From Candidatus Hydrogenedentota bacterium (GTDB taxonomy: Bacteria > Hydrogenedentota > Hydrogenedentia > Hydrogenedentales > JAGMZX01), in the NCBI GenBank assembly GCA_029556545.1, contig JAKQEQ010000023.1, positions 1-64,000 of the forward strand: a stretch of 64,000 bases of DNA. Direction: 5' to 3'. Shown piece by piece: positions 1 to 64,000 of this stretch. Below the pieces are notes generated by a model. The model did not search any database, was not told the DNA's origin, and was given only the letters and a program-made list of their open reading frames with translations. The position numbers were made by a program, and so were the translations under genes. Numbering within the stretch: the first letter of the stretch is position 1; every line of letters begins with the position of its first letter.

Positions 1-435
1 CACTTCCGCGCCGGTCCCCGCCGTTGTGGGCAGCGCCACGACCGGCAGCCGGTCCGCGCCGAATTTTCCGCCCTCGGAATGGAAAAGCCGCACGCTCGGT
101 TCGCCCGTGCAGGTCAGGCACGCCGCCGCCTTCGCGCAATCGATCGCGCTACCGCCGCCGATCGCCACCACCACGTCCGCGCCGTACATGCGGATCATCG
201 CCGCAAGCGCGTCCACATTGGCCACCGTCGGGTTCGGCTCGACCCCCGAGAAGACCGGCGATACGGCGAACTGCTCGAGGAATCGACGGATGTGCGGCAG
301 GGCGGCGAGTGTGCGGTCCGTGACTACGATCGGGCGCTCGCCGTAGCAGGCCGCGGTCTCAGCGGCCTTCGCGGCGGCCCCGGCCCCGAACGTCACTTTG
401 GACGGCAGCGTGAAGCTCCACACCGGCGTACTCAT
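1..435 (-). CDS. iron-containing alcohol dehydrogenase, N-terminal part (cut by left window edge)
   Basis: The first 145 codons of a group III, Fe-dependent NAD(P) alcohol dehydrogenase are present; the C-terminal metal-binding domain lies outside the window. The Rossmann-type N-terminal domain carries the nucleotide-binding motif GGGSAIDCAK at residues 93-102 and the family motif PTTAGTGAEV at 136-145, where the window ends. The ATG at 435 lies 7 bp after the stop of the aminotransferase gene, so the two are co-transcribed. Family members reduce aldehydes or oxidise alcohols in the cytoplasm. Next to a transaminase, the likely job is to reduce the aldehyde made by deamination. The substrate cannot be read from the sequence. 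Confidence 0.88.
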   Translation of the reverse strand, partial: MSTPVWSFTLPSKVTFGAGAAAKAAETAACYGERPIVVTDRTLAALPHIRRFLEQFAVSPVFSGVEPNPTVANVDALAAMIRMYGADVVVAIGGGSAIDCAKAAACLTCTGEPSVRLFHSEGGKFGADRLPVVALPTTAGTGAEV

Positions 436-442
436 GATGGTC

Positions 443-1816
443 TTATCGCTCCGCGTAGGCGTCCGTGACTTGGAGGGCCTCATCCAGCATGGCGATGCCT
501 TCGTCGATTTCATCCTTGGTGATGATGAGCGGCGGCGCGAGCGCGATAGAGTTGCTCGGGTTCGCCGCCATGCAGATCATGCCTAGTTCGAAGAGGCGCT
601 TTGCCAGTTCCGTCTTGGGATTCGCGCCTGGCCGTATCTTCGCGTCGAGCGGGATGAGCGGTTCTTTCGTCTTGCGGTTGCGCACCAGTTCGATCCCCAC
701 AAACAGCCCGAGGCCGCGCACCTCGCCGACGCTCGGGTGCGTCTCCGCCAACGTTTGCGCCCGTTCGACCAGGTACGCGCCCATCGTCGCCGCGTTCTCG
801 ACGAGGCGGTCCTGCTGGTAGATGGGGATCACCGCGTTGGCCGTGGCGCAGGCCAGCGCGTGGCCCGCGTAGGTCGCGCCGTGCGAGAAGAAATGGTCCT
901 TGAAGTAGTCGCCAATATGCTTGCGCACGACGGCCGCGCCCAGCGGCACGTAGCCGCAGGTCATGCCTTTCGCCATGGTCAGGATGTCGGGCACGACGCC
1001 CCAGTGGTCCACGGCGAACCATTTCCCCGTGCGGCCGAATCCCGTCATGACCTCGTCCACGATCATGAGGATGTCGTGCTTGTCGCACACGGCGCGTAGC
1101 GCGGGCAGGTACTCCGGTGGCGGCACGATGACGCCGTTCGCGCCGGCGATTGGTTCGAGAATGATCCCGGCAACCTTCTCACGCCCGCCCTCCATCTCGA
1201 TTACCTGGTCCGTGTAGGCGACGCAGCGCATGGCGCAGTCCGTCGGGTTGGTCGTGCCGAACATGCAGCGGTACGGATACGGTTGGGGCACGCGGATAAT
1301 CTCCGCGCCGCCGGGCACTTGCGCCCAACTGCGCGGGTCCCCGACCGAGGCGGACATCGAGGTCGCGGTGCCGCCGTGATAACTGCGGTATCGCGACACG
1401 ATCTTCCGGCGGCCCGTGAACTGGTGGCATATCTTGATTGCGGCCTCATTCGCTTCTGTGCCGCCGACGGTGAGAAACGCGCGCGACAGGTCGCCCGGCG
1501 TGACTTCCTCGAGCAGTTTGGCGAGCAGCGCGCGCGGCCGGTTCGAGAACGGCGGCGCGAACGAGGTCAGCGTATCCGCCTGATCCTTGATGGCCTTCAC
1601 GACGCGCGGGTCCTGGTGGCCGATGTTATGGCTCACGAAGCACGAACTGAAATCGAGCCGCTCGCGACCGTCCTCCGTCATGAATCGGACGCCTTTCGCG
1701 GAAACGACGCGCGCCGGCGACTGTTTCGGCTGGTACGCCCAAGAATGGAACAGGTGATCGACCTCGTAGGCGTCGAGGTCCGGCTTCGTGGCGGGAATGC
1801 TGCTCAGGTCTCTCAT
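443..1816 (-). CDS. class III PLP-dependent aminotransferase
   Basis: A full-length 457-residue class III (omega) aminotransferase. The PLP-binding signature is complete: Asp254 in the DEVMTGFGRTG segment binds the pyridine nitrogen, and Lys283 in MAKGMTCGYVPLGA forms the Schiff base. The early residues (HLFHSW, DFSSCFVSHNIGHQ) and the YRSYHGGT segment resemble taurine- or omega-amino-acid:pyruvate transaminases more than ornithine or acetylornithine enzymes, but this does not fix the substrate. The gene lies between an APC permease gene (20 bp upstream) and an Fe-ADH gene (7 bp downstream), suggesting uptake, transamination and aldehyde reduction. A GAGGAGGT ribosome site lies about 14 nt before the ATG, rather far away. 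Confidence 0.88.
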   Translation of the reverse strand: MRDLSSIPATKPDLDAYEVDHLFHSWAYQPKQSPARVVSAKGVRFMTEDGRERLDFSSCFVSHNIGHQDPRVVKAIKDQADTLTSFAPPFSNRPRALLAKLLEEVTPGDLSRAFLTVGGTEANEAAIKICHQFTGRRKIVSRYRSYHGGTATSMSASVGDPRSWAQVPGGAEIIRVPQPYPYRCMFGTTNPTDCAMRCVAYTDQVIEMEGGREKVAGIILEPIAGANGVIVPPPEYLPALRAVCDKHDILMIVDEVMTGFGRTGKWFAVDHWGVVPDILTMAKGMTCGYVPLGAAVVRKHIGDYFKDHFFSHGATYAGHALACATANAVIPIYQQDRLVENAATMGAYLVERAQTLAETHPSVGEVRGLGLFVGIELVRNRKTKEPLIPLDAKIRPGANPKTELAKRLFELGMICMAANPSNSIALAPPLIITKDEIDEGIAMLDEALQVTDAYAER

Positions 1817-1836
1817 TTTCGCGTCAATCTACCTCC

Positions 1837-3234
1837 TCAACCCGCGGGCGGGTCTTGTTCGTCGCTTCCGGGAATGGCGCGCAGCCGATCCCAATCACGC
1901 GCGGTGAACCCCGACACGTGACTCCGATAGCATGCGGCGGCCAGAACGGTCCAGGCCGCGTAGAGAGCGAGTACGCCGGGCTCCTCGATCGCGACAACCA
2001 CCGCGAAGCCCATCGAGAATAGCACGGTCGCCACGGCGCACGCCGCGAGGAGCGGCCTCGGAAACGTGATATACGCGCGGGCGTAGTATGCCGGGTAACG
2101 CGCCGGCAGGCGCATCGCCGCGAGACCCAGCGCGGAAGTGATGGCGAGTATCCCGATGGCCGCGGCGCAACCGAAGAAATTCACGCCCAACCCCGAAAGC
2201 AACAACACGGCGACAAACAGAAAGTAAACCGTCACGGCGTGCTGCGGCGCGTGCGTACGTGCGCTGATCCGCGCCAGGGGCGCGGGCAGCATGCCGTCCC
2301 GGGCCTGTGCGAACAGTTCTCGCGGCAACGCGATGGCGGCGGCGTTCAACGAAGTCAGGCCCGCCGTCAGCGCGCCGAAATCGATGAAGCGCACCGCCGC
2401 CGGCGGCAAGAACAGGGCCGCCGAATCGCTCAGTGGACGCCGCGCCGCCTCGATCGGGTCCGGCGCGGGCAGCGCCACGTATACCGTCCCCACGAGGATG
2501 TATAGGCTCGCCACGAGCGCACCGCCGATGCACAACGCAAGCGGGATGGTGCGCCGCGCGTTGCGGATTTCCTCGCCCAACTCCCCGACCACCTGGAAAC
2601 CCATGCACGTGCTGTACGCCAGCAGCACGCTCATCAGAAACGGCGTCGCGCCGTGCGGCGGCAGCAAGGCGGGCCGGACCGCCGCGTCCGCCGACCAGTC
2701 CGCTTGAAACAGGCCGAACACACCGTACAGGAGCAGCGCCGAGACAAACTGGACCGCCATCAGCAGTTGCAGCGAAATGGCGAGCCGCACGCCGAAAAGG
2801 TAGACGACGTAGAACAGCAGCAGTATCCCGGCGGCGATCACGCTCACCGGCGCCGCCGCGCCAAGGTAGCCCTGCACGTAGACGCCCAGGGTCAGCGACA
2901 CGACCGCCGTCGACGATGCCCCGCCGAGCACGACCCAGAACGACGTCATTACGCCCCAGAACGGCGACAGCAGGCGGCTCGCGAACAAGTACCCGGCGCC
3001 CGCGCGCGGCAACGCTCCCGCGAGTTGAATCAAAGGAAGCACGCCCACGAGCGAGACCGCGATGGCCGTGACAAACGAGAGCCAGATGGCCGCGCCCGCC
3101 TGCGCCGCGATCTTCTCGACCAGCACGAAGATGCCCGCGCCGACGACGCCGCCCACCACCAACGCTACCGCGCCCGGCAGCGTGATGCTCCGTTCGAGAC
3201 TCGGAAGTTGTTTGCCCGCGCTGGATGATTCCAT
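1837..3234 (-). CDS. APC-superfamily amino acid or amine permease
   Basis: A 465-residue integral membrane protein with about 12 hydrophobic segments. The first helix has the APC glycine pattern (LVVGGVVGAGIF), and a later segment reads GFQVVGELGEEIRNARRTIP, typical of the cytoplasmic loop after TM6. I chose the ATG at 3234 because a GAGG ribosome site sits just upstream and the preceding in-frame residues do not look like permease; a longer reading from 3339 is possible but unlikely. It heads a three-gene operon with the aminotransferase and Fe-ADH genes. It probably imports their amine or amino-acid substrate by cation or substrate coupling. Confidence 0.85.
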   Translation of the reverse strand: MESSSAGKQLPSLERSITLPGAVALVVGGVVGAGIFVLVEKIAAQAGAAIWLSFVTAIAVSLVGVLPLIQLAGALPRAGAGYLFASRLLSPFWGVMTSFWVVLGGASSTAVVSLTLGVYVQGYLGAAAPVSVIAAGILLLFYVVYLFGVRLAISLQLLMAVQFVSALLLYGVFGLFQADWSADAAVRPALLPPHGATPFLMSVLLAYSTCMGFQVVGELGEEIRNARRTIPLALCIGGALVASLYILVGTVYVALPAPDPIEAARRPLSDSAALFLPPAAVRFIDFGALTAGLTSLNAAAIALPRELFAQARDGMLPAPLARISARTHAPQHAVTVYFLFVAVLLLSGLGVNFFGCAAAIGILAITSALGLAAMRLPARYPAYYARAYITFPRPLLAACAVATVLFSMGFAVVVAIEEPGVLALYAAWTVLAAACYRSHVSGFTARDWDRLRAIPGSDEQDPPAG

Positions 3235-3290
3235 GCCCGCGCCCTCGGAAATCCGCCCGCTTCCCGGATAGCCGGCGCGGCGGCAGAGGG

Positions 3291-3319
3291 ATTGTATGCG
3301 AGCCGGCGGAACTATACAA
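3291..3319 (-). promoter_or_regulatory. sigma70-type promoter of the permease operon
   Basis: On the minus strand, TTGTAT (3319-3314) and TACAAT (3296-3291) are separated by exactly 17 bp. The start of transcription would fall near 3284, leaving a leader of about 50 nt before the permease ATG at 3234. Confidence 0.5.
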
Positions 3320-3357
3320 GGCGGCGAAACTTCGTGCAAAGGAACGTTGTTGACGCG

Positions 3358-4224
3358 TCAGCCTTTTGTGCCGGTAAGGGCGATGCCTTCGACGAAGTAC
3401 TTCTGGGCCATGAAGAAGATGATGACGATGGGGATGATCGCCACGATGCTTGCGGCCATGATGTAGTGCGGGTTTGTAAGTTGCGCGTCGCTGAACATCT
3501 TCATGCCGAGCGAGATCGGATATTTCATGTGGTCGCTCAGGTAGATCAACGGCCCCATGAAGTCGTTCCACCAATGGACGAACCCGAGGACGGCGATGGT
3601 CAACACCGCGGGCTTGGCGAGGGGCAGCATGATCATCGTCAGGATGCGCAGATGGCCCGCGCCGTCGATGACCGCCGCCTCTTCGAGCGAAAACGGAATC
3701 GTCTTGAAGAACTGCCGCATGAGAAAGACGTTGAATACGTTGACGCCGAAATAGGCGGGCACGATGATGGGCAGCCACGTATTCACCCAGCCCAGCGCAT
3801 TGAATAACAGGAAGATGGGGATCATCGTCACCTGTCCCGGCAGCATCAACGTGCTCAAAAGGATCACGAAGCAGAAATCGCGGAACGGCCAGCGCAACCG
3901 CGCGAAGCTGTAGCCCACAAGGCACGCGCTCGTTACTTGTCCGAAAAGCGCCAGCCCGGTGATCATGAAGGTGTTCTTGAAAAAAGTGAAAAACGGCAGC
4001 ACCAGGAATATCTCGGCGTAATTCGAGAACTTCGGCGGCCACGGAATCCAGATGCGCGGCTGTCTGAAGACCTGCGCGAAGGTCTTCAGACTGTCGCTCA
4101 GGGTAATAAAAAACGGGATCAGAAACAGGCAACTCAAGCCGATCAGCAACACCCACACGACGACCCGCCGCAGTCGCGCGCCCCACACCCGGCGTCCGCG
4201 CTCCGTAGGCGTCGCGCCGTTCAT
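3358..4224 (-). CDS. carbohydrate ABC transporter permease (MalG-like)
   Basis: A 288-residue inner-membrane permease of the binding-protein-dependent sugar import family. It has an N-terminal helix (VVWVLLIGLSCLFLIPFF), the periplasmic SLKTFAQVFRQP segment, and the cytoplasmic EAA loop (EEAAVIDGAGHLRILTMIMLPLAKP) that docks on the ATPase. The ATG at 4224 overlaps the stop of the upstream fused transporter gene in an ATGA junction, so translation is coupled. It would pair with the permease half of that fusion. No MalK-type ATPase gene is nearby, so the importer probably borrows a shared ATPase encoded elsewhere. The substrate is unknown; sugars or glycosides are usual for this family. Confidence 0.9.
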   Translation of the reverse strand: MNGATPTERGRRVWGARLRRVVVWVLLIGLSCLFLIPFFITLSDSLKTFAQVFRQPRIWIPWPPKFSNYAEIFLVLPFFTFFKNTFMITGLALFGQVTSACLVGYSFARLRWPFRDFCFVILLSTLMLPGQVTMIPIFLLFNALGWVNTWLPIIVPAYFGVNVFNVFLMRQFFKTIPFSLEEAAVIDGAGHLRILTMIMLPLAKPAVLTIAVLGFVHWWNDFMGPLIYLSDHMKYPISLGMKMFSDAQLTNPHYIMAASIVAIIPIVIIFFMAQKYFVEGIALTGTKG

Positions 4225-6671
4225 TGCCGTTCTCCTTCGTAATATACCCAGAGCGCGCTCGATCGGATGATAAGCAGCGTAAACGCGAGAATGATCGCGA
4301 AGAGAATCCAGGCGAGCGCCGCGGCATAGCCGAACTCGTAGTCGATAAACGCCTTTCGGTACAGGTACAGCACGAAGAACAGGAGTTGGTTGTCGAATCC
4401 GCCGTCTTGGCCCACGAGCACGAACGCCTGCATGAACACCTGAAGTGCGCCGATTATCCCCATAATGAGATTGAAGAAGATCGTCGGCGTCAGCATGGGC
4501 AGCGTCACGTTCAGAAACTGACGCCAGCGGCCCGCGCCATCGAGTTCCGCAGCCTCGTACAGATGCTGCGGAATGCCTTGGAGCCCGGCAAGGAAGATGA
4601 TCATCGCGCCGCCGCCAGTGGCCCATAGCATCATGATGATCAGCGACGGTATCGCCCAGTCCGGGTCGTTGAACCAGTTCGGCTCGGGGAGGTTGAGGGC
4701 CGCCAGCGGCGTGGCGTCGATCCAGACATTGAGCCTGCGCAGCACGCTGTTGACGGGGCCGAACACGGGATTGAAAATGAACAGCCACATGATCGCCGTG
4801 GCGACGCCGCCCACGACGTTCGGGATGTAGAAGATGGTGCGGAACGCGCGGATGCCGCGCACTTTCTGATTGAGGAGCATCGCCAGCGCGAGCGCGCCGC
4901 CAAGATTCACGGGCACCGCGATAGCGGCATAGGTGAACGTTTTCCGCAACGCAAACCACACGTAATGATCGTCCGTAAGCGCGCGCATGTAGTTGTCCAG
5001 ACCGATGAATACGCGGTGCTCGACGGGATCATAGGGGTCCCAGGCGCTGAAACTCAGCACAAGACTGAAGACGATCGGGAATGCGAGAAACAGGCAGAAA
5101 CCCATCATCCACGGCGACGCGAACAGAATGCCCCAAAGCGCCTCGATGCGTCGCATGCGGCTGTGCTTCATGGCGCGCAGGTCGGCCAGCGGCGACGAGG
5201 TCTTCCCGCCAAGCCAGACCAAAGCGCCAACCACCACTAGTAGCGCAACCCCGCCGAGAATGCGATAAGGCGTCGGCGACTTGGGCTGCATATGCTCGCG
5301 GTCCACGCCGAAAGCTTCGAGTTCCTTGGCCAGTTCAGTTTGGACGCCCCGGTCAACGGCGGCAACCACCTGCTCGGGCTTCCAGCGTTGTCCCGGGTCC
5401 TCCCGTTCAAGCCGGCTCCACGCGCTGTCAATCTCCCGGCGCAACCCCATGAATCGGGCCGTGATCGGCGTCAGCCGCCCGTATTCCTCCATCGCATCGA
5501 GGGCCACCTGCTTGCTCTCGCGGAAGTTGGCCACTTTGAAATCCGCGAACGTCTCGGCGTTCAGAAAGTGCTTCTCCGCGTATGCCTGCCGGACCGGGAT
5601 ACCGCGTCCGGAATGCGCCACGTATGCCTGCGATTCTTCGGACAACAAGTGCTTGATGAAGAGCCACGCCGATGCCTTCTTCTCGGGAGATATCGCCCGA
5701 TTGATGCTGATTCCGTCGAACGTGACGCGCGTGTATCGATCGGCGCGCGGCCCCTTCGGCATGTGACAGACGCCCCAGCGCACGTCCGCGTCGGTCTCGC
5801 TCAGCACGAGGGCCGCAAACCAGCCCGACGTGCTCATCCCCAGCCGCCCTGTCAGAATCTGGACCTCCTTGTTCAGCCCCTGTTGATCGCCGTACCACAC
5901 CACGCAACGGTCCGTGAACTTGAGGTCCTGCATGAAGTGCGCGGCTTCAATCGCGTATTCGTTATCAAGGATTGCCGGCCGCGCGGCGTCGGGAGAAAGG
6001 AACCGCGCGCCGAAACTCCAGACAATCGGCTCTATGTCCAGCCAACCGAACCCGAGCAGCGCGCCAAACTGGTCCGCGCGGCCGTCGCCGTCTCGGTCGC
6101 GCGTCAACCGCACCGCGATGCGTCGGAAATCCTCCCACGTCCAGTCTTTCTCCGGATAGGGAATCCCCGCTTCGTCGAACAAGTCCTTGTTGTAATACAT
6201 GAGCACGGCGCTGCCGTCCCACGGCAGCCCGCCGATAATTTCCCGTGTGTCTCCGGATTCCGTGGCCCAATAGGTGAACGCGCTCAGCGCATGAGGCAGA
6301 AAATCATCGGCCCGCACCGCCGCGGCGTCGCGCTCGATGTATGGGCGCAGGTCCTCGAGATACCCGCGGACCGCGTACGCCGGATACGCCTCGTCGTCCA
6401 TCAGGATAACGTCCGCGGCGGAGTTGCTGATAAGCTGGAGTTGCAGCTTCTCGCCGTAGTCGATCGGCGTGAACTGGGGTCTGATGGCGATTTCCGGGTG
6501 CGCCGCCTCGAAACGGTCGATGATCTCGCGCCAGAATTCGAGGTCCTTGTAGCTGCCCCAGAAGCTGAAGGTCAGCGTCTGCCGAGACGGCGTGCCGGAC
6601 TCGCGACATCCGGCGCCCCCGAAGGCAAACACGGACAGCAAGACCCAGGCCAATACCACGCGACGCGACAT
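4221..6671 (-). CDS. fused extracellular solute-binding protein and ABC permease (MalE-MalF type)
   Basis: An 816-residue fusion. Residues 1-22 form a signal peptide ending at Cys22 (GGAGC), a weak lipobox. Residues 30-455 are a family 1 sugar-binding protein (starting TLTFSFWGSYKDLEFW, with the typical GLPWDGSAVLMYYNKDLFDEAG segment). Residues 469-489 are a membrane-spanning linker. Residues 505-816 are a MalF-like permease with six helices and the EAA loop (YEAAELDGAGRWRQFLNVTLPML). The reading frame is continuous with normal codon use, so this is a real fusion rather than a sequencing artefact. It tethers one binding protein to each importer. The second permease gene follows with a 4-bp overlap. 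A GGGAG ribosome site precedes the ATG. Confidence 0.88.
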   Translation of the reverse strand: MSRRVVLAWVLLSVFAFGGAGCRESGTPSRQTLTFSFWGSYKDLEFWREIIDRFEAAHPEIAIRPQFTPIDYGEKLQLQLISNSAADVILMDDEAYPAYAVRGYLEDLRPYIERDAAAVRADDFLPHALSAFTYWATESGDTREIIGGLPWDGSAVLMYYNKDLFDEAGIPYPEKDWTWEDFRRIAVRLTRDRDGDGRADQFGALLGFGWLDIEPIVWSFGARFLSPDAARPAILDNEYAIEAAHFMQDLKFTDRCVVWYGDQQGLNKEVQILTGRLGMSTSGWFAALVLSETDADVRWGVCHMPKGPRADRYTRVTFDGISINRAISPEKKASAWLFIKHLLSEESQAYVAHSGRGIPVRQAYAEKHFLNAETFADFKVANFRESKQVALDAMEEYGRLTPITARFMGLRREIDSAWSRLEREDPGQRWKPEQVVAAVDRGVQTELAKELEAFGVDREHMQPKSPTPYRILGGVALLVVVGALVWLGGKTSSPLADLRAMKHSRMRRIEALWGILFASPWMMGFCLFLAFPIVFSLVLSFSAWDPYDPVEHRVFIGLDNYMRALTDDHYVWFALRKTFTYAAIAVPVNLGGALALAMLLNQKVRGIRAFRTIFYIPNVVGGVATAIMWLFIFNPVFGPVNSVLRRLNVWIDATPLAALNLPEPNWFNDPDWAIPSLIIMMLWATGGGAMIIFLAGLQGIPQHLYEAAELDGAGRWRQFLNVTLPMLTPTIFFNLIMGIIGALQVFMQAFVLVGQDGGFDNQLLFFVLYLYRKAFIDYEFGYAAALAWILFAIILAFTLLIIRSSALWVYYEGERQ

Positions 6672-6708
6672 GACGACTCCCGGTTCCCCATTTCCTGTTG
6701 ACGGAGGC

Positions 6709-6714
6709 AGTATA
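6709..6714 (-). promoter_or_regulatory. candidate -10 box of the ABC transporter operon
   Basis: TATACT on the minus strand lies about 38 bp before the ATG of the fused binding-protein/permease gene. It would give a leader of about 31 nt. No convincing -35 box is visible 16-18 bp further upstream. Confidence 0.35.
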
Positions 6715-6788
6715 CCGGCGAAACGGTGCGCACGCCAGCGCCGGACGCAGCCCCCGTACCGAGCGGCCCTTGGTGGAAAGGCGGTCTA

Positions 6789-6817
6789 TTGTTCCGTTGC
6801 CGGCCCTCTGCTAGAGT
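6789..6817 (+). promoter_or_regulatory. promoter of the rimK-like operon
   Basis: TTGTTC (6789-6794) is followed after 17 bp by TAGAGT (6812-6817), which is preceded by TGC, making an extended -10. Transcription would start near 6824, giving a leader of roughly 190 nt before the ATG at 7016. The 344-bp space between the two divergent genes holds no other recognisable feature. Confidence 0.5.
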
Positions 6818-7015
6818 TGTGCCGACAAACGCATCGCCGTATGGCCGTTGGTTCCCTGTCTTGCCTCGGGTGCTCTCAGGTGGGTTCTTGAGCACGCCAA
6901 ACCGTCGCAAGGACCGAGACGACCGCAGCTTGATCGCTTGCTCGTCATTCTTGTCGCGGCAGACGTCCGGCGGGTGCGTCAAGACGAAGAAACAACGAAA
7001 GAAGACCTCACGGAT

Positions 7016-8179
7016 ATGAGAATTGCCATACTCAGCCGCGCCGGACGCAGCTACAGCACCCGGCGCCTGCGCGAGGCCGCGCTGGCGCGGGGCTTCGAAG
7101 TCCAGGTAATGGACACCCTGAAGTTCTCGATCCTGATCGAGCGCGATAGCCCCGCGCTCTTCTATCGCCACCGGCGGCTGCGCGAATTCGACGCGGTGAT
7201 CCCGCGGATCGGCGCGTCGATCACGTTCTACGGCCTCGCGGTCGTGCGGCAGTTCGAACAGATGGGTGTCTATGTCCTGAACGACTCGATGGCCATTGCC
7301 CGGTCGCGCGACAAGCTGCGCGCGGTGCAGATGTTCAGCCGCCACGACATCGGCCTGCCGCCCACGGCGTTCGTGCGCGACCGGGACGACGTGCTGCACG
7401 CGGTTCGGCGAGTCGGCGGCGTGCCGGTAATTATCAAGCTGCTCGAGGGTACCCAGGGCGTGGGCGTTATCCTGGCGGAAACCGAAAAGGTGGCGGAGGC
7501 GATCATCCAGACGCTGCACAGCGCGCGGCAGAACGTGCTCATCCAGAAGTTCGTGAAGGAGAGCCAGGGGCAGGACATCCGGGCGCTGGTCGTGGGCGAT
7601 CACGTGGTCGCCGCGATGAAGCGCATGGCGCAGCCGGGCGAGTTTCGCAGCAACGTGCACCGCGGCGGCTCGACCGAGGCCGTCACGCTCGATGCGGAAT
7701 ACGAGCGGACGGCGGTGCGCGCGGCGCAAGTCATGGGACTGCGCGTCGCGGGCGTGGACATGCTGGTCTCCGAGAGCGGCCCGCAGGTCCTCGAGGTGAA
7801 TTCGTCGCCGGGCTTCGAGGGTATCGAGAAGGCGACAGGCATCGACGTGGCCGGCACCATTATCCGGCATCTCGAACAACAGGTACTGTCCCCTGAGGTA
7901 GACCTCCGGCAGCGCTTGGCCCTCGCGGGCGGCTACGGCATCGCCGAATTCACGGTTCACGGCATGCCGCACCTCGAGAACAAGGCGCTGCGCGACACGG
8001 CCCTGTCGGCGCACAACATCCACGTGATGCTTATCACGCGGCACGATCACGTCATCGCGAACCCAAAGGCCGACGACGTGATCCGTCAGGGAGACGCGCT
8101 GCTCTGCTTCGGCGAACTGTCCGAATTGCGCTTGATGATGCCCGAGCGCAAACGCCGCGGCCGCCGGAGAAGGGAGTAG
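7016..8179 (+). CDS. rimK: RimK-type ATP-grasp glutamate ligase with C-terminal RCK_C domain
   Basis: A 387-residue protein. Residues 1-290 are a RimK-type ATP-grasp ligase: an N-terminal MRIAILSRAG strand, the DSMAIARSRDKLRAVQ segment, the ATP-binding KLLEGTQGVGV loop (141-151), FRSNVHRGG (210-218) and the metal-binding EVNSSPGFEGIE end (260-271). RimK proteins add glutamate to ribosomal protein S6 or make poly-glutamate. Residues about 299-375 form a TrkA_C/RCK_C ligand-sensing domain that standard RimK of about 300 residues lacks. The ATG at 7016 is chosen because RimK homology begins there. The AstE-like gene follows after 8 bp, suggesting a ligase and hydrolase pair acting on the same amide or peptide bond. 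Confidence 0.85.
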   Translation: MRIAILSRAGRSYSTRRLREAALARGFEVQVMDTLKFSILIERDSPALFYRHRRLREFDAVIPRIGASITFYGLAVVRQFEQMGVYVLNDSMAIARSRDKLRAVQMFSRHDIGLPPTAFVRDRDDVLHAVRRVGGVPVIIKLLEGTQGVGVILAETEKVAEAIIQTLHSARQNVLIQKFVKESQGQDIRALVVGDHVVAAMKRMAQPGEFRSNVHRGGSTEAVTLDAEYERTAVRAAQVMGLRVAGVDMLVSESGPQVLEVNSSPGFEGIEKATGIDVAGTIIRHLEQQVLSPEVDLRQRLALAGGYGIAEFTVHGMPHLENKALRDTALSAHNIHVMLITRHDHVIANPKADDVIRQGDALLCFGELSELRLMMPERKRRGRRRRE

Positions 8180-8187
8180 GCCGCGTC

Positions 8188-9285
8188 ATGCCTCGCAAAC
8201 ACTCCGAAAGACGAACCGCCGCGACGCCTCGCCAACGAAGCCGCGGCTTGGTCATCGCGGGGGAGCGCATCCGGCCCGGCGAGACGCGCGAACTCCACTT
8301 GCGCTTCGGGGCCACGTACCTCGGGTCGCCCGTATCGATTCCGGTCTACGTCATGCGCGCGCGAAAAGACGGCCCGCGGGTCTTTATCATGGGCGTCATT
8401 CATGGCGACGAATTGAACGGCATCGGCATCGTCCGCGAACTCCTGTACGACAAGCCGCCGAAGCTGCTCAAAGGCGCGCTCATCATTATTCCCGTCGCGA
8501 ATATTCAAGGGCTCGAACGGCACTCGCGCTACATGCCGGACCGGCGTGACCTGAATCGGTCTTTTCCCGGGTCGCCAAACGGAAGCCTGACCCGGCGCCT
8601 GGCCCACGAAATATTCACCGAGGTGGTCGCCCAATGCGACTATGGCATCGACTTCCACAGCGCCGCGGTCCGCCGGACCAACTACCCGAATGTGCGCGCC
8701 AGCATGCGTGACCCGGGCGCGAAGCGCCTGGCAAAGGCCTTCGGTTGCGAACTCATCGTGAGCTCAAGAGGCCCCCGCGGCTCACTGCGACGCGCGGCGG
8801 TCGAGGCGGGCGTACCGACGATCATCCTCGAAGCAGGCGAGGTCTGGAAGATCGAGCCGGGCGTGGTCGAGATCGGCGTCCGCGGTTGCCTGAACGTGCT
8901 GCAATCGCTCGGGATGATCGCGGGCGACCCGGAACCGCCCTCGTTCCAACTCTCGATATCCAAAACGATCTGGGTGCGGTCGGAACTCGGGGGACTGCTC
9001 GGCTTTCACGCGCGACCCGGGCAACTGGTCCACAAGAACCAGGGGCTCGCCACCATTTACAACATCTTCGGGCGCGAGCAGACCTCGTTGATCTCGCCGG
9101 CCGACGGTATCGTGCTCGGCATGACCACAATGCCGATGGTGAATCCCGGCGGGATCGTGTACCACATCGCGGCGCTCTCGCAACGGACCTTCGAGGAAAC
9201 CCAACGCAAGATGGCTGCCCGCTCGGATTCGAGCCCCTACGCGCGGATACAGGACGACCTCGCCACGAACATCACCCTGCGCTGA
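8188..9285 (+). CDS. succinylglutamate desuccinylase/aspartoacylase-family zinc hydrolase
   Basis: A 365-residue M14-type metallohydrolase of the AstE/ASPA family. The zinc ligands are visible as His72 and Glu75 in the GVIHGDELNG segment and His157 in DYGIDFHSAAV. The substrate-binding DLNRSFPG motif is at about 121-128. The last 100 residues (from about GGLLGFHARPGQLV) form the beta-barrel lid common in this family. It begins 8 bp after the RimK-like gene, so the two are co-transcribed and probably linked in function. Candidate roles are removal of glutamate tails added by RimK, or cleavage of an N-acyl amino acid; the sequence does not decide between them. An Arg/Ser-rich N-terminal tail of about 25 residues precedes the fold. 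Confidence 0.83.
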   Translation: MPRKHSERRTAATPRQRSRGLVIAGERIRPGETRELHLRFGATYLGSPVSIPVYVMRARKDGPRVFIMGVIHGDELNGIGIVRELLYDKPPKLLKGALIIIPVANIQGLERHSRYMPDRRDLNRSFPGSPNGSLTRRLAHEIFTEVVAQCDYGIDFHSAAVRRTNYPNVRASMRDPGAKRLAKAFGCELIVSSRGPRGSLRRAAVEAGVPTIILEAGEVWKIEPGVVEIGVRGCLNVLQSLGMIAGDPEPPSFQLSISKTIWVRSELGGLLGFHARPGQLVHKNQGLATIYNIFGREQTSLISPADGIVLGMTTMPMVNPGGIVYHIAALSQRTFEETQRKMAARSDSSPYARIQDDLATNITLR

Positions 9286-9372
9286 GAGACTACCCCGCGG
9301 GCAGCGTGACCGCGACCCGCGCCGCGCAACCCAAGGCTGAACGCCGCGCGGGTTTTCAAGGATAATGGCGGC

Positions 9373-10260
9373 ATGCCGGAAGAACTGCAAGGCGTGGTCC
9401 GGGTCGGCCCGGCGGGCTGGTCCTACGAAGACTGGAAGGGAGTCGTGTATCCGACCGACGTGCCCCGGCGCATCCATGCGCTCGCGTTCCTGTCCCGCTT
9501 CTTCGATGCAGTCGAGGTGAACGCCACCTTCTATCGCCCGCCCGACGCGCGGCTCGCCGCCGCGTGGGTGCGCCACGTGGCGGACAACCCCCGCTTCCGC
9601 TTTTCCGTGAAGCTCTGGCGGCGTTACACGCACGACCGCGAAGACCCGCCGACGGAGAGGGAGACCCGGCAGTTTCTCGAAGGCATTCAGCCGCTCGTTG
9701 CCGAGGAAAGACTGGGCGCGCTGCTCATTCAGTTCCCGTGGAACTTCCAGCGTACCGTCGCGAACCGCGAATGGCTCGCGCGCCTTGCCGAGCGGTTCGC
9801 CTCGTATCCGCTCGCGATCGAATTGCGCCACGCCTCGTGGGACCAGCCCACCCTGTACAAGGGGCTGGCCGAACGCGGCGCCGCCTTCTGTAACATCGAT
9901 CAGCCGCTCTTCGACCACTCGATCGCACCGTCCGCGCACACGACCGCGCCCATGGGCTACGTGCGGTTCCATGGTCGCAATGCGGCGGACTGGTTCCGTG
10001 AAGGCGCCGGGCGGAACGAGCGCTACAATTACCTCTACGGCGAGGACGAATTGAAACCTTGGATCCAGAAGATCACGCAAATGCGCGAGCGGCTCAACGA
10101 ACTGTACGTGATTACCAACAACCACTATCGCGGTCAGGCGGTCGTCAACGCGCTCGAAATTCAGGCCGCGGTTCAACGCGGCCGCGTGCGGGCGCCCGCG
10201 CCGCTGCTCGAAGCCTACCCCCGCTTGGCGGAGGTCGCCGACCCCGATACGCGGACATGA
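9373..10260 (+). CDS. DUF72 (YecE-like) TIM-barrel protein
   Basis: A 295-residue cytoplasmic protein of the DUF72 family. Diagnostic segments are VGPAGWSYEDWKGVVYP at the N-terminus, FDAVEVNATFYRPP, FRFSVKLWRRYTHDR and LLIQFPWNFQ. The length matches the usual 240-300 residues. The biochemical function of DUF72 proteins is not settled; they are predicted to be TIM barrels. A GATAAT hexamer ends only 7 bp before the ATG, so the mRNA could be leaderless, although an AAGGA further upstream could also act as a distant ribosome site. It is followed by a promoter of its own for the next gene. Confidence 0.85.
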   Translation: MPEELQGVVRVGPAGWSYEDWKGVVYPTDVPRRIHALAFLSRFFDAVEVNATFYRPPDARLAAAWVRHVADNPRFRFSVKLWRRYTHDREDPPTERETRQFLEGIQPLVAEERLGALLIQFPWNFQRTVANREWLARLAERFASYPLAIELRHASWDQPTLYKGLAERGAAFCNIDQPLFDHSIAPSAHTTAPMGYVRFHGRNAADWFREGAGRNERYNYLYGEDELKPWIQKITQMRERLNELYVITNNHYRGQAVVNALEIQAAVQRGRVRAPAPLLEAYPRLAEVADPDTRT

Positions 10261-10294
10261 ACTCGGGGATAGGATCGCACCACCTTCGTGAGGT

Positions 10295-10325
10295 TTGACA
10301 TTTCAGGAATCGCTTGGGCTAGTAT
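10295..10325 (+). promoter_or_regulatory. sigma70 promoter of the alpha/beta hydrolase gene
   Basis: A consensus TTGACA (10295-10300) and TAGTAT (10320-10325) are separated by 19 bp. Transcription would start near 10332, about 214 nt before the ATG at 10546. The leader is GC-rich and could fold extensively, but I recognise no known riboswitch in it. Confidence 0.5.
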
Positions 10326-10545
10326 CGATGGTGCACGCGGCGGGACCGCGAGGTTGATCTCGCCTGCCCGCGCCTCTACCATGCTGAACGGTCAATCCCT
10401 CCACCGGGAAAGTGCGCCGACCGACGGAATCTTGCCTTGGGATGCGCCGCGCGCCCGGGTGTCGCGCGGGCAGGGTTTCCAATGGCGATTATCGCCTCGA
10501 GGCGTCCGCCGGCGTCAGGATGCTTGTGGGAGTGAAAAGAACGAC

Positions 10546-11514
10546 ATGCTCGATCTTGGGAAGCTAAAGAATCTCAGCGCGTGGCCCCAAATGCGCGGCG
10601 ATATCGAGAGCGCCCTGCTCGCGGTGCTCGGCGATTTGCCGAAGGAGCGCGTCGAGCCGCAAGCGAAGACGGTGGACGAGACCGAGCACGCGGGCTACGT
10701 GCGCAAGCGGGTCAACTACTTCGTGGATGGCTGGGAGCGCGTGTCGGCATGGCTCTTCGTTCCCGACGGCAAGGAGGAAGCGCCGGCCATCGTCTGCTGC
10801 CACCGGGAAACGCCCGCCGGCAAAGATGAGGCCGCCGGCATCGAGGGCGACATGCGCCTCGCCTTCGCACAGCACTACGCGGAACTGGGCTACGTGACTT
10901 TGGCGCCGGATTGCCTCACCGCGGGCGAGCGCCGCGTCAGCAGCGCGAAACCCTTCGATACCAAGCAATACTATAAGAGCAACACGAAGCTGTCGTTCGC
11001 CGGACGCATGCTGGTCGATCACATGTACGCGCTGGACCTGCTCGAGGAGCAGAAGCGCGTGGATGCCGCGCGTATCGGCGTTATCGGCCACGGTCTCGGC
11101 GCGTTTAACGCGCTCCTGCTCGCGGCGTTTGACGACCGCGTGCGCGCGTGCGTGGCCAGTTGCGGGTTCACCCGCTTCGCTACCGACAAGGACCCGCAAC
11201 GGTGGGCGCGCGCCGAGGGCATGTGCCTCCTGCCGGAGTTGCGCAAGCGACTCGACAGCGGCGATTTCGCCTTTGATTGGGAACATATTCTGGCCCTGGC
11301 CGCGCCGAGCCCCACGCTCATCATTACCTCCACCTCGGACACCCCCTTCGCCAACCCGAAGAGTTGCGAGAAGGCGGTTACGCTGGCGGGGCGCGTCTAT
11401 AAGCTGCTGGGCGCTCGCACCGCCATCGATCATCAGGAGCATCAGCAGGGATTCAACAATTTCACCCGCGAGACGCTCGAAATCGCCGATGAGTGGTTCG
11501 AACGTTGGCTCTAA
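10546..11514 (+). CDS. alpha/beta hydrolase of the dienelactone/acetyl-xylan-esterase type, nucleophile replaced by Gly
   Basis: A 322-residue alpha/beta hydrolase without a signal peptide, so probably cytoplasmic. The fold is clear from the SAWLFVPDGKEEAPAIVCCH strand region, the APDCLTAGERR segment and the nucleophile elbow RIGVIGHGLGAFNALL. The elbow reads G181-H182-G183-L184-G185, so the catalytic Ser (or Cys) is glycine. The other triad members look present: Asp265 in TSTSDTPFAN and His296 or His299 in DHQEHQQGF. The protein may be inactive as an esterase or may use another mechanism. I chose the ATG at 10546 because hydrolase homology begins there; earlier in-frame codons look like untranslated leader. 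Confidence 0.75.
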   Translation: MLDLGKLKNLSAWPQMRGDIESALLAVLGDLPKERVEPQAKTVDETEHAGYVRKRVNYFVDGWERVSAWLFVPDGKEEAPAIVCCHRETPAGKDEAAGIEGDMRLAFAQHYAELGYVTLAPDCLTAGERRVSSAKPFDTKQYYKSNTKLSFAGRMLVDHMYALDLLEEQKRVDAARIGVIGHGLGAFNALLLAAFDDRVRACVASCGFTRFATDKDPQRWARAEGMCLLPELRKRLDSGDFAFDWEHILALAAPSPTLIITSTSDTPFANPKSCEKAVTLAGRVYKLLGARTAIDHQEHQQGFNNFTRETLEIADEWFERWL

Positions 11515-11651
11515 CGGGCCGTTTCCCCATACAACGCTCTCTCCCGACATGGGGCGCATGCCGCGCGAATGCCGCGCGGGGGCCGGGTGTTCTCTATCAA
11601 GGGCTGCAACCGCGCCCCTTCGGTTCGGAGTAACAAGCACTGGAGTCGTAC

Positions 11652-12599
<948 letters not shown>

Positions 12600-12604
12600 A
12601 TCTC

Positions 12605-13693
12605 ATGTGGAAGAGGCGAACAGAACGTCGACAGGGGCTGCGCTTGCGGCCCGCGGGGTGGGCGTTTGCCCTGATGATGCTGCTCGGCCTGCCGATGGCG
12701 TGGAACACGGGCAACCAGCTCCTGTACCTGCTCTTCGCGGGTGTGTGCGCCTTTCACGCGGTCTCGCTGGTCTGGGCGGCATGTTTCTCCTCGCGGGGCA
12801 TCGTGCTTACCCGCGCCGCGCCCTATGCCGTGCAGCGCGGAGAATTTTTCTGGGTCCGCGTCAGGATCGAGAACCGGCGACGGCTTATACCGGCGTTTTC
12901 GTTGTGCATTGGCCGCGAGCAGCCCAGCCGCCACGTCCTGGCCCACGTAGCCTGCCTACCGGCGGGCCGCGCCGTCGAGGTGAACATCCCGCACAGCCTG
13001 GCCCGGCGCGGACCGCATCGGCTTCCGCCGTACACGCTCTTCACATCGTTTCCGTTCGGACTCATCGAACGGCGGCGGCATTTCCCCGATGCTGTCGAGG
13101 TGTTGGTGTACCCGCGCGCGCACGCCGTGCGCGCCAATGTGCTGGACCGGTTCCGCGTCGGGCGGCAGGTCCCGCATGGAGTCGCGGGAGACGGCGACGA
13201 GTTCTTCACCTTGCGGGAATACGTGATCGGCGACGACCCGCGCCGTATCGCGTGGCGCGTGAGCGCGCGCCTCGGAAGGTGGATTGTGCGCGAGATGTCC
13301 CGCGAGCGGTCCCGTTACATTGTGTTCGTGCTGGATACGCGACGCCGCGACGACAGCGGCGATCACGATGAAAATTTCGAAGAGGCCGTCGAGATGCTCG
13401 CGTCGCTCGCGGTCACCCTGCTGCGCCGCCATTATAACGTGGCTGTCTACGCGCCCGGCTTCGCGGTCGAGGGCGGTGAGGGAGCAACGCAGGAGCGACA
13501 CGTGCTCGACCTGTTGGCGCGGGTCATGCCTACGGCCCCGGATGACCCGCGGTGGGCGGACGCCGTGCGCCGCGGCAAGGAGAGCGCGTGGTCCACGGTG
13601 ATCCTCGTGTCGTCCGACCCCCGCGCCTGGGGCGCGGTCGCGCCGGGCGTGGGCGCGCGGGTGCTGGACCCGCGGGAGATAGTCTATGCGTAA
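12605..13693 (+). CDS. DUF58 domain protein
   Basis: A 362-residue membrane-anchored protein. An N-terminal hydrophobic hairpin (about residues 20-60) is followed by a soluble region containing the DUF58 signature DEFFTLREYVIGDDPRRIAWRV with WIVREM. The end of the protein looks like a degenerate von Willebrand A fold (YIVFVLDTRRR). The start is uncertain. The ATG at 12605 begins just before the Arg-rich N-terminus, but an in-frame GTG at 12596 overlaps the MoxR stop in a GTGA junction and could be the true start. It lies between the moxR-like and tgpA-like genes. Proteins of this kind are thought to be MoxR clients; a role in cell-envelope maintenance is inference. Confidence 0.87.
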   Translation: MWKRRTERRQGLRLRPAGWAFALMMLLGLPMAWNTGNQLLYLLFAGVCAFHAVSLVWAACFSSRGIVLTRAAPYAVQRGEFFWVRVRIENRRRLIPAFSLCIGREQPSRHVLAHVACLPAGRAVEVNIPHSLARRGPHRLPPYTLFTSFPFGLIERRRHFPDAVEVLVYPRAHAVRANVLDRFRVGRQVPHGVAGDGDEFFTLREYVIGDDPRRIAWRVSARLGRWIVREMSRERSRYIVFVLDTRRRDDSGDHDENFEEAVEMLASLAVTLLRRHYNVAVYAPGFAVEGGEGATQERHVLDLLARVMPTAPDDPRWADAVRRGKESAWSTVILVSSDPRAWGAVAPGVGARVLDPREIVYA

Positions 13694-15851
13694 GCCCGCC
13701 GGGATCGGCTTGCGCACCGCCTCCTTGCTGTTGGCGCTTTCGGGGTTTCTTGCGCTTGCGTCCGTGCGCATCTACGGCGGGATAGTGCTGGCGCCGGCGC
13801 TTGTGTTGCTGGCCCTGTCCCCGATTGCGGAACGGCTGGATGCGCGGTTCTCCGTGTACCGGACCGTTACGTGGCCGTTGACGCTCGCCTATTTCTGTTT
13901 CGTGCCGTTTACCGTGCTAACCTTCGGCCTGCTCGACGCCGTGGTCCTCCTGGTCATCTTCATTCAGGCCTATCTTCTCCTGCACACGAAGGATGTGCGT
14001 CAATACCACCATCTCGCGCTGATGGCGCTCTTCATGGTTCTGGCGGCGCTCGTGCAAGGTCCCGAACCCGCCATCGGGCTTGTGCTCGTACTCTACCTCC
14101 TCTGCACGGTGTGGACCTTCATCGCGCTGCGGTTGCACGCCGATGCGGCGGCGTGCGTCGCGCCACCGCACGTATCGCAATCCCCCGACGCCGAACCGCG
14201 CCGTGGTCTGCATTGGCGGGTTGGCGTCAGCGTGGTCATGATCAGTGCGGGCGTCTTCGCGTTCACCGCGGCGTTCTTCATTCTCACACCGCGCACGGAA
14301 GCGGGCCTTTTCGGTCGGGAGATACAATTCGATCGGCCGCGCACGGGCTTTACCGAGCGGGTGGACCTTGCCGGCGGCGGCGCCGTCGAGCAGGACACGA
14401 CGGCGGTTATGCATGTCGAGTTTCCCGACTTGCCCGACGGGCGCTACCCCGGCCCGATGTATTGGCGCACGACGACACTCAACCAATATGCCGATTCCGA
14501 GTGGTCGCGCCGCGGTCTCACGGACAACCTCGAATCGCAGGGCATAGCCTTCGTCGGGCGGCGGCGCACCGGGTTCCCGTTCGGCGGCGGCGGCGAGCAC
14601 GTGTCCCGTTTTCACAACCAGAGCAAGCATCGCGTCCGACAGCTCATCTACATGGACGATGTGCCCGAACGGGGCGTTCCCTGTCTTGATCTCGTGCACG
14701 AGGTGACGCTCGTGGCCGCGCCGCGCGGCGCGCGGCTCTACTGGGACGGATCGCTGGACTTCACCGTTGGCTTCGAAACGGTCGGCGCGCGCCGCATGAC
14801 CTACGAGGTCTGGTCCGAGGTCGGCGAATCCGACCCGTCCGAGTTGCGGGCCGCTTCCGCCGATTACGAGGCCGTACTCGCGCCCCGGGATTTCCAGTTG
14901 CTTACCTCGCATGAATTGCTCCCGGAAACCGAGGCGCTGGCCCGGCGCGTGACCGCCGACGCCGCGTCCGTGTTTGACCAGGCCCTCAGGCTCCAGCAAT
15001 GGCTCAGCGGCCCGGCCTTCACGTACACGCTCGACTTGCCCCTGCTGCCGCGCGAGTACGCCATTGACGTCTTCATCAATCAAACGCGCCGCGGCCACTG
15101 CGAACTGTTCGCGAGCGCGCTGGCCCTCATGCTGCGCAGCTTGGGCGTGCCGACGCGGGTCGTGAGCGGCTTTCGCGGCGGCGAATACATCGAGGGGAAC
15201 CAGTCGTATACGGTGCGGGCCTCGGACGCGCACCTGTGGGTCGAGATGCTGATCCTCGGTCACGGTTGGGTGATTTTCGACCCCTCGCCGCGCGTCGAAC
15301 CGGACGCTCTCGGGCAAATCGAGCGGTTCTCCCGCAGTTTCTCCCGGTTCACCCTCGAAATGAAGATGTTCTGGTACCAGGAGATCATCGGATTTGACCG
15401 CGCGATGCAACTCGAACAAATCCGCGGGTTCACCGCGCGTCTCGCCGGATTCGTGCCCGGCATCGGTCGGTGGGTCGAGCCGAAAAGCGTTTCCCGGGGC
15501 GCGTTCCTGTCCGTAAGGGTCCTGCTCTTCGGTGGGTTTGTGGCCGCGCTGGTCTTCTGGATAGCCACGGCATCCCGGCCGAAACGCCCGCGTTACGCGT
15601 TCACGCGGGACCAGGCCCGCGCCGGCCGGCTGTATCGCCGCGTCCTGCGGCGCATGCGCTGGCACGGACTTGCCGCGACCGGATCGACGGCGGAGGAACT
15701 GCTCGAATCGTGGAAGAACCGCCGGGGCGGCGATCCGGGGCCCCTGCGCGAGGTGCTCGACGCTTATAATGCGGCGCGTTTTGGCGGCAGGCCGTTGACC
15801 AGAAAACACTATGTCGCACTGCTGCGCCGGTTGCGGACCCTGCGCGATTGA
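13686..15851 (+). CDS. TgpA-like transmembrane transglutaminase
   Basis: A 721-residue membrane protein. Five or six hydrophobic helices fill residues 10-200 (DUF3488 region), followed by a periplasmic transglutaminase core and, after a further helix at about 545-560, a cytoplasmic DUF4129-like tail. The Cys-His-Asp triad is visible: Cys472 in RRGHCELFASALALMLRSLG, His516 in SDAHLWVEM and Asp532 in IFDPSPR. The related Pseudomonas protein TgpA is essential in that species, but its substrate is unknown. The ATG lies 8 bp inside the DUF58 gene, so expression is coupled. The next gene is convergent, only 3 bp away. Confidence 0.92.
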   Translation: MRKPAGIGLRTASLLLALSGFLALASVRIYGGIVLAPALVLLALSPIAERLDARFSVYRTVTWPLTLAYFCFVPFTVLTFGLLDAVVLLVIFIQAYLLLHTKDVRQYHHLALMALFMVLAALVQGPEPAIGLVLVLYLLCTVWTFIALRLHADAAACVAPPHVSQSPDAEPRRGLHWRVGVSVVMISAGVFAFTAAFFILTPRTEAGLFGREIQFDRPRTGFTERVDLAGGGAVEQDTTAVMHVEFPDLPDGRYPGPMYWRTTTLNQYADSEWSRRGLTDNLESQGIAFVGRRRTGFPFGGGGEHVSRFHNQSKHRVRQLIYMDDVPERGVPCLDLVHEVTLVAAPRGARLYWDGSLDFTVGFETVGARRMTYEVWSEVGESDPSELRAASADYEAVLAPRDFQLLTSHELLPETEALARRVTADAASVFDQALRLQQWLSGPAFTYTLDLPLLPREYAIDVFINQTRRGHCELFASALALMLRSLGVPTRVVSGFRGGEYIEGNQSYTVRASDAHLWVEMLILGHGWVIFDPSPRVEPDALGQIERFSRSFSRFTLEMKMFWYQEIIGFDRAMQLEQIRGFTARLAGFVPGIGRWVEPKSVSRGAFLSVRVLLFGGFVAALVFWIATASRPKRPRYAFTRDQARAGRLYRRVLRRMRWHGLAATGSTAEELLESWKNRRGGDPGPLREVLDAYNAARFGGRPLTRKHYVALLRRLRTLRD

Positions 15852-15854
15852 CCT

Positions 15855-17156
15855 TCACCGGGCCAGCAGCAGGGTCACGGTATCGGGCTCCCACGTGGCG
15901 ACGGCCAAGTCTATCTTGCCGTCGCGATTGAAGTCGCCCGTGCATAGCGCCCGAGGGCGGCCTTCTTTCAACGTATACACCTCGCGTCGAAACTCCTGCG
16001 CGCGCGCGGTGCTCGTGGATTGATTGATCATCACGATGACCGACCGGGATTCGTAGCAGGCTGCCGCCAGGTCGGGCCGCATGTCCCCCGTCAGATCCTC
16101 GACGACGAGGTCCTCGATCTGATGCTCGAGGAGGGCGCGGTCCTTGCCGAGCGTCAACTCCTGGGACACACTGAACTGGAAACCGCCGTCGCCGTGGAAT
16201 ACGACGATGCTGTCGTCCGTGTGCCCGTGCGAGACCGCCAGGTCCGCGACGCCATCCTGGTTTATGTCCGCAACGCGAATCCTGTTGGGAAGCCGCCCGC
16301 GCGTCAGGAATCGACTTATCGGATCAAAAGCCCCTTGGCCGTCACCGCGCCATAATCCGATTTCGCCCGTGGTGTGGAATACGACGGCCAAGTCGAGGTT
16401 GCCGTCGCAGTCGAAATCCGCGATTTGCACGTCCCGTGGCCCGCCCGGAGCCGGAAGGTACTGCGGCGCTCCAAAATACAATTGCGGGTCGCCTGGGAAC
16501 AGCACGAGCGCGTCGCTCGACCACGCCGTCGCGATCAGGTCGCGGTAGCCGTCCCGGTTCACGTCGGCGATGGCAAGAGCGGTCAAGCCGGGCTTGGTAA
16601 AGATGGGTGCGCCGTCCCCGTCCAGATGCCGATAGTAGGAAAGCCCTTCGTCGGGCGCGCGGAAATCAATCGTCTCGAAAAGATTATCCGGCAGATTACG
16701 GAACAGCGTTACATCGCGATGCCGCACCGCGAGGAAACTGACCACCACGATGTCCGGCATGCGCAACGCGTCGATGTTCGCGATCGCGATCGCGTACGGC
16801 GCGAACCCGGTCTTCAGCGACGGATGATGCTTGACGTATTTCAAATCGCCTTCGGCGATCAGCAGCGATAATTCATCGTTCGCGGGTCGTTCCTCGCGCA
16901 GGTCTCCCAGCGGCCCTGTATCCGCCGTAATGATCTCGGGCCACCCGTCGCCGTTCAAATCCGGGGCGACTATGGCCCGAGGGTTGGGGCCGACGCGGAA
17001 TGCCCGGCTGATCTCGAAAGTCTGGCCATGCGCCGCTGCCGCCGCTAGCAGACACAGCACGAAGGCGATCAGGATTTCCCCGCGCCAAGACGGGGCGGGA
17101 CGCCCTACTTCTGTTGCGCGCGCAACAATCGTGGCGCGGAATAGCGCGGTTCTCAT
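15855..17156 (-). CDS. secreted FG-GAP/VCBS-repeat protein
   Basis: A 433-residue exported protein. A signal peptide (hydrophobic IAFVLCLLAAAAAHG, about residues 30-45) precedes a seven-bladed type beta-propeller made of FG-GAP repeats with calcium-binding loops such as DLNGDGWPE, DVNRDGYRD, DFDCDGNLD, DINQDGVAD, DLTGDMRPD and DFNRDGKID. Such propellers bind ligands or partner proteins outside the cytoplasm; no enzyme motif is visible. The ATG at 17156 overlaps the stop of pdxA in an ATGA junction, so this secreted protein is translationally coupled to a vitamin B6 enzyme. That pairing has no obvious functional reason. The gene ends 3 bp from the convergent transglutaminase gene. Confidence 0.88.
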   Translation of the reverse strand: MRTALFRATIVARATEVGRPAPSWRGEILIAFVLCLLAAAAAHGQTFEISRAFRVGPNPRAIVAPDLNGDGWPEIITADTGPLGDLREERPANDELSLLIAEGDLKYVKHHPSLKTGFAPYAIAIANIDALRMPDIVVVSFLAVRHRDVTLFRNLPDNLFETIDFRAPDEGLSYYRHLDGDGAPIFTKPGLTALAIADVNRDGYRDLIATAWSSDALVLFPGDPQLYFGAPQYLPAPGGPRDVQIADFDCDGNLDLAVVFHTTGEIGLWRGDGQGAFDPISRFLTRGRLPNRIRVADINQDGVADLAVSHGHTDDSIVVFHGDGGFQFSVSQELTLGKDRALLEHQIEDLVVEDLTGDMRPDLAAACYESRSVIVMINQSTSTARAQEFRREVYTLKEGRPRALCTGDFNRDGKIDLAVATWEPDTVTLLLAR

Positions 17157-18163
17157 CGTTCTCCCTGCGCGTGCGGGCCGCGGCGTCGCGTCAGCAGGGC
17201 CGCCAAGGTGACCGCCGCGCACAGACTATGCTCACGCGCGCTGCCGCGCCCGGCGATGTCGAAGGCTGTGCCGTGATCGACCGACGTGCGCACTATCGGG
17301 ATGCCCAGCGTCACGTTGACGCCTTCATCCATCGCGATGAGCTTCACCGGAATATGCCCCTGATCGTGGTACATGGCGATCACCATATCGAACGCCCCAT
17401 CCCGCATCCGCCGGAACACGGTGTCTGGTGGATACGGCCCCGAACAGGGGATGCCTGCCTTGCGGCACGCTGCCACGGCGGGCGCAATCTCTTTCTGTTC
17501 TTCGTTGCCGAAGGCGCCGGCTTCGCCCGCGTGCGGATTCAGGCCCGCCACCGCGATCCGCGGCTTGTCGATGCCGAGACGCAGCAGCGCCTCGTGGCCG
17601 AGGCGGATCGAGGTCTCGATGCGTTCTCGCTTTACGGCGCGCACGGCGTCGCGCAGCGACAGGTGCGAGGTGATGTGTACCACGCGCAACGGCCCCGCGA
17701 AAAGGCACATCCGGTAGTCCGAACTCCCCGTCATTTCCGCGAGCAGCTCCGTGTGGCCCGCATACGGATACCCCGCGCGCCGCACGCCCTCCTTACTTAT
17801 CGGGCAGGTCACGATGCCGTCTAACGCCCCCTCCAGCGCCGCTGTTACCGCGCTCTTGACCCACTCCACGGCGCAACCGCTTGCGGCGGCGTCGAGCTCG
17901 CCCGGGTGCTGCGGCGGCGCCTCGAACCCGCCGTCCACCACCGCCACATAGCCCGGCGGCGTGGCCTGAATCTCCGGAACACCCAGCGGCTCGGCGCATC
18001 CTGGCGCGAAGCGTCGCGCGCGCTCGAGCGCCGCGGCGTCGCCGAAGACCACGGGGACGCACGCCGCCGCCACGTCAGGCCGCGCAAGCGCCTTCGCCAG
18101 GATTTCCGGCCCCACGCCGTTCACGTCGCCCATAGTGATGCCGAGAACAGGCTTTGTATTCAT
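17153..18163 (-). CDS. pdxA: 4-hydroxythreonine-4-phosphate dehydrogenase
   Basis: A 336-residue PdxA, the NAD-dependent enzyme of the DXP-dependent pyridoxal-phosphate pathway that oxidises 4-phosphohydroxy-threonine. The family start motif GITMGDVNGVGPEI is at 8-21. The three metal-binding histidines are in ITSHLSL (His167), LNPHAGE (His211) and YHDQGHIPVKL (His266). GHTELLAEMTG is also conserved. The length is normal. The ATG at 18163 is chosen because homology starts there; 25 extra in-frame codons upstream are implausible. PdxA-like proteins also act in some sugar-acid pathways, but the complete catalytic set supports the vitamin B6 role. The FG-GAP gene overlaps its stop. Confidence 0.92.
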   Translation of the reverse strand: MNTKPVLGITMGDVNGVGPEILAKALARPDVAAACVPVVFGDAAALERARRFAPGCAEPLGVPEIQATPPGYVAVVDGGFEAPPQHPGELDAAASGCAVEWVKSAVTAALEGALDGIVTCPISKEGVRRAGYPYAGHTELLAEMTGSSDYRMCLFAGPLRVVHITSHLSLRDAVRAVKRERIETSIRLGHEALLRLGIDKPRIAVAGLNPHAGEAGAFGNEEQKEIAPAVAACRKAGIPCSGPYPPDTVFRRMRDGAFDMVIAMYHDQGHIPVKLIAMDEGVNVTLGIPIVRTSVDHGTAFDIAGRGSAREHSLCAAVTLAALLTRRRGPHAQGER

Positions 18164-18484
18164 GACGCCTTTCGTTGTAGTCCGTCCGGCGGCGCCCGTC
18201 TCATTTCCACGAGACCGGGGACCGCGCCGCTGCCTCAATTCCCGTTATGCCCGGTCTCCAACTTGCCCGCCACAGGCGGAACCGCGCCGCCGCTTGGATG
18301 GCCGACACGAGTGCTTCCGCCCTGGGCCGAAAGCCGCCAGGCATCGTCAGCACCGGACTTGCTACTGCCTCGTGCCCCTTATGATACGCTATACGTGGAA
18401 ACGACGCCAAGCCCGGGACTGTCGCGTTCCACGTCCAGCGCAACGCGGTCCCCGGCGCACCAACGAGAAAAGAAAGGCGCGACA
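18164..18484. other. divergent intergenic region between pdxA and the mazG-like gene
   Basis: This 321-bp stretch holds no gene I can support. TTGCTA (18359-18364) and TATGAT (18380-18385) with a 15-bp spacer form a weak candidate promoter for the mazG-like gene. A GTCTC/GAGAC inverted repeat lies near 18198-18215. Confidence 0.35.
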
Positions 18485-18895
18485 GTGCACCAACCCCATG
18501 ATTCCAACCCAGACGCGCTCGAGGACTCGTGGCGAATTCAGAGCGCCGCGGCGCGAGTCGGATTTGACTGGCCGGATGTCACCGGAGTGATCGCGAAGGT
18601 GCGCGAAGAGACCCGCGAGATCGAGGACGCGTTGGCCGCGGGCGATCGCGAACACGCCGCGCGCGAACTGGGCGACCTGCTGTTTGCCGCGGTGAACCTG
18701 GGCCGTTTTCTCGATACACACCCCGCCAAGGCCCTGGCGGACGCCAATCAGCGCTTCCGGAAACGCTTCGAATTGCTGCGTCGCGAGGTCGAAAAAACCG
18801 GGCGTGACATCGAAACGTGCGCGCTCGACGAGCTAAACGCGGTCTGGGAACGTGTGAAAGTCGTTGCGGCGCAACAATCTAATCAAGGGGGTTGA
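18485..18895 (+). CDS. mazG: single-domain MazG-type nucleotide pyrophosphohydrolase
   Basis: A 136-residue protein matching only the C-terminal, catalytically competent domain of MazG. It has RVGFDWPDVTGVIAKVREETREIEDAL followed by ELGDLLFAAVNLGRFL, supplying the EExxE and ExxD metal-binding carboxylates, and ends with ANQRFRKRFELL. Full MazG has two such domains (about 260 residues). MazG enzymes hydrolyse nucleoside triphosphates to monophosphates and pyrophosphate, clearing abnormal nucleotides. A GTG start at 18485 is preferred: a GAAAGG ribosome site lies 8 nt upstream, and no ATG lies between the site and the domain. The gene precedes the dnaA upstream region; a link with replication hygiene is only inference. 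Confidence 0.83.
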   Translation: MHQPHDSNPDALEDSWRIQSAAARVGFDWPDVTGVIAKVREETREIEDALAAGDREHAARELGDLLFAAVNLGRFLDTHPAKALADANQRFRKRFELLRREVEKTGRDIETCALDELNAVWERVKVVAAQQSNQGG

Positions 18896-19259
18896 CAAGG
18901 GGCGGGATCATGGTGCAGACTCAGGATTCAGGTGTGCGAAAACGCCTGATTTTACGGGCTGAAATGGATCTGTGGACAGGTTGTGAAGAACCTGTGGAGA
19001 AGTCGGAAGGGACGTCATTGGCGCGGCGTGGCGCACACGGGCTCGGGGTTGTAACCGCCCGAAATGGGAGCGCTGACCAAGGGGCGCCGGCCGCGCGGCG
19101 GGGCGTGCGGAGAAGCGCGACGGAGGAAGGCGCCTTTCCTTGAGGGTGATTAGTTTGCTAGTCTAGCGTGCATCAAAGTCAAGCCCGCGGTGACGCGCAG
19201 GGGAGGGCGGCTTGCTTTTCGCGGCGGCCGCACGACGAAGGATAAGGACGAGAAACGCT
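18896..19259. other. dnaA upstream region with two DnaA-box-like sites (candidate origin element)
   Basis: No gene is supported in this 364-bp stretch. Two sites resemble the DnaA box complement TGTGGATAA: TGTGGACAG at 18971-18979 (two mismatches) and TGTGGAGAA at 18993-19001 (one mismatch). They have the same orientation and start 22 bp apart, about two helical turns. Between them is a 7-bp inverted repeat, ACAGGTT and AACCTGT, with a 6-nt loop. A TTGACA at 18892-18897 has only a poor -10 (CAGACT) after 18 bp. Two boxes could serve dnaA autoregulation as easily as replication initiation; no strong AT-rich unwinding region is seen. Confidence 0.4.
19156..19164 (+). promoter_or_regulatory. extended -10 promoter of dnaA
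   Basis: TGC directly precedes TAGTCT. Transcription would start near 19171, leaving a leader of about 90 nt before the dnaA ATG. The -35 position is poor (TTCCTT or TTTCCT). Confidence 0.4.
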
Positions 19260-20627
19260 ATGCCGGTAAAGGAAACGAGCAATCCGTGGGCCTTGGCGCA
19301 AGAGCATTTACGCGCGCTGGTCGATGAACACAGCTTCAAGAACTGGTTCTCCCAGACGGACTTCGCCTCCTACGAGGCGTGCTGCCTCGTCTTGAGCGTG
19401 CCAAGCCGCTTCTTCGCCGAATGGCTGCGCGATCACTACATGGACGCCATCCTCGAAGCCGTCCGACGGGTATTGCCCGACGTCGAGCGCGTCTCCTTTC
19501 GTCATGGCGCGCCGCCCCCGCGCGAGGCCGCGCCTGAGAATGCGCGCCGGCCCCTGCCGGAACCCGCGCGCAAGCGGGCGGCCGCCGTGCAGCATGCATA
19601 CAACGGCTTCAACCCGAGATACACCTTCGAGCATTTTGTCGTCGGCTCGGGGAACCGCTTCGCCAACGCCGCGGCACGCGCCGTCGCCGAATCGCCGGGG
19701 CGCGCGTACAATCCCTTGTTCCTTTACGGCGGCACCGGCCTCGGCAAGACGCACCTCATGCAGGCTATCGGCCAGGAACTGCTGCGGCGCGACCCCGGGG
19801 CGAACGTGGTGTTCATCTCGACGGAGCAATTCACCAACCAACTGATCGACAGCATCGCGAAAAAAGCCACGCAGCGCTTTCGCGAGAAATACCGCAAGGT
19901 GGACGTCATCCTGATCGACGACGTGCACTTCCTCGCGGGCAAGGAAGCCACACAGGAGGAATTCTTCCACACCTTCAACGAGTTGTACGACGCGCGCAAG
20001 CAGATTGTGCTTTCAAGTGATCGGGGGCCCAAGGAAATCGAGCGCATGGAGGAGCGTCTTGTCACCCGTTTCGAGTGGGGCCTCGTCACGGATATTACCC
20101 CGCCCGATCAGGAGACGCGCGAGGCGATCCTGCAGAACAAGGCGCGGGAGGACGGCGTGAGCGTGCCCATCGACGTGATCCGCTATATCGCCACACACGT
20201 GACCAGCAACATCCGCGAACTCGAGGGCGCGTTCATCACCGCCTTGGCGTATTGCCGGCTCACCGAACAGGCCGTCTCCCTGCCCCTCGTCCAGGAGGTC
20301 CTGCGCGACCTCATCGGCAGCGACAAGATACGGCCCGTTACCATCGAACTCGTCATGCGCGTCGTGGCCGAGCAGTTCGACGTGCGCATCGCCGACCTGC
20401 GCGGGCGCAGCCGGCAGCGTCACGTGGCCTATCCGCGTCAATTGGCGATGTACCTGTGCAAGGCGCTTATCCCAAGCCTTTCGCTCAAGGACGTCGGCGA
20501 GGCGTTCGGCGGAAAAGACCATACTACCGTGCTTTACGCCTGCGACAAGTTGGCCTCCGCGAATCGAAATGACCCCGCCGCCCGCCAAACCCTCGAACAA
20601 CTCACCAAGAAAATCAGAAGCGCATGA
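19260..20627 (+). CDS. dnaA: chromosomal replication initiator protein DnaA
   Basis: A 455-residue DnaA. Domain I (about 1-85; FKNWFSQTDF, FAEWLRDHY) is followed by a short Pro/Arg-rich linker and domain III beginning NPRYTFEHFVVGSGN. Walker A is GGTGLGKTH (157-165) and Walker B is VILIDDVHFL (Asp220, Asp221). Domain IV has the DNA-binding signature (RGRSRQRHVAYPRQLAMYL, then GEAFGGKDHTTVLYAC), including the GGKDHTTV core that reads DnaA boxes. The protein binds the origin and melts it in the ATP form. The ATG at 19260 fits the family N-terminus and has a purine-rich AAGGA upstream. def and recR follow on the same strand rather than dnaN. Confidence 0.97.
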   Translation: MPVKETSNPWALAQEHLRALVDEHSFKNWFSQTDFASYEACCLVLSVPSRFFAEWLRDHYMDAILEAVRRVLPDVERVSFRHGAPPPREAAPENARRPLPEPARKRAAAVQHAYNGFNPRYTFEHFVVGSGNRFANAAARAVAESPGRAYNPLFLYGGTGLGKTHLMQAIGQELLRRDPGANVVFISTEQFTNQLIDSIAKKATQRFREKYRKVDVILIDDVHFLAGKEATQEEFFHTFNELYDARKQIVLSSDRGPKEIERMEERLVTRFEWGLVTDITPPDQETREAILQNKAREDGVSVPIDVIRYIATHVTSNIRELEGAFITALAYCRLTEQAVSLPLVQEVLRDLIGSDKIRPVTIELVMRVVAEQFDVRIADLRGRSRQRHVAYPRQLAMYLCKALIPSLSLKDVGEAFGGKDHTTVLYACDKLASANRNDPAARQTLEQLTKKIRSA

Positions 20628-20639
20628 CGGCGGGTGATG

Positions 20640-20666
20640 GCGCGGGCCGCTGTCGCAAACCCGCGC
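20640..20666 (+). terminator. possible hairpin after dnaA
   Basis: GCGCGGG and CCCGCGC form a 7-bp stem with a 13-nt loop, 13 bp after the dnaA stop. There is no T-run after it, so rho-independent termination is doubtful. Confidence 0.3.
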
Positions 20667-20738
20667 GGAATAAGGAGTAACGGGCGGCGTGTTAGGTCGG
20701 GTGCGGGGACATGGGAGTGTGGCCTTTCTTGGTCGATA

Positions 20739-20747
20739 TGGTAGTAT
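20739..20747 (+). promoter_or_regulatory. extended -10 promoter of def
   Basis: TGG precedes TAGTAT. Transcription would start near 20753, so the leader would be about 17 nt and include the GAGAGGA ribosome site. There is no clear -35. Confidence 0.4.
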
Positions 20748-20769
20748 CTCCCGAGAGGAACCAGAAACT

Positions 20770-21285
20770 ATGGCTTTGCGCGACATTGTCTTGTACCCGG
20801 ATGACCCGCTCACGGAAAAAGCAGCGCCGATCGACACGTTCGGGCCGGAACTCGCCAAACTCGCCGAGGACATGCTCGAAACGATGGACGCATACGACGG
20901 CGTCGGTCTTGCCGGGCCGCAAGTGGGCGTATCGCGGCGTATCCTGGTCTGCCGCGAGCCGGACGCCGAGCCGCGGTGCCTGGTAAACCCGGAGATCATC
21001 GCGCGCGACGGCAAAGAAACGGCGGAGGAGGGGTGCCTGAGCCTGCCCGCGCTGTATGCGCCGGTCGCGCGCGCGACGAAAATCAAGGTGCGCGCATGCG
21101 ACCCCATGGGGCGGTCACTCGAATTCGAGGCGACCAACCTGCTTGCCCGGATAATTCAACACGAGTGCGACCATCTTGACGGCATCGTGTTCCTGGACCG
21201 GCTGGACGTGTTGACCCGCCAGGCAAAGCTCCAGGAATGGGAAGAAATCCGCCAGCAATTAAGCGCGGCGGCGGAAACCGCGTAG
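20770..21285 (+). CDS. def: peptide deformylase
   Basis: A 171-residue peptide deformylase, the metalloenzyme that removes the formyl group from the first methionine of new proteins. All three motifs are present: GVGLAGPQ (44-51), EGCLS (87-91, metal ligand Cys89) and HECDH (131-135, two His ligands and the catalytic Glu132). Motif 1 has GP instead of the more usual AA or AP after GL, a known variation. The ATG at 20770 is preceded by GAGAGGA at a good distance; a longer reading from 20689 would run through the promoter. recR follows 19 bp later and is probably co-transcribed. Confidence 0.96.
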   Translation: MALRDIVLYPDDPLTEKAAPIDTFGPELAKLAEDMLETMDAYDGVGLAGPQVGVSRRILVCREPDAEPRCLVNPEIIARDGKETAEEGCLSLPALYAPVARATKIKVRACDPMGRSLEFEATNLLARIIQHECDHLDGIVFLDRLDVLTRQAKLQEWEEIRQQLSAAAETA

Positions 21286-21304
21286 AGGAGGCGCGGGGGA
21301 AGCC

Positions 21305-21904
21305 ATGTTCAATCAGGCGCCGCCCGTCGAGCGTCTCGTCGAGGCGTTCCGGCGCTTGCCGGGCATCGGGAAACGTACCGCCGAACGACTCGCCCTCCAT
21401 CTCCTGAGCGCGCCGGCGGAAGAGGCGCGCGCCCTGAGCGCCGCGGTCCGCGAGGCGCGCGACCGGATCACCACGTGCGGCGTCTGCTGCAACCTCACCG
21501 ATGTGGACCCCTGCGCCATTTGCGCCGACGAACGCCGCGACCATTCCACCCTCTGCGTCGTCGAGCGCCCCGCGGGCGCGCTGGCCATCGAGAAAGGCGG
21601 CACCTATCGCGGGCTCTACCACGTGCTCCACGGCGCGCTTAGCCCCATGGAGGGCGTGGGACCGTCCGAACTACGCATTGACCGCCTGCTGCGCCGCATC
21701 GAAGAAGGGTCCATACGCGAGGTCATCGTCGCCACCAACGCCACCTCCGAAGGCGAAGCCACCGCGCTCTACCTCTCCCGAGAGATCGGCGCGCGCGGCG
21801 TCGCCGTAACCCGCATCGCCCACGGCGTGCCCATGGGCGGCGGTCTCGAATTCGCCGACGACGCCACGCTCGCCCACGCGCTCCAAGGCCGCACCCGCCT
21901 GTAG
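21305..21904 (+). CDS. recR: recombination mediator protein RecR
   Basis: A 199-residue RecR. It has the N-terminal helix-hairpin-helix (RLPGIGKRTAERLALHLL), a four-cysteine zinc site (Cys58, Cys61, Cys70, Cys73), the Toprim domain (CVVERPAGALAIEK) and the family segment YRGLYHVLHGALSPMEGVGP. It works with RecF and RecO in loading RecA on gapped DNA. A GAGGAGG ribosome site precedes the ATG. The length is typical. No recF, recO or dnaX gene is adjacent, although recR commonly follows dnaX in other bacteria. Confidence 0.97.
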   Translation: MFNQAPPVERLVEAFRRLPGIGKRTAERLALHLLSAPAEEARALSAAVREARDRITTCGVCCNLTDVDPCAICADERRDHSTLCVVERPAGALAIEKGGTYRGLYHVLHGALSPMEGVGPSELRIDRLLRRIEEGSIREVIVATNATSEGEATALYLSREIGARGVAVTRIAHGVPMGGGLEFADDATLAHALQGRTRL

Positions 21905-21947
21905 ACCGGTATCTTCAGCCCCCTATCGACCGACTTCCTGATCATGA

Positions 21948-21973
21948 CGGGGGCGAGGCGCGCCTCGCCCCCG
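21948..21973. terminator. GC-rich hairpin between convergent recR and the secreted-protein gene
   Basis: A perfect 26-bp palindrome with 13-bp arms (arm CGGGGGCGAGGCG) lies 43 bp after recR and 19 bp before the convergent stop. It could end transcription in both directions, but no T-run follows on either strand. Confidence 0.45.
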
Positions 21974-21992
21974 CGGATGGACGCCGCGCGCG

Positions 21993-22676
21993 TTACTTCC
22001 CGTAGACTTCCACTTCCACGTAGTGGTTCAGTTCGTTGGCCGTGTTCCCGTTGCTGTACAGGCGCACGTAGCGCCCCTTCACGGCGTCCACCTTGATCAG
22101 CCGTCCTTGGTAATTCTCGACGTATTCCTTGTCCTCGCCGACGCCCAGACCCGCCGAATTGTTGTGGTCGTTATTGTAAACCGTCGTGACGCCTTCCTTG
22201 AACTCGGGATCGTTCGCGACCTGCACCACGATGTCGAAATAGACGCGTTTGCCCTCGTGGAAATGCCACACGAGGATGGCGTACAGCTCAATTTCCTTTT
22301 CGAGGTCGATCTGGACCCACTGGACGCCCGAGGCGAGTTCGACCAGGCTGCTCTTGGCGTAATTCTTGTCGCCGTCCGTGATTTGCTCGAGTTCGCCGAC
22401 CATCGGATCCTCGAAACTGCTCGTCACCTTCTTCTCGATCGCCACGTTCGTCACGCCCGGCGGCGCGTAGAAGGGATCGCGGTCCTTGTAGCTTTCGGGT
22501 TCGAGGTTCGGCCCCCAGTAGTCGATCGGCGTACCGCCGAAGAACGGCTCCGGCAACTCGATGTCGATGGCTTCCCAGCCCTCCGGCGGCGCCGCGTCCT
22601 CCGCGAGGACCGTCCACGCGCCGACAAGGCCCAAGACAAGGGTGGCCGTGATCACTTTCACTCGTTTCGCGCTCAT
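21993..22676 (-). CDS. secreted discoidin-like (galactose-binding fold) protein of unknown function
   Basis: A 227-residue protein with a Sec signal peptide (TATLVLGLVGAWTVLA, cleavage near residue 25). After an acidic Pro-rich stretch (to about 75), the rest resembles an F5/8 type C or discoidin-like jelly roll: the VQWVQIDLEKEIELYAILVWH segment is the classic pattern of these ligand-binding domains, and GRYVRLYSNGN near the end matches the closing strand. No catalytic motif is seen. It probably binds a glycan or a surface at the cell exterior. It stands alone, convergent with recR and 76 bp from the GTPase operon. Confidence 0.7.
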   Translation of the reverse strand: MSAKRVKVITATLVLGLVGAWTVLAEDAAPPEGWEAIDIELPEPFFGGTPIDYWGPNLEPESYKDRDPFYAPPGVTNVAIEKKVTSSFEDPMVGELEQITDGDKNYAKSSLVELASGVQWVQIDLEKEIELYAILVWHFHEGKRVYFDIVVQVANDPEFKEGVTTVYNNDHNNSAGLGVGEDKEYVENYQGRLIKVDAVKGRYVRLYSNGNTANELNHYVEVEVYGK

Positions 22677-22751
22677 GCTGACTCCTTTCTGTCCCGCGTC
22701 CGGGCCGCCGTATTCGCGACGCGCCGCCGACGCTGCTTCCTTATGCTTTTC

Positions 22752-23381
22752 TTACCGTCGCGCTTCCTCGCGGGCAATCGCCTCGACCTCCCGCGCGTAT
22801 TCCACGACGTTTGTACGCAACCATTCCATGTAATGCCGCGCCAACCGCGACGGCGTCTCACCGACAATGCGCTGCTTCATCGCCGCGAGACGGCCTTCCT
22901 TCCATCCGTAGACGCCCACTGCGGGCACGCCGCTGGCCCCCACCAACACGACGCAGAGCAGCGGATGAAATCCGAAGACCATCCATGCCGCCACCGCCGC
23001 CGCTGTCCACACGGCAAGCAGCAGTGCCGCCGCCGTCGTCGGTCGTAGCCCGATACGTCGCGGCGCCGCCGTCTCCGGCGGGGCCGGGCTGAGAAAGGGC
23101 CGTCCCGCTCGTTCGAGCCGCTCCCGCGCCGTCTCCAGCGGTACGCCCGCCGCCAGCAGGGCGTCCGTCGCCGCCAGCCGCAACGAGGCCTCGGCAGCGT
23201 CGAGCCCCGTCCGCGCGGCCGCGGCCAGCTTCTCGTGGATAAGCAGGGCGAGGAAGCGGACCGACTCGTTTGATCGCGCTTCGTGCGCGCTTTGGATTCT
23301 CGGATCCTCCATAAGTTCGAGCCGCGCCGTCTTCAGACGGTGCTCGAGTACATGGACGACATCCGGGGCATTCCAATTCAT
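22752..23381 (-). CDS. two-helix membrane protein of the dynamin-like operon
   Basis: A 209-residue protein I cannot assign to a family. Residues 1-110 are soluble, Ala/Glu/Arg-rich and predicted helical. Two adjacent hydrophobic helices follow (TTAAALLLAVWTAAAVAAWMV and LLCVVLVGASGVPAVGVYG, about 114-155), then a charged C-terminal tail ending in a run of Glu, Ala and Arg. Both ends would face the same side of the membrane, probably the cytoplasm. The ATG overlaps the stop of the large GTPase gene by 4 bp, so the three proteins are made together. A likely role is membrane anchor or partner of the GTPases; this is inference from the operon only. Confidence 0.72.
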   Translation of the reverse strand: MNWNAPDVVHVLEHRLKTARLELMEDPRIQSAHEARSNESVRFLALLIHEKLAAAARTGLDAAEASLRLAATDALLAAGVPLETARERLERAGRPFLSPAPPETAAPRRIGLRPTTAAALLLAVWTAAAVAAWMVFGFHPLLCVVLVGASGVPAVGVYGWKEGRLAAMKQRIVGETPSRLARHYMEWLRTNVVEYAREVEAIAREEARR

Positions 23382-25558
23382 ACCCGCTCCGCATCGCGCT
23401 CCGCGGTTTGCCGAATGATCTCCGCCGCCCGCTCCCGCACCTCATCGAGCAGCGCCGCTTTCGGACGCAGCCGGGCGAGAATGGCGTCGCATTCGCGGCG
23501 GATTTCCTCTTCGCGGGCGAGGAGGTCGTCGCACTCGCGCTGTACCTGCGAGATCGCGTTGTCCACCTCGGACTGGACCGCCTTGTAGAACTCATTCGCC
23601 CGGCGGTTGAGGTAATCGATGACGATTTCCATGATTGGCGTGGTGCGGCCGCCGTCGGCGTCCTTGCCGCCGTGCACCAGCATGTTCATCACGTTCTCGC
23701 GCACCACGGGCATGATCTTGCGCCGCCACTTCTCGTCGCCCCAGGCCAGCCGCGTCAGAAAACCGCCCACCACACCCGCCAGCGCGCCCAGCCCCGCGCC
23801 GATAGCCGTGCCGATCCCGGGAAACACCGACCCGATCGTCGCGCCCGCGGCCGCGCCCACCAACGCGCCGCTCGCGCTGAAGGCCGCGTAGCTCGAGGTC
23901 ATGCTCGCTTCTATCCCGTGAATGTGAATGCCCGCCGGACTCGCCATGTGCATACGGATGCCCCGCACCTGCATCAACTGTTCGGCAATTGCCTGTCGCG
24001 CCATGCTCTCTGCCTGCTCGATGCTCGCGTTCATCTCCGCCATGATCCGCGAGACGAATTCGTCGACCTGGTGCTCGACCTGAAGCGAAAGCGTCGCGAA
24101 ATTGCTCTGCCGCGCCGCGCGCAGGTTCGCCCCGTCGCGCAGCCACCGGTAAATCGGGACCAGGATGTGTTCCTCGATGGCCTCGTCGCACATGCCCTTG
24201 CGGAATTGGGCCTCGTAGCCCGCGAACGCCTCGTCGCCGACGCGCCCGCCCTTGCTCCGGGCGTTATACTCGTTCAACGTGCGCTCAGCTTGGGCCCGCA
24301 CGCGGTTCAAACTCTCGATCAGCGACTCGCGGTTCGCGCGCAATTCGTCGAATTCCGCCGGATGCTCCGCGAGGCGGATTTCCATATCGAGCGGCGCCAG
24401 GAACCGGTCCGCGCGCTCGCACAAGAACTTGCACGCCGACTCGACGACCGCCCCCTCCTTGTTCTCGAAAAGGAGATAGTCCAGCAGCCGTTCCTTCAAC
24501 GACGGCAGCCGACTCTGGACCAGCAGGTAGTTGACGAGTTCCGCCTTCGGCGCGTCGCTTTCCTCGAGGCGCTCGCGCACGCTCGTGGGCACCGACAGCT
24601 TATTGTCCTCGAGCAGGTCCTCGAGGGTGACGTGGCCGTGCTCGAGTTCCTGCGCCCGGAGCGCGCGGTAGCCCGAAAGAAAGAAAATGTCCGAGTCTTC
24701 GGGAATTTCGTGGCGTTTGAAGGTCTGGATCAGGGCCTTGGCCGGGCCGCGCACGCCGCGCACGTCGATCTCGTCCCGTTCGAGCTTGTCCGCCTTGTTC
24801 AGCACGAAAAAGACGCGGCGGCCGCGCCACTTGATGATGCGCTTGATAAAATTCAGGTCGTGAATATTGCCGACCAGGCCGCTGTCGACGAAGCAGATGA
24901 CGAGGTGGCTCCGCTCGATGATGTTGTAACTGATTTCCTGGCGCGACATCGAAATCGAGTGGACGCCCGGCGTGTCCACGAAGGCGATATCCTGTTCGAT
25001 TACCGCCGACGGCAGCGCGAGCCGCAGTTCCTCGATCTTCTCGCGCAGCGAGGCGAGCCGGGGGAACTCCTCGTCCGCCATGACCGTCACCAGCGGCGCC
25101 AGCGCGCGCCGCATGAACGCGGGCGCGTCGGAATCGAAAGCGATGACGATACCGGGAGCACCCTCCGCGTGCGAGACCCGCGCCGGCAGGTCGTCGTAGA
25201 CCGTGCGCAGCGTCGCCAATTCCTCTTCCGTGACGTGCGCGCCGAGCTTGAGCCGCAGGTCCATGCGGTCGCCGCGCTCGATATACGTCAGCTTCGACGT
25301 GCATTCCTCGACGTCCATTGGCAGGTATGCGCCGCCAAGGAAGGCGTTGATGGCCGTCGACTTTCCCACGTTGAACGCGCCCAGGAAAACGATCCGGTAC
25401 TTGCCTTCCTCGACCGACTTGCGCTGCGAGGCGATGGTTTCTTCCTCATGCGCGCGGTCGGCCCGGAAGTCCGGGTCCGTTCGCACAAAACCGAGCAGCC
25501 GGTCCAATGCGGTCAATACCCACGTCCGATGTTCCTCGTGCTGCTTGTAAAACTTCAT
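23378..25558 (-). CDS. large dynamin-like GTPase
   Basis: A 726-residue GTPase of the bacterial dynamin-like type. The G1 loop is GAFNVGKST (60-68), G3 is DTPG (195-198) and G4 is NKAD (254-257). A long helical region (about 330-555) forms the stalk or neck. A Gly/Ala-rich hydrophobic stretch (about 560-602; GALVGAAAGATIGSVFPG and GIGTAIGAGLGALAGVVGGF) looks like a membrane-inserting paddle or hairpin. The C-terminal helices (610-726) are strongly charged and would fold back to the neck. Bacterial dynamins fuse, bend or protect membranes. The ATG at 25558 overlaps the stop of the small GTPase gene (ATGA), and the next gene overlaps its own stop. Confidence 0.86.
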   Translation of the reverse strand: MKFYKQHEEHRTWVLTALDRLLGFVRTDPDFRADRAHEEETIASQRKSVEEGKYRIVFLGAFNVGKSTAINAFLGGAYLPMDVEECTSKLTYIERGDRMDLRLKLGAHVTEEELATLRTVYDDLPARVSHAEGAPGIVIAFDSDAPAFMRRALAPLVTVMADEEFPRLASLREKIEELRLALPSAVIEQDIAFVDTPGVHSISMSRQEISYNIIERSHLVICFVDSGLVGNIHDLNFIKRIIKWRGRRVFFVLNKADKLERDEIDVRGVRGPAKALIQTFKRHEIPEDSDIFFLSGYRALRAQELEHGHVTLEDLLEDNKLSVPTSVRERLEESDAPKAELVNYLLVQSRLPSLKERLLDYLLFENKEGAVVESACKFLCERADRFLAPLDMEIRLAEHPAEFDELRANRESLIESLNRVRAQAERTLNEYNARSKGGRVGDEAFAGYEAQFRKGMCDEAIEEHILVPIYRWLRDGANLRAARQSNFATLSLQVEHQVDEFVSRIMAEMNASIEQAESMARQAIAEQLMQVRGIRMHMASPAGIHIHGIEASMTSSYAAFSASGALVGAAAGATIGSVFPGIGTAIGAGLGALAGVVGGFLTRLAWGDEKWRRKIMPVVRENVMNMLVHGGKDADGGRTTPIMEIVIDYLNRRANEFYKAVQSEVDNAISQVQRECDDLLAREEEIRRECDAILARLRPKAALLDEVRERAAEIIRQTAERDAERV

Positions 25559-26406
25559 GCGACTGCCGTTCCCTGGGTCTTGAGAAACGAGGTAATAACC
25601 GGAGAGTCGAACAACTGGCGGAACGTCGGGGCGCCGTCGATCGGCGCGTGCGCCGCCTCGAACTCGTACAACGCCACGCGGAATGCGTCGAAGCTCGCGT
25701 CGCACAGCTCGCGGACCTCGCGCCGCGTCCGGTGGCGGTACTCGTTGCGAGGCGTGCGCCGCGCGAACTCCAGACGCGCGGACAGCGCGAAGAAGCGCGG
25801 GACCGCTTCGATCCCATATGCGCGCAGACGGTTCGGGGCCTTCTCGCTGATGCGGCGAATCTCGCTCGCGTTCAGGTGGTCCGCCTTGTTCGCCACCATG
25901 ACCAGCGAGTCGCCGAAAACCGGAAGATGGCTCTTCACAAAATCGAGCGTGTGCCGCGCCGCCCAGTACTCGATATCCGTTACCACCACAAGCATCGCCT
26001 TGTCCGGCGTCGCCAGGTGCGACACGTCGATGGTCTCGCAGGCGTCGCTCGAAGCCCCCGCCGTGTCGATGAGGACCAGGTTCGAGAACGGTATCGCGGG
26101 CAGGCGCGCGCCCATGAGGATGTAACCGGCCTCATTGTTGCGGTCCTGACGGATGTCGAAGAATTCGTCCTGCCCCTTCTCATCCACCCGGCCTTTCTCG
26201 GGCAGATACGCCGCGAAATGGGCTTCCGCCCGGTCCGTGCGCGTGACGAACGTCGGGAGCGCCCGGCTCTCCTCGCGGCTGGCGAACAGCGCCTCGCGCC
26301 GCAGCAAAGCGTTGATCAGCGACGATTTCCCGACGTTGAAATCGCCCATGAACAACACGCACGGCGCCTGCTGCGCCGCCGCGCCGCCGATGTCGAGTGT
26401 GGCCAT
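25555..26406 (-). CDS. small dynamin-family-type GTPase (first gene of the operon)
   Basis: A 283-residue GTPase. G1 is GDFNVGKSS (21-29), G3 is DTAG (114-117) and G4 is NKAD (173-176); the FNVGKS core is shared with the large GTPase downstream, suggesting common ancestry. The GTPase domain takes up about 200 residues, and the remaining 80 are helical without a clear membrane segment. It is therefore much shorter than a full dynamin and may form a hetero-oligomer with the large partner. Paired dynamin-like genes are known in other bacteria (DynA/DynB, LeoABC, Campylobacter DLP1/2). Its ATG is about 98 nt after a predicted transcription start. It heads the three-gene operon. Confidence 0.85.
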   Translation of the reverse strand: MATLDIGGAAAQQAPCVLFMGDFNVGKSSLINALLRREALFASREESRALPTFVTRTDRAEAHFAAYLPEKGRVDEKGQDEFFDIRQDRNNEAGYILMGARLPAIPFSNLVLIDTAGASSDACETIDVSHLATPDKAMLVVVTDIEYWAARHTLDFVKSHLPVFGDSLVMVANKADHLNASEIRRISEKAPNRLRAYGIEAVPRFFALSARLEFARRTPRNEYRHRTRREVRELCDASFDAFRVALYEFEAAHAPIDGAPTFRQLFDSPVITSFLKTQGTAVA

Positions 26407-26510
26407 ATGGATGCTCCTTGCCCCCGCCCGCGAACATGCAAATGCCCATTAAGACCCGCCCGTCGTACACCAGGTTTTGGAGGTTCGGGCGAGACCCTAC
26501 AGGAAGAAGT

Positions 26511-26519
26511 AGTCTACCA
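26511..26519 (-). promoter_or_regulatory. extended -10 promoter of the dynamin-like operon
   Basis: On the minus strand TGG precedes TAGACT (26516-26511). Transcription would begin near 26504, giving a leader of about 98 nt. No -35 box is evident. Confidence 0.4.
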
Positions 26520-26583
26520 TGTTTCCCGCTCCTCGCGCGAACGCGACACGCCGGAAACTACGCCCTCCAGCGCGTCGGACCAC

Positions 26584-27708
26584 TCAGGTTGCCTGGGCGG
26601 AGGCCGCGCCGCCACGCCGCACCCGCTCGGTCTCCATCATGGCGACAAAGCGCTGGAAAAGGTAGCGGCTGTCGTGGGGGCCGGGGGACGCTTCCGGATG
26701 GTACTGGACGCTGAACGCGGGCAATTCCGTGTGTTCCAGGCCCGAAACCGTCCGATCATTGAGGTGCGTGTGCGTGATGCGCACCTTCTCGGGATCGAGC
26801 GAGTCGGGGTCCACGGCGAACCCGTGGTTCTGCGACGTTATCTCGACCCGGCCCGTATCGCGCCGCAGCACCGGCTGATTCGCGCCGCGGTGGCCGAACT
26901 TGAGCTTGTATGTGCCGCCGCCGAGCGCGTGCGCCAGTATCTGGTGACCGAGGCAGATGCCGAAGATAGGTACGCGCTTTTCGAGCAGCAGCCGCACGGT
27001 CGGGTAAATGTACGGCAACGCGGCGGGATCGCCCGGCCCGTTCGACAGGAACACGCCGTCCGGTTCGAGCGCCATGACCTCGTCGGGCGACGCCGTGGCG
27101 GGCAGCACCGTCACGTCGCAGCCGTGGTCGCGCAACGTGCGCAGGATATTCTGCTTGATGCCGTAGTCCATGGCGACGACGCGGAACCGGGGCTTGGCCG
27201 GGTCTTCCCACTCGTAGGCGGCGTCCACCGAGACCTCCTTGACGTAGTCGCTGCCGGCCATGTCGGGCACGGCGCGCGCCTTGGCGACGAGGCTGCCGCG
27301 CTCGAAGTCGCTCGTGCTGATCACGGCCCTCTTGTTCCCCTCGCGCCTGAGAATCGTCGTGATCTTGCGTGTGTCCACGTCCTCGATGGCGACGATGTTG
27401 TTCTCCCGCAAATACGCGGGGAGGCTCTTCGTAGCGCGCCAGTTGCTCGGCTCCTTGCAGCACTCGCGCATGACGAATCCCGCCACAAACGGCTGACGCG
27501 ACTCGACGTCCTCGACGTTCACGCCGTAATTGCCGATGTGCGGGTAGGTCATCGTCACGATTTGCCCGGCATACGACGGGTCCGTCAGGATTTCCTGGTA
27601 GCCGGTCATGCTCGTGTTGAACACGAGTTCGCCGCCCGTCTCGCCTTCCGCGCCGACGGACAAGCCCTCGAATATTGCGCCGTTCTCCAGCGCCAGAACC
27701 GCTTTCAC
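26584..27708 (-). CDS. carA: carbamoyl-phosphate synthase small subunit
   Basis: A 374-residue CarA, the glutamine amidotransferase subunit that supplies ammonia for carbamoyl phosphate (pyrimidine and arginine synthesis). The N-terminal domain begins MKAVLALENGAIFEG and contains NTSMTGYQEILTDPSY. The class I amidotransferase domain has the nucleophile Cys252 in FGICLGHQ and the His337 and Glu339 pair in QYHPEASPGP, so the active site is complete. carB is not in this window, unlike the common carAB arrangement. A strong extended -10 lies 39 bp upstream of the ATG. Confidence 0.97.
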   Translation of the reverse strand: MKAVLALENGAIFEGLSVGAEGETGGELVFNTSMTGYQEILTDPSYAGQIVTMTYPHIGNYGVNVEDVESRQPFVAGFVMRECCKEPSNWRATKSLPAYLRENNIVAIEDVDTRKITTILRREGNKRAVISTSDFERGSLVAKARAVPDMAGSDYVKEVSVDAAYEWEDPAKPRFRVVAMDYGIKQNILRTLRDHGCDVTVLPATASPDEVMALEPDGVFLSNGPGDPAALPYIYPTVRLLLEKRVPIFGICLGHQILAHALGGGTYKLKFGHRGANQPVLRRDTGRVEITSQNHGFAVDPDSLDPEKVRITHTHLNDRTVSGLEHTELPAFSVQYHPEASPGPHDSRYLFQRFVAMMETERVRRGGAASAQAT

Positions 27709-27746
27709 ACGTTGTCTCCTGGCCTGATGCCCCGAAAATTGCGCGG

Positions 27747-27755
27747 ATTCTAGCA
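27747..27755 (-). promoter_or_regulatory. extended -10 promoter of carA
   Basis: TGC precedes TAGAAT on the minus strand (TAGAAT 27752-27747). Transcription would start near 27740, leaving a leader of about 32 nt. Confidence 0.5.
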
Positions 27756-27846
27756 GAAAACGGGACCGGGTTTCCGCCCCCCCACCGTCCTTATCGCGTG
27801 AGATTCCGAAAGGCCGTCGGTCGGCATCAACCGCGCACCACCGCGT

Positions 27847-28302
27847 TCAGGCGTCAAACTGCCGCAAGTGGTGGGCGAAATGGCGCAAGTGCAGCCGTTC
27901 CCAGCCGTCAAGGCCGATGTCGCCGAACACGGGATGCCGCGCGGGTCGCAGTTCGTCCGCCTGAACGAGATTCAGATACTCGTCGAGGAGGGCATGGAGC
28001 GTTTCGAGGTCGCCCGGCTCGCGCAGGGTAAGGCCGCGGGCGCGCAGACGGCGCGGCAGTTGCAAATTCCTCGGGATAGGGAGGATGCCGCGCAAGATGA
28101 GCGGCGCCACGACACGCCGGGTGAACCAATTGCCGAGAAAGGGTATCTTCGTCGAGCGGCCCATGCTGTGGCGCACGGTCCACACCAGGTGCTCGATAAG
28201 CGTCTGCTTCCGCAGCACGCCCCACCGCGGCACGGCATCGTCCGGGATGCCCCGAATCCGTGCTATGAGTTCCTCGACGTAATCGGCATCCAGATGGCGC
28301 AT
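27847..28302 (-). CDS. DUF1569 (DinB-like) protein
   Basis: A 151-residue cytoplasmic protein of the DUF1569 family, related to the DinB/YfiT four-helix metal-binding fold. The closing segment HPVFGDIGLDGWERLHLRHFAHHLRQF is diagnostic, with histidines that may bind a metal. An early histidine occurs in LIEHLVWTVRHSMG. The function is unknown; relatives include thiol S-transferases. The length is usual. It follows a DUF4139 gene by 33 bp on the same strand and may be co-transcribed with it, with no evident functional link. Confidence 0.78.
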   Translation of the reverse strand: MRHLDADYVEELIARIRGIPDDAVPRWGVLRKQTLIEHLVWTVRHSMGRSTKIPFLGNWFTRRVVAPLILRGILPIPRNLQLPRRLRARGLTLREPGDLETLHALLDEYLNLVQADELRPARHPVFGDIGLDGWERLHLRHFAHHLRQFDA

Positions 28303-28335
28303 TACGGTGCTCTCCGCCGCATATCGGCCGCGTCG

Positions 28336-29829
28336 TCAGGCGCCATGCTTCACCCGCACGCGGTAGGTGATGGTTGCCTCGCCGTCCTTCGGGACCGTGA
28401 CGGTACATACCGCCGACCGCGCATCCCGTTTCTCGAATTCGTGCGAGCTTTCGAGGAGTTGCCACTCGCCCTGGAACGGTTCGATCACGGCGACCGTGAT
28501 GTCCTCGTCCTTATGATTGCGCAGTACGATGCGGAACGCGGACTCGTGGATGCGGGGCAGGACCTGTTTGTAATCGGTCTGTTTGCGCTCGCCCACGATG
28601 TCGAAGGCGTCGCCGACGCGCAGACGCACCTCCTCGTTCTTCGGCGTGTGCTCGATGCGGTCCTCGCCGGTGAACTGCAAGAGGTTGTCGCTGTCTTTCT
28701 GATAGACGCGCATGACGCCCGCTGGCAGCGGCATGCCCATGCGGCTTGCCTCGTCATTTCGGAAGACAAGGAACACGGCGACGTGTTGCGGCGGCGGCTC
28801 CTCGAGCGGCTGGGTGTAGAAATACTGCTCGCCGCGGAACTCATAGACCTTGCGCACAGGGACGCCCGCGGCCGTGAGCAGGCTCACCTGTTTGCTTTGA
28901 TTCTCCTTGATGGTCGTGCGGCGTTCGAGCGTGTAAAGGTGGTACTCCGCGAAGGCTTCCTCGCGCATGGGCGGTGCGCCCGCGGCCATCGTCCGCCGCA
29001 TGTACCCGAGGTCTTCCATCTGCGGAACCATATCGGCCACGCGATGAACTTCCCCCGCGACGAGTTTCAGGAGGGCGTTGTTGTATGCCGCGCCCGACTG
29101 GTTGGTCAGGGTGACCCAACCGGCCACGTCCATCTGCGTACTTGCCGCGTTCATCGTCAGGACGTAGTCCGCCTTCCAGGAAAGCCCGTTGGTGAGATAG
29201 GTCGCCTCGATTTCGTGGTCCGTCCCGCGATTCTCGAGGAGCCAGACGAGCGTCGGCTTCGCGATCAAGGTCTCGGGAATTTCCGGGAGCACGACATTGC
29301 CCGGATGGCCCAGGTGGAAGTCGCCGTCTATCTCGTAGATCGGGCCGTTGTTTACGCTCACGAGCCGCGCCGTCACTTCCGAGAAGGACAAGTCGTTGTT
29401 CTTGTTGATAAGCCGCACCTCGCGCCCGACGTACTTCTCCATGAGTTTCTCGGGGCTCATCAGGTCGAATTCGTAGTTCTGTTCGAGGATGTGGAGTCGC
29501 CCCGGCCCGGAAATCGAGGTCAAGCTGACGGTCTCGGGGCGGATGCCCGTCGCCACATCCATGAATTGCAGCGCCACTTCGCCCGGCAGCAGCTTGACGG
29601 TGCGCCGGTCGCGCACGAGCGCCAGGTTGTTGTTGTAGACCGTCACCGCCACGTCGGTCTGGTCCGCGATGGTGCAGCGGCCCGACTGGACCCGCTCCGC
29701 GAGCGTGTCCTTAAGCGCCAAGCCTTCCGGCCTGATATCCGGCACGTCGATGACCGGGGCGGGCGCTTGCGCCGCGGCGCTACCCGCCGCCAGCGCCGCC
29801 GCCAATCCTACGAGCAATAGATGCTTCAT
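28336..29829 (-). CDS. secreted DUF4139-domain protein
   Basis: A 497-residue exported protein. A clear signal peptide (LLLVGLAAALAAGSAAAQA) is followed by a beta-rich region typical of DUF4139 proteins, with VTVYNNNLALVRDRRTVKLLPGE near the start and TYLTNGLSWKADYVLTM in the middle, both hallmarks of this family. The C-terminal part has the usual YKQVLPRIHESAFRIVLRNHKDEDI segment. The family has no firmly known function. I chose the ATG at 29829, which has an AGAGAGG ribosome site; the palindromic repeat at 29849-29866 lies in its leader. Confidence 0.82.
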   Translation of the reverse strand: MKHLLLVGLAAALAAGSAAAQAPAPVIDVPDIRPEGLALKDTLAERVQSGRCTIADQTDVAVTVYNNNLALVRDRRTVKLLPGEVALQFMDVATGIRPETVSLTSISGPGRLHILEQNYEFDLMSPEKLMEKYVGREVRLINKNNDLSFSEVTARLVSVNNGPIYEIDGDFHLGHPGNVVLPEIPETLIAKPTLVWLLENRGTDHEIEATYLTNGLSWKADYVLTMNAASTQMDVAGWVTLTNQSGAAYNNALLKLVAGEVHRVADMVPQMEDLGYMRRTMAAGAPPMREEAFAEYHLYTLERRTTIKENQSKQVSLLTAAGVPVRKVYEFRGEQYFYTQPLEEPPPQHVAVFLVFRNDEASRMGMPLPAGVMRVYQKDSDNLLQFTGEDRIEHTPKNEEVRLRVGDAFDIVGERKQTDYKQVLPRIHESAFRIVLRNHKDEDITVAVIEPFQGEWQLLESSHEFEKRDARSAVCTVTVPKDGEATITYRVRVKHGA

Positions 29830-29848
29830 GGCCTCTCTATCCTCCGTC

Positions 29849-29866
29849 ATTCCCGCAAGCGGGAAT
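29849..29866. repeat. short palindromic repeat (ATTCCCGC-aa-GCGGGAAT)
   Basis: An 8-bp stem with a 2-nt loop, flanked by CGTC on the left and CCAG on the right. This matches a palindrome found dispersed in many bacterial genomes. It lies about 20 bp before the DUF4139 gene start, where it could fold in the leader mRNA. Confidence 0.6.
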
Positions 29867-30001
29867 CCAGTATGACTCGCCCGCGTGGGAGACTATACGT
29901 GACGAGAGTCTACGGCAGGAACTCAAGACGCGCAAACTAATGACGAATGATCGGTCTCCACATGGCTTCAGCCCGGCCGGTTCGGGGCGCGCTTGCCTGG
30001 C

Positions 30002-30541
30002 CTAACCCCGGTCCGGACGCGCGATTTGTTGCTTGAGGTCGTCCGTGAGCGCGTCCCACAGACGAGGATGCGTTTCCACAAGCCGCGCGATGTCCGCGAG
30101 ATCCTTGATGCGCTTGCTCTGGCGCCGGGACGGTTCCGACCACGCCTTGATCTTGCCGCGAAACGTGTCCTCGAGCGCGGCCACGCGCAGGAGGATGCCA
30201 TGGACATCCGCGGCGACAGCCCGAGACGGGAAATCCCTATAGAAATCCTCGGTGCTGAGTTGGATGCTCACCGCCGAATGGCCTTGGAAATTGACGGACC
30301 AGTCAAACCGCTCCGAGCGAAAGCCCGCCGCTTCGAGAGCAGAGACCGCCCGCGCGATGGCGTCCGCCGCCACGACGATGTCCACGTCCTGGGTGACGAT
30401 GGGGTGCTCCGCCCAGTGGTTGACCGCCACGCCGTCGATGGCGCACCAGGCGACGTCCGCCCGCTCAAGACAATCCACGAGCCGCATCACGTCGTTTGTG
30501 CCGCCCGAGGTCTGCCAATCAAAGAATTGTTTCGCCGTCAT
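30002..30541 (-). CDS. nucleotidyltransferase-superfamily protein (AbiEii/MNT-like), orphan
   Basis: A 179-residue protein with the minimal nucleotidyltransferase core. AIDGVAVNHW stands in place of the usual GG loop, followed by TQDVDIVV with the two metal-binding aspartates. Later residues (LEDTFRGKIKAW, RIKDLADIARLVE) match the helical end of AbiEii and related proteins. Members include toxins that modify tRNA, and housekeeping nucleotide adding enzymes. No antitoxin-like gene is adjacent (the upstream neighbour on this strand is a BNR protein gene 56 bp away), so a toxin role is not supported. The ATG at 30541 is where homology begins. Confidence 0.65.
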   Translation of the reverse strand: MTAKQFFDWQTSGGTNDVMRLVDCLERADVAWCAIDGVAVNHWAEHPIVTQDVDIVVAADAIARAVSALEAAGFRSERFDWSVNFQGHSAVSIQLSTEDFYRDFPSRAVAADVHGILLRVAALEDTFRGKIKAWSEPSRRQSKRIKDLADIARLVETHPRLWDALTDDLKQQIARPDRG

Positions 30542-30597
30542 GCCCTTGAGCGTATCAGATGGCCCGGTTCGTTGCCATTTTCGGGCGACAAGCGCCG

Positions 30598-31902
30598 TTA
30601 CTCCGATACCCGGTAGAGCCGCAGCATGACCGGTTCCGGCCACGGCGGGTCGCGGGGCCGGTCGCGATTCGGTCCGAGCGTCTCCCAACGCAGCAGATAG
30701 CGGACGCCGTCGGCCTCCGCGCGCCCGGCATCGTATGCGAAACGCGCGCTCATGCCGGGAAAGGACGATTCCGCGCGCCGCAGTTCCGAGGGAATGCCCG
30801 AAGGCGCGGACGGGATACGCTCGATGGCCTGCAAGGTGTCGGGATCGAGACGAAACCGGCCCGAGCCCTCGCGGTCGTGGCTGAACGGGAGCAGGAGCGC
30901 GCCGCCCGTGTCCGGGGCTACCGCGCTGACCCGTATCTCGAAGGGGATACTGCCCCGCCCGCTGAACTCCCAGCGATACGTCCAGTTGCTCACGCTCACG
31001 CGCCGCCAGCCGTCCGCCTCCCGCCGCGCAACATAGAGTTGGGTGAACCCTTGCGCGTCATGCTTGTGATAACTGATGACCACGCGGCCCGCGCCGTCGA
31101 ACCCAATCCTCGCGTTGCCGTTGATGATTCCGCCGCCCTCCGGCACGGGATCGACACCCTCCGACGTTGCCAGCGTGATCGGCAACGTGTACGGCGCGCC
31201 GTCGCTGCACTCCCAGTGTACGAGATCCTTGCTCCGCGCATACGAGAGATCGTGGTTCGTCTCGCAATCGGGCGATTCGCGCCACACCCAGCACAGGTGA
31301 AAGTAACCGTCCGGTCCCGCCACTGGTCCTTCGAAATAAGCGTTGCGCGCGCCTTCGCCGTCCGTGAGCGGCTTCTCAAGCAGCCGCCGCCATGCCCGCG
31401 TCTCGACGTCGTAGGCATTGAATATTTCGTTGCCGGAACCGCTGCGCCCGTCGCGATAAAGGAAGACAAGTTCCCCGGCGGGGCCTCTCAGAAAGCGAGG
31501 ATAGGTCACCATTTGCTCGTCGCGCCCGACCATCGCCGGGACTCGGACCAGCGACGCCGCGTCGAACGGCTTCTCGGACCGGTAGTAGATGAGCGGCACA
31601 CAGTGCATGTTGCCGGACAGGTGAAGAAACCCCGCGTCGTCCAGCGCCATCGTGACGGAGTTATGGCTGTCCCAGCCGATCTCCTGATCGAGCCGCGTCA
31701 AGCGCCACGCGCTCTCCTCCAACGCGCGCTGGGCCACGGTCATGCGGCGCTCCGCGTCGTAAAACGCGACGAACTGATGCGGCGGCGCGGTCAGGAGGCA
31801 AAACCCCACGGGATGGCCCGACCAGACCGGCGCCACGTCGAGCGCGGCCTCGACACTCGCCGACGGCAGCCCTATAAGCAGTGCGAAAATTAGCATGATC
31901 AT
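30598..31902 (-). CDS. secreted BNR_4 repeat protein (putative polysaccharide-acting beta-propeller)
   Basis: A 434-residue exported protein with an N-terminal signal peptide (MLIFALLIGLPSASVEA). The body is a beta-propeller of the BNR_4 group: GWDSHNSVTMALDDAGFLHLSGN, YPRFLRGPAGELVFLYRDG and GNARIGFDGAGRVVISYHKHD are typical repeats with the His-Asn and Asp-Gly patterns. Relatives include polysaccharide lyases of families PL24 and PL25 and exo-acting rhamnosidase-like proteins. The residue set is too diverged to name the substrate. The gene belongs to a minus-strand block of sugar-active genes. A TATGCT -10 lies about 41 bp upstream. Confidence 0.75.
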   Translation of the reverse strand: MIMLIFALLIGLPSASVEAALDVAPVWSGHPVGFCLLTAPPHQFVAFYDAERRMTVAQRALEESAWRLTRLDQEIGWDSHNSVTMALDDAGFLHLSGNMHCVPLIYYRSEKPFDAASLVRVPAMVGRDEQMVTYPRFLRGPAGELVFLYRDGRSGSGNEIFNAYDVETRAWRRLLEKPLTDGEGARNAYFEGPVAGPDGYFHLCWVWRESPDCETNHDLSYARSKDLVHWECSDGAPYTLPITLATSEGVDPVPEGGGIINGNARIGFDGAGRVVISYHKHDAQGFTQLYVARREADGWRRVSVSNWTYRWEFSGRGSIPFEIRVSAVAPDTGGALLLPFSHDREGSGRFRLDPDTLQAIERIPSAPSGIPSELRRAESSFPGMSARFAYDAGRAEADGVRYLLRWETLGPNRDRPRDPPWPEPVMLRLYRVSE

Positions 31903-31942
31903 GTCGAGTGCGTCTCCTCATCCCTTGCGGATACCGGGCGCA

Positions 31943-31948
31943 AGCATA
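31943..31948 (-). promoter_or_regulatory. candidate -10 box of the BNR_4 gene
   Basis: TATGCT on the minus strand is preceded by TG without the usual extra base. The transcript would begin near 31936, about 34 nt before the ATG. Confidence 0.3.
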
Positions 31949-31980
31949 CATGACGCTCAGCGCGCCCGCCCGTTCGGAGC

Positions 31981-31996
31981 GCGGGCTTCAGCCCGC
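31981..31996. repeat. short palindrome GCGGGCT-TC-AGCCCGC
   Basis: A 7-bp stem with a 2-nt centre. A smaller hairpin (CCCT-GA-AGGG) follows within 20 bp. The pair resembles the dispersed intergenic palindromes of many GC-rich genomes. Confidence 0.5.
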
Positions 31997-32041
31997 ATTC
32001 GGCGCCCTGAAGGGTGCACGCTAAACAGGGTCGTACCGGCG

Positions 32042-34138
32042 TCATGACACATCGTCCGCCGTGCGACTTCGATCATAGAGGCTGATCCCCACGAAGCGGC
32101 ACGGCGCGCCCCGGGTGAAGAGCCCCACTTGCGCGGGCGGCCACGGGCCCGGACAGGACAACACTTCACTGCCCTCGACGAACACGATGACGCGGCGCGG
32201 CAGTTTCACGATACGGAGGTTGTAGCCGTTCTCCTCGGGCGTGCGATAACGCATTGCGCGTTTGGGGACGCTCACAGGCTCGAGCGTGAGCGGCGCGCCG
32301 TCGCGTTTGCCGGAAACGCGCAACTCCGCGAAGTTCGCGCGGGCCGCGATGCGCAGGTAGTTGGCCTCGTCGACGTATACGCCGTAAACGCCCATTTCCG
32401 GCGCGGCGTCGCTCTCCGTGGGTGCGGCCTCGGGAATCACCTGCGCGGACCACTCGAAGGCGTCCAGCAGGTCGCCCTTGAACGTGCGCGCCTCGCCGTC
32501 CTCGGGCACGCCGCGGATCCCGCGCTCGCAAGAACTCCATGCGCCCGACGCCGTCGCGCCGTTCGCCGCCGAGCCCCAGTCGAAGATGGGGTCCTCCGCG
32601 CCGTCCCAGCCGAGGGTATAGGTCACATTGTCGAACGCGGCGCGGCCCCGGGCGAAGAGTGCGGGCCGCACGTCCGTGATGTAGCCGGCGGCGGGCACGG
32701 CCTCGAGAGCCACCTCGTCAAGCCAGACGCGGTACGAGTAGCCGTTACACTCGATGCGCAGCATGTGCCAGCCGTCCCAATCGAAATACGGCGCGAGTTT
32801 CCGTCGATTTTCCTTCGGGTTGTAGCGGAAGCGCGGCTGGGCGAACCACGTCCTGTCCTCGCGGTCAAGCCCGATGAACGTGTCGCTCGTGGCCAGACCC
32901 GCCTGCTGTCCGCCGTCCTCGGGAATCCGAAGCGCCGCCTCGAAGAGATAGAATCTGCCCCCCGACCCCGCGCACCGCGCTACGCCGGCGCCGTTGCCCG
33001 AAGTGTGATGCGCCTGGCCCCCGATAATCCGCCAGTCGCCGTTCTCGACCGTCCAATGTTCCGACAGCGTCTCGCCCGCGTCGAAAAAGTCGCGAAACGT
33101 CGGCAGGGCCGGCGGCGGATGATACCCCGGCGTGCGCGCGAAGGTGGGGCCGTCGACGAATACCTCGCGATCAAAGAAGTGTACGCGGTCGATGGCCTGC
33201 GCGCGCCTTGGGTTCCCTTCATATATCGCGAAGTAGACAAGCCACCGCTCGAAGCCGTTCGGGCCGCGCACGACCGTCGGCTGGCCGCAGTTCGTAATGA
33301 GCGGCTCGCCCGAGGGTTCGGCCGCGGCCGTCGCGTCAACCGCGGATTGGGGCGCCTCGCCGCGCCCTCCCCGCACCCGCTTTTCCCGGTTGCCTTCGAG
33401 GAGAGGAAACGGATACTTGCCCGCGTTGGTGAAGCCGAGCGGCGTATCGCTTTCCGCCGCGCCGATGGCGTAGTTGCCGTAGCGCGACGACGTATGATTC
33501 GCGTTGTAGAACATGTAGTGCCGTCCGCGATAATGGAACACGAACGGCGCCTCGTTCACCGGGTGGTCCCGCAGTTCCCACGTGCCCGGAACCGCGCTGA
33601 GCAGTGGAACCGGCGCGTCCACCAACGTCCACGGATCGCGCATCCGCTGACCCCAGATAACGTTTCCGAACGAGAACTTCACCGTGTAGAAGAACAGCCC
33701 GCCCTTGTCATCCACATAAGCCTGCGGGTCGATACGCCCGTCAAAGGGGACTTCGGTCACCGGTTCCTTGTACGGTCCGAGCGGCGAATCGGCGACAGCG
33801 TGGCCGATCTGGCGTAATTCGCCGTGGTTCACGGACCAGTAGAGATGAAATTTGCCGTTGAGCAGGTTCAGGTCGCAGGCATGTATCTGGTGGTCCGCGC
33901 CCGCTTCGCCCACGGCCCAGTCGTTGCGCATCGAGAACACCGGGAACGGGCCCTGCCACGCGACGAGGTCGCGCGAAACGTAGACGCCGCCGTTCGTGCC
34001 CACGCCCATCAGGTAGTACTCGCCGCCAAAACGCAGCACGCCGCAGTCGGCGGTCCCCGGCAGGACGGGGTTCGGGACGGCCGACGACGCGCCGCACGCC
34101 AGCGCCGCAAGCAGCAGGGGCCATGCGCGGGGATTCAA
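32042..34138 (-). CDS. secreted glycoside hydrolase family 43-like protein with C-terminal beta domain
   Basis: A 698-residue exported protein. The N-terminal 330 residues resemble a five-bladed GH43-type propeller: an early Asp in GTADCGVLRFGGEYYLMG, a conserved IDPQAYVDDKGGLFFY and a likely acid Glu in NEAPFVFHYRGRHYMFYN. The last 300 residues look like one or two LamG or jelly-roll beta domains (HMLRIECNGYSYRVWLDEVALE). There is no ATG at a sensible place. The likely start is TTG at 34138, overlapping the nitroreductase stop in a TTGA junction and followed by a signal-like stretch (WPLLLAALACGAS). It probably cuts plant-type arabinoside or galactoside side chains; the substrate is not determined. 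Confidence 0.72.
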   Translation of the reverse strand: MNPRAWPLLLAALACGASSAVPNPVLPGTADCGVLRFGGEYYLMGVGTNGGVYVSRDLVAWQGPFPVFSMRNDWAVGEAGADHQIHACDLNLLNGKFHLYWSVNHGELRQIGHAVADSPLGPYKEPVTEVPFDGRIDPQAYVDDKGGLFFYTVKFSFGNVIWGQRMRDPWTLVDAPVPLLSAVPGTWELRDHPVNEAPFVFHYRGRHYMFYNANHTSSRYGNYAIGAAESDTPLGFTNAGKYPFPLLEGNREKRVRGGRGEAPQSAVDATAAAEPSGEPLITNCGQPTVVRGPNGFERWLVYFAIYEGNPRRAQAIDRVHFFDREVFVDGPTFARTPGYHPPPALPTFRDFFDAGETLSEHWTVENGDWRIIGGQAHHTSGNGAGVARCAGSGGRFYLFEAALRIPEDGGQQAGLATSDTFIGLDREDRTWFAQPRFRYNPKENRRKLAPYFDWDGWHMLRIECNGYSYRVWLDEVALEAVPAAGYITDVRPALFARGRAAFDNVTYTLGWDGAEDPIFDWGSAANGATASGAWSSCERGIRGVPEDGEARTFKGDLLDAFEWSAQVIPEAAPTESDAAPEMGVYGVYVDEANYLRIAARANFAELRVSGKRDGAPLTLEPVSVPKRAMRYRTPEENGYNLRIVKLPRRVIVFVEGSEVLSCPGPWPPAQVGLFTRGAPCRFVGISLYDRSRTADDVS

Positions 34139-34626
34139 TAATGCTCCCAATGCAGCACCTCGGATAAGGGCCGTTTGCCCGGTTGCGGCAACACGGCGGG
34201 ATAGCCTACGGAGATCAAGCTTACCAGGAGGTAGCCTTCGGGAACGCCGAGCAGCACGCGCATATCGTCCACATAAGGTTTCTTCTCGCCGGCGACCCAG
34301 CACGCGCCGAGACCGCACGCCCGCGCCGCCGTCAACATATTCTGCGTCGCCGCACAGCCGTCTTCGAGGTAGTATTTCCCATCGCGACAAAACACGACGA
34401 TGCACACCGGCGCGTCGGCGATGAACTTCCCGAAGTCCGTCAGGTCCGCGACGCGGCGGCGCGTGGCGGCGTCGGTGACGGCTACGAATTCCCACGGCTG
34501 CTCGTTGCGCGCCGTGGCCGCGAGACGCCCGCAGTCCACGATGGTCTCGATGATGCCGCGTTCCACCGGACGGTCCTCGTAAACGCGCACGGAACGTCGG
34601 GTACGCATGGCTTCTATTGCGTCCAT
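34135..34626 (-). CDS. nitroreductase-family flavoprotein
   Basis: A 163-residue protein of the NAD(P)H-FMN nitroreductase family. The N-terminal FMN-binding segment is MRTRRSVRVYEDRPV, followed by AATARNEQPWEFVAV, and the region GACWVAGEKKPYVDDMRVLLGVPEGYLLVSLISVGYP is typical. The protein is short for the family (usually 170-220 residues) but complete. It would act as a cytoplasmic homodimer, reducing quinones, flavins or nitro compounds. It is coupled to the GH43-like gene by the TTGA overlap, which is odd for a flavoprotein and a secreted glycosidase. An AAGGAA ribosome site precedes the ATG. Confidence 0.88.
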   Translation of the reverse strand: MDAIEAMRTRRSVRVYEDRPVERGIIETIVDCGRLAATARNEQPWEFVAVTDAATRRRVADLTDFGKFIADAPVCIVVFCRDGKYYLEDGCAATQNMLTAARACGLGACWVAGEKKPYVDDMRVLLGVPEGYLLVSLISVGYPAVLPQPGKRPLSEVLHWEHY

Positions 34627-34722
34627 CTTCCGTTCCTTTACCGTTTGTTTCGCCAGTGAAGGCGTCGCACCGGCATGGTATCAAATGCGGGCGTGATAAT
34701 GCCGAGGCTGCTCTGCGTCGCG

Positions 34723-35571
34723 CTATGGACGCAGCAATGCCGCGTAGCCCTCACGGTACGTTGGGAACAGGAAGCAGTAGCCGCTTGCCGCAAGCCGATC
34801 ATTGCGGAAACGGCGGTTGCCGCCGCGCTGGGGTTCGGCGATGCCCTCAGCCGGCGCTACGGGCGGCGGCGGCAACCCCAACTGTTTCGCAACCCAGCAG
34901 AGCAGTACGTTACGTTCGACCGGCTCGTTGTCCACGGCGAGGTAGAGCGGTTCCGGGGCGTCGAGGTCCATGAGATGATGCAGGATGCCCGCGCAGTCGT
35001 CGCGGTGAATCAGGTTCAAGAGGACCGCGCGTCCTTCGACGCGCCTGGCTGATCCGTCGCGCACCTGATCGATCAAACGCGTGCGCCCCGGGCCGTAGAT
35101 GCCGCCGAGGCGCACGACGGTGGCGGGATAACCGGATTCGTGGAAGATCGCCTCGCCTTCCAGAAGGCGCAACCCGGAGAACCGCAACGGCGCCGCCGGA
35201 CTGTCTTCATCAAGCCATGCGCCGTCGTCCTGCCCATAGACGCCCGTGCTCGAAGTAAAGAAAACGCGCCGGGGTTCCTGACTGGCGGCGCGAAGCGCCT
35301 CGAGGAGGTTGCGCGCACCTTCCACATACGCCGCGCGGTAGGCCGCATCCGTGAACGCCGTCGCGCCCGCCGTGTAGAAAACGTAGTCGAACCGCGCCGG
35401 CAGGCGCGTGAGCGTCTCCGGTCTTGCGAGATCCGCCGGAAAGGGCCGGATGCCCTCGGGAAGTCGGGACACATCGCGCCGCAACCCCCATACGCGATGA
35501 CCCTGCCGGGCCAGACGTTGCCCGAGCGCACCCCCGACGTAACCGCAACCGGCAATCAGGATTTCGCTCAC
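34723..35571 (-). CDS. NAD-dependent epimerase/SDR-family protein (YeeZ-like)
   Basis: A 282-residue atypical extended SDR. The nucleotide-binding loop is AGCGYVGGALGQRLARQGH, and the middle has FFTSSTGVYGQDDGAWLDEDSP, the signature of the YeeZ-like subgroup, with NLIHRDDCAGIL near the sugar-binding part. The usual YxxxK catalytic pair is not obvious, as in other YeeZ-like members, so catalysis of an epimerase reaction is unproven. The start is a GTG at 35571 that overlaps the stop of the glucuronate-isomerase-like gene (GTGA). The neighbour suggests a role with sugar acids or nucleotide sugars. Confidence 0.82.
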   Translation of the reverse strand: MSEILIAGCGYVGGALGQRLARQGHRVWGLRRDVSRLPEGIRPFPADLARPETLTRLPARFDYVFYTAGATAFTDAAYRAAYVEGARNLLEALRAASQEPRRVFFTSSTGVYGQDDGAWLDEDSPAAPLRFSGLRLLEGEAIFHESGYPATVVRLGGIYGPGRTRLIDQVRDGSARRVEGRAVLLNLIHRDDCAGILHHLMDLDAPEPLYLAVDNEPVERNVLLCWVAKQLGLPPPPVAPAEGIAEPQRGGNRRFRNDRLAASGYCFLFPTYREGYAALLRP

Positions 35572-36833
35572 GGCGCATACTCGAGGAAGCGCCAGAACCG
35601 GCCGCCGAACAGGTCGGCGACGTCGCGCGTCACCTCTTCCTCCGTCACGGCCCAGCCCGCGCGAGAGAGATCGCAATATTTGTCGGCCAGTACCCGGGCG
35701 ATAATCTCCCGGGAGTGGTCCCACTTGTAAATCACCTGCTCGAGGACGCGCGCGTCCGAGTGCTGCGGGATGACCGCCGGTCCGATCAATTCGAGGCGCA
35801 TCCGCGTGATTTCCTCGATCAGGATCGGGTCGTTGAGGAACCACCAGCAACCGAACACGAGCAGATTACGGAATTTGCGCGCCGCGACGCAGCAGGCGTG
35901 CTGGTTCTCTCGCGCCAACATGGTGAGCATGAACTTGTTCTTCGGGAACGCCGCGCACAAGCGCTCGACCGCCGTCACGTCCGCCGTGCCCACGCCGTCG
36001 CCCGCCAGGCGCAACGCCGGGTTTACCTGTCGCGTCACGCCGATCATCATGGCGAAGGGTATGTTGCGCTCGCGCGCGACGGGCAGCACCGCCTCCGCAA
36101 TCAGCTTCGCGCGCGGCGAATCCTCCGGGAATGCGAAATCCGGCGGCAATGACACCGCCATGTATCGCGCGTTCATCCGCCGCGCCCAGTCCTCAAGGAA
36201 ACGCCGCGTTTCCGCAAGGGCGCGCGGCGAGAGACCGGCGTCCGTCTGATAGCCCCAGCCTTGCAGGCGGGCATGGCCATGCTTCCAATCATTCAGGAGT
36301 GGATCGATGCGCAGCGCGGCGTGGAACCGCGCGTCTCCGCCCTCGGCCCTTTCCCAAACGGGCCGCTCAGCGTCGTCAAAGGGGTCGTTCGTCATGACCA
36401 CATCTTGCAGGCCCGCCGTCCCGAAGACGCGGTTCACCTGCGCTTCGGTTTCCTGCGCCGCGAACCACGCGCGATAGGCATCGAGGTCGCGCGAGGCCAC
36501 GTCGAGGCCGAGCTTGCGCAGGACCGTGATCACGCCGCGGCACGCCTCGCTCAGCGGCGTCTGTTCCAGGAAAAGCGTCTTCCAAATCGCGTCCGCCTGC
36601 GCCCGCTTGCCGAGTGCCCAGAACGTGTCATACGGCATGTCCGACGCGCGGAAGAACTCGGCGATCAGGTAGTGATACGTGATCACTTCGTCAATGCCCC
36701 ACAGCAGCAACGGCCCGAACGCCGGCGCGTAAAGGTGCGTGTGAATGTCGGTCACCGGCGCGCGGGCGACCGCGCCCTTAACCATATCGCGCAGCGCCTG
36801 CTCATTCCCGGCGTGACCCTCGTTTGCCGCCAT
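35568..36833 (-). CDS. glucuronate-isomerase-like amidohydrolase-fold protein
   Basis: A 421-residue TIM-barrel protein resembling uronate isomerase (UxaC). The N-terminal metal site is TDIHTHLYAPAFG, and the next conserved segment is ITYHYLIAEFFR. Later segments, such as IPFAMMIGVTRQVNPALR and the IPQHSDARVLE end with WDHSRE, fit the family. UxaC isomerises glucuronate to fructuronate, but proteins of this subgroup in environmental phyla often have unknown substrates. The ATG at 36833 has an AAGGAG ribosome site 9 nt upstream. The downstream SDR gene overlaps by 4 bp. The 137-bp upstream gap to the radical SAM gene shows no clear promoter. Confidence 0.8.
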   Translation of the reverse strand: MAANEGHAGNEQALRDMVKGAVARAPVTDIHTHLYAPAFGPLLLWGIDEVITYHYLIAEFFRASDMPYDTFWALGKRAQADAIWKTLFLEQTPLSEACRGVITVLRKLGLDVASRDLDAYRAWFAAQETEAQVNRVFGTAGLQDVVMTNDPFDDAERPVWERAEGGDARFHAALRIDPLLNDWKHGHARLQGWGYQTDAGLSPRALAETRRFLEDWARRMNARYMAVSLPPDFAFPEDSPRAKLIAEAVLPVARERNIPFAMMIGVTRQVNPALRLAGDGVGTADVTAVERLCAAFPKNKFMLTMLARENQHACCVAARKFRNLLVFGCWWFLNDPILIEEITRMRLELIGPAVIPQHSDARVLEQVIYKWDHSREIIARVLADKYCDLSRAGWAVTEEEVTRDVADLFGGRFWRFLEYAP

Positions 36834-36970
36834 CAGCGCAATCTCCTTCGTGCGTGTGTGAAGCCACCAATGTACCGTCATATTCGGGAAAAATCCATCG
36901 AGACCGTTGCCGTTGCCCCGTGTCTCCCTGCACCCACGGGTTGTCACGAAAACGGGGCCTTCGCAAACGG

Positions 36971-38338
36971 TCAAGGAGGAGTATCTTGTTCTTGACAAGA
37001 AGCGGGCGTGCTCCCCTCCGTCACAGTTGCCCGCATTCTCTCTCGCTGACGCCGCTTATAGCACTTGCGCCGCCACGCAGTCTCCTCGGGACGGTAGAGA
37101 CGCACGATCAGGTCCCGGAACCCGTCCTCGAGTTGCGCGGCGCTCATGCGGCGCGGCTGATAATTCACGTCGTACAACGTACACTTGTGCCAGGCCGCTT
37201 CCGCGAACAGGCGGTCCTCGCGCCGGAGCCGGTCGTAAAGGGGCGTGCCGGGAAATGGCGTCAGGATGGTGACCTGCACGTCGTACATTTCGGTCTCGCG
37301 GGCAAAATCGTAGACGGCGTCGAAACAGGCCGGACCCTGCGTGTCCATGCCGACGACGAAGCAGCCCAGCACGGTGATGCCGTGGGCCTGGATGCGGCGT
37401 ATGGCGTCCCGCGAGTCCCGGAAATGGCGGCGTTTCCAGTCGTTGCGCAGTTCGAGGCCCTCAAGGTCCTCCGCGCACGGGCTCTCGAAACCGATGAGCA
37501 CCTGCGCGCAGCCGCTGTCGCGCATGAGCGCCAGCAGGTCGTCATCCCGCGAGACGGCAAGGTCCGTTTGCGCGAACCAGCGGACCTTGCGCCCGCGCAG
37601 CTCCTCGAGCAGCGTCTTCCAGTAGCGGCGGCTGACAAAGCTGTTGTCGTCGGCGAACTCGATGAATGGCCGCGGCCACAAGGCCTTGATCTTGTCCACC
37701 TCGGCAAGCACCTTCTCGACCGGTTTCTGCTTGTACTTGCCGGCAATCAGCACGGAACTGGCGCAGAACTCGCAACGGTGCGGGCAACCCCGGCTCGTCT
37801 GCACGGGGAGCCGGTTGTACCGCGAGAGGTCGAGCAGTTCATACGCGGGAAGCGGCGCGTCGCGCAGGCTGAAGGTCGCGTCCAGGCCGCCGTAGATGCG
37901 CCGCAGCCCCCCCCGCGCGGCGTCCTCGATCACTTGCGGCCACGCGCTTTCGCCTTCGCCGACCACCACCGCGTCGCAGTGCGTGGCGGCTTCCTCGGGC
38001 AATACGCTGACGTGCGGCCCCCCGATCACGCTCGGCACGCCCCGGGCCCGATAGTGCGCCGCCACGGCATACGCCAGGTCGATCTTCGCCGTGTAACTCG
38101 ACAGGGCCACGAAGTCCACGTCGCCCGGCAGCGTATCGAGTTTGTCCGCGTGGTCCACCTCCCGGTAAATGTACTCGTGCTCCTTTCCAGTCATCCCCGC
38201 GAGCGTGAGGAGGGCGAGACTCGGCAACGACGCGATGGCGTCCCATCGGCTCTGGACACCGATGAGCGACCGGCCCACGTCGGTCAGAGCCTGATCATAG
38301 GGCCGCAGGCCGCTGATGGCTACGAGCGCGATATGCAT
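36971..38338 (-). CDS. B12-binding radical SAM protein
   Basis: A 455-residue enzyme with an N-terminal cobalamin-binding domain (about 1-150; VDFVALSSYTAKIDLAYAVA and SVIGGPHVSVLPEEA) and a radical SAM barrel. The [4Fe-4S] motif is CPHRCEFC (CxxxCxxC) after SRG, and the middle strand has IEFADDNSFVS. The C-terminal part resembles the DUF4070-containing group of Fe-S oxidoreductases. Such enzymes perform radical methylation or rearrangement of hopanoids, cofactors or antibiotics; nothing here picks one substrate. It is 32 bp after the acyltransferase gene on the same strand and probably co-transcribed. Confidence 0.87.
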   Translation of the reverse strand: MHIALVAISGLRPYDQALTDVGRSLIGVQSRWDAIASLPSLALLTLAGMTGKEHEYIYREVDHADKLDTLPGDVDFVALSSYTAKIDLAYAVAAHYRARGVPSVIGGPHVSVLPEEAATHCDAVVVGEGESAWPQVIEDAARGGLRRIYGGLDATFSLRDAPLPAYELLDLSRYNRLPVQTSRGCPHRCEFCASSVLIAGKYKQKPVEKVLAEVDKIKALWPRPFIEFADDNSFVSRRYWKTLLEELRGRKVRWFAQTDLAVSRDDDLLALMRDSGCAQVLIGFESPCAEDLEGLELRNDWKRRHFRDSRDAIRRIQAHGITVLGCFVVGMDTQGPACFDAVYDFARETEMYDVQVTILTPFPGTPLYDRLRREDRLFAEAAWHKCTLYDVNYQPRRMSAAQLEDGFRDLIVRLYRPEETAWRRKCYKRRQRERMRATVTEGSTPASCQEQDTPP

Positions 38339-38370
38339 CGTTCCCGGTCCTCTTCATGGCTTCCGGCGAG

Positions 38371-39090
38371 TCAATCATCCAGTCCGCCGCCGCCCGCGGC
38401 GGGCGAGGCGGCGAATTCCGCGCGGAGGCGGTCCCGTTCCTGCGCGGCGCGGTTGATGCCCTGTTCCGCGACGGCTTCCATCGCCTCGAGCGCCGCCCGG
38501 TGTTCCGTCGCTTGCACTCCGGCCGCCTCGATCAATTCGGCGTAGCGGCGGCGCATGGCCTCCGCCATCGGACCCTGCGTGCGGTGGCCGATCTTCCGCG
38601 CCGGGTTACCGCCCCAAACCTCGAACGGCGGGATGTCCTTCGTGACCACGCTGCCCGGCGCGACCACCGCGCCGTCGCCGATGGCCACGCCCGGGCCGAT
38701 ATAGCATCGGCTCGTGATCATGCAGGCGTCCCCGATAACGATGGGATCCGCGATGTGCGGCGTAAGCCGCCAATGCTCCGCCGTGCCGAAAACAAGATGG
38801 TTCGTGTCGCGGATGACGGTAAACTCCGCAATCCCCGTGAAACAGCCGATCCGAATGCACCGCGTCGCCTCGATCATGCAGAAATAGCTCAGGCCGGTCC
38901 GATCGCCGATCAGTATTCGCCCCATGCCGTGCGTGCGAAGGATCACGTGGTCGCGGATCTTCACGCGTCCCCCTACTTCCACATGCCCGTCCACTTCGAG
39001 GAAGCGGCCTTGAAAACGACAGCCTTTCCCCGCCCGGACGAACTTGCGGCCATGTTTCCAGGCCCGATATCGCCGCTGCAGGACGTTCAT
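38371..39090 (-). CDS. hexapeptide-repeat acyltransferase
   Basis: A 239-residue left-handed beta-helix acyltransferase. Hexapeptide repeats run from about residue 30 to 160 (IRDHVILRTHG, IGDRTGLSYFC, IGDACMITSRCYIGPGVAIGDGAVVAPGSVVTKDIPPFEVWGGNPAR), with the typical closing loop GGNPARKIG. The last 70 residues are helical and charged. Such enzymes O-acetylate sugars of surface polysaccharides. I chose the ATG at 39090 rather than 39129 because an extended -10 box (39120-39128) would fall inside the longer reading, and GGGGGA lies about 9 nt before the shorter start. The radical SAM gene follows. Confidence 0.85.
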   Translation of the reverse strand: MNVLQRRYRAWKHGRKFVRAGKGCRFQGRFLEVDGHVEVGGRVKIRDHVILRTHGMGRILIGDRTGLSYFCMIEATRCIRIGCFTGIAEFTVIRDTNHLVFGTAEHWRLTPHIADPIVIGDACMITSRCYIGPGVAIGDGAVVAPGSVVTKDIPPFEVWGGNPARKIGHRTQGPMAEAMRRRYAELIEAAGVQATEHRAALEAMEAVAEQGINRAAQERDRLRAEFAASPAAGGGGLDD

Positions 39091-39119
39091 CGCGTCGCGT
39101 CCCCCGCGTCTTGAGAGCC

Positions 39120-39128
39120 AGTCTACCA
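39120..39128 (-). promoter_or_regulatory. extended -10 promoter of the acyltransferase operon
   Basis: TGG precedes TAGACT on the minus strand (TAGACT 39125-39120). Transcription would begin near 39113, about 23 nt before the ATG at 39090. The rest of the 371-bp gap up to hicA holds no gene I can support. Confidence 0.45.
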
Positions 39129-39461
39129 TCGGCGGCCCGGCGATACAACGCGACGCGGGCCGCCGCGTCGCGCGCGGGGCGAGAGAATCAGGCGCGGGGG
39201 CATCTCGAAGACCCGCCGCAGGGGGACTGCCCCCGATTCAGGAGGGGCGGGACACGCCGCGTCCCATATAGCCCCGTCCCCTACCTCCAGGAGCGCGAAC
39301 CGAGTATTCGGGCTTGAACTGTGTGTGAGTGGGCGCTATGTTCTCCACAGATGATCTGGAATACGACCTCAGCGGAGCAATGGGGTGAACTCTGAGGTAT
39401 AGCTTTATGCCTATGAACCCATTGCCTGCGCGGTCCACATCGAAATGGAACGACTTGACTG

Positions 39462-39662
39462 ATGCCCAGGAAGATTCGAGAATTGATTCAAGACTTGAAG
39501 GTAGCCGGGTTTTACAAGATTCCGGGAGGCAAGGGTTCTCATCGAAAGCTTGTACATCCACGATATTGTGGCGCCGTTACACTGAGCGGTCGAGTCGGCG
39601 ACGACGCCAAGCCATATCAAGAGAAGCAGGTCCGCCGAGCGCTTGAGGAGATTCAACAATGA
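39462..39662 (+). CDS. hicA: HicA-family mRNA interferase toxin
   Basis: A 66-residue HicA (YcfA-like) toxin with a double-stranded RNA-binding-like fold. It contains the catalytic histidine in GGKGSHRKLVHP, preceded by LKVAGFYKIPGGKG, the family pattern. HicA cleaves mRNA and stops translation when free. The stop overlaps the start of hicB (ATGA), the standard toxin-first HicAB order. Codon and base use is nearer 50% GC by eye than the surrounding genes, which suggests acquisition by transfer. The ribosome site is weak. Confidence 0.88.
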   Translation: MPRKIRELIQDLKVAGFYKIPGGKGSHRKLVHPRYCGAVTLSGRVGDDAKPYQEKQVRRALEEIQQ

Positions 39663-39880
39663 AAAAGAGCGACCAATACCACAAGTGGGTCGAATGGAGC
39701 GACGAAGACAACGCCTATATCGGCAAGTGTCCCGACTTGATCACGGGCATTCACGGGGATGACCCAAAGAAAGTGTACGCGGACTTGTGCGAGGTAATCG
39801 AGGAAGTGATCGCCCATTTCGAGTCCGAAGGCCGCTCGCTGCCCGCTCCCAAGGTGAAGCCTATGCAGGAGGTGGTGTAG
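39659..39880 (+). CDS. hicB: HicB-family antitoxin
   Basis: A 73-residue antitoxin of the HicB type. The partly degraded RNase H-like fold shows as WVEWSDEDNAYIGKCPDLITGIHGDDP followed by a helix (VYADLCEVIEEVIAHFESEGRSLPAP). It lacks the longer C-terminal helix-turn-helix or ribbon-helix-helix DNA-binding domain found in many HicB proteins, so autoregulation by HicB alone is doubtful. It neutralises HicA by direct binding. It overlaps hicA by 4 bp. Confidence 0.88.
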   Translation: MKKSDQYHKWVEWSDEDNAYIGKCPDLITGIHGDDPKKVYADLCEVIEEVIAHFESEGRSLPAPKVKPMQEVV

Positions 39881-40007
39881 CGTCGGAAGCCGAACCATTC
39901 GACCGAAGCGTATCGATAACGCCAAGCCAGGCAAAACGAGCGGACGGCAGGTCGTGGCGCGGCTTGTCCGCGACGTTGTGAAGATTCACTCGGTAGGATA
40001 GCGGCCC

Positions 40008-40625
40008 ATGATCTTGAACACCTTCGAATACCTGATGATGAACAATCCGGTCCGCGCCATGCTCCAGCGGCGTTACGAGGCCCGCAAGCTGCTGCGGATG
40101 GGCGGGCCGATGCGCGGCGGGCGCGCCCTCGAAGTCGGCTGCGGGCGCGGCGTCGGCGTCGAAGTCATCCTCGATTGCTTCGGCGCGGACGCGGTCGACG
40201 CCTTCGATCTGGACCCGCGCATGGTCGCGAAGGCCGGGCGGCGCCTGAAGCGACGCGGCGATCGGGCGCGGCTGTGGGTCGGCGATGCCGCGCGCATCGA
40301 CGCGGCGGACGCGACCTACGACGCCGTGTTCGACTTCGGGATCATCCACCATGTCCCGGAATGGCGGGCGGCGCTGGCGGAGATATTCCGGGTGCTGAAG
40401 CCCGGCGGCCGCTTCTACGCCGAGGAAGTGTTGCGGGCGTACATCCTCCATCCGATCTGGCGGCGGCTGCTCGACCATCCGCTCGAGGACCGCTTCGACC
40501 ACGCACAATTCCAGGCGGGCCTGACTCAGGCGGGCTTCGTCGTGACGGCGGCGCGACCCTTCGCGAAAAGCTTCGCGTGGTACATCGCGGACAAAGCCGC
40601 CGCCCCGGACGCGGAGAGGGCGTGA
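40008..40625 (+). CDS. class I SAM-dependent methyltransferase
   Basis: A 205-residue Rossmann-fold methyltransferase. Motif I is ALEVGCGRGVGVEVI (SAM-binding glycines), the acidic residue at the end of beta2 is in VDAFDLDPRM, motif II/III is YDAVFDFGIIHHVPEWRAAL and EIFRVLKPGGRFYAEEV, and the C-terminal part carries a short lid. The length is normal for a small UbiE/Methyltransf_11 protein. The substrate is unknown; lipids or quinones are possible. It stands between hicAB and the cytochrome peroxidase gene, and a separate promoter follows it, so no operon partner is obvious. Confidence 0.9.
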   Translation: MILNTFEYLMMNNPVRAMLQRRYEARKLLRMGGPMRGGRALEVGCGRGVGVEVILDCFGADAVDAFDLDPRMVAKAGRRLKRRGDRARLWVGDAARIDAADATYDAVFDFGIIHHVPEWRAALAEIFRVLKPGGRFYAEEVLRAYILHPIWRRLLDHPLEDRFDHAQFQAGLTQAGFVVTAARPFAKSFAWYIADKAAAPDAERA

Positions 40626-40651
40626 AGCGCGGCTGCATTTCTCGCCTCGTC

Positions 40652-40680
40652 TTGACACGGCCCGCGCGACGCACTACAGT
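40652..40680 (+). promoter_or_regulatory. consensus sigma70 promoter of the cytochrome c peroxidase gene
   Basis: TTGACA (40652-40657) and TACAGT (40675-40680) are exactly 17 bp apart. Transcription would start near 40687, about 143 nt before the ATG at 40830. Confidence 0.65.
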
Positions 40681-40829
40681 TACGCCCGAGCCTGAGCGGC
40701 CCGCGACCGTGTCGGGGACCGAAGGGTAACACCGTCGGCGGGCGGGGGCTGTTACGGTGGAGCAAGTGCCCGCGCGGGGAGCATCGCCGCGGGCGACGCG
40801 GGGCGTCAATCAAACAGGAGGTTTGCAAC

Positions 40830-42203
40830 ATGAAGAAAGTCCTGGGTGTCTTGGTTATCCTTATCCTTCTCGGACTTGTTGTGCCCGTGGCCAACCTCGT
40901 GATTCCGGCGCCGCCCAACCGCCTCTCCGCGCTGCGGACGGAGGACCTCTTGCTGGCGCAGGCGGCGCGGGTGCTGGGCGTGAAATGCGTGAATTGCCAC
41001 ACGTCCGAGTATGTGCTGCCCTTCTACGCGAAGTTCCCCGTCGCCAAGGGGATCATCGAGCAGGACATCCGGACGGGTCTGCGTTTCTGGAACTTGGACG
41101 AGTGGATGGCGGACGCGGCGTCGCAGCCGATGCCGGAGGCGGCCCTCGCGAAGCTCGAGCACACGGTGCAGCACGACGAGATGCCGCCGACGCAGTACTT
41201 GCTGCTGCACTGGAGTCATCGCCTGAGCGCGGACGAAAAGGCCGCGCTGCTGGCGTGGGTCGCCGACGTGCGTGCGAAGCATTATGCCGCGGCATGGACG
41301 GCCCCGCGGTTCGCGAACGAGCCCGTGCAGCCGCTGCCGCAAAGCGTGGCGCTCGACCCGGCGAAGGTCGCGCTGGGCGATAAGTTATACCATGACGTGC
41401 GGCTCTCCGCGGACGACACCTTGTCCTGTGCGTCGTGCCACGGGCTCGACAAGGGCGGTACGGACCAGGCGCAGTTCTCGACGGGGATCGACGGGCAAGT
41501 CGGCGACATCAACTCGCCCACGACGTTCAATGCGGGCTTCCATTTCGCGCAGTTCTGGGACGGCCGCGCAGCCACGCTCGAAGATCAGGCGGACGGCCCC
41601 GTGAACAACCCGATCGAGATGGGATCGAACTGGCCGCAGGTAGTCGGGAAATTGCAGCAGGATGAAGCGCTCATGGCCGAATTCCTCGCGGTCTACCCCG
41701 AAGGCCCGAGCAAGGAGTCCGTCACGGACGCCATCGGGGCTTTCGAGCGGTCGCTGGTCACGCCCGACTCCGCGTTCGATAAGTACCTCATGGGCGATGA
41801 AACGGCGCTCACGGACAATCAGCAGCGCGGCTACGCGCTCTTCAAGGACTACCACTGCGCCACGTGCCACGTGGGCATGGCGATGGGCGGGCAGTCCTAC
41901 GAGTACATGGGTCTCGTAGCCGACTATTTCGCCGCCCGCGGAAATGTCCAGAAAGCTGATTTCGGCCGCTTCAACGTTACCGAAAATGAGGCTGACCGCC
42001 ATAAGTTCAAGGTGCCGTCGCTCCGTAATATCGCGTTGACCTACCCCTACTTCCACGACGGCTCGACGTCCGACCTCAAGGAAGCGGTGCGGACCATGGC
42101 CACGTACAATGTGGGCGTAACCTTGCCCGAGGCGGACGTCGCCGCCATCGTCGCGTTCCTCGAATCCCTGACCGGCAAATACAAGGGCGCTCTGCTCCAA
42201 TAG
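40830..42203 (+). CDS. triheme cytochrome c peroxidase-like protein
   Basis: A 457-residue exported cytochrome with an N-terminal hydrophobic anchor or signal (VLVILILLGLVVPVANLV). Three CxxCH heme sites are visible: Cys53-His57, Cys200-His204 and Cys343-His347. Residues 40-150 resemble a small Haem_bd domain; residues 165-457 are the usual di-heme cytochrome c peroxidase (CCP/MauG) region. Three-heme versions of this enzyme (such as YhjA in Escherichia coli) use quinol electrons to remove hydrogen peroxide in the periplasm. It has its own strong promoter and is followed by a stem-loop terminator, so it forms a single-gene unit. Confidence 0.9.
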   Translation: MKKVLGVLVILILLGLVVPVANLVIPAPPNRLSALRTEDLLLAQAARVLGVKCVNCHTSEYVLPFYAKFPVAKGIIEQDIRTGLRFWNLDEWMADAASQPMPEAALAKLEHTVQHDEMPPTQYLLLHWSHRLSADEKAALLAWVADVRAKHYAAAWTAPRFANEPVQPLPQSVALDPAKVALGDKLYHDVRLSADDTLSCASCHGLDKGGTDQAQFSTGIDGQVGDINSPTTFNAGFHFAQFWDGRAATLEDQADGPVNNPIEMGSNWPQVVGKLQQDEALMAEFLAVYPEGPSKESVTDAIGAFERSLVTPDSAFDKYLMGDETALTDNQQRGYALFKDYHCATCHVGMAMGGQSYEYMGLVADYFAARGNVQKADFGRFNVTENEADRHKFKVPSLRNIALTYPYFHDGSTSDLKEAVRTMATYNVGVTLPEADVAAIVAFLESLTGKYKGALLQ

Positions 42204-42227
42204 GCAACGGAAAACTGGTAAACGCGG

Positions 42228-42266
42228 GTCCGCGGCGGGTCGCTATCTCGCCGCGGACGTTGTTTT
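42228..42266 (+). terminator. intrinsic terminator after the cytochrome peroxidase gene
   Basis: A perfect 10-bp stem (GTCCGCGGCG and CGCCGCGGAC) with an 11-nt loop is followed by GTTGTTTT. It starts 25 bp after the stop codon and also separates the convergent small-protein gene. Confidence 0.75.
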
Positions 42267-42280
42267 CGCCGGTGTCGCGA

Positions 42281-42523
42281 TCAGGCGTCGCCGCCCGGTT
42301 CCGTGGCGTCGTTCTTGAAAAGAATGACGTAGCACGGGCGAATCATGCAGAGAATAAGCGCCGCGACGAACCACCAGATGCTGATCGCGAGAATGCACGG
42401 GAAGATCTTCGCGATGATCAGCGCAAAAGCCATGGCGCCCGTCTGCGCCAGTTTCACGTCGTAGATCGTGAATTTCCGCACCTGCCGGTTCCAAAATGCG
42501 ATCCAACGTGTCCAGGCGTTCAT
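42281..42523 (-). CDS. small two-helix membrane protein, hypothetical
   Basis: An 80-residue protein with two hydrophobic segments (AFALIIAKIFPCILAISIW and FVAALILCMIRPCYVIL) between a basic aromatic N-terminus (WTRWIAFWNRQVRKF) and an acidic tail. A strong GGAGGA ribosome site lies 8 nt before the ATG, so it is probably expressed. I cannot assign it to a family. It is convergent with the cytochrome gene and divergent from the GHL10 gene; no functional link can be read. Confidence 0.65.
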   Translation of the reverse strand: MNAWTRWIAFWNRQVRKFTIYDVKLAQTGAMAFALIIAKIFPCILAISIWWFVAALILCMIRPCYVILFKNDATEPGGDA

Positions 42524-42677
42524 GGGGTGTCCTCCATTTCGGGTCCCCGTCGTTCTTCTTCAGCTTACTACAGCCCGGGCTACCGTTGTATTCACTCGCG
42601 GGCGCGTCTGGAACCGCGCGACACCCCGCCGGTACACTGCGGCATCGCGGGCATCAACGGAACCGCAAGGAAAGACA

Positions 42678-45152
42678 ATGCGACCGTTTGTTCTCTTCGC
42701 ATTTTGGGCCACAGTCCTTGCCTCGTCGTCCGGGGCCGCGTCGGGCGCGACACGACCCCCGCTCGACCAACCAACCGCGTGGTCGGCGGGAGACCCCACG
42801 AGTCCCGCCGCCGCGTTCGAGATCGGGGGCCGTTCCGTCGTGCGGCTTCCGTGCAACTTCTCGGACGGCATCGAGCGCGCGTACTGGGACGCGGACGTCG
42901 CGCTCGACCTCGCCGAGGCGCGCGGCATCCGATTTCAGTTGTACTGCGGCAAGCCCGAACCCATCGGCGGCTTCACGTTCTACTTCCGAGCCGGAGACGC
43001 CTGGTATTCCGCGCCCTTCTCGCTCGACGCGGCGGAGCAGTGGTGTACGGTCGCCATCGACAAACTCGATACGACGGTCGAGGGCGCGGCGGGCGGTTGG
43101 ACCCGCATTGATCGCCTTCGCCTCGCCGCGTGGCGCGGCGCGGACGAGGACACGGAGCTATACGTCGCGGGCTTCGCCGTGGTACGAGGCCCCTCTACCT
43201 CGGGGCGAGGCGACGGCGAGGATGCCCGCATCGTGCTCGTGCGGGCCGAGTCGGCCGCGGGGGACGCGCGCACGGTCAAGGACACGGCGCAGCGCGTCGG
43301 GCGTTTCCTCGACGATCTGGGCGTGCCGTTCGTCCCCGTCAGCGACCTCGATCTTAGCCCCGCGCGGCTCGAAGGCAAGCGCGTCGCCGTGCTCCCCTAT
43401 AACCCGGACATGTCCGCAGAGGCGACAGACGCGCTCCGCACTTTTCTGCAACACGATGGCAGGCTCGTGTCGTTCTACACGCTGCCCGAGGCGCTCGCGA
43501 TCGCCGTCGGTCTCCAGCGCGGCAGGCACGTCTCGCAGCCGCGGCCCGGCTACTTCGCGTCCATCCGCCCAACGGAATCCGCCGCAGGCGGACTCACCGG
43601 CCTGCCCCCCGTCACCGCGCAGGCATCGTGGAACATCATCGAATGGGTGGCGCGGTCCCAGCCTTCGCGAGGCGCTTCGGCGGGGCAAGCGGGAGACCGG
43701 CCACAACAAGCGGCGGGCGTCGCCGCGACGTGGTACGACGTCGACGGCAACCCGACCGGGCATCCCGCGATCGTCGTCACGGACCGCGCGGCGCATATGA
43801 CCCACATTCTTCTGCGCGACGACCCCGCCAACAAGGCCGTGTTGCTGCTGGCCATGATTGGCCGGTTCCTGCCCGAGTGCTGGGAGCAGGCGGCGACGAC
43901 GCGCCTCGCGCGCGCGGGCGCCATCGGGCCGTTCCGCGACTTTGACTCGGCGCGGCGCGGCATTCGCGAGCGAATCGACGGCGGCGCGGGCGACGACCTC
44001 CTGACGGCGGCCGAGGCGCTGCACGCGCAGGCGCGGGCGCACGTCGCGGCGGGGGAATACGCCGAGGCGCTGGCGCGCACGGGACAACTGCGCGAGACGC
44101 TGACGCGGGCGTGGTGCGCGGTGCAATCACGCGGCGCGCGTGACGAGTTTCGCGGCTTCTGGTGTCATGACGCTTTCGGCGTCGCGGGGATGACGTGGGA
44201 CGCCGCCGCGCGCATCCTCGCGGAGAACGGATTCACCGCCGTCTTCCCGAACATGCTGTGGGGCGGCGCGGCCTATTACCCGAGCGACGTCTTGCCCGTC
44301 GCGCCCGAGGTCAAGGCGCGCGGCGACCAATTGGCCGCGTGCGTGGCCGCGTGCCGGAAACACGGCGTTCAATGCCACGTTTGGAAGGTCAACTGGAACA
44401 TGGGCGCCCGGGCCTCCGCCGACTTCAAGGCGCGCATGAAAGCGGCTGGCCGCACCCAAGTGCGGCTCGACGGCGCGCCCGAGAACGGCTGGCTGTGCCC
44501 GTCCCATCCCGAGAACCAGCGGCTCGAAATCGACGCCATGCTCGAAGTCGCCGCGAAATACGACGCCGACGGCGTACACTTCGACTACATCCGCTACCCC
44601 GACCGCGCCACGTGCTACTGCCCCGGCTGCAAAGCGCGGTTCGAGGCGGTCCTGGACCGCAAAATCGCGGACTGGCCCCGCGGCCTCGCCGCGGACCCGG
44701 CCCTGACCGCGCAATGGCTCGAATTCCGCCGCGCCCAGATCACCCGCGTCGTCGCCGGCGTCAGCGAGGCGCTGCGCGCGCGCAAGCCACGCGTCAAGAT
44801 ATCCGCGGCCGTCTTCCGCAACGCGCCCGTTGACCGCGACACCATCGGCCAGGACTGGCGGCTCTGGTGCGAAAAGGGCTACCTCGATTTCGTCTGCCCC
44901 ATGAATTACACCCCCTTCGACGCCGATTTCGAGCGCATGGCGCGCCGCCAGCGCGCGTGGGCGGGCGACACCCCGTGCTACCCCGGCATCGGCCTCAGCG
45001 TATGGCCCGATTCCGAAGGCGTCGCCCGGCTCATCGAGCAGGTGAACATCACCCGCAAACTCGAAACCGGCGGCTTCATCGTCTTCAACTACGGCCCCCG
45101 CGAAGCAACCGAAATTCTGCCCCTGTGCCGCCTCGGGCTGACACGACGGTAA
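42678..45152 (+). CDS. secreted GHL10-domain (family 10-like glycosyl hydrolase) protein
   Basis: An 824-residue exported protein with a signal peptide (FVLFAFWATVLASSSGAASGA). Residues 30-190 resemble a carbohydrate-binding beta domain, about 200-300 a Rossmann-like or glutamine-amidotransferase-like fold, and a helical stretch fills 430-490. The C-terminal 350 residues are a GHL10 (DUF187) TIM barrel: FRGFWCHDAFGVAGMTWDAA, QCHVWKVNWNMG, GVHFDYIRYPDRA and DFVCPMNYTPFDADF are family hallmarks. Residues about 335-365 form a low-complexity Ser/Gly/Ala/Gln insert. The start has an AAGGAAA ribosome site. The family is thought to hydrolyse glycosides or glycan cross-links. A GH127 gene follows, 39 bp away. 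Confidence 0.84.
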   Translation: MRPFVLFAFWATVLASSSGAASGATRPPLDQPTAWSAGDPTSPAAAFEIGGRSVVRLPCNFSDGIERAYWDADVALDLAEARGIRFQLYCGKPEPIGGFTFYFRAGDAWYSAPFSLDAAEQWCTVAIDKLDTTVEGAAGGWTRIDRLRLAAWRGADEDTELYVAGFAVVRGPSTSGRGDGEDARIVLVRAESAAGDARTVKDTAQRVGRFLDDLGVPFVPVSDLDLSPARLEGKRVAVLPYNPDMSAEATDALRTFLQHDGRLVSFYTLPEALAIAVGLQRGRHVSQPRPGYFASIRPTESAAGGLTGLPPVTAQASWNIIEWVARSQPSRGASAGQAGDRPQQAAGVAATWYDVDGNPTGHPAIVVTDRAAHMTHILLRDDPANKAVLLLAMIGRFLPECWEQAATTRLARAGAIGPFRDFDSARRGIRERIDGGAGDDLLTAAEALHAQARAHVAAGEYAEALARTGQLRETLTRAWCAVQSRGARDEFRGFWCHDAFGVAGMTWDAAARILAENGFTAVFPNMLWGGAAYYPSDVLPVAPEVKARGDQLAACVAACRKHGVQCHVWKVNWNMGARASADFKARMKAAGRTQVRLDGAPENGWLCPSHPENQRLEIDAMLEVAAKYDADGVHFDYIRYPDRATCYCPGCKARFEAVLDRKIADWPRGLAADPALTAQWLEFRRAQITRVVAGVSEALRARKPRVKISAAVFRNAPVDRDTIGQDWRLWCEKGYLDFVCPMNYTPFDADFERMARRQRAWAGDTPCYPGIGLSVWPDSEGVARLIEQVNITRKLETGGFIVFNYGPREATEILPLCRLGLTRR

Positions 45153-45191
45153 ATGCATGAGTGTCACGACGCAAACAGGAAGTGGACTGCC

Positions 45192-47003
45192 ATGCGAAAC
45201 AGCGCGATAATTCTTCTCATGGGATTGATGTTCTGCCAATCAGCGGGAGCCGTGGTGAACGTCTTGCGGTCGGCGGACCTTCGCCGCGTCGCGGTGGGCG
45301 GCGAGATCGGGCGGCGCATCGAGGCGACCATCGAGCATAACCTGCTCGCGGCGGACCTCGATGGCGACTTCCTTGCGCCGTTCCGGGAACGGACGGCGAA
45401 GAGCGGCTACGTCGGCCTTGGTAAGACCATCGACGCGCTGGTCCGCTTCGCGGCGTACTCGGGCGACGCGCGGGTGCTCGAAAAGAAGAAACGCGTCGTC
45501 GAGGAGGTGCTCCGCCTCCAGGAAGCGGACGGCTACGTCGGCTTTTTCGCGCCCGAGGCGCGCGTGTGGTCGCTGTGGGACATCCACGAGACGGCCTACA
45601 TCATTTACGGCCTCACGATGGACCACAAATTCTTCGGCGAGACCGCGTCGCTCGACGCCGCGCGCAAGGCCGCCGATTACGTCATCGCGCGGTGGACCGC
45701 CGATCCGGACCGCGAGCCGGGCGGCGGCGAGATCACGGTGTACATGGCCGTGACGGGTTTCGAGGGCGCGCTCCTGGCGCTGTACGACGCGACCGGCGAC
45801 GCGCGATACGTCGATTGTTGCGCGCGGTTTCGCGGGCTCGCGGACTGGGACGGCCCGATAGTGAAGGGGCGCTGGGGCCAGATTCAGGGGCACGCCTACG
45901 CCTACCTCTGCCGCAGTCTGGCCCAGTTGTGGCTCCATCGCGTCGCGCCGAACGACGCGCTCCTCCGGCCCACGCGCCGCGCGATGGATTTCCTGCTCAA
46001 GGAAGATGGCCTCGCCGTTATCGGTACATGCGGCCAGCACGAGTGCTGGCACGACACGCAGGAGGGCGCGGCGAACCTGGGCGAGACCTGCGCCACGGCG
46101 TACCTGATCCGCTGGTGGGACGAATTGCTGCGGCGCGACGGCGATCCCCTGTACGGGGACCTCATCGAGCGCGCGGTCTACAACGCCCTGTTCGCGGCGC
46201 AGTCGCCCGACGGACGCCGCATCCGCTATTACATCCCCTTCGAGGGGCCGCGCGCGTATTTCGAGGGCGATACGTATTGCTGCCCGTGCAACTACCGCCG
46301 GATCATCGCCGAATTGCCCCAGATGATCGCCTATACGACGGCGGACGGCATCGCGGTCAGCCTGTACACGCCTTCGACCGCGACATTGACGCTGCCCTCG
46401 GGCGTAAACGTCGCCATCGATCAGGAGACGGCCTATCCGAGCGACGGCCACGTGCGGCTGCGCGTACAGCCGGAGACGCCCGCGACGTTCCCGCTCGAAC
46501 TGCGCATCCCGCGCTGGTGCGAACGCGCCCGGGTCATCGTGAACGGCGAGGCGCAGCCGGGGCCCGCGCCGACGCCGGGAAGTTGGTACTTTGTGCGCCG
46601 CGAGTGGCGTTCCGGCGACCTCGTCGAGGTTGAACTACCCTTATCGCCGCAGTGGGTGAAAGGGCGGAAAGCGCAGGCGGGGCGCGTCGCGCTCCTCTGC
46701 GGCCCCCGCGTGTTTTGCCTGAGCCGCGCGCACGACCCCGCCCTCGAAAAGGAAGACCTGCGCCTGATCACCATCGACCCGGCGACGCTCACCGGCCCGT
46801 TCCCGGACGACACCGTGCGGCCCGGCGGTCTGGCCTTCAAGGTCAAGGCGTGGAAAACGACGAACTGGTACCCCTTCGCCCCTACGGATTGGGAACTGAC
46901 CCTGACGGAGTTCCCCGACCCCGATGGCGAAATGACCTACTTCCACGCGCCCAACCCGGAAGACCCCGCCTTCCGCAACGACCCGCTGATCCCCGGTTCC
47001 TGA
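45192..47003 (+). CDS. GH127-type beta-L-arabinofuranosidase-like enzyme
   Basis: A 603-residue protein with a signal peptide (IILLMGLMFCQSAGA) and an (alpha/alpha)6 barrel of the DUF1680/GH127 family. The zinc and nucleophile site is complete: Glu298 and Cys300 in NLGETCATAYLIRWW, and Cys363-Cys364 in TYCCPCNYRR, matching the Glu and three Cys ligands described for the Bifidobacterium enzyme HypBA1. C-terminal beta domains follow. The enzyme should release beta-L-arabinofuranose residues. It starts 39 bp after the GHL10 gene with a GGAAG ribosome site, probably in one operon. The stop codon is directly followed by a heptanucleotide repeat array, and the last residues (DPLIPGS) are encoded by repeat-like sequence. 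Confidence 0.88.
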   Translation: MRNSAIILLMGLMFCQSAGAVVNVLRSADLRRVAVGGEIGRRIEATIEHNLLAADLDGDFLAPFRERTAKSGYVGLGKTIDALVRFAAYSGDARVLEKKKRVVEEVLRLQEADGYVGFFAPEARVWSLWDIHETAYIIYGLTMDHKFFGETASLDAARKAADYVIARWTADPDREPGGGEITVYMAVTGFEGALLALYDATGDARYVDCCARFRGLADWDGPIVKGRWGQIQGHAYAYLCRSLAQLWLHRVAPNDALLRPTRRAMDFLLKEDGLAVIGTCGQHECWHDTQEGAANLGETCATAYLIRWWDELLRRDGDPLYGDLIERAVYNALFAAQSPDGRRIRYYIPFEGPRAYFEGDTYCCPCNYRRIIAELPQMIAYTTADGIAVSLYTPSTATLTLPSGVNVAIDQETAYPSDGHVRLRVQPETPATFPLELRIPRWCERARVIVNGEAQPGPAPTPGSWYFVRREWRSGDLVEVELPLSPQWVKGRKAQAGRVALLCGPRVFCLSRAHDPALEKEDLRLITIDPATLTGPFPDDTVRPGGLAFKVKAWKTTNWYPFAPTDWELTLTEFPDPDGEMTYFHAPNPEDPAFRNDPLIPGS

Positions 47004-47094
47004 TCCCTGGTCCCTGGTCCCTGGTCCCTGGTCCCTAGTCCCTAGTCCCTAGTCCCTAGTCCCTAGTCCCTAGTCCCTAGTCCCTGATCCCTGA
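47004..47094. repeat. heptanucleotide tandem array, 13 units (TCCCTGG/TCCCTAG/TCCCTGA)
   Basis: Thirteen uninterrupted 7-bp units begin right after the GH127 stop codon: four TCCCTGG, then seven TCCCTAG, then two TCCCTGA. The order is perfectly blocked by variant, which suggests growth by slippage from the middle. A related TTCCTGA occupies 46997-47003 and includes the stop codon. It is not a CRISPR array. Confidence 0.92.
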
Positions 47095-47117
47095 TCCCCC
47101 ACTTGCGAGCCAATTTG

Positions 47118-47126
47118 TGCTATGCT
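47118..47126 (+). promoter_or_regulatory. extended -10 promoter downstream of the heptamer array
   Basis: TGC precedes TATGCT. The transcript would begin near 47133, about 54 nt before the ATG of the CTP-transferase-like gene. The -35 zone lies next to the end of the repeat array. Confidence 0.4.
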
Positions 47127-47186
47127 GGAGGCGTAACGCACGGAACGAGGGTCGCCGGAACCGCCCGGCATGATAAGCGGCTGATC

Positions 47187-47924
47187 ATGTCTCCCGAACA
47201 TACCGCATACGAATGGAACGGCCTTCGGAAGCTGTGGCACCTGTTCGGCTGCCTGCTCATGGTGGGGATATTTTACCTGTGGAAAGATATCCGCCGTCCC
47301 ATTTCCGGCTTGGACTTCCTCGTCATTTTCGGCTGGGCGGAAACCGCCGTCGCGTTCAGCATCGACCTGATGCGCTTCTATTCGCCGCGCGTGAACAAGG
47401 TCATTCGCGGCCTGCCGTTCTACGGCAACCTCATGCGCCCCATCGAGCACGCTCATTTCAACGCCATGACCTATTACCTGCTCGCCGCCACCATACTCAT
47501 GACGGCCTATCGCGTGGGTTGGTGCCGCGAGGCGACGCTCGTGATGGCCATCGCGGTCCTGGGCGTCGCCGATCCGGCGGCGGCGTGGACCCGCTATCAG
47601 ATGGCGAAGCGCGGCTGGGGCCGCGAACAAGCGGTGGGGCTGCTGGCCTTCTTCGTGTCGAGCGTCCTCGTCATGTGGGCGATCAGTCGGCGGCTCCAGT
47701 GTCCCCTGCACTGGGACCACATCCTCGGCATCGGGTTCATCGTCGCGCTCGTCGAGAGCTACACCAAGTACTGGGTCCATCATCTGCACCCCGTAACCCG
47801 GCGCGTCCAGCGCAAGATTTTCCACCGCGCCACCGTCTGGCTTTTCCGCCTCTACCCCGACGACAACCTGCTCATCCCCCTGACCGTCGCCGTCATGATT
47901 GGCATCGTCTCGCTGGTCATGTGA
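47187..47924 (+). CDS. dolichol-kinase/phosphatidate cytidylyltransferase-like membrane protein
   Basis: A 245-residue integral membrane protein with about seven hydrophobic helices. The motif VLGVADPAAAW is the DPxA-type signature shared by CTP-dependent dolichol kinase, phytol kinase and phosphatidate cytidylyltransferase relatives; LRKLWHLFGCLLMVGIFY near the start matches the kinase branch (RKxxHxxxG). It probably uses CTP to phosphorylate a prenol or lipid. I preferred the ATG at 47187 because the RKLWH motif follows closely; a reading from 47103 would start before the predicted transcription start. The PTS IIA gene is convergent. Confidence 0.72.
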   Translation: MSPEHTAYEWNGLRKLWHLFGCLLMVGIFYLWKDIRRPISGLDFLVIFGWAETAVAFSIDLMRFYSPRVNKVIRGLPFYGNLMRPIEHAHFNAMTYYLLAATILMTAYRVGWCREATLVMAIAVLGVADPAAAWTRYQMAKRGWGREQAVGLLAFFVSSVLVMWAISRRLQCPLHWDHILGIGFIVALVESYTKYWVHHLHPVTRRVQRKIFHRATVWLFRLYPDDNLLIPLTVAVMIGIVSLVM

Positions 47925-47945
47925 GATCGGCCTCGGCGCGCCGGG

Positions 47946-48413
47946 TCAGGGCCCGGCCCCCTCGAGCACCGCGTGGACTTCCTTGGCGGTGCGGCAGGCG
48001 ACCAGGCGGTCGTAGACCTCCTGGTTCTTGAGGGCCGCCATGACCTGGGCAAGCAAGCGCAGGTACTCCTTGTCCGCGCCCTCGGGCATGGCGAACAGCA
48101 CCAGAATATGGACGGGGTTGTTGTCGAGCGTGCCGTACTCGATGCCGTCCGGCGCGACGCCGACGCCGATGGTGGCGTAGCGCACTTCGGGGATGCGGAC
48201 GTGCGGAATGGCCACGCCCCCGCCGATGCCCGTGCTCATGACGGCCTCGCGCTCGTGTACCGCGCGTTGAAAGACTTCGTGGTCCGCGACCGCACCGCTG
48301 CGGGCCACGGCGCTGATAAGCAGGTCGAGGGCGTCATGCTTGGACTGGCCGGGCGGAATGACGCGAATATTGGAAGGGGGTATGTGAACTCCGAACAGGC
48401 TCATGAGGGCCAC
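47946..48413 (-). CDS. PTS IIA (fructose/nitrogen-type) protein
   Basis: A 155-residue PTS EIIA domain of the fructose/PtsN class. The phosphorylatable His71 is in GIGGGVAIPHVRIPEV, and the remaining fold (IHILVLFAMPEG-like strand reading PVHILVLFAMPEGADKEYLRLLAQVM) is complete. No EIIB or EIIC domain gene is adjacent, so it likely regulates rather than transports, as PtsN does in nitrogen and potassium control. A GTG start at 48413 is favoured: GGGAG lies 6 nt upstream, whereas the ATG at 48404 would be 15 nt away. It is followed closely by the convergent CTP-transferase-like gene. Confidence 0.88.
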   Translation of the reverse strand: MALMSLFGVHIPPSNIRVIPPGQSKHDALDLLISAVARSGAVADHEVFQRAVHEREAVMSTGIGGGVAIPHVRIPEVRYATIGVGVAPDGIEYGTLDNNPVHILVLFAMPEGADKEYLRLLAQVMAALKNQEVYDRLVACRTAKEVHAVLEGAGP

Positions 48414-48482
48414 TCTATTCTCCCATCAACCGAGAATCTTGGGTTTACATCAGATCTGCGGAAACGCCGGCTAAGCGCTCCT

Positions 48483-49658
48483 CTAGAACTTCTGGCGCGG
48501 CAGTTGCCCGCGCATGCGCTGTAACGCCTCGTCCAGGCGAGCATCCTCGACCGTAAGCGAGAAGCGGACGTAGCCCTCGCCAAATTGCCCGTACGCCGCG
48601 CCCGGCGCGGCGACGACGGCGCATCGCTCGAAGAGAAACTCGCAGAACGTCGCGGAAGTGTATCCCTCGGGAACACGCACCCACAGGTAAAACGTTCCCG
48701 GCGGCGCTTCGCCCGGCCACCCGAGGTCGCTCAATACGGCGAGGGTCTTCTCGCGGCGGCGGCGGTAGACCTCGATCATGTGTCCGATGAAGTCGTCGCA
48801 ATGATCGAGCGCCTCGATACCGGCGTACTGGACCGCGTTGAAGACCCCCGAGTCCGTGTTCGCCTTCGATGTGGCGATCGCCTTCACCACGTCCGGGTTG
48901 CCGCAGGCCATCCCGATGCGCCAACCGGTCATGTTGTACGGCTTCGACAGCGAATTCAACTCGACGCCCACCTCGCGCGCGCCCGTCGCCGCCAGAAAAC
49001 TCAGCCGTTCGACTCCGAACACGAGTTCCGCATAGGGATTGTCGTAACACACGACAATGTCGTTGTCGCGCGCGAAGGCCGCCAGGTCGTCCAGGAACGC
49101 GCGCGTCGCCACCGCCCCTGTGGGGTTGTTCGGATAGTTCAGGTAGAAGGCCCGCGCCCGCTTCGCCACGTCCGAGGGAATCTCGGAGAAATCCACCAGG
49201 TAATTGTTGGCCTCCCGCATCGGTACCGCGTAAGGTTCCGCCCCGGCGAACCAGATGCTCGGGCGATAACCGGGATAGCCGGGGTCCGTGACCAGGACCA
49301 GGTCGCCCGGGTCGATCACCCCCAGCGCGAAATGGTGGCAGCCCTCCTTCGACCCGATCAGCGCCACCACCTCCTTCCTCGGGTCCAGCGTTACCCCGAG
49401 GCGCCGCCCGTACCACCGCGCAACCGCCTCGCGAAAGGCGAGCATGCCCCACTCCTCGTCGGTCGGGTACCGATGGTTCGCCGGGTCCTGAGCGGCCTCA
49501 CAGAGCCGATCGATGACCCGCTGCGGCGTCGGGTCCACCGGGTCGCCGATGGCAAGACTGATCACATCGACGCCGCGCGCGCGCGCTTCGTTAATCTTGT
49601 TGCGCAGCGTCATAAACAAATACGGCGGTATCTTCGTCAGCCGGTCCGCAGTCCGCAT
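48483..49658 (-). CDS. dapL: LL-diaminopimelate aminotransferase-like enzyme
   Basis: A 391-residue fold type I aminotransferase. PLP binds Lys239 in NSLSKPYNMTGWRIGM; the preceding YLNYPNNPTGAVA (Asn and Pro-rich loop), YDNPYAELVF and the closing YVRFSLTVE are conserved. DapL converts tetrahydrodipicolinate to LL-diaminopimelate in lysine and peptidoglycan synthesis, and the N-terminal IPPYLFMTLRNKINEARARGVDVISLAIGDP matches DapL of the archaeal/Desulfovibrio type. A general aspartate or alanine transaminase cannot be excluded without alignment. TAGAAT at 49723-49718 is a possible -10 box, giving a leader of about 53 nt. Confidence 0.78.
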   Translation of the reverse strand: MRTADRLTKIPPYLFMTLRNKINEARARGVDVISLAIGDPVDPTPQRVIDRLCEAAQDPANHRYPTDEEWGMLAFREAVARWYGRRLGVTLDPRKEVVALIGSKEGCHHFALGVIDPGDLVLVTDPGYPGYRPSIWFAGAEPYAVPMREANNYLVDFSEIPSDVAKRARAFYLNYPNNPTGAVATRAFLDDLAAFARDNDIVVCYDNPYAELVFGVERLSFLAATGAREVGVELNSLSKPYNMTGWRIGMACGNPDVVKAIATSKANTDSGVFNAVQYAGIEALDHCDDFIGHMIEVYRRRREKTLAVLSDLGWPGEAPPGTFYLWVRVPEGYTSATFCEFLFERCAVVAAPGAAYGQFGEGYVRFSLTVEDARLDEALQRMRGQLPRQKF

Positions 49659-49872
49659 ACAACACCTCTCTCGCGTCAGAGAGTACTTGGAATTACGTCA
49701 GGGGAAATGATGGGCGAATTCTACACCGCGCCGGGCGGCCATTCAAGAATTCAAACCACGCATTCTGAGTAATTAGAGAATTTTGCGCAGCGGTTGCATT
49801 GTGTGGAATACGCCCGACGGCTTGTAGGGCGTAAATGCCGCGCGGGGGGCAATAGCCTCAGGCAACCGGCTG

Positions 49873-51777
49873 TCAGTCGATACGCACGTCGCCGTTCCGC
49901 GCTTCGAGCCGGACGCGATGCCGCCCCTCCTTGAGGAGCACGTGGAATTCCTGGCGATCCTTCGAGACGGATCCGGTTAGTGGGATGGCGCTTTGGACCA
50001 CACCGCCAATGGCCGCGACGCTCAGGTCAGCGTCCGGCGACTCCGGCAAAGCCAGGCTGATGTTGCCGCCCTCGGCGACCGCTTCGAGGTCCCCGCGCAG
50101 GCCGTCGAGGGCCAGAATACGCACTTCCCCGTTGGTCACGCGGGCCGACAACGCGCCCCCGGGCCCGTCGACGAGGACGCGCCCGTCGCTGCACGTTACA
50201 GCGGCGATCCCGGTGTTTTCCCGCAAGACCACGTCGCCCCCGGCGACTGCGACTTCGACGGCGCCCGAACAGCGCAGGACCGAGACGCCGCCTTTGGCGT
50301 TCTCAATCAGGATATCCCCGGTCACGTCCGCGATCTCGATACGTCCGGCCTGTTGACGCACCTCCATGGAGGCCGCCATGCTGGAGACCGCGCTCACTCC
50401 GTCGCGGGCCGTGACCCGCAGGGGAAGCGTCCTCGGGCATTGGACGAACAGATCTGTTCTCCGCCGTAGCGCGGGGAACGCGGCGGGGTCCGGTGCGAGG
50501 CTGGTCACTATGAGTTCGGGGCCGTCCCGCCCGACGCTGACGCGCAGGTCTTCGAGCGCGCGAGGCGCCGCGACGGCGGCGGCCGCCCATACCGTGCGCT
50601 CTTCTGTGATCGTCAGTTCGGGGGCGTCCACTCCCTCGATGCGCACGCCGCCCGCGTTCGCCTCGATCACGAGGCGCATATCGGGGCTTATGGGCTCGGT
50701 GCGGGTCGTGGTTTCCCGAAACACGCTCATGCCCTCCCCGGTCCCGGGCGTGGTCTCCTCGGCGGTGGCGCGCGCGGACCCGCGCACGATCGCCACGTCG
50801 CCGAATACCGCATCGACGGTCGCGCGTTGCCGCGCCTCCGGGCGTTCATGGCGAAGCATCGTGAGGTCTCCCACGGGAATCGTTTCCGGCCAGTCTGAGA
50901 CCAGTTCGCCAAAGCGGACCGTCGCAGCGAGGTCGGGATCTGCGTCCGCACCGAACGCGATGCGCACGGGCCCGCCTTCCGCAAAGACGTCCAGCGCCGC
51001 CTCGACACCCAAGGCCTCCACCTCAAGAGCGCCGCCAAACGACGAAATCCGCGTCTCGCCGTCGATTCCGTCGAACGTGGCCGCGACCCCGTCAAGTCGA
51101 AACACGCCGCCGCGCGCCAAACCGGAGATCGTCACGGGCTGATCGCCCCGCGCGCGCAGCTCCACGGGCCCCGCGATATCGCGCAACGTTACGGCGCCAT
51201 ACGCCGCATCAACCGCGACCCGGCCCCCGAGTCCACCAATCTCGACGTCGCCGAATAGCTGCCGCAGGGTCAATGTCGCGTCCCTGGGGACGGTAAGTTC
51301 GATGTCCACGCTCAATACCGGCGGCGACTCCTCCGCGCCGAGGTCGGGCAACACCGTGCGGACGCGGAGCGAATCCCGGCGTGCGGTGTGTTCGACCCGC
51401 ACGCTTTCAGCGATGCGAGCGGCGGCCTCGCGCGATTCCGCGGCGACGCTGACTTCCACCCGGTATTGCGTCACCTGTTGATCCCAACTCCGGACGTGCA
51501 CTGATCCAAACCCGTGGTCAAGGCTCACGACGCCCCCCGAAGCAACAGGAACACGTTCCTCGATGATGCGCGTCGCGGCGGAGTCTCTGTCGCGCGTTGC
51601 GCCGATATCAAGGCCTCGGCCCAGGATGGACTCGATTGCGCGCCCGATGCCCGTGAAGACGCGGTTGGCCGCGTCCGCAGCCCCGCCGAACATCGGCTCA
51701 GCCGCGGCGGTTCCCGCCAGGGGCAGGGCACAGAGCAGGAGGCAAGGTAGCCCCCGGCGTATGAAAACGAAAATCAT
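49873..51777 (-). CDS. exported DUF4097-like beta-helix protein
   Basis: A 634-residue protein with a signal peptide (RGLPCLLLCALPLAGTAAA) followed by a short linker (GIGRAIESILGRGLDIG). The rest is a long run of short beta strands typical of DUF4097/DUF4098 adhesin-like proteins: repeated G-x-V-x-V-x-D/E patterns such as VEIGGLGGRVAVDAAYGAVTLRDIAG, IEIADVTGDILIENAKGG and GNISLALPESPDADLSVAAIGG. There appear to be two such units (about 55-320 and 385-634), so it may be a tandem duplication. Function is unknown; such proteins are found at cell surfaces. The ATG at 51777 lies 23 nt after a predicted transcription start. Confidence 0.75.
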   Translation of the reverse strand: MIFVFIRRGLPCLLLCALPLAGTAAAEPMFGGAADAANRVFTGIGRAIESILGRGLDIGATRDRDSAATRIIEERVPVASGGVVSLDHGFGSVHVRSWDQQVTQYRVEVSVAAESREAAARIAESVRVEHTARRDSLRVRTVLPDLGAEESPPVLSVDIELTVPRDATLTLRQLFGDVEIGGLGGRVAVDAAYGAVTLRDIAGPVELRARGDQPVTISGLARGGVFRLDGVAATFDGIDGETRISSFGGALEVEALGVEAALDVFAEGGPVRIAFGADADPDLAATVRFGELVSDWPETIPVGDLTMLRHERPEARQRATVDAVFGDVAIVRGSARATAEETTPGTGEGMSVFRETTTRTEPISPDMRLVIEANAGGVRIEGVDAPELTITEERTVWAAAAVAAPRALEDLRVSVGRDGPELIVTSLAPDPAAFPALRRRTDLFVQCPRTLPLRVTARDGVSAVSSMAASMEVRQQAGRIEIADVTGDILIENAKGGVSVLRCSGAVEVAVAGGDVVLRENTGIAAVTCSDGRVLVDGPGGALSARVTNGEVRILALDGLRGDLEAVAEGGNISLALPESPDADLSVAAIGGVVQSAIPLTGSVSKDRQEFHVLLKEGRHRVRLEARNGDVRID

Positions 51778-51806
51778 GGGACACTCATATTCCCGGTTGC
51801 GGCGAC

Positions 51807-51815
51807 AGTATAACA
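51807..51815 (-). promoter_or_regulatory. extended -10 promoter of the DUF4097-like gene
   Basis: TGT precedes TATACT on the minus strand (TATACT 51812-51807). Transcription would begin near 51800, 23 nt before the ATG. Confidence 0.45.
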
Positions 51816-51874
51816 AGAATACCGTGTCCGGTCCCCGAGGTTCCCCATCTGGTGGGACGGGACGGGCCAGGAAT

Positions 51875-52765
51875 TCATTCGGCCTTGACGGGCCGCGCGA
51901 AGACCGCGATGTTATTCCCGACCTTGCGCTCGATGCCGCGCTCGGGGACGGCCGCCCCCTCCGGCAGGTCGAACGGCAGCGGCACGTTCACGACGCGCGG
52001 CTCGGGATCGGCCACGACGAGGGTCGAGGAACCGCCGCCGTCGAGGTTGATCGCGTCCCGCGCGCCGTGGCGAAGCAAGGTCTCCGCCAATTCATGCGCC
52101 GTCATGCCGACGCTGTACTCCGGATGCCGTCCGTCCACCACGAGTAACAGCAGCGTGTTGTCCTTGGTCAGGCCGACTGCCGTGCGGGGGTGTCGCTTGC
52201 CTTCGGGCACGGTCGTGTTCTTGCCGTCCCGCACGATCCGAAGATTGCCGGCCACCGCGTTATATAGCGGTACGGACGGCCTGGACTCATAGCCGGTCGG
52301 CGCGGGGCTGGCCGGCTCGATGAACGTCACCGCGTTGTCCTTGCTGAAATTAACGCCGTACGGCAGGCCGCGGCTCCAGGGCGAATACTTGACGCCGTCG
52401 CTGACGGCAAGTCCGAGAACATCCGTGTGCGGTTCATTATCGTACGAGAAGAAACTCGCGTTAATACCGAGTTGCGCGCCCGTGCTCCCGACAAAGTCGC
52501 GGGTCGTCTCCGTCCACGTGTCGCGGGGTGCGTCGCCATTGGGCGCCGTGGTGGTAAACCGGAGTCCCGGCGCGGCAAGGTCAATCGAGACCAGGAAATA
52601 CGACAGTGGCTCGGGCGCCTCCTTGCGCACGTGGATCAGTCGGACGCCTTCGAAGAGTTCGCGCGATGCGTCGTGCGCACATGCGAAAACGGTCAGCAAG
52701 ATCGCCGTAGCGCAACACGCCGGTGCGCGCGGGAAGGACCGGCGGTTTGGATGAGGTGTTCGCAT
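51875..52765 (-). CDS. lipoprotein with phosphodiester glycosidase (NAGPA, DUF2233) domain
   Basis: A 296-residue protein with a Sec lipoprotein signal: AILLTVFACAHD places Cys at the end of a VFAC lipobox near residue 30. The rest is a NAGPA-type domain: LGINASFFSYDNEPHTD, KRHPRTAVGLTKDNTLLLLVVDGRH, MTAHELAETLLRHGARDAINLDGGGSSTLV are diagnostic. The human enzyme removes GlcNAc from a phosphodiester; bacterial members are thought to act on phosphodiester-linked sugars or wall polymers. A TACAAT box (52781-52776) ends only about 10 bp before the ATG, suggesting a very short leader. Confidence 0.87.
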   Translation of the reverse strand: MRTPHPNRRSFPRAPACCATAILLTVFACAHDASRELFEGVRLIHVRKEAPEPLSYFLVSIDLAAPGLRFTTTAPNGDAPRDTWTETTRDFVGSTGAQLGINASFFSYDNEPHTDVLGLAVSDGVKYSPWSRGLPYGVNFSKDNAVTFIEPASPAPTGYESRPSVPLYNAVAGNLRIVRDGKNTTVPEGKRHPRTAVGLTKDNTLLLLVVDGRHPEYSVGMTAHELAETLLRHGARDAINLDGGGSSTLVVADPEPRVVNVPLPFDLPEGAAVPERGIERKVGNNIAVFARPVKAE

Positions 52766-52958
52766 GTCGTGACCTATTGTACGCGAAATCCGGCGGCGGG
52801 TGCGCGTGATGCCCGCCCTTCGAAATACGCTACTACTCGTGGGTGTTTGACCAGTGAGGCTTGTACGGCAAGAGGCAGCGCACCCTGAATCGGGCGTTCG
52901 GAAAACTGTCTCATCTTCCCGAACTTCCGGGGCAATCGAGAGAGGAGATTCAAGACAA

Positions 52959-54653
52959 ATGGTTCGTTTACAGCTTATTGGGACGTCGTTACTTCGGGGA
53001 CTGGTCACGCTTGGATCCGTTATCGGGACATCGTTGGCGTCCGGTTGCGCCACCTCCGGCCAGCCGCCGGTGGCCGCGCAAGGACCCGGCGACAGGGGAA
53101 TGCGGTCGTTTCAAATCTCGACGGCTTCGTCCGCGGCGCAACAGGCCTTCGATGAGGGGCTGTTGCTGACATACGCGTTCAATCACGGGGCCGCGGAGCG
53201 CGCGTATCGGCGCGCGGCGGCGCTGGACCCCGATTGCGCCATGGCGTGGTGGGGCGTGGCGCTGGTGAATGGCCCGCATATCAACTACCCGATGGTCCCG
53301 CCGGAAAAGGCGGCAATCGCGTGGGAAGCGCTCGGGAAAGCGCGGGACCTTGCCGCGAACGCCGGTGCGCGAGACCGGGCGCTCATCGACGCGCTGAGTA
53401 CGCGGTACGCGGAGCAGGAGCCGGAAGACCGGCGGCCGCTGGACGAAGCATACGCCGGGGCGATGCGCGCGGTCTTCGACGCGTATCCGAACGACGTCGA
53501 TGTGGCGACCCTCTTCGCCGAGGCCCTTATGGACCTGCGTCCGTGGGACTTATGGACCCTGGACGGCCAGCCCCAGCCGGGAACCGAGGAGATCGTTGCG
53601 ATCCTGGAGCACGCGATGGCGTTGAATCCGGCCCATCCGGGGGCGACCCACTATTACATCCACGCGGTGGAAGCATCGCCGACGCCCGAGCGGGCGGTTC
53701 CCGCCGCGGACAGCCTGCGCGACGTGGCGCGCCGCCTCGGGCCGGCCGCGACCCACCTGGTCCACATGCCTTCGCACATCTATGCCCGCGTCGGGCGCTG
53801 GCGGGACGCTGCGGACGCCAACTTCGCGGCAATGCAATCGAATATTGCATTCCGCGCCGCCAATCCGCGGCCTGGCTTCTTTGCGCTTTACATGATCCAT
53901 AACGAACATTTCTTCGCATACACGGCCATGATGCGAGGGCGCCGCGCGGAGGCGCTCGAGGCCGCGCGCAACATGGTGGCCGCCGTGCCGGACGATTTTC
54001 TGGAAGATTTCGCGCCCTTCGCCGACGGCTTCATGATCTTTCCTTCGGAAGTCCTGATGCGGTTCGGCCAGTGGGACGAGATACTTGAAGAACCGGAACC
54101 GCCGGAGGGCCTCCCGCTCTCCCGCGCCTTGTGGCGGTTCACCCGCGCCATTGCGCTAAGCGCCCTCGGCAGGCTCGACGAGGCCGATCGCGAGCGCAAG
54201 GCGTTTCACGAGGCCGCCGCGCTGGTGCCATCGGAATGGGCCTTCGGCAACAACGCCGCGTCGGATATTCTGGCCGTGGCCTCCGCCACGCTGGACGGGG
54301 AAATCGCGGCCCAGCGCAACGAGTTCGATACAGCCGTCACGCATCTGCGCGAGGCCGTGCGGCTTCAGGACAGCCTCCGCTACGACGAACCCCCGGACTG
54401 GATTCAGCCGGTCCGCCACACCCTCGGCGCCGTGCTCCTGAAAGCCAGTAGGCACGCCGAAGCCGAGGCAGTGTACCGCGAAGACCTCGCGCAGTATCCC
54501 GAGAATGGCTGGTCCCTGTATGGCCTGAGTCGCGCGCTTCGGCTGCAGCACAAGGACGCGGAGGCCGCCGTCGCCCATCAGCGGTTCGAGAAAGCCTGGG
54601 CCGACGCGGACACCCCGATGCTGTCGTCGTGCCTGTGCCTGCCGGGCGCGTGA
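52959..54653 (+). CDS. TPR-repeat lipoprotein
   Basis: A 564-residue protein with a lipoprotein signal (LLRGLVTLGSVIGTSLASGC; lipobox LASGC, Cys near residue 30). Tetratricopeptide helices start with GLLLTYAFNHGAAERAYRRAAALDPDCAMAWWGVAL and recur to the end (HAEAEAVYREDLAQYPENGWSLYGLSRAL). The middle has HPGATHYYIHAVEASPTPERAVPAADSL, a pattern I have seen in secreted proteins annotated as TPR proteins near redox enzymes. TPR domains bind other proteins; no catalytic motif is seen. A GAGAGGAG ribosome site precedes the ATG at 52959. The C-terminus contains a Cys pair (SSCLCLPG). Confidence 0.82.
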   Translation: MVRLQLIGTSLLRGLVTLGSVIGTSLASGCATSGQPPVAAQGPGDRGMRSFQISTASSAAQQAFDEGLLLTYAFNHGAAERAYRRAAALDPDCAMAWWGVALVNGPHINYPMVPPEKAAIAWEALGKARDLAANAGARDRALIDALSTRYAEQEPEDRRPLDEAYAGAMRAVFDAYPNDVDVATLFAEALMDLRPWDLWTLDGQPQPGTEEIVAILEHAMALNPAHPGATHYYIHAVEASPTPERAVPAADSLRDVARRLGPAATHLVHMPSHIYARVGRWRDAADANFAAMQSNIAFRAANPRPGFFALYMIHNEHFFAYTAMMRGRRAEALEAARNMVAAVPDDFLEDFAPFADGFMIFPSEVLMRFGQWDEILEEPEPPEGLPLSRALWRFTRAIALSALGRLDEADRERKAFHEAAALVPSEWAFGNNAASDILAVASATLDGEIAAQRNEFDTAVTHLREAVRLQDSLRYDEPPDWIQPVRHTLGAVLLKASRHAEAEAVYREDLAQYPENGWSLYGLSRALRLQHKDAEAAVAHQRFEKAWADADTPMLSSCLCLPGA

Positions 54654-54669
54654 CGGGAATGCAAGGGCC

Positions 54670-54688
54670 GTCCACGTTCGCCGTGGAC
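54670..54688 (+). terminator. possible hairpin after the TPR gene
   Basis: GTCCACG and CGTGGAC form a 7-bp stem with a TTCGC loop, 17 bp after the stop. No T-run follows, so termination is uncertain. Confidence 0.3.
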
Positions 54689-54763
54689 GTCTTGGCCCCG
54701 CTCGTCAAGCCTCGGCGCGGCTAACCCGGCGAAGCTTCGCCTCGCCCAAATCGACCCCTTCCG

Positions 54764-54772
54764 TGCTATAAT
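54764..54772 (+). promoter_or_regulatory. extended -10 promoter with consensus TATAAT
   Basis: TGC precedes a perfect TATAAT (54767-54772). Transcription of the S15-type hydrolase gene would start near 54779, giving a leader of about 32 nt. No -35 box is seen, as expected for the extended -10 class. Confidence 0.6.
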
Positions 54773-54810
54773 GGCGTTTCTCCTGTTCATCGAGACAAAG
54801 AAGAAAGTCC

Positions 54811-57018
54811 ATGCGCGGTATCCGGGAGCTTGGGGTGTTCCTGTGTGCGCTTGGCGCGCTGAGCGCGCCCGCTCACGCGGAATTCCTCGGCTCGTTCATG
54901 ATGCCCGCGGACGACGGAACCCTCCTGCACACCCGCGTCTACGTGCCCCTCGTCGGCGGGCCGCCGCCGCCCATGCTGCTCGGCCGCACGCCGTACGCCT
55001 ATTTCGCCGAGGAAGGCGACTGGTCCCCCTATGGCATCGGCTTCGCCCAGCAGGCGACCCGGGGCCAGTGGGACAGCGAGGGTGAATACGCGCCCTTCGA
55101 ACGTGACGGGCCGGACGGGCGGGTCTTCGCCGTGTGGGCGCCGCAACAGCCCTGGTGCAACGGGCGCGTCGGTTTCTTCGCGGGCTCGGGCAAGGGCGCG
55201 CTCACGGCGCTCTCGCTGCCGGCAACCTCGAATCTCGCGTGCTTCATCCTACGGCCCACGCCCACCGACATCGGCGACGAATTCATCTATCAGGGCGGCG
55301 TCTATCGCAAAGCCGTGCACGACATCTGGCTCAACCAGGAGGCGATCAACGCCCCTTATCTCGAAGCCCGCTGGCGCGCGCATCCCCCAAACGATCCTTA
55401 CTGGGAACAGTTCGCCGTGTCCTCGCGCGCTCACGAAGTAACCGCGCCCGGCCTGCATATCGGAGGATATTACGATATCGTCGAGCACGGCACCCTGAAA
55501 TTCTTCATCGCCTGCCAGTATCGCGGCGGACCGGGCGCCCGCGGCGCACAGCGGCTCGTCATGCGCGCCACAGCCCACGCGAAGTACGACTTCCTCGAAG
55601 GACTAACCTTCGACTTCCACCCCAACTACCTCGATATCGATCCCTTCACCTTCGAACGCGACTTCGCCCTCCACTACCTTCGCGATATCGACACCGGCGT
55701 CCTCGAGGGCCCGCCCGTGGTCTATTACACCGTCGGCGACGACCAACACCACGACGGCCTGGGATGGGAATGGCGCACCGCCCTCCGCTGGCCGCCGCTC
55801 CCGCCCCGGAAGACCTGGTTCCATCTCCACCCGGACGGCCTGCTCGACGTCGCGCCGCCCATCGCGGAGTCGGGCAGCCGCAACTTCCACTACGATCCCG
55901 CGAACCCCGTGCCGAGCCTCGGCGGCCAGAATATCAAGGCGTCCGACCGCGAAAGTCCTTCGGCCCAAGCCAAGATAGCGTACGGACCTTATGACCAGAA
56001 CGACATCGGGCCGCGCGACGACGTGCTCCGCTTCTACTCGGCCCCGCTTGCCGAACCGCTCGAAGCCACCGGAAACTTCCGGGTGCGCCTTTACGTGGGC
56101 AGTGATGCGTCAGACACCGATTTCACGGCCAAGGTGGTCGATGCATATCCCGAGGGCGATGGCCGCGAAATCCTGGTGTTGGACGGCATCCAGCGCGTGA
56201 AATATCGCGGCGGCCGCGGCGTGGAACCCCAATACATCGCTCCAGGCGAGGTGGTCGAGCTTGATATCGACCTCGGCGACACCAGTTGGATCTTCAATAC
56301 GGGCCATCGCCTCGGCCTCCACGTATCGAGCAGCAATTACCCCCGCTTCGACGTGAACCCGAACAACGGCGACGATATCCCCGGCCTGCACCCGGCGCAG
56401 GTGGCGCACAATTTCGTCTTTACCAACGCGCTGCGCCCGAGCGCCCTCGCGGTCCCCGTGCGTATGCCGGATGCAGATAGCGACGCCGACGGCCGCGCCG
56501 ACGAGCAGGAATGGGACAGCCCGGACGGCGATATGGACGGCGACGGCGTCCCGGACGAAGTCGAGTTCTACTGTTGGCCGGGCCTCGACCCCTTCAACCC
56601 GGACACCGACGGCGACGGCTGGAACGACGGCGCGGAAGTGGCCGCGTTCACCCTGCCGACCGATCCCGAATCCTACCCCGGCGCGCCCACCGAGCCCCGG
56701 CACGCCGCGGATGTCAACGTCAACCTTCTCATCGAACTTCCCGAACTCTTGCGCGTCATTCAGTTCCTTAATTCCGGCGGCTACCACTGCGCCGGCGCGG
56801 AGGTGACGGAGGACGGCTACGTACCGGGGCCCGGCGACAACCACGCCTGCCCGCCCCACGATGCCGACTACATGGACGGCCCCGATTGGCGAATCATTGT
56901 CAGTGAGTTATTGCGCGTCATTCAGTTCTACAACTCCGGCGGTTACTATCCCTGCCTGACGGACGACACGGAAGACCGCTACTGCCCCGGCCCAAGGCCT
57001 GGAATACCTCTCTTATAG
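54811..57018 (+). CDS. secreted S15/CocE-type hydrolase with calcium-binding repeats and dockerin-like C-terminus
   Basis: A 735-residue exported protein. A signal peptide (LGVFLCALGALSAPAHA) precedes an X-Pro dipeptidyl-peptidase/CocE-type hydrolase (about 25-550), with GRVFAVWAPQQPWCNGRVGFFAGSGKG at the nucleophile position and a C-terminal jelly roll (VELDIDLGDTSWIFNTGHRLGLHVSSSNYPRFDVN). The nucleophile motif reads AGSGKG instead of the usual GxSYxG, so activity is uncertain. Residues about 550-620 hold thrombospondin-3-type calcium loops (DADSDADGRADE, DGDMDGDGVPDE, DTDGDGWNDG). The last 95 residues contain two copies of an ELLRVIQF(Y/L)NSGGY module. It may be tethered or sorted to the surface by this end. 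Confidence 0.78.
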   Translation: MRGIRELGVFLCALGALSAPAHAEFLGSFMMPADDGTLLHTRVYVPLVGGPPPPMLLGRTPYAYFAEEGDWSPYGIGFAQQATRGQWDSEGEYAPFERDGPDGRVFAVWAPQQPWCNGRVGFFAGSGKGALTALSLPATSNLACFILRPTPTDIGDEFIYQGGVYRKAVHDIWLNQEAINAPYLEARWRAHPPNDPYWEQFAVSSRAHEVTAPGLHIGGYYDIVEHGTLKFFIACQYRGGPGARGAQRLVMRATAHAKYDFLEGLTFDFHPNYLDIDPFTFERDFALHYLRDIDTGVLEGPPVVYYTVGDDQHHDGLGWEWRTALRWPPLPPRKTWFHLHPDGLLDVAPPIAESGSRNFHYDPANPVPSLGGQNIKASDRESPSAQAKIAYGPYDQNDIGPRDDVLRFYSAPLAEPLEATGNFRVRLYVGSDASDTDFTAKVVDAYPEGDGREILVLDGIQRVKYRGGRGVEPQYIAPGEVVELDIDLGDTSWIFNTGHRLGLHVSSSNYPRFDVNPNNGDDIPGLHPAQVAHNFVFTNALRPSALAVPVRMPDADSDADGRADEQEWDSPDGDMDGDGVPDEVEFYCWPGLDPFNPDTDGDGWNDGAEVAAFTLPTDPESYPGAPTEPRHAADVNVNLLIELPELLRVIQFLNSGGYHCAGAEVTEDGYVPGPGDNHACPPHDADYMDGPDWRIIVSELLRVIQFYNSGGYYPCLTDDTEDRYCPGPRPGIPLL

Positions 57019-57049
57019 GAGACAATACTCTCTGCTTGTACTCGTTCTT

Positions 57050-57113
57050 ATTCGTGCAATTCGTGTGATTCGTGGTAACAAAGAAGACCGCGAGTCACAC
57101 GAATTGCACGAAT
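57050..57113. repeat. 19-bp perfect inverted repeat between convergent genes
   Basis: Arms 57050-57068 and 57095-57113 are exact complements (left arm begins ATTCGTGCAATTCG), with a 26-nt loop. It lies between the S15 hydrolase and glycosyltransferase stops and could fold as a terminator for both. The internal TTCGTG repetition suggests a mobile intergenic repeat. Confidence 0.75.
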
Positions 57114-57124
57114 TGGACGTGCGG

Positions 57125-58030
57125 CTACTCACGATCGGCACTTCGCTTCGCCTTTCGCGCCCGGTGCCGCGACAACGCCTCGCGCACAAGCCGCCACGGC
57201 TCCATCACCACCGCTGCGGGCCGGTACACAAGCCGCACCGGCTCGCCCTCCCGCGCAAAGGCCTCGTTCAGGACCGGCATAATCACCCGCAGCCAGAACT
57301 TGTCGAAACCGTACCGGTCCTTACGGCCCGCGTTCCTCTCATGATCGCGCCATGTCCCGAGCGCTTCCGGATTGGAATATAAGGGCCCCCGCAAGCAGGC
57401 CATCCGCGTCAGATAGGCATCGGGGCATGCGCGCAACGCGGACGGGATCGGTCCGATGTCGCGAAGCACCGCCGTGCGCCACATGAGCCCGGACGTCGGA
57501 ACGAAGACCGAGAACACGTCCTGCCGCAGCGCGAGGTTGACCGTGCCCAGCGTCCGCCATATGGCCGCAAGATCGCCGCTCAGAAGCAGCGGCTTGTCCA
57601 CGCCGCCCGAATGACGGGCCAACTGGTGTTGATACACCCCCCCGTCCGGCAGGCGCTCCGCAAACGCCGCCATGCGCGCCACCTTGTCCCGCGACCAGTA
57701 ATCGTCACTGTCCAAGGTGCAGATGTACCGTCCCTTGGCTAACGCGAAGCCCGCGTTGAGCGCGGCCGCCTGCCCACGATTCTCCTGAAAGACGGGCGTC
57801 GCCGGGATCGACGCCGAGCGCAGCTTCTCCTCGATGATCTCGCGCGATCGGTCGCTCGATCCGTCGTCAACGACCACTAGTTCGATCGGGCGATACGTTT
57901 GTTCGAATACGCTGTCGAGCGCCTGCCCCAGGAAATCCGCGTAGTTGTAGCTGCTGAGCACCACGGTAACCAGCGGTCCTTCCGCGATGGGGCATGAAGC
58001 CGGTTCTTCGACGTCGCCGAGACTCATCAT
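57125..58030 (-). CDS. family 2 glycosyltransferase
   Basis: A 301-residue GT-A fold glycosyltransferase. The nucleotide-binding part is LVTVVLSSYNYADFLGQALDSVFEQTYRP, then ELVVVDDGSSDRSREII, QENRGQAAALNAGF and the DxD-type motif CTLDSDDYW. It would use a nucleotide sugar to build a surface glycan. The start is uncertain: a reading from 58084 adds 18 residues, but an extended -10 (58075-58083) overlaps that start, so the ATG at 58030 is preferred. The ribosome site is weak in both cases. It is divergent from the oxidoreductase gene. Confidence 0.88.
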   Translation of the reverse strand: MMSLGDVEEPASCPIAEGPLVTVVLSSYNYADFLGQALDSVFEQTYRPIELVVVDDGSSDRSREIIEEKLRSASIPATPVFQENRGQAAALNAGFALAKGRYICTLDSDDYWSRDKVARMAAFAERLPDGGVYQHQLARHSGGVDKPLLLSGDLAAIWRTLGTVNLALRQDVFSVFVPTSGLMWRTAVLRDIGPIPSALRACPDAYLTRMACLRGPLYSNPEALGTWRDHERNAGRKDRYGFDKFWLRVIMPVLNEAFAREGEPVRLVYRPAAVVMEPWRLVREALSRHRARKAKRSADRE

Positions 58031-58074
58031 TGCTATTCCAAAGTCGCCGCCGGTCAGGCGCCGGGACAGGACGT

Positions 58075-58083
58075 AGTCTATCA
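58075..58083 (-). promoter_or_regulatory. extended -10 promoter of the glycosyltransferase gene
   Basis: TGA precedes TAGACT on the minus strand (TAGACT 58080-58075). Transcription would start near 58068, 38 nt before the ATG at 58030. This decides against the longer reading frame. Confidence 0.45.
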
Positions 58084-58199
58084 TGGGTGTCCGGCGGTTT
58101 CCTCTCGGGACGACGGGAATGGGCTTTATTTCGCCGCCGAAATCCTGTACCGTGGCGGGCCGGGTCGCGCGTAAACGCGGGATACAGGGAGTGCAGCTT

Positions 58200-59543
58200 A
58201 TGAAACGCGGGGAGCGAATTAACCCTCACCCTGACCCTCTCCCACAGGGAGAGGGAAGGCAGATAGATCGAAGGCGATTCCTACAGCGTGTGGGGCATGG
58301 CGTTGCGGGCGCGGCGGCGACGACGCTGTTGGGCGGAGGCAAGGCGCGGGCGGCGCGCGTCGGGCCGAATGAGCAGGTGGGCATTGCGGTCATCGGCAAC
58401 GGCGGCATGGGCACGCGCCACATCGAGGCCTTGGCCGTGAATGATCAGTGTCGCCTGGTGGCTGTGTGCGACGTGGCGAAGTCGCGTTACATGAACGCCA
58501 TCGACAAGGTGAAGGAACTCTCGGATCAACAGCCCTCGGGCTATCAGGACTTTCGGCGCGTGCTCGACCGGCCCGACGTGGACGCCGTCTTCGTGGTGAC
58601 GCCGGACCATTGGCATCCGCTGCTCACCATCCTTGCCTGTCAGGCGGGGAAGGACGTCTACGTCGAGAAGCCGGTCTGCACGACCATCGAGGAAGGACGG
58701 GCGATGGTGAACGCGGCGCGCCGCTATGGCCGCGTGGTCCAGGCCGGAACGCAGCAACGCTCGATGCCGGTGTTCCAGAAGGCAGTCGAACTCGTACACA
58801 GCGGACGTCTTGGCCGGGTCATGACCGCGAGCGCATGGGTAGGCGTGAACGATTGGGGCGTCGGCGAGACGCCCCAGGACCCGCCCGAAGGCCTGGACTG
58901 GGACCTGTGGCTCGGGCCCGCGCCGTGGGCGCCCTATTCGCCGGAGCGGTTCGGCGGCTTTATGGGCTGGCACGATTACGCGCGGGGTGGTCAACTCACG
59001 AACTGGGGCGTGCACCTCATGGACATCGTCCACTGGGGCATACGCGCGGACCGGCCCCTCTCGGTTCAGGCGCTGGGTGGGAGCTATCGCCGAGCCCCCG
59101 GCGCGGACAACTACGAAACCATCGAGGCGCTCTTTGAGTATCCCGGCTGCAACGTGACGTGGGAGCAGCGCCACCAGAACACCCACGGCGACAAGGGTTA
59201 CGGCATCAGTTTCCATGGCACGGACGGCGTGCTCTTCGTGGACCGCGGCACGTTCAAGGTGCGGCCCGCCGACCTGGGCATCGAGGAATACGTCGGGGAA
59301 CCGGAAAAAAGTTGGGCGAACCCGCCGCATCACAATAATTTCTTCGAATGCGTGCGCACGCGCGGCACGCCCGCCGCGGATATCGAGCAGGGCTTCCGCT
59401 CGACGGCGGCGGTGCTGCTCGCGGGTATCGCGCTCAAGGTGCGCCGCCGTCTCGAATGGGACGGCAAGGCGGAGCGGTTCCTGAACGACGAGCAGGCGAA
59501 TCGCCATCTGGCGCGCGCGTACCGCGCGCCGTGGCATTTGTAG
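58200..59543 (+). CDS. Tat-exported Gfo/Idh/MocA-family oxidoreductase
   Basis: A 447-residue NAD(P)-dependent oxidoreductase. A twin-arginine signal (DRRRFLQRVGHGVAGAAATTLLGGG) precedes the Rossmann domain (VGIAVIGNGGMGTRHIEAL) with the family motif DVYVEKPVCTT (EKP) and the substrate domain (GGQLTNWGVHLMDIVHW). It would act in the periplasm on a sugar or cyclitol with a bound cofactor. The N-terminus before the RRR box is unusual: codons for NPHPDPLPQGEG come from a palindromic DNA repeat (58235-58255) inserted in frame. No other start codon lies between that repeat and the Tat box, so the repeat must be translated. Confidence 0.88.
   Translation: MKRGERINPHPDPLPQGEGRQIDRRRFLQRVGHGVAGAAATTLLGGGKARAARVGPNEQVGIAVIGNGGMGTRHIEALAVNDQCRLVAVCDVAKSRYMNAIDKVKELSDQQPSGYQDFRRVLDRPDVDAVFVVTPDHWHPLLTILACQAGKDVYVEKPVCTTIEEGRAMVNAARRYGRVVQAGTQQRSMPVFQKAVELVHSGRLGRVMTASAWVGVNDWGVGETPQDPPEGLDWDLWLGPAPWAPYSPERFGGFMGWHDYARGGQLTNWGVHLMDIVHWGIRADRPLSVQALGGSYRRAPGADNYETIEALFEYPGCNVTWEQRHQNTHGDKGYGISFHGTDGVLFVDRGTFKVRPADLGIEEYVGEPEKSWANPPHHNNFFECVRTRGTPAADIEQGFRSTAAVLLAGIALKVRRRLEWDGKAERFLNDEQANRHLARAYRAPWHL
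58235..58255. repeat. palindromic repeat within the Tat leader coding region
   Basis: CCCTCTCCC and GGGAGAGGG with an ACA loop form a perfect 9-bp stem, preceded by AACCCTCACCCTGA. This is a widespread dispersed bacterial repeat that yields HPDPLPQGEG-like peptides when translated. Here it sits in frame between the start codon and the twin-arginine motif. Confidence 0.8.
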
Positions 59544-59553
59544 GAGCGGCAAC

Positions 59554-61650
59554 ATGCGGGGAACACTGATGATGAAGCGGCGGCACAGCCTGTTGATCGC
59601 GCTGGCGCTCGTGATGGCCGCGTCGGTGTGGGCGGCCCCCAACCTCGATCAACTTATCGCGGGACTCGGCGGCGGTGACGAAGAGGCGCGCATCCTGGCG
59701 CGGCAGCTCCTGCCGCGGCACGGCGCGGCGGCGGTTTCGCGGTTGCTCCCACTCGTAACGCGGGAGGACGCGAACGTGTGGTTCGCCGCCATGCGCGTCC
59801 TTGAAGACATTGCGAATACCGTGTCCGTTCCGGGCCGGGAGGCGGAACGCATCGAGACGGCGCGCCTGATTATGACGCTGGTCGCGCCGGAGCAACCGGA
59901 CGCCATCAAGGAACGGGGATTGCGCCTGCTGCCCCTCGTTGTGTCGGAAGGATTCGACCTCGGGCCGGTCGCGGCGCTGCTCGGAAGCAATCCCGTTCTG
60001 CGCGAAAAGGCGCGGGCCGCCCTGCGCGAGATGAACACGACGGAGGCGGCTGTCGCCCTCGGTAACGCGCTGCCAAACGCCGAACCGGAATTCCAATGCG
60101 CCCTGCTGGACGCCCTCGGCATGATGAACAAGCCCGAGACCCTGCCCGCCGTTTTGGCGGCGATCGTGAGTCCCGAAGCGCGGGTGCGCGCGGCGGCGGC
60201 ACGCGCGCTCGCACGTACCGGCGATCCGCAATACACGGCGAAGCTGTTCGCGGTGTACGAGAATGCCGACGACATCACCCGCTTCGACGCGGGCGACGCG
60301 ATCATCCGCCTCGGTCACGCGACGGGCGCGCAAGGCGGCCACTGGCGGGAGACCGTGTCGTTGTTTCGGGCCGCCTCGGCAACGTTCGACGGCCTCCGGT
60401 TGAAAGGCGCGGCCCTGGTCGGTCTGGGAACTTACGGCGATGAAACTGTGATCCCGACGCTGCTCGAAGCGTTGGACGGAAAAGACGGACGGCAACTCGA
60501 ACCGGCGGTGCTGGCCGCGTTCGCGGTGCTGCAAGGTCCCGGCGCGGACCACGCGCTGCTCGATGCGTTTTCGGCCCTGCCTCGCGACGTCCAGGCGTCG
60601 CTGCTCGGCGTCTTCGGTGAGAAGCGCAACGCGCTCTTCCTGCCGCTGCTGACGGAGTATGCCGCGCACGAGGACCTGGTCCTGCGCGACGCCGCCTTGG
60701 CCGGGCTGGCCGCGTCGCGCCTGCCCGGAGCCGTGGACCCGTTGATTCGCTTCGTGGAGACATGCACCGAGGATGAGCGGCCCGTCGCGCTCGATAAGCT
60801 GCGGCGGATGGCGGAGGCGTTTCGCAACGCGGGCGAGCGCGACGGCGCCGGGCGCGCGTTTCTGGCGTTGTACGGCTTCGCGGATTCCGAGGAAAGCAAG
60901 CTCGACGCGCTCGAAGGCATCAAGCAGTTCCCGATTCCCGAGGCGTTCGAGACGATCATGGACGCTGTTGGCGGCGAGGAATTCGCCCAACTGCCCGTCG
61001 GCACGCTCGCGGGTGTCGCGAAGGCCCTGCTCGATGCGGGACGTAAGGACGAGGCCGATAAGGTAATCGAGGCGCTGCTGCCGCGCGTCAACTCGACCGC
61101 GGGACTGCGCGAGGTTATGAGCACGCTCGGGGCGGTCGGATTTACGCCGGAACGGCTCGGCATCCTGACCTCGTGGTCTCTGGTCGGTCCGTTCCCGTGG
61201 CGATTCGACGACGCCTTCGGCAAAACGAACATAAACGAGCCCGATGTCGACCTGAAGGCCGCCTATACCGTGGGCGACAAAACCCTGGCCTGGACGGCGC
61301 ACGAGACCGGCGAACCGTTCGGTCTGGTGAACCTGATGGACATTTTCGGCGCATTGGACGATGTTGCGGCCTATGCGTTCACCCAAGCGGCCGTACCGGA
61401 AGCGGTCGAGGCCGTGGCGCGCGCCGGGTCCGACGACGGCATCAAGATTTGGATCAACGGCGAGGCGGTCCACGAGAACAATGTGGACCGCGGCAACACG
61501 TTTGATGAAGACCAGGCGCCGGTCCGTCTGCGGGCGGGCCTCAACGATATCCTTGTGCAGGTAACGCAGGTTCGCGGCGGCTGGAATTTCAACCTGCGGT
61601 TGACCACGCCGGAAGGCGCGCCGCTGCCGTTCGAGAAACTGACCCCGTAA
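59554..61650 (+). CDS. secreted HEAT-repeat protein
   Basis: A 698-residue exported protein. After a signal peptide (LLIALALVMAASVWA), residues 30-520 are HEAT-like helical repeats such as RMRVLEDIA-type segments reading VWFAAMRVLEDIAN, LQALREMN-like RAALREMNTTEAA and ETLPAVLAAIVSPEARVRAAAARALAR. The last 150 residues form a beta domain like those of the glycan- or sugar-binding type (LTSWSLVGPFPWRFDDAFG, then DGIKIWINGEAVHENNVDRG and ILVQVTQVRGGWNFNLRL). The protein probably binds partners and a carbohydrate. It follows the oxidoreductase gene by 10 bp with a TAGGAG ribosome site, so the two are an operon. Confidence 0.8.
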   Translation: MRGTLMMKRRHSLLIALALVMAASVWAAPNLDQLIAGLGGGDEEARILARQLLPRHGAAAVSRLLPLVTREDANVWFAAMRVLEDIANTVSVPGREAERIETARLIMTLVAPEQPDAIKERGLRLLPLVVSEGFDLGPVAALLGSNPVLREKARAALREMNTTEAAVALGNALPNAEPEFQCALLDALGMMNKPETLPAVLAAIVSPEARVRAAAARALARTGDPQYTAKLFAVYENADDITRFDAGDAIIRLGHATGAQGGHWRETVSLFRAASATFDGLRLKGAALVGLGTYGDETVIPTLLEALDGKDGRQLEPAVLAAFAVLQGPGADHALLDAFSALPRDVQASLLGVFGEKRNALFLPLLTEYAAHEDLVLRDAALAGLAASRLPGAVDPLIRFVETCTEDERPVALDKLRRMAEAFRNAGERDGAGRAFLALYGFADSEESKLDALEGIKQFPIPEAFETIMDAVGGEEFAQLPVGTLAGVAKALLDAGRKDEADKVIEALLPRVNSTAGLREVMSTLGAVGFTPERLGILTSWSLVGPFPWRFDDAFGKTNINEPDVDLKAAYTVGDKTLAWTAHETGEPFGLVNLMDIFGALDDVAAYAFTQAAVPEAVEAVARAGSDDGIKIWINGEAVHENNVDRGNTFDEDQAPVRLRAGLNDILVQVTQVRGGWNFNLRLTTPEGAPLPFEKLTP

Positions 61651-61757
61651 CACCGGGTTCAGAGGACACGCCAAGAGCTGAAACAACTGTCCGTGTTCGT
61701 CCGTCCGTACGCGAACGCATAAACATTCCAGATTACGTGACCGAGGAGGACCATGCC

Positions 61758-62903
61758 ATGCGCGGCATAACCGCACTGTTGTTGGCAACCCTTGCGGCGG
61801 CTGTTCCCGCCGTGGAATTGCGCTTCGATCGTGAACGCATCGGAACCGGAACCTATGAGGCCGCGGCCGCATTCGACGTAAACAACGACGGGGTCATCGA
61901 TATCGTGTCCGGCTGCTATTGGTATGCCGGGCCCGATTTCAGGACGGCGCACACGGTTTGCGACTTGCAGCCCGTTGACACGTACTACGACGACTTCTCG
62001 AACTATCCCCTCGATGTCAACGGCGACGGCTACCTCGATATCGTGAACGGGGCATGGTGGGGCATGCGCCTCGAATGGCGCGAGAACCCGAAGGGCCAGG
62101 CCGGCCTGTGGACCACGCACGAGGTGGCGAAGGTCGGGAATGTCGAGCGCAACGTATTCTGCGATTTCGACGGCGACGGCATCCCCGAGGTGTTCCCCGT
62201 GACGAAGCCCGTGCATATCTTCAAGCTCGAACGGGACGCGGACGGCAAGGGAACGGGAAAGTTCCTGCAATACACCATTGACAAGGGGACGGGCGGACAT
62301 GGACTGGGCACGGGCGACGTCAACGGCGACGGCAGAACCGATATCGTTCTGTCCGGTGGTTGGCTGGAATCGCCTGCGGACCCCTTTGATGTCGAGGGGT
62401 GGGTCTGGCATGCGAAGTTCAACCTCGGGTCCGCGAGCGTGCCCATCCTCGTCCATGACGTGAACAACGACGGACTGAACGATCTCATCGTCGGCGAGGC
62501 GCACAACTACGGCCTGTACTGGATGGAACAGGGCAGGGACGAGAACGGCGACCGCACGTGGACCAAGCACATGGTCGAGGAACATCGCTCCCAATTCCAT
62601 GATCTCCAGTTGCACGACATCGACAACGACGGCGAACTCGAACTGGTCACGGGCAAACGCTACCGCGCCCACAACGGCCACGATCCGGGTGCGGACGATC
62701 CCGTCGGCGTCTACTACTATGAGATCAATGGAGGCGCGTTCGACCGCGTCACCCTCGATTACGGACCGGCGGACAACGCCAGCGGCGTCGGCATCTATTT
62801 CTGGGTCGCGGACGTGACCGGCAACGGCTGGAAGGACATCATAGCCCCCGGCAAAGAGGGCTTGTACCTGTTCCGCAACATGGGTCCCGCCGCGAAGGAC
62901 TGA
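61758..62903 (+). CDS. secreted FG-GAP/VCBS-repeat protein
   Basis: A 381-residue exported protein with a signal peptide (ITALLLATLAAAVPA). It is a beta-propeller with calcium loops DVNNDGVID, DVNGDGYLD, DFDGDGIPE, DVNGDGRTD, DVNNDGLND, DIDNDGELE and a final DVTGNGWKD. Tryptophan-rich strands (GGWLESPAD, GCYWYAGPD) are common in the group linked to carbohydrate genes in planctomycete-like genomes. No enzyme residues are visible. The ATG at 61758 is preferred because GAGGAGG precedes it by 9 nt. It differs from the FG-GAP gene at 15855 in repeat sequence, so it is not a recent copy. Confidence 0.85.
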   Translation: MRGITALLLATLAAAVPAVELRFDRERIGTGTYEAAAAFDVNNDGVIDIVSGCYWYAGPDFRTAHTVCDLQPVDTYYDDFSNYPLDVNGDGYLDIVNGAWWGMRLEWRENPKGQAGLWTTHEVAKVGNVERNVFCDFDGDGIPEVFPVTKPVHIFKLERDADGKGTGKFLQYTIDKGTGGHGLGTGDVNGDGRTDIVLSGGWLESPADPFDVEGWVWHAKFNLGSASVPILVHDVNNDGLNDLIVGEAHNYGLYWMEQGRDENGDRTWTKHMVEEHRSQFHDLQLHDIDNDGELELVTGKRYRAHNGHDPGADDPVGVYYYEINGGAFDRVTLDYGPADNASGVGIYFWVADVTGNGWKDIIAPGKEGLYLFRNMGPAAKD

Positions 62904-62929
62904 ACGCGCACAACGATCGGTTCGACGCG

Positions 62930-64000
62930 TCAGATAAACTGCCGCATAATCGCGTCCAGAACGCCGCCCACATTCTCAGGCGTAATCCCGTACTGGCGAC
63001 AGGCGTTCTCCGCTATGGCGCGGCGGTCCGGGTGTTCGAGGTCGTCCAGGGACGCGAACGCGCCCATCCTGCGCCCGATCTGGAACACGGTCTGGTCCTC
63101 CGGCGACATGGCGAGAAAGCGGTCCAGGAGCGCGAACATTGCCGGTTGGTCCTCGGGCAAACGGCCTTCGAGTTCGCCGATCAGGTTCAGGATGTGATCA
63201 CTGGCAACCACGCTGCTGACGCCGTCGAGGGACGCGATGAAGAGGCGGATTTCGCGGACGGTCTCGACATCGGTGCACTTGTCGAAGCGGCCCGCTTCGT
63301 ATTCCTCGTAGAGCGGCGTATTGGCGGGGATGGCGAGCGTGCGCAGGCGGATGAAGTCGGGATTGATCCGGTTCAGGGCGTCCGCCGACTCGCGCGCGTG
63401 GACCTCGGACAGCGGCCGGCCGCCCAGCCCCGGCATGATGTATTCCGAGAGTTCCATGCCCGCCGCCTTGACCTTGCGCCCCGCGGCGACGTGTTCCGCC
63501 TGCGTCACCCCCTTCTTCATGAAAGCGAGCACCGCATCCGCGCCGGACTCCATGCCGATGTGGACGCGGTTCAGGCCCGCCGCAGCGAGGTCGCGCAGTT
63601 CCTGGTCCGACTTGCGGGCCGCCGTGTGTGCACGCGCGTACGAGGTGATTCGCTCGATCGCTGGGAATCGCGCGCGCAGATGCTCAAGAATCGCGACAAG
63701 GTCCCCGGTTCGCGCGAACAACGAATTCGCATCCTGTAGAAACACGGACCGCATCCCGCCCACCGCCACCCAGTGATAGGCCGCGCGCAGCGCGTCCCGT
63801 TCCTCCGGCGGCGTGCCGCGCGCGATCGCCACATACGCGGCGTGCCGCACATGGCCCGCGCCGTCGGCGGAAGCGCGCAACGCCTCGACGAGCCGGTGGA
63901 CAAGGTCTATATCGCGTCTCACGTGATCGACGGGACGAACGGAGAAGGCCGCGCCCTTGTAGACGGGACAGAAGAGACAACGATTCCAGGGGCAGTTGCG
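62930..64000 (-). CDS. radical SAM protein (5-prime end beyond the right window edge)
   Basis: At least 356 residues of a radical SAM enzyme; the N-terminus lies outside the window. Reading in frame from 64000 gives NCPWNRCLFCPVYKG, the CxxxCxxC cluster motif, so the GTG at 63922 that begins a shorter reading is not the start. The barrel has the segment GLNRVHIGMESGADAVLAFMKKGVTQAEHV, typical of the Elp3/MiaB-like radical SAM branch, and PDFIRLRTLAIPANTPLYEEYEAG of the oxygen-independent coproporphyrinogen-oxidase-like proteins. The exact reaction is unknown. It is convergent with the FG-GAP gene, 26 bp away. Confidence 0.88.
   Translation of the reverse strand, partial: RNCPWNRCLFCPVYKGAAFSVRPVDHVRRDIDLVHRLVEALRASADGAGHVRHAAYVAIARGTPPEERDALRAAYHWVAVGGMRSVFLQDANSLFARTGDLVAILEHLRARFPAIERITSYARAHTAARKSDQELRDLAAAGLNRVHIGMESGADAVLAFMKKGVTQAEHVAAGRKVKAAGMELSEYIMPGLGGRPLSEVHARESADALNRINPDFIRLRTLAIPANTPLYEEYEAGRFDKCTDVETVREIRLFIASLDGVSSVVASDHILNLIGELEGRLPEDQPAMFALLDRFLAMSPEDQTVFQIGRRMGAFASLDDLEHPDRRAIAENACRQYGITPENVGGVLDAIMRQFI

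Follow-up and report, generated by a model that had tools for sequence, protein, structure and literature searches.

Three overlapping genes and their surroundings

Three overlapping genes on the minus strand could be verified in the window, a stretch of 64,000 nucleotides from a genome of Candidatus Hydrogenedentota, a phylum of uncultured bacteria. The first gene, P0001 (positions 26406..25555), encodes a small GTPase of 283 residues that consists of a stand-alone dynamin-type G domain followed by a short conserved C-terminal part: the protein exhibits G1 (GDFNVGKS, within GDFNVGKSS), G3 (DTAG) and G4 (NKAD) motifs, whilst the slot of the G2 threonine is occupied by Arg48. The second, P0002 (25558..23378), encodes a dynamin-like protein (DLP) of 726 residues (motifs GAFNVGKST, DTPG and NKAD) with N-terminal helices, a full G domain, a helical stalk, a Gly-rich hydrophobic tip (residues ~557–602) and C-terminal helices. 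The third, P0003 (23381..22752), encodes an accessory membrane protein of 209 residues, with an N-terminal helical domain, a predicted transmembrane (TM) hairpin (residues ~114–160) and a long C-terminal helix. Both junctions are 4-bp ATGA overlaps on the minus strand, the stop of P0001 with the start of P0002 (25555..25558) and the stop of P0002 with the start of P0003 (23378..23381). The three-gene operon described in a first-pass annotation of this DNA is thus confirmed in its coordinates, its overlaps and its G1, G3 and G4 motifs. The same annotation took the overlaps to mean stoichiometric production: they suggest translational coupling of the genes, but do not establish stoichiometry.

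The next gene, P0004 (21993..22676, minus strand), lies 75 bp downstream of P0003; its product is secreted and contains a single F5/8 type C (NedA-like) domain (Pfam PF22633, E 1.8e-6). No promoter-like sites were detected, whilst 7 terminator-like sites were counted (3.7 expected), of which none lies on the operon strand within the gap between P0003 and P0004. Most genes close to the operon are of the housekeeping type (carA, recR, def, dnaA and pdxA), which gives no suggestion of a defence island; one AbiEii-like protein is encoded ~3.6 kb upstream. Adjacency to the operon was not conserved for the other window genes tested.

A conserved pair with an optional third gene

Searching genome contigs with the P0002 sequence alone returned no relatives, whilst using an alignment as query recovered them. 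Across the order, relatives of P0002 show 29–87% identity and those of P0003 33–72%; judged by their sequences, P0001, P0002 and P0003 are genuine conserved genes. P0002 is present as a single copy per genome in 41 of the 68 genomes of the order, and its named relatives come nearly all from Candidatus Hydrogenedentota metagenome-assembled genomes. The tree of 34 DLP homologs falls into two sides with 100% support: clade A (19 genomes, at least 43% identity to P0002) and clade B (22 genomes, ~40% or less). P0001 was found in 19/68 genomes, which are those with a clade A DLP apart from contig breaks, and in all 17 testable clade A loci it lies directly upstream of P0002 and overlaps it. Contig ends account for the exceptions: in G030 the contig edge falls inside P0002, in G034 P0001 is cut, and in G045 P0001 ends 31 bp before the contig end with a truncated P0002 on another contig. 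None of the 22 clade B genomes contains P0001, and a 386-genome search returned no full-length P0001 outside the order, only three partial matches to other proteins; on the DLP tree, the presence of P0001 requires one change. Since the overlap is maintained in every testable locus and P0001 never occurs with a clade B DLP, the pair is firm and constitutes a conserved two-part dynamin system, in agreement with the earlier description of two unequal dynamin-superfamily GTPases encoded in one operon. A conserved operon demonstrates joint function, not direct binding of P0001 to P0002. The correlation of P0001 and P0002 distances (Spearman 0.81) was rejected as evidence for binding: it is accounted for by shared descent.

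The third gene behaves differently. P0003 was found in 7/68 genomes and in each case follows a clade A DLP, which corresponds to 7 of the 19 clade A genomes: both genomes of family f1, four of f11 and one of f8, where the frame is broken. Families f2, f9 and f10 lack it altogether, as do two or more of the f11 genomes. The 4-bp overlap with P0002 is present in 5/7 cases, with an overlap of ~1 bp in G030 and a distance of ~230 bp in G040. The distribution of P0003 on the DLP tree requires three changes by parsimony (rows without complete DLPs left out), and 27 columns are invariant among six sequences; P0003 is probably old within clade A and has probably been lost more than once. A fixed three-gene unit is therefore ruled out by this patchy occurrence: P0003 is an optional accessory and not a fixed member. 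The first-pass annotation had interpreted the trio as a complete module and proposed their co-occurrence as a check. This held for P0001 and P0002, which always occur together in testable loci, but failed for P0003, without which the pair persists.

The claim that the third protein possesses two hydrophobic helices and cannot be placed in a family was borne out. P0003 gave no match in Pfam, NCBIfam or PADLOC, with the members of its family producing only weak, scattered Pfam matches (best 0.0065), and comparison to the PDB revealed neither a significant profile match (E 0.88) nor a fold match (best Foldseek E 0.34). The predicted structure (pLDDT 87) exhibits a helical part, the TM hairpin and the long C-terminal helix; as the hairpin of the window protein is flanked by basic residues on either side, the positive-inside rule indicates that both termini are probably located in the cytosol. 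We also considered whether P0003 corresponds to a fragment of the stalk or paddle of a DLP, which was rejected: the hhalign probability against the DLP is 0.5%, and a Foldseek match to the MxA stalk (E 0.34) is not significant.

P0004 is a commoner downstream neighbour of the clade A DLP than P0003: of the 18 clade A loci that could be tested (window included), 12 carry co-oriented P0004-family genes downstream, with up to five copies in tandem, whilst none was found beside clade B DLPs in the flanks fetched. This arrangement would suit an envelope or vesicle system, in which the DLP pair acts in envelope biogenesis with P0004 as cargo or partner. We consider such a system improbable, given that P0004 homologs occur in 61/68 genomes of the order, including genomes without the DLP, so that the family is independent of the pair and the adjacency may reflect inherited gene order. 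P0004 may be an associate of the DLP operon.

A probable membrane dynamin and a lone G domain lacking the G2 threonine

Both GTPases belong to the dynamin superfamily: both exceed the cut-off of the Pfam Dynamin_N model (27 bits), P0002 with 66.7 bits and P0001 with 37.5 bits in the search of the genome; searched as single proteins, they gave E 7e-18 and 7e-9, respectively. In case of P0002, the key G1–G4 residues are retained in 34 homologs. The best PDB match of its profile is Nostoc BDLP1 (E 6e-27), with further matches to Cj-DLP1, Fzo1, IniA, SynDLP and mitofusins, as well as to some unrelated GTPases with G motifs in common. Foldseek comparison of the AlphaFold model placed the same dynamins at the top, with BDLP1 (E 1e-15), SynDLP, IniA, Cj-DLP1/2 and mitofusins at E 1e-15 to 1e-8, although the global confidence of the model is modest (pTM 0.54, with low pLDDT at the tip) and full-length TM-scores against known structures are low (~0.2–0.3). 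Predicted helices at residues ~325–536 and ~608–725 flank the low-confidence hydrophobic segment, a Gly/Ala-rich stretch that keeps its position between the stalk helices in 34 homologs and sits at the location of the BDLP1 paddle. By sequence and model, P0002 is a bacterial DLP of the membrane-inserting type, with insertion itself predicted from this tip, and here the conserved tip and the fold matches to the BDLP1 group agree with the first-pass assignment.

Matches of P0002 to the PADLOC LeoA and LeoBC models (E 6e-21) raise the alternative of a phage-defence or membrane-stress dynamin, either of the DynA type, DynA being known to delay phage lysis in B. subtilis (PMC8844932), or of the LeoA/LeoBC type. 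Matches to DLP profiles are, however, no test of defence; the score with the NCBIfam LeoA model (NF041922) is 30.8 bits, far below the cut-off of 325, the DLP is inherited as a single copy that broadly tracks families, and, the AbiEii-like protein apart, its neighbours are mostly the housekeeping genes named above. We therefore judge a defence dynamin to be quite improbable, and the membrane-protection role that had been put forward for this locus found no support in our analysis.

Turning to P0001, profile-profile comparison aligned it with the G domain of P0002 (E 5e-22, probability 99.4%). The switch I regions align without gaps (P0001 REESRALPTFV; P0002 VEECTSKLTYI) and Thr87 of P0002, the G2 residue that is threonine in 34/34 homologs, falls opposite Arg48 of P0001. 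The G2 slot was located by two further alignments, to IniA (ESTVLATVV) and to Cj-DLP2 (VTFKPTF), both of which place a threonine opposite the same P0001 residue; Cj-DLP2 is also the best PDB match of the P0001 profile (E 1.5e-8). Among 16 P0001 homologs, this slot contains Arg in 14, His in one and Met in one, and Thr in none, whilst the G1 and G3 signatures are complete in 16/16 and G4 in 11/16; the remaining five, all from family f10, exhibit NMxD in place of NKxD. On the basis of established GTPase chemistry, a protein without the G2 threonine should bind nucleotide but hydrolyse it weakly or not at all. With Arg in place of this threonine, a feature that the first-pass annotation had overlooked, P0001 is predicted to bind guanine nucleotide yet is probably poor at GTP hydrolysis, unlike the ordinary active GTPase for which the small protein had been taken.

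The G2 loss is called from alignments of a loop that is mobile, and Thr52, four residues beyond Arg48 and present in 10/16 homologs, could act as a substitute G2 residue if the loop shifts. Together with the intact G1, G3 and (in 11/16) G4 motifs, this would be compatible with P0001 being a fully active member of an ordinary heterotypic DLP pair, left over from a second DLP that lost its stalk, and most bacterial DLPs are indeed encoded as adjacent pairs (PMC6104087). We regard an ordinary pair as unlikely: a threonine is missing from the aligned slot in every homolog, and the f10 proteins have lost both Thr52 (replaced by Val) and the G4 lysine. Decay of a former DLP is likewise difficult to reconcile with the strongly conserved C-terminal stretch of P0001 (CD.GFDA.R.ALYEFEA). 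All 16 homologs share the same architecture of ~283 residues, with a G domain, a short C-terminal part and no fused helical stalk. P0001 as a LeoC-like split half of P0002 was ruled out, both G domains being complete in layout.

Comparison with known pairs and a proposed mechanism

Amongst characterised systems, Cj-DLP1/Cj-DLP2 (5OWV/5OXF) likewise consists of two dynamin-superfamily proteins whose genes lie side by side in one operon, and P0002 fold-matches both chains. GTPase activity and efficient lipid binding of Cj-DLP1/2 depend on the heterotypic complex (PMC6104087), with the same heterotypic activation expected by the authors in other DLP pairs (PMC6104087, PMC4159319). Unlike P0001, which is a bare G domain, both Cj proteins are full stalked DLPs (84.5 and 71.2 kDa; PMC6104087): of the features of heterotypic pairs of the DynA/B and Cj-DLP1/2 kind, adjacent co-oriented genes are found here, whereas two full DLPs are not, as P0001 is stalkless. 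The ETEC LeoA/LeoB/LeoC system also comprises unequal GTPase genes in one operon, the proteins to whose PADLOC models P0002 was matched; LeoC (206 residues) is, however, the detached N-terminal portion of a G domain completed by LeoB, with a membrane anchor (PMC4159319), whereas P0001 possesses its own G1, G3 and G4, the G domain of P0002 is complete and neither is split. Since neither a split G domain nor a full-DLP partner is matched here, the distinction from LeoABC and Cj-DLP1/2 that had been drawn earlier was upheld. Mycobacterial iniBAC (IniA/IniC) resembles the locus in consisting of three genes, two for dynamin-family GTPases and one for a non-GTPase, and IniA fold-matches P0002, but IniB is a glycine-rich, cell-wall-like protein without a TM hairpin and IniC is described as a homologous bacterial DLP, not as a G domain on its own (PMC6715688). 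Nostoc BDLP1, the top match of P0002 in both sequence and fold, carries its hydrophobic tip at the same relative place; identity over the structural alignment is ~16%, and the DLP encoded next to it has a DnaJ-like domain (PMC6104087) and is no lone G domain. As its partner is reduced to a G domain and lacks the G2 threonine, the pair described here is a new variant among known bacterial DLP pairs.

Taken together, we lean towards a heterotypic DLP system as the explanation for this locus, comprising the membrane DLP P0002, a hydrolysis-poor G-domain regulator, P0001, and the optional P0003. P0002 would use its Gly-rich hydrophobic tip to bind and remodel the inner membrane, whilst P0001, most likely docking on the P0002 G domain, would set the timing of its GTPase activity or assembly. 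P0001 would thereby fill the position that a second full DLP holds in other bacterial pairs, serving P0002 as the heterotypic partner does in Cj-DLP, though as a regulatory subunit consisting of the G domain only; where present, P0003 may serve as a membrane anchor or recruitment factor for the pair. A more specific proposal, which we put forward tentatively and hold to be rather doubtful, is that P0001 is hydrolysis-dead and regulates the DLP in trans through a heterotypic G-domain contact, with Arg48 possibly placed in or near the DLP active site. To our knowledge, no dynamin layout with a hydrolysis-dead, G-domain-only regulator acting in trans has been described. Septins of the SEPT6 group provide an analogy from an unrelated lineage and assembly: these are GTP-binding subunits without the G2 threonine that act as stable nucleotide-bound partners in hetero-oligomers. 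Little is understood of why bacterial dynamins, most of which come in pairs, require a partner. Here the partner is a G domain minus a catalytic residue, and the pair is nonetheless maintained; should P0001 act via its G domain alone, it would represent a natural, minimal example of dynamin regulation by a heterotypic G domain.

The heterotypic mechanism is in line with a suggestive pattern in P0002 itself, where clade-A-specific residues are enriched at residues 200–300, which make up the G-domain half that follows switch II and surrounds G4 (20/57 conserved positions against 30/157, odds 2.3; a weak signal, with p 0.018 uncorrected and the region picked after seeing the data). Over the whole G domain (residues 51–300) there was no enrichment of such residues (p = 1.0). 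The sister clade B, whose DLPs work without P0001, provides a built-in control for the role of the small GTPase.

Nucleotide site of the family f10 P0001 homologs

In the family f10 homologs of P0001, the lone G-domain GTPase of the operon (loci L058-L062), the G4 motif reads NMAD or NMTD in place of NKAD, and the position of Thr52, four residues downstream of Arg48, is occupied by valine; these replacements are an additional alteration of the nucleotide site.

Genes adjoining or near the operon

P0004, a secreted F5/8 type C protein (window 21993-22676, minus strand), carries the N-terminal motif ELPEPFFGGTP.DYW.PNLEPE and belongs to a family found in 61 of the 68 genomes of the order, whose genes form tandem arrays of up to five copies adjoining the clade A DLP operons. 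Also adjoining the operon, window 17153-21904 holds pdxA on the minus strand, followed by mazG-like, dnaA, def and recR on the plus strand; the presence of dnaA might indicate a replication-origin region. An AbiEii-like nucleotidyltransferase (PF08843, E 4e-6) is encoded at window 30002-30688 on the minus strand.

Irregular homologs and further dynamin-like GTPases

The homolog of the membrane protein P0003 in G008 (L057 4594-5237, minus strand) is broken into two frames, reflecting either a pseudogene or an assembly error. A clade B DLP is carried by JAACEL010000111.1 (L114), a record whose title, Nitrospiraceae bacterium, may be wrong. Several clade B genomes also encode a distinct family of ~600-aa dynamin-like GTPases with the P-loop GGTNTGKST (L137, L138 and L141, from G025, G004 and G013), located on other contigs or distant from P0002. 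Finally, a 1070-aa open frame in G045:C47 (L139 1333-4542, plus strand) joins a hydrophobic, transporter-like N-terminal part to a dynamin-like GTPase with GPMKAGKST, and is either a fusion or an artefact; a comparable long frame occurs in G038:C186.
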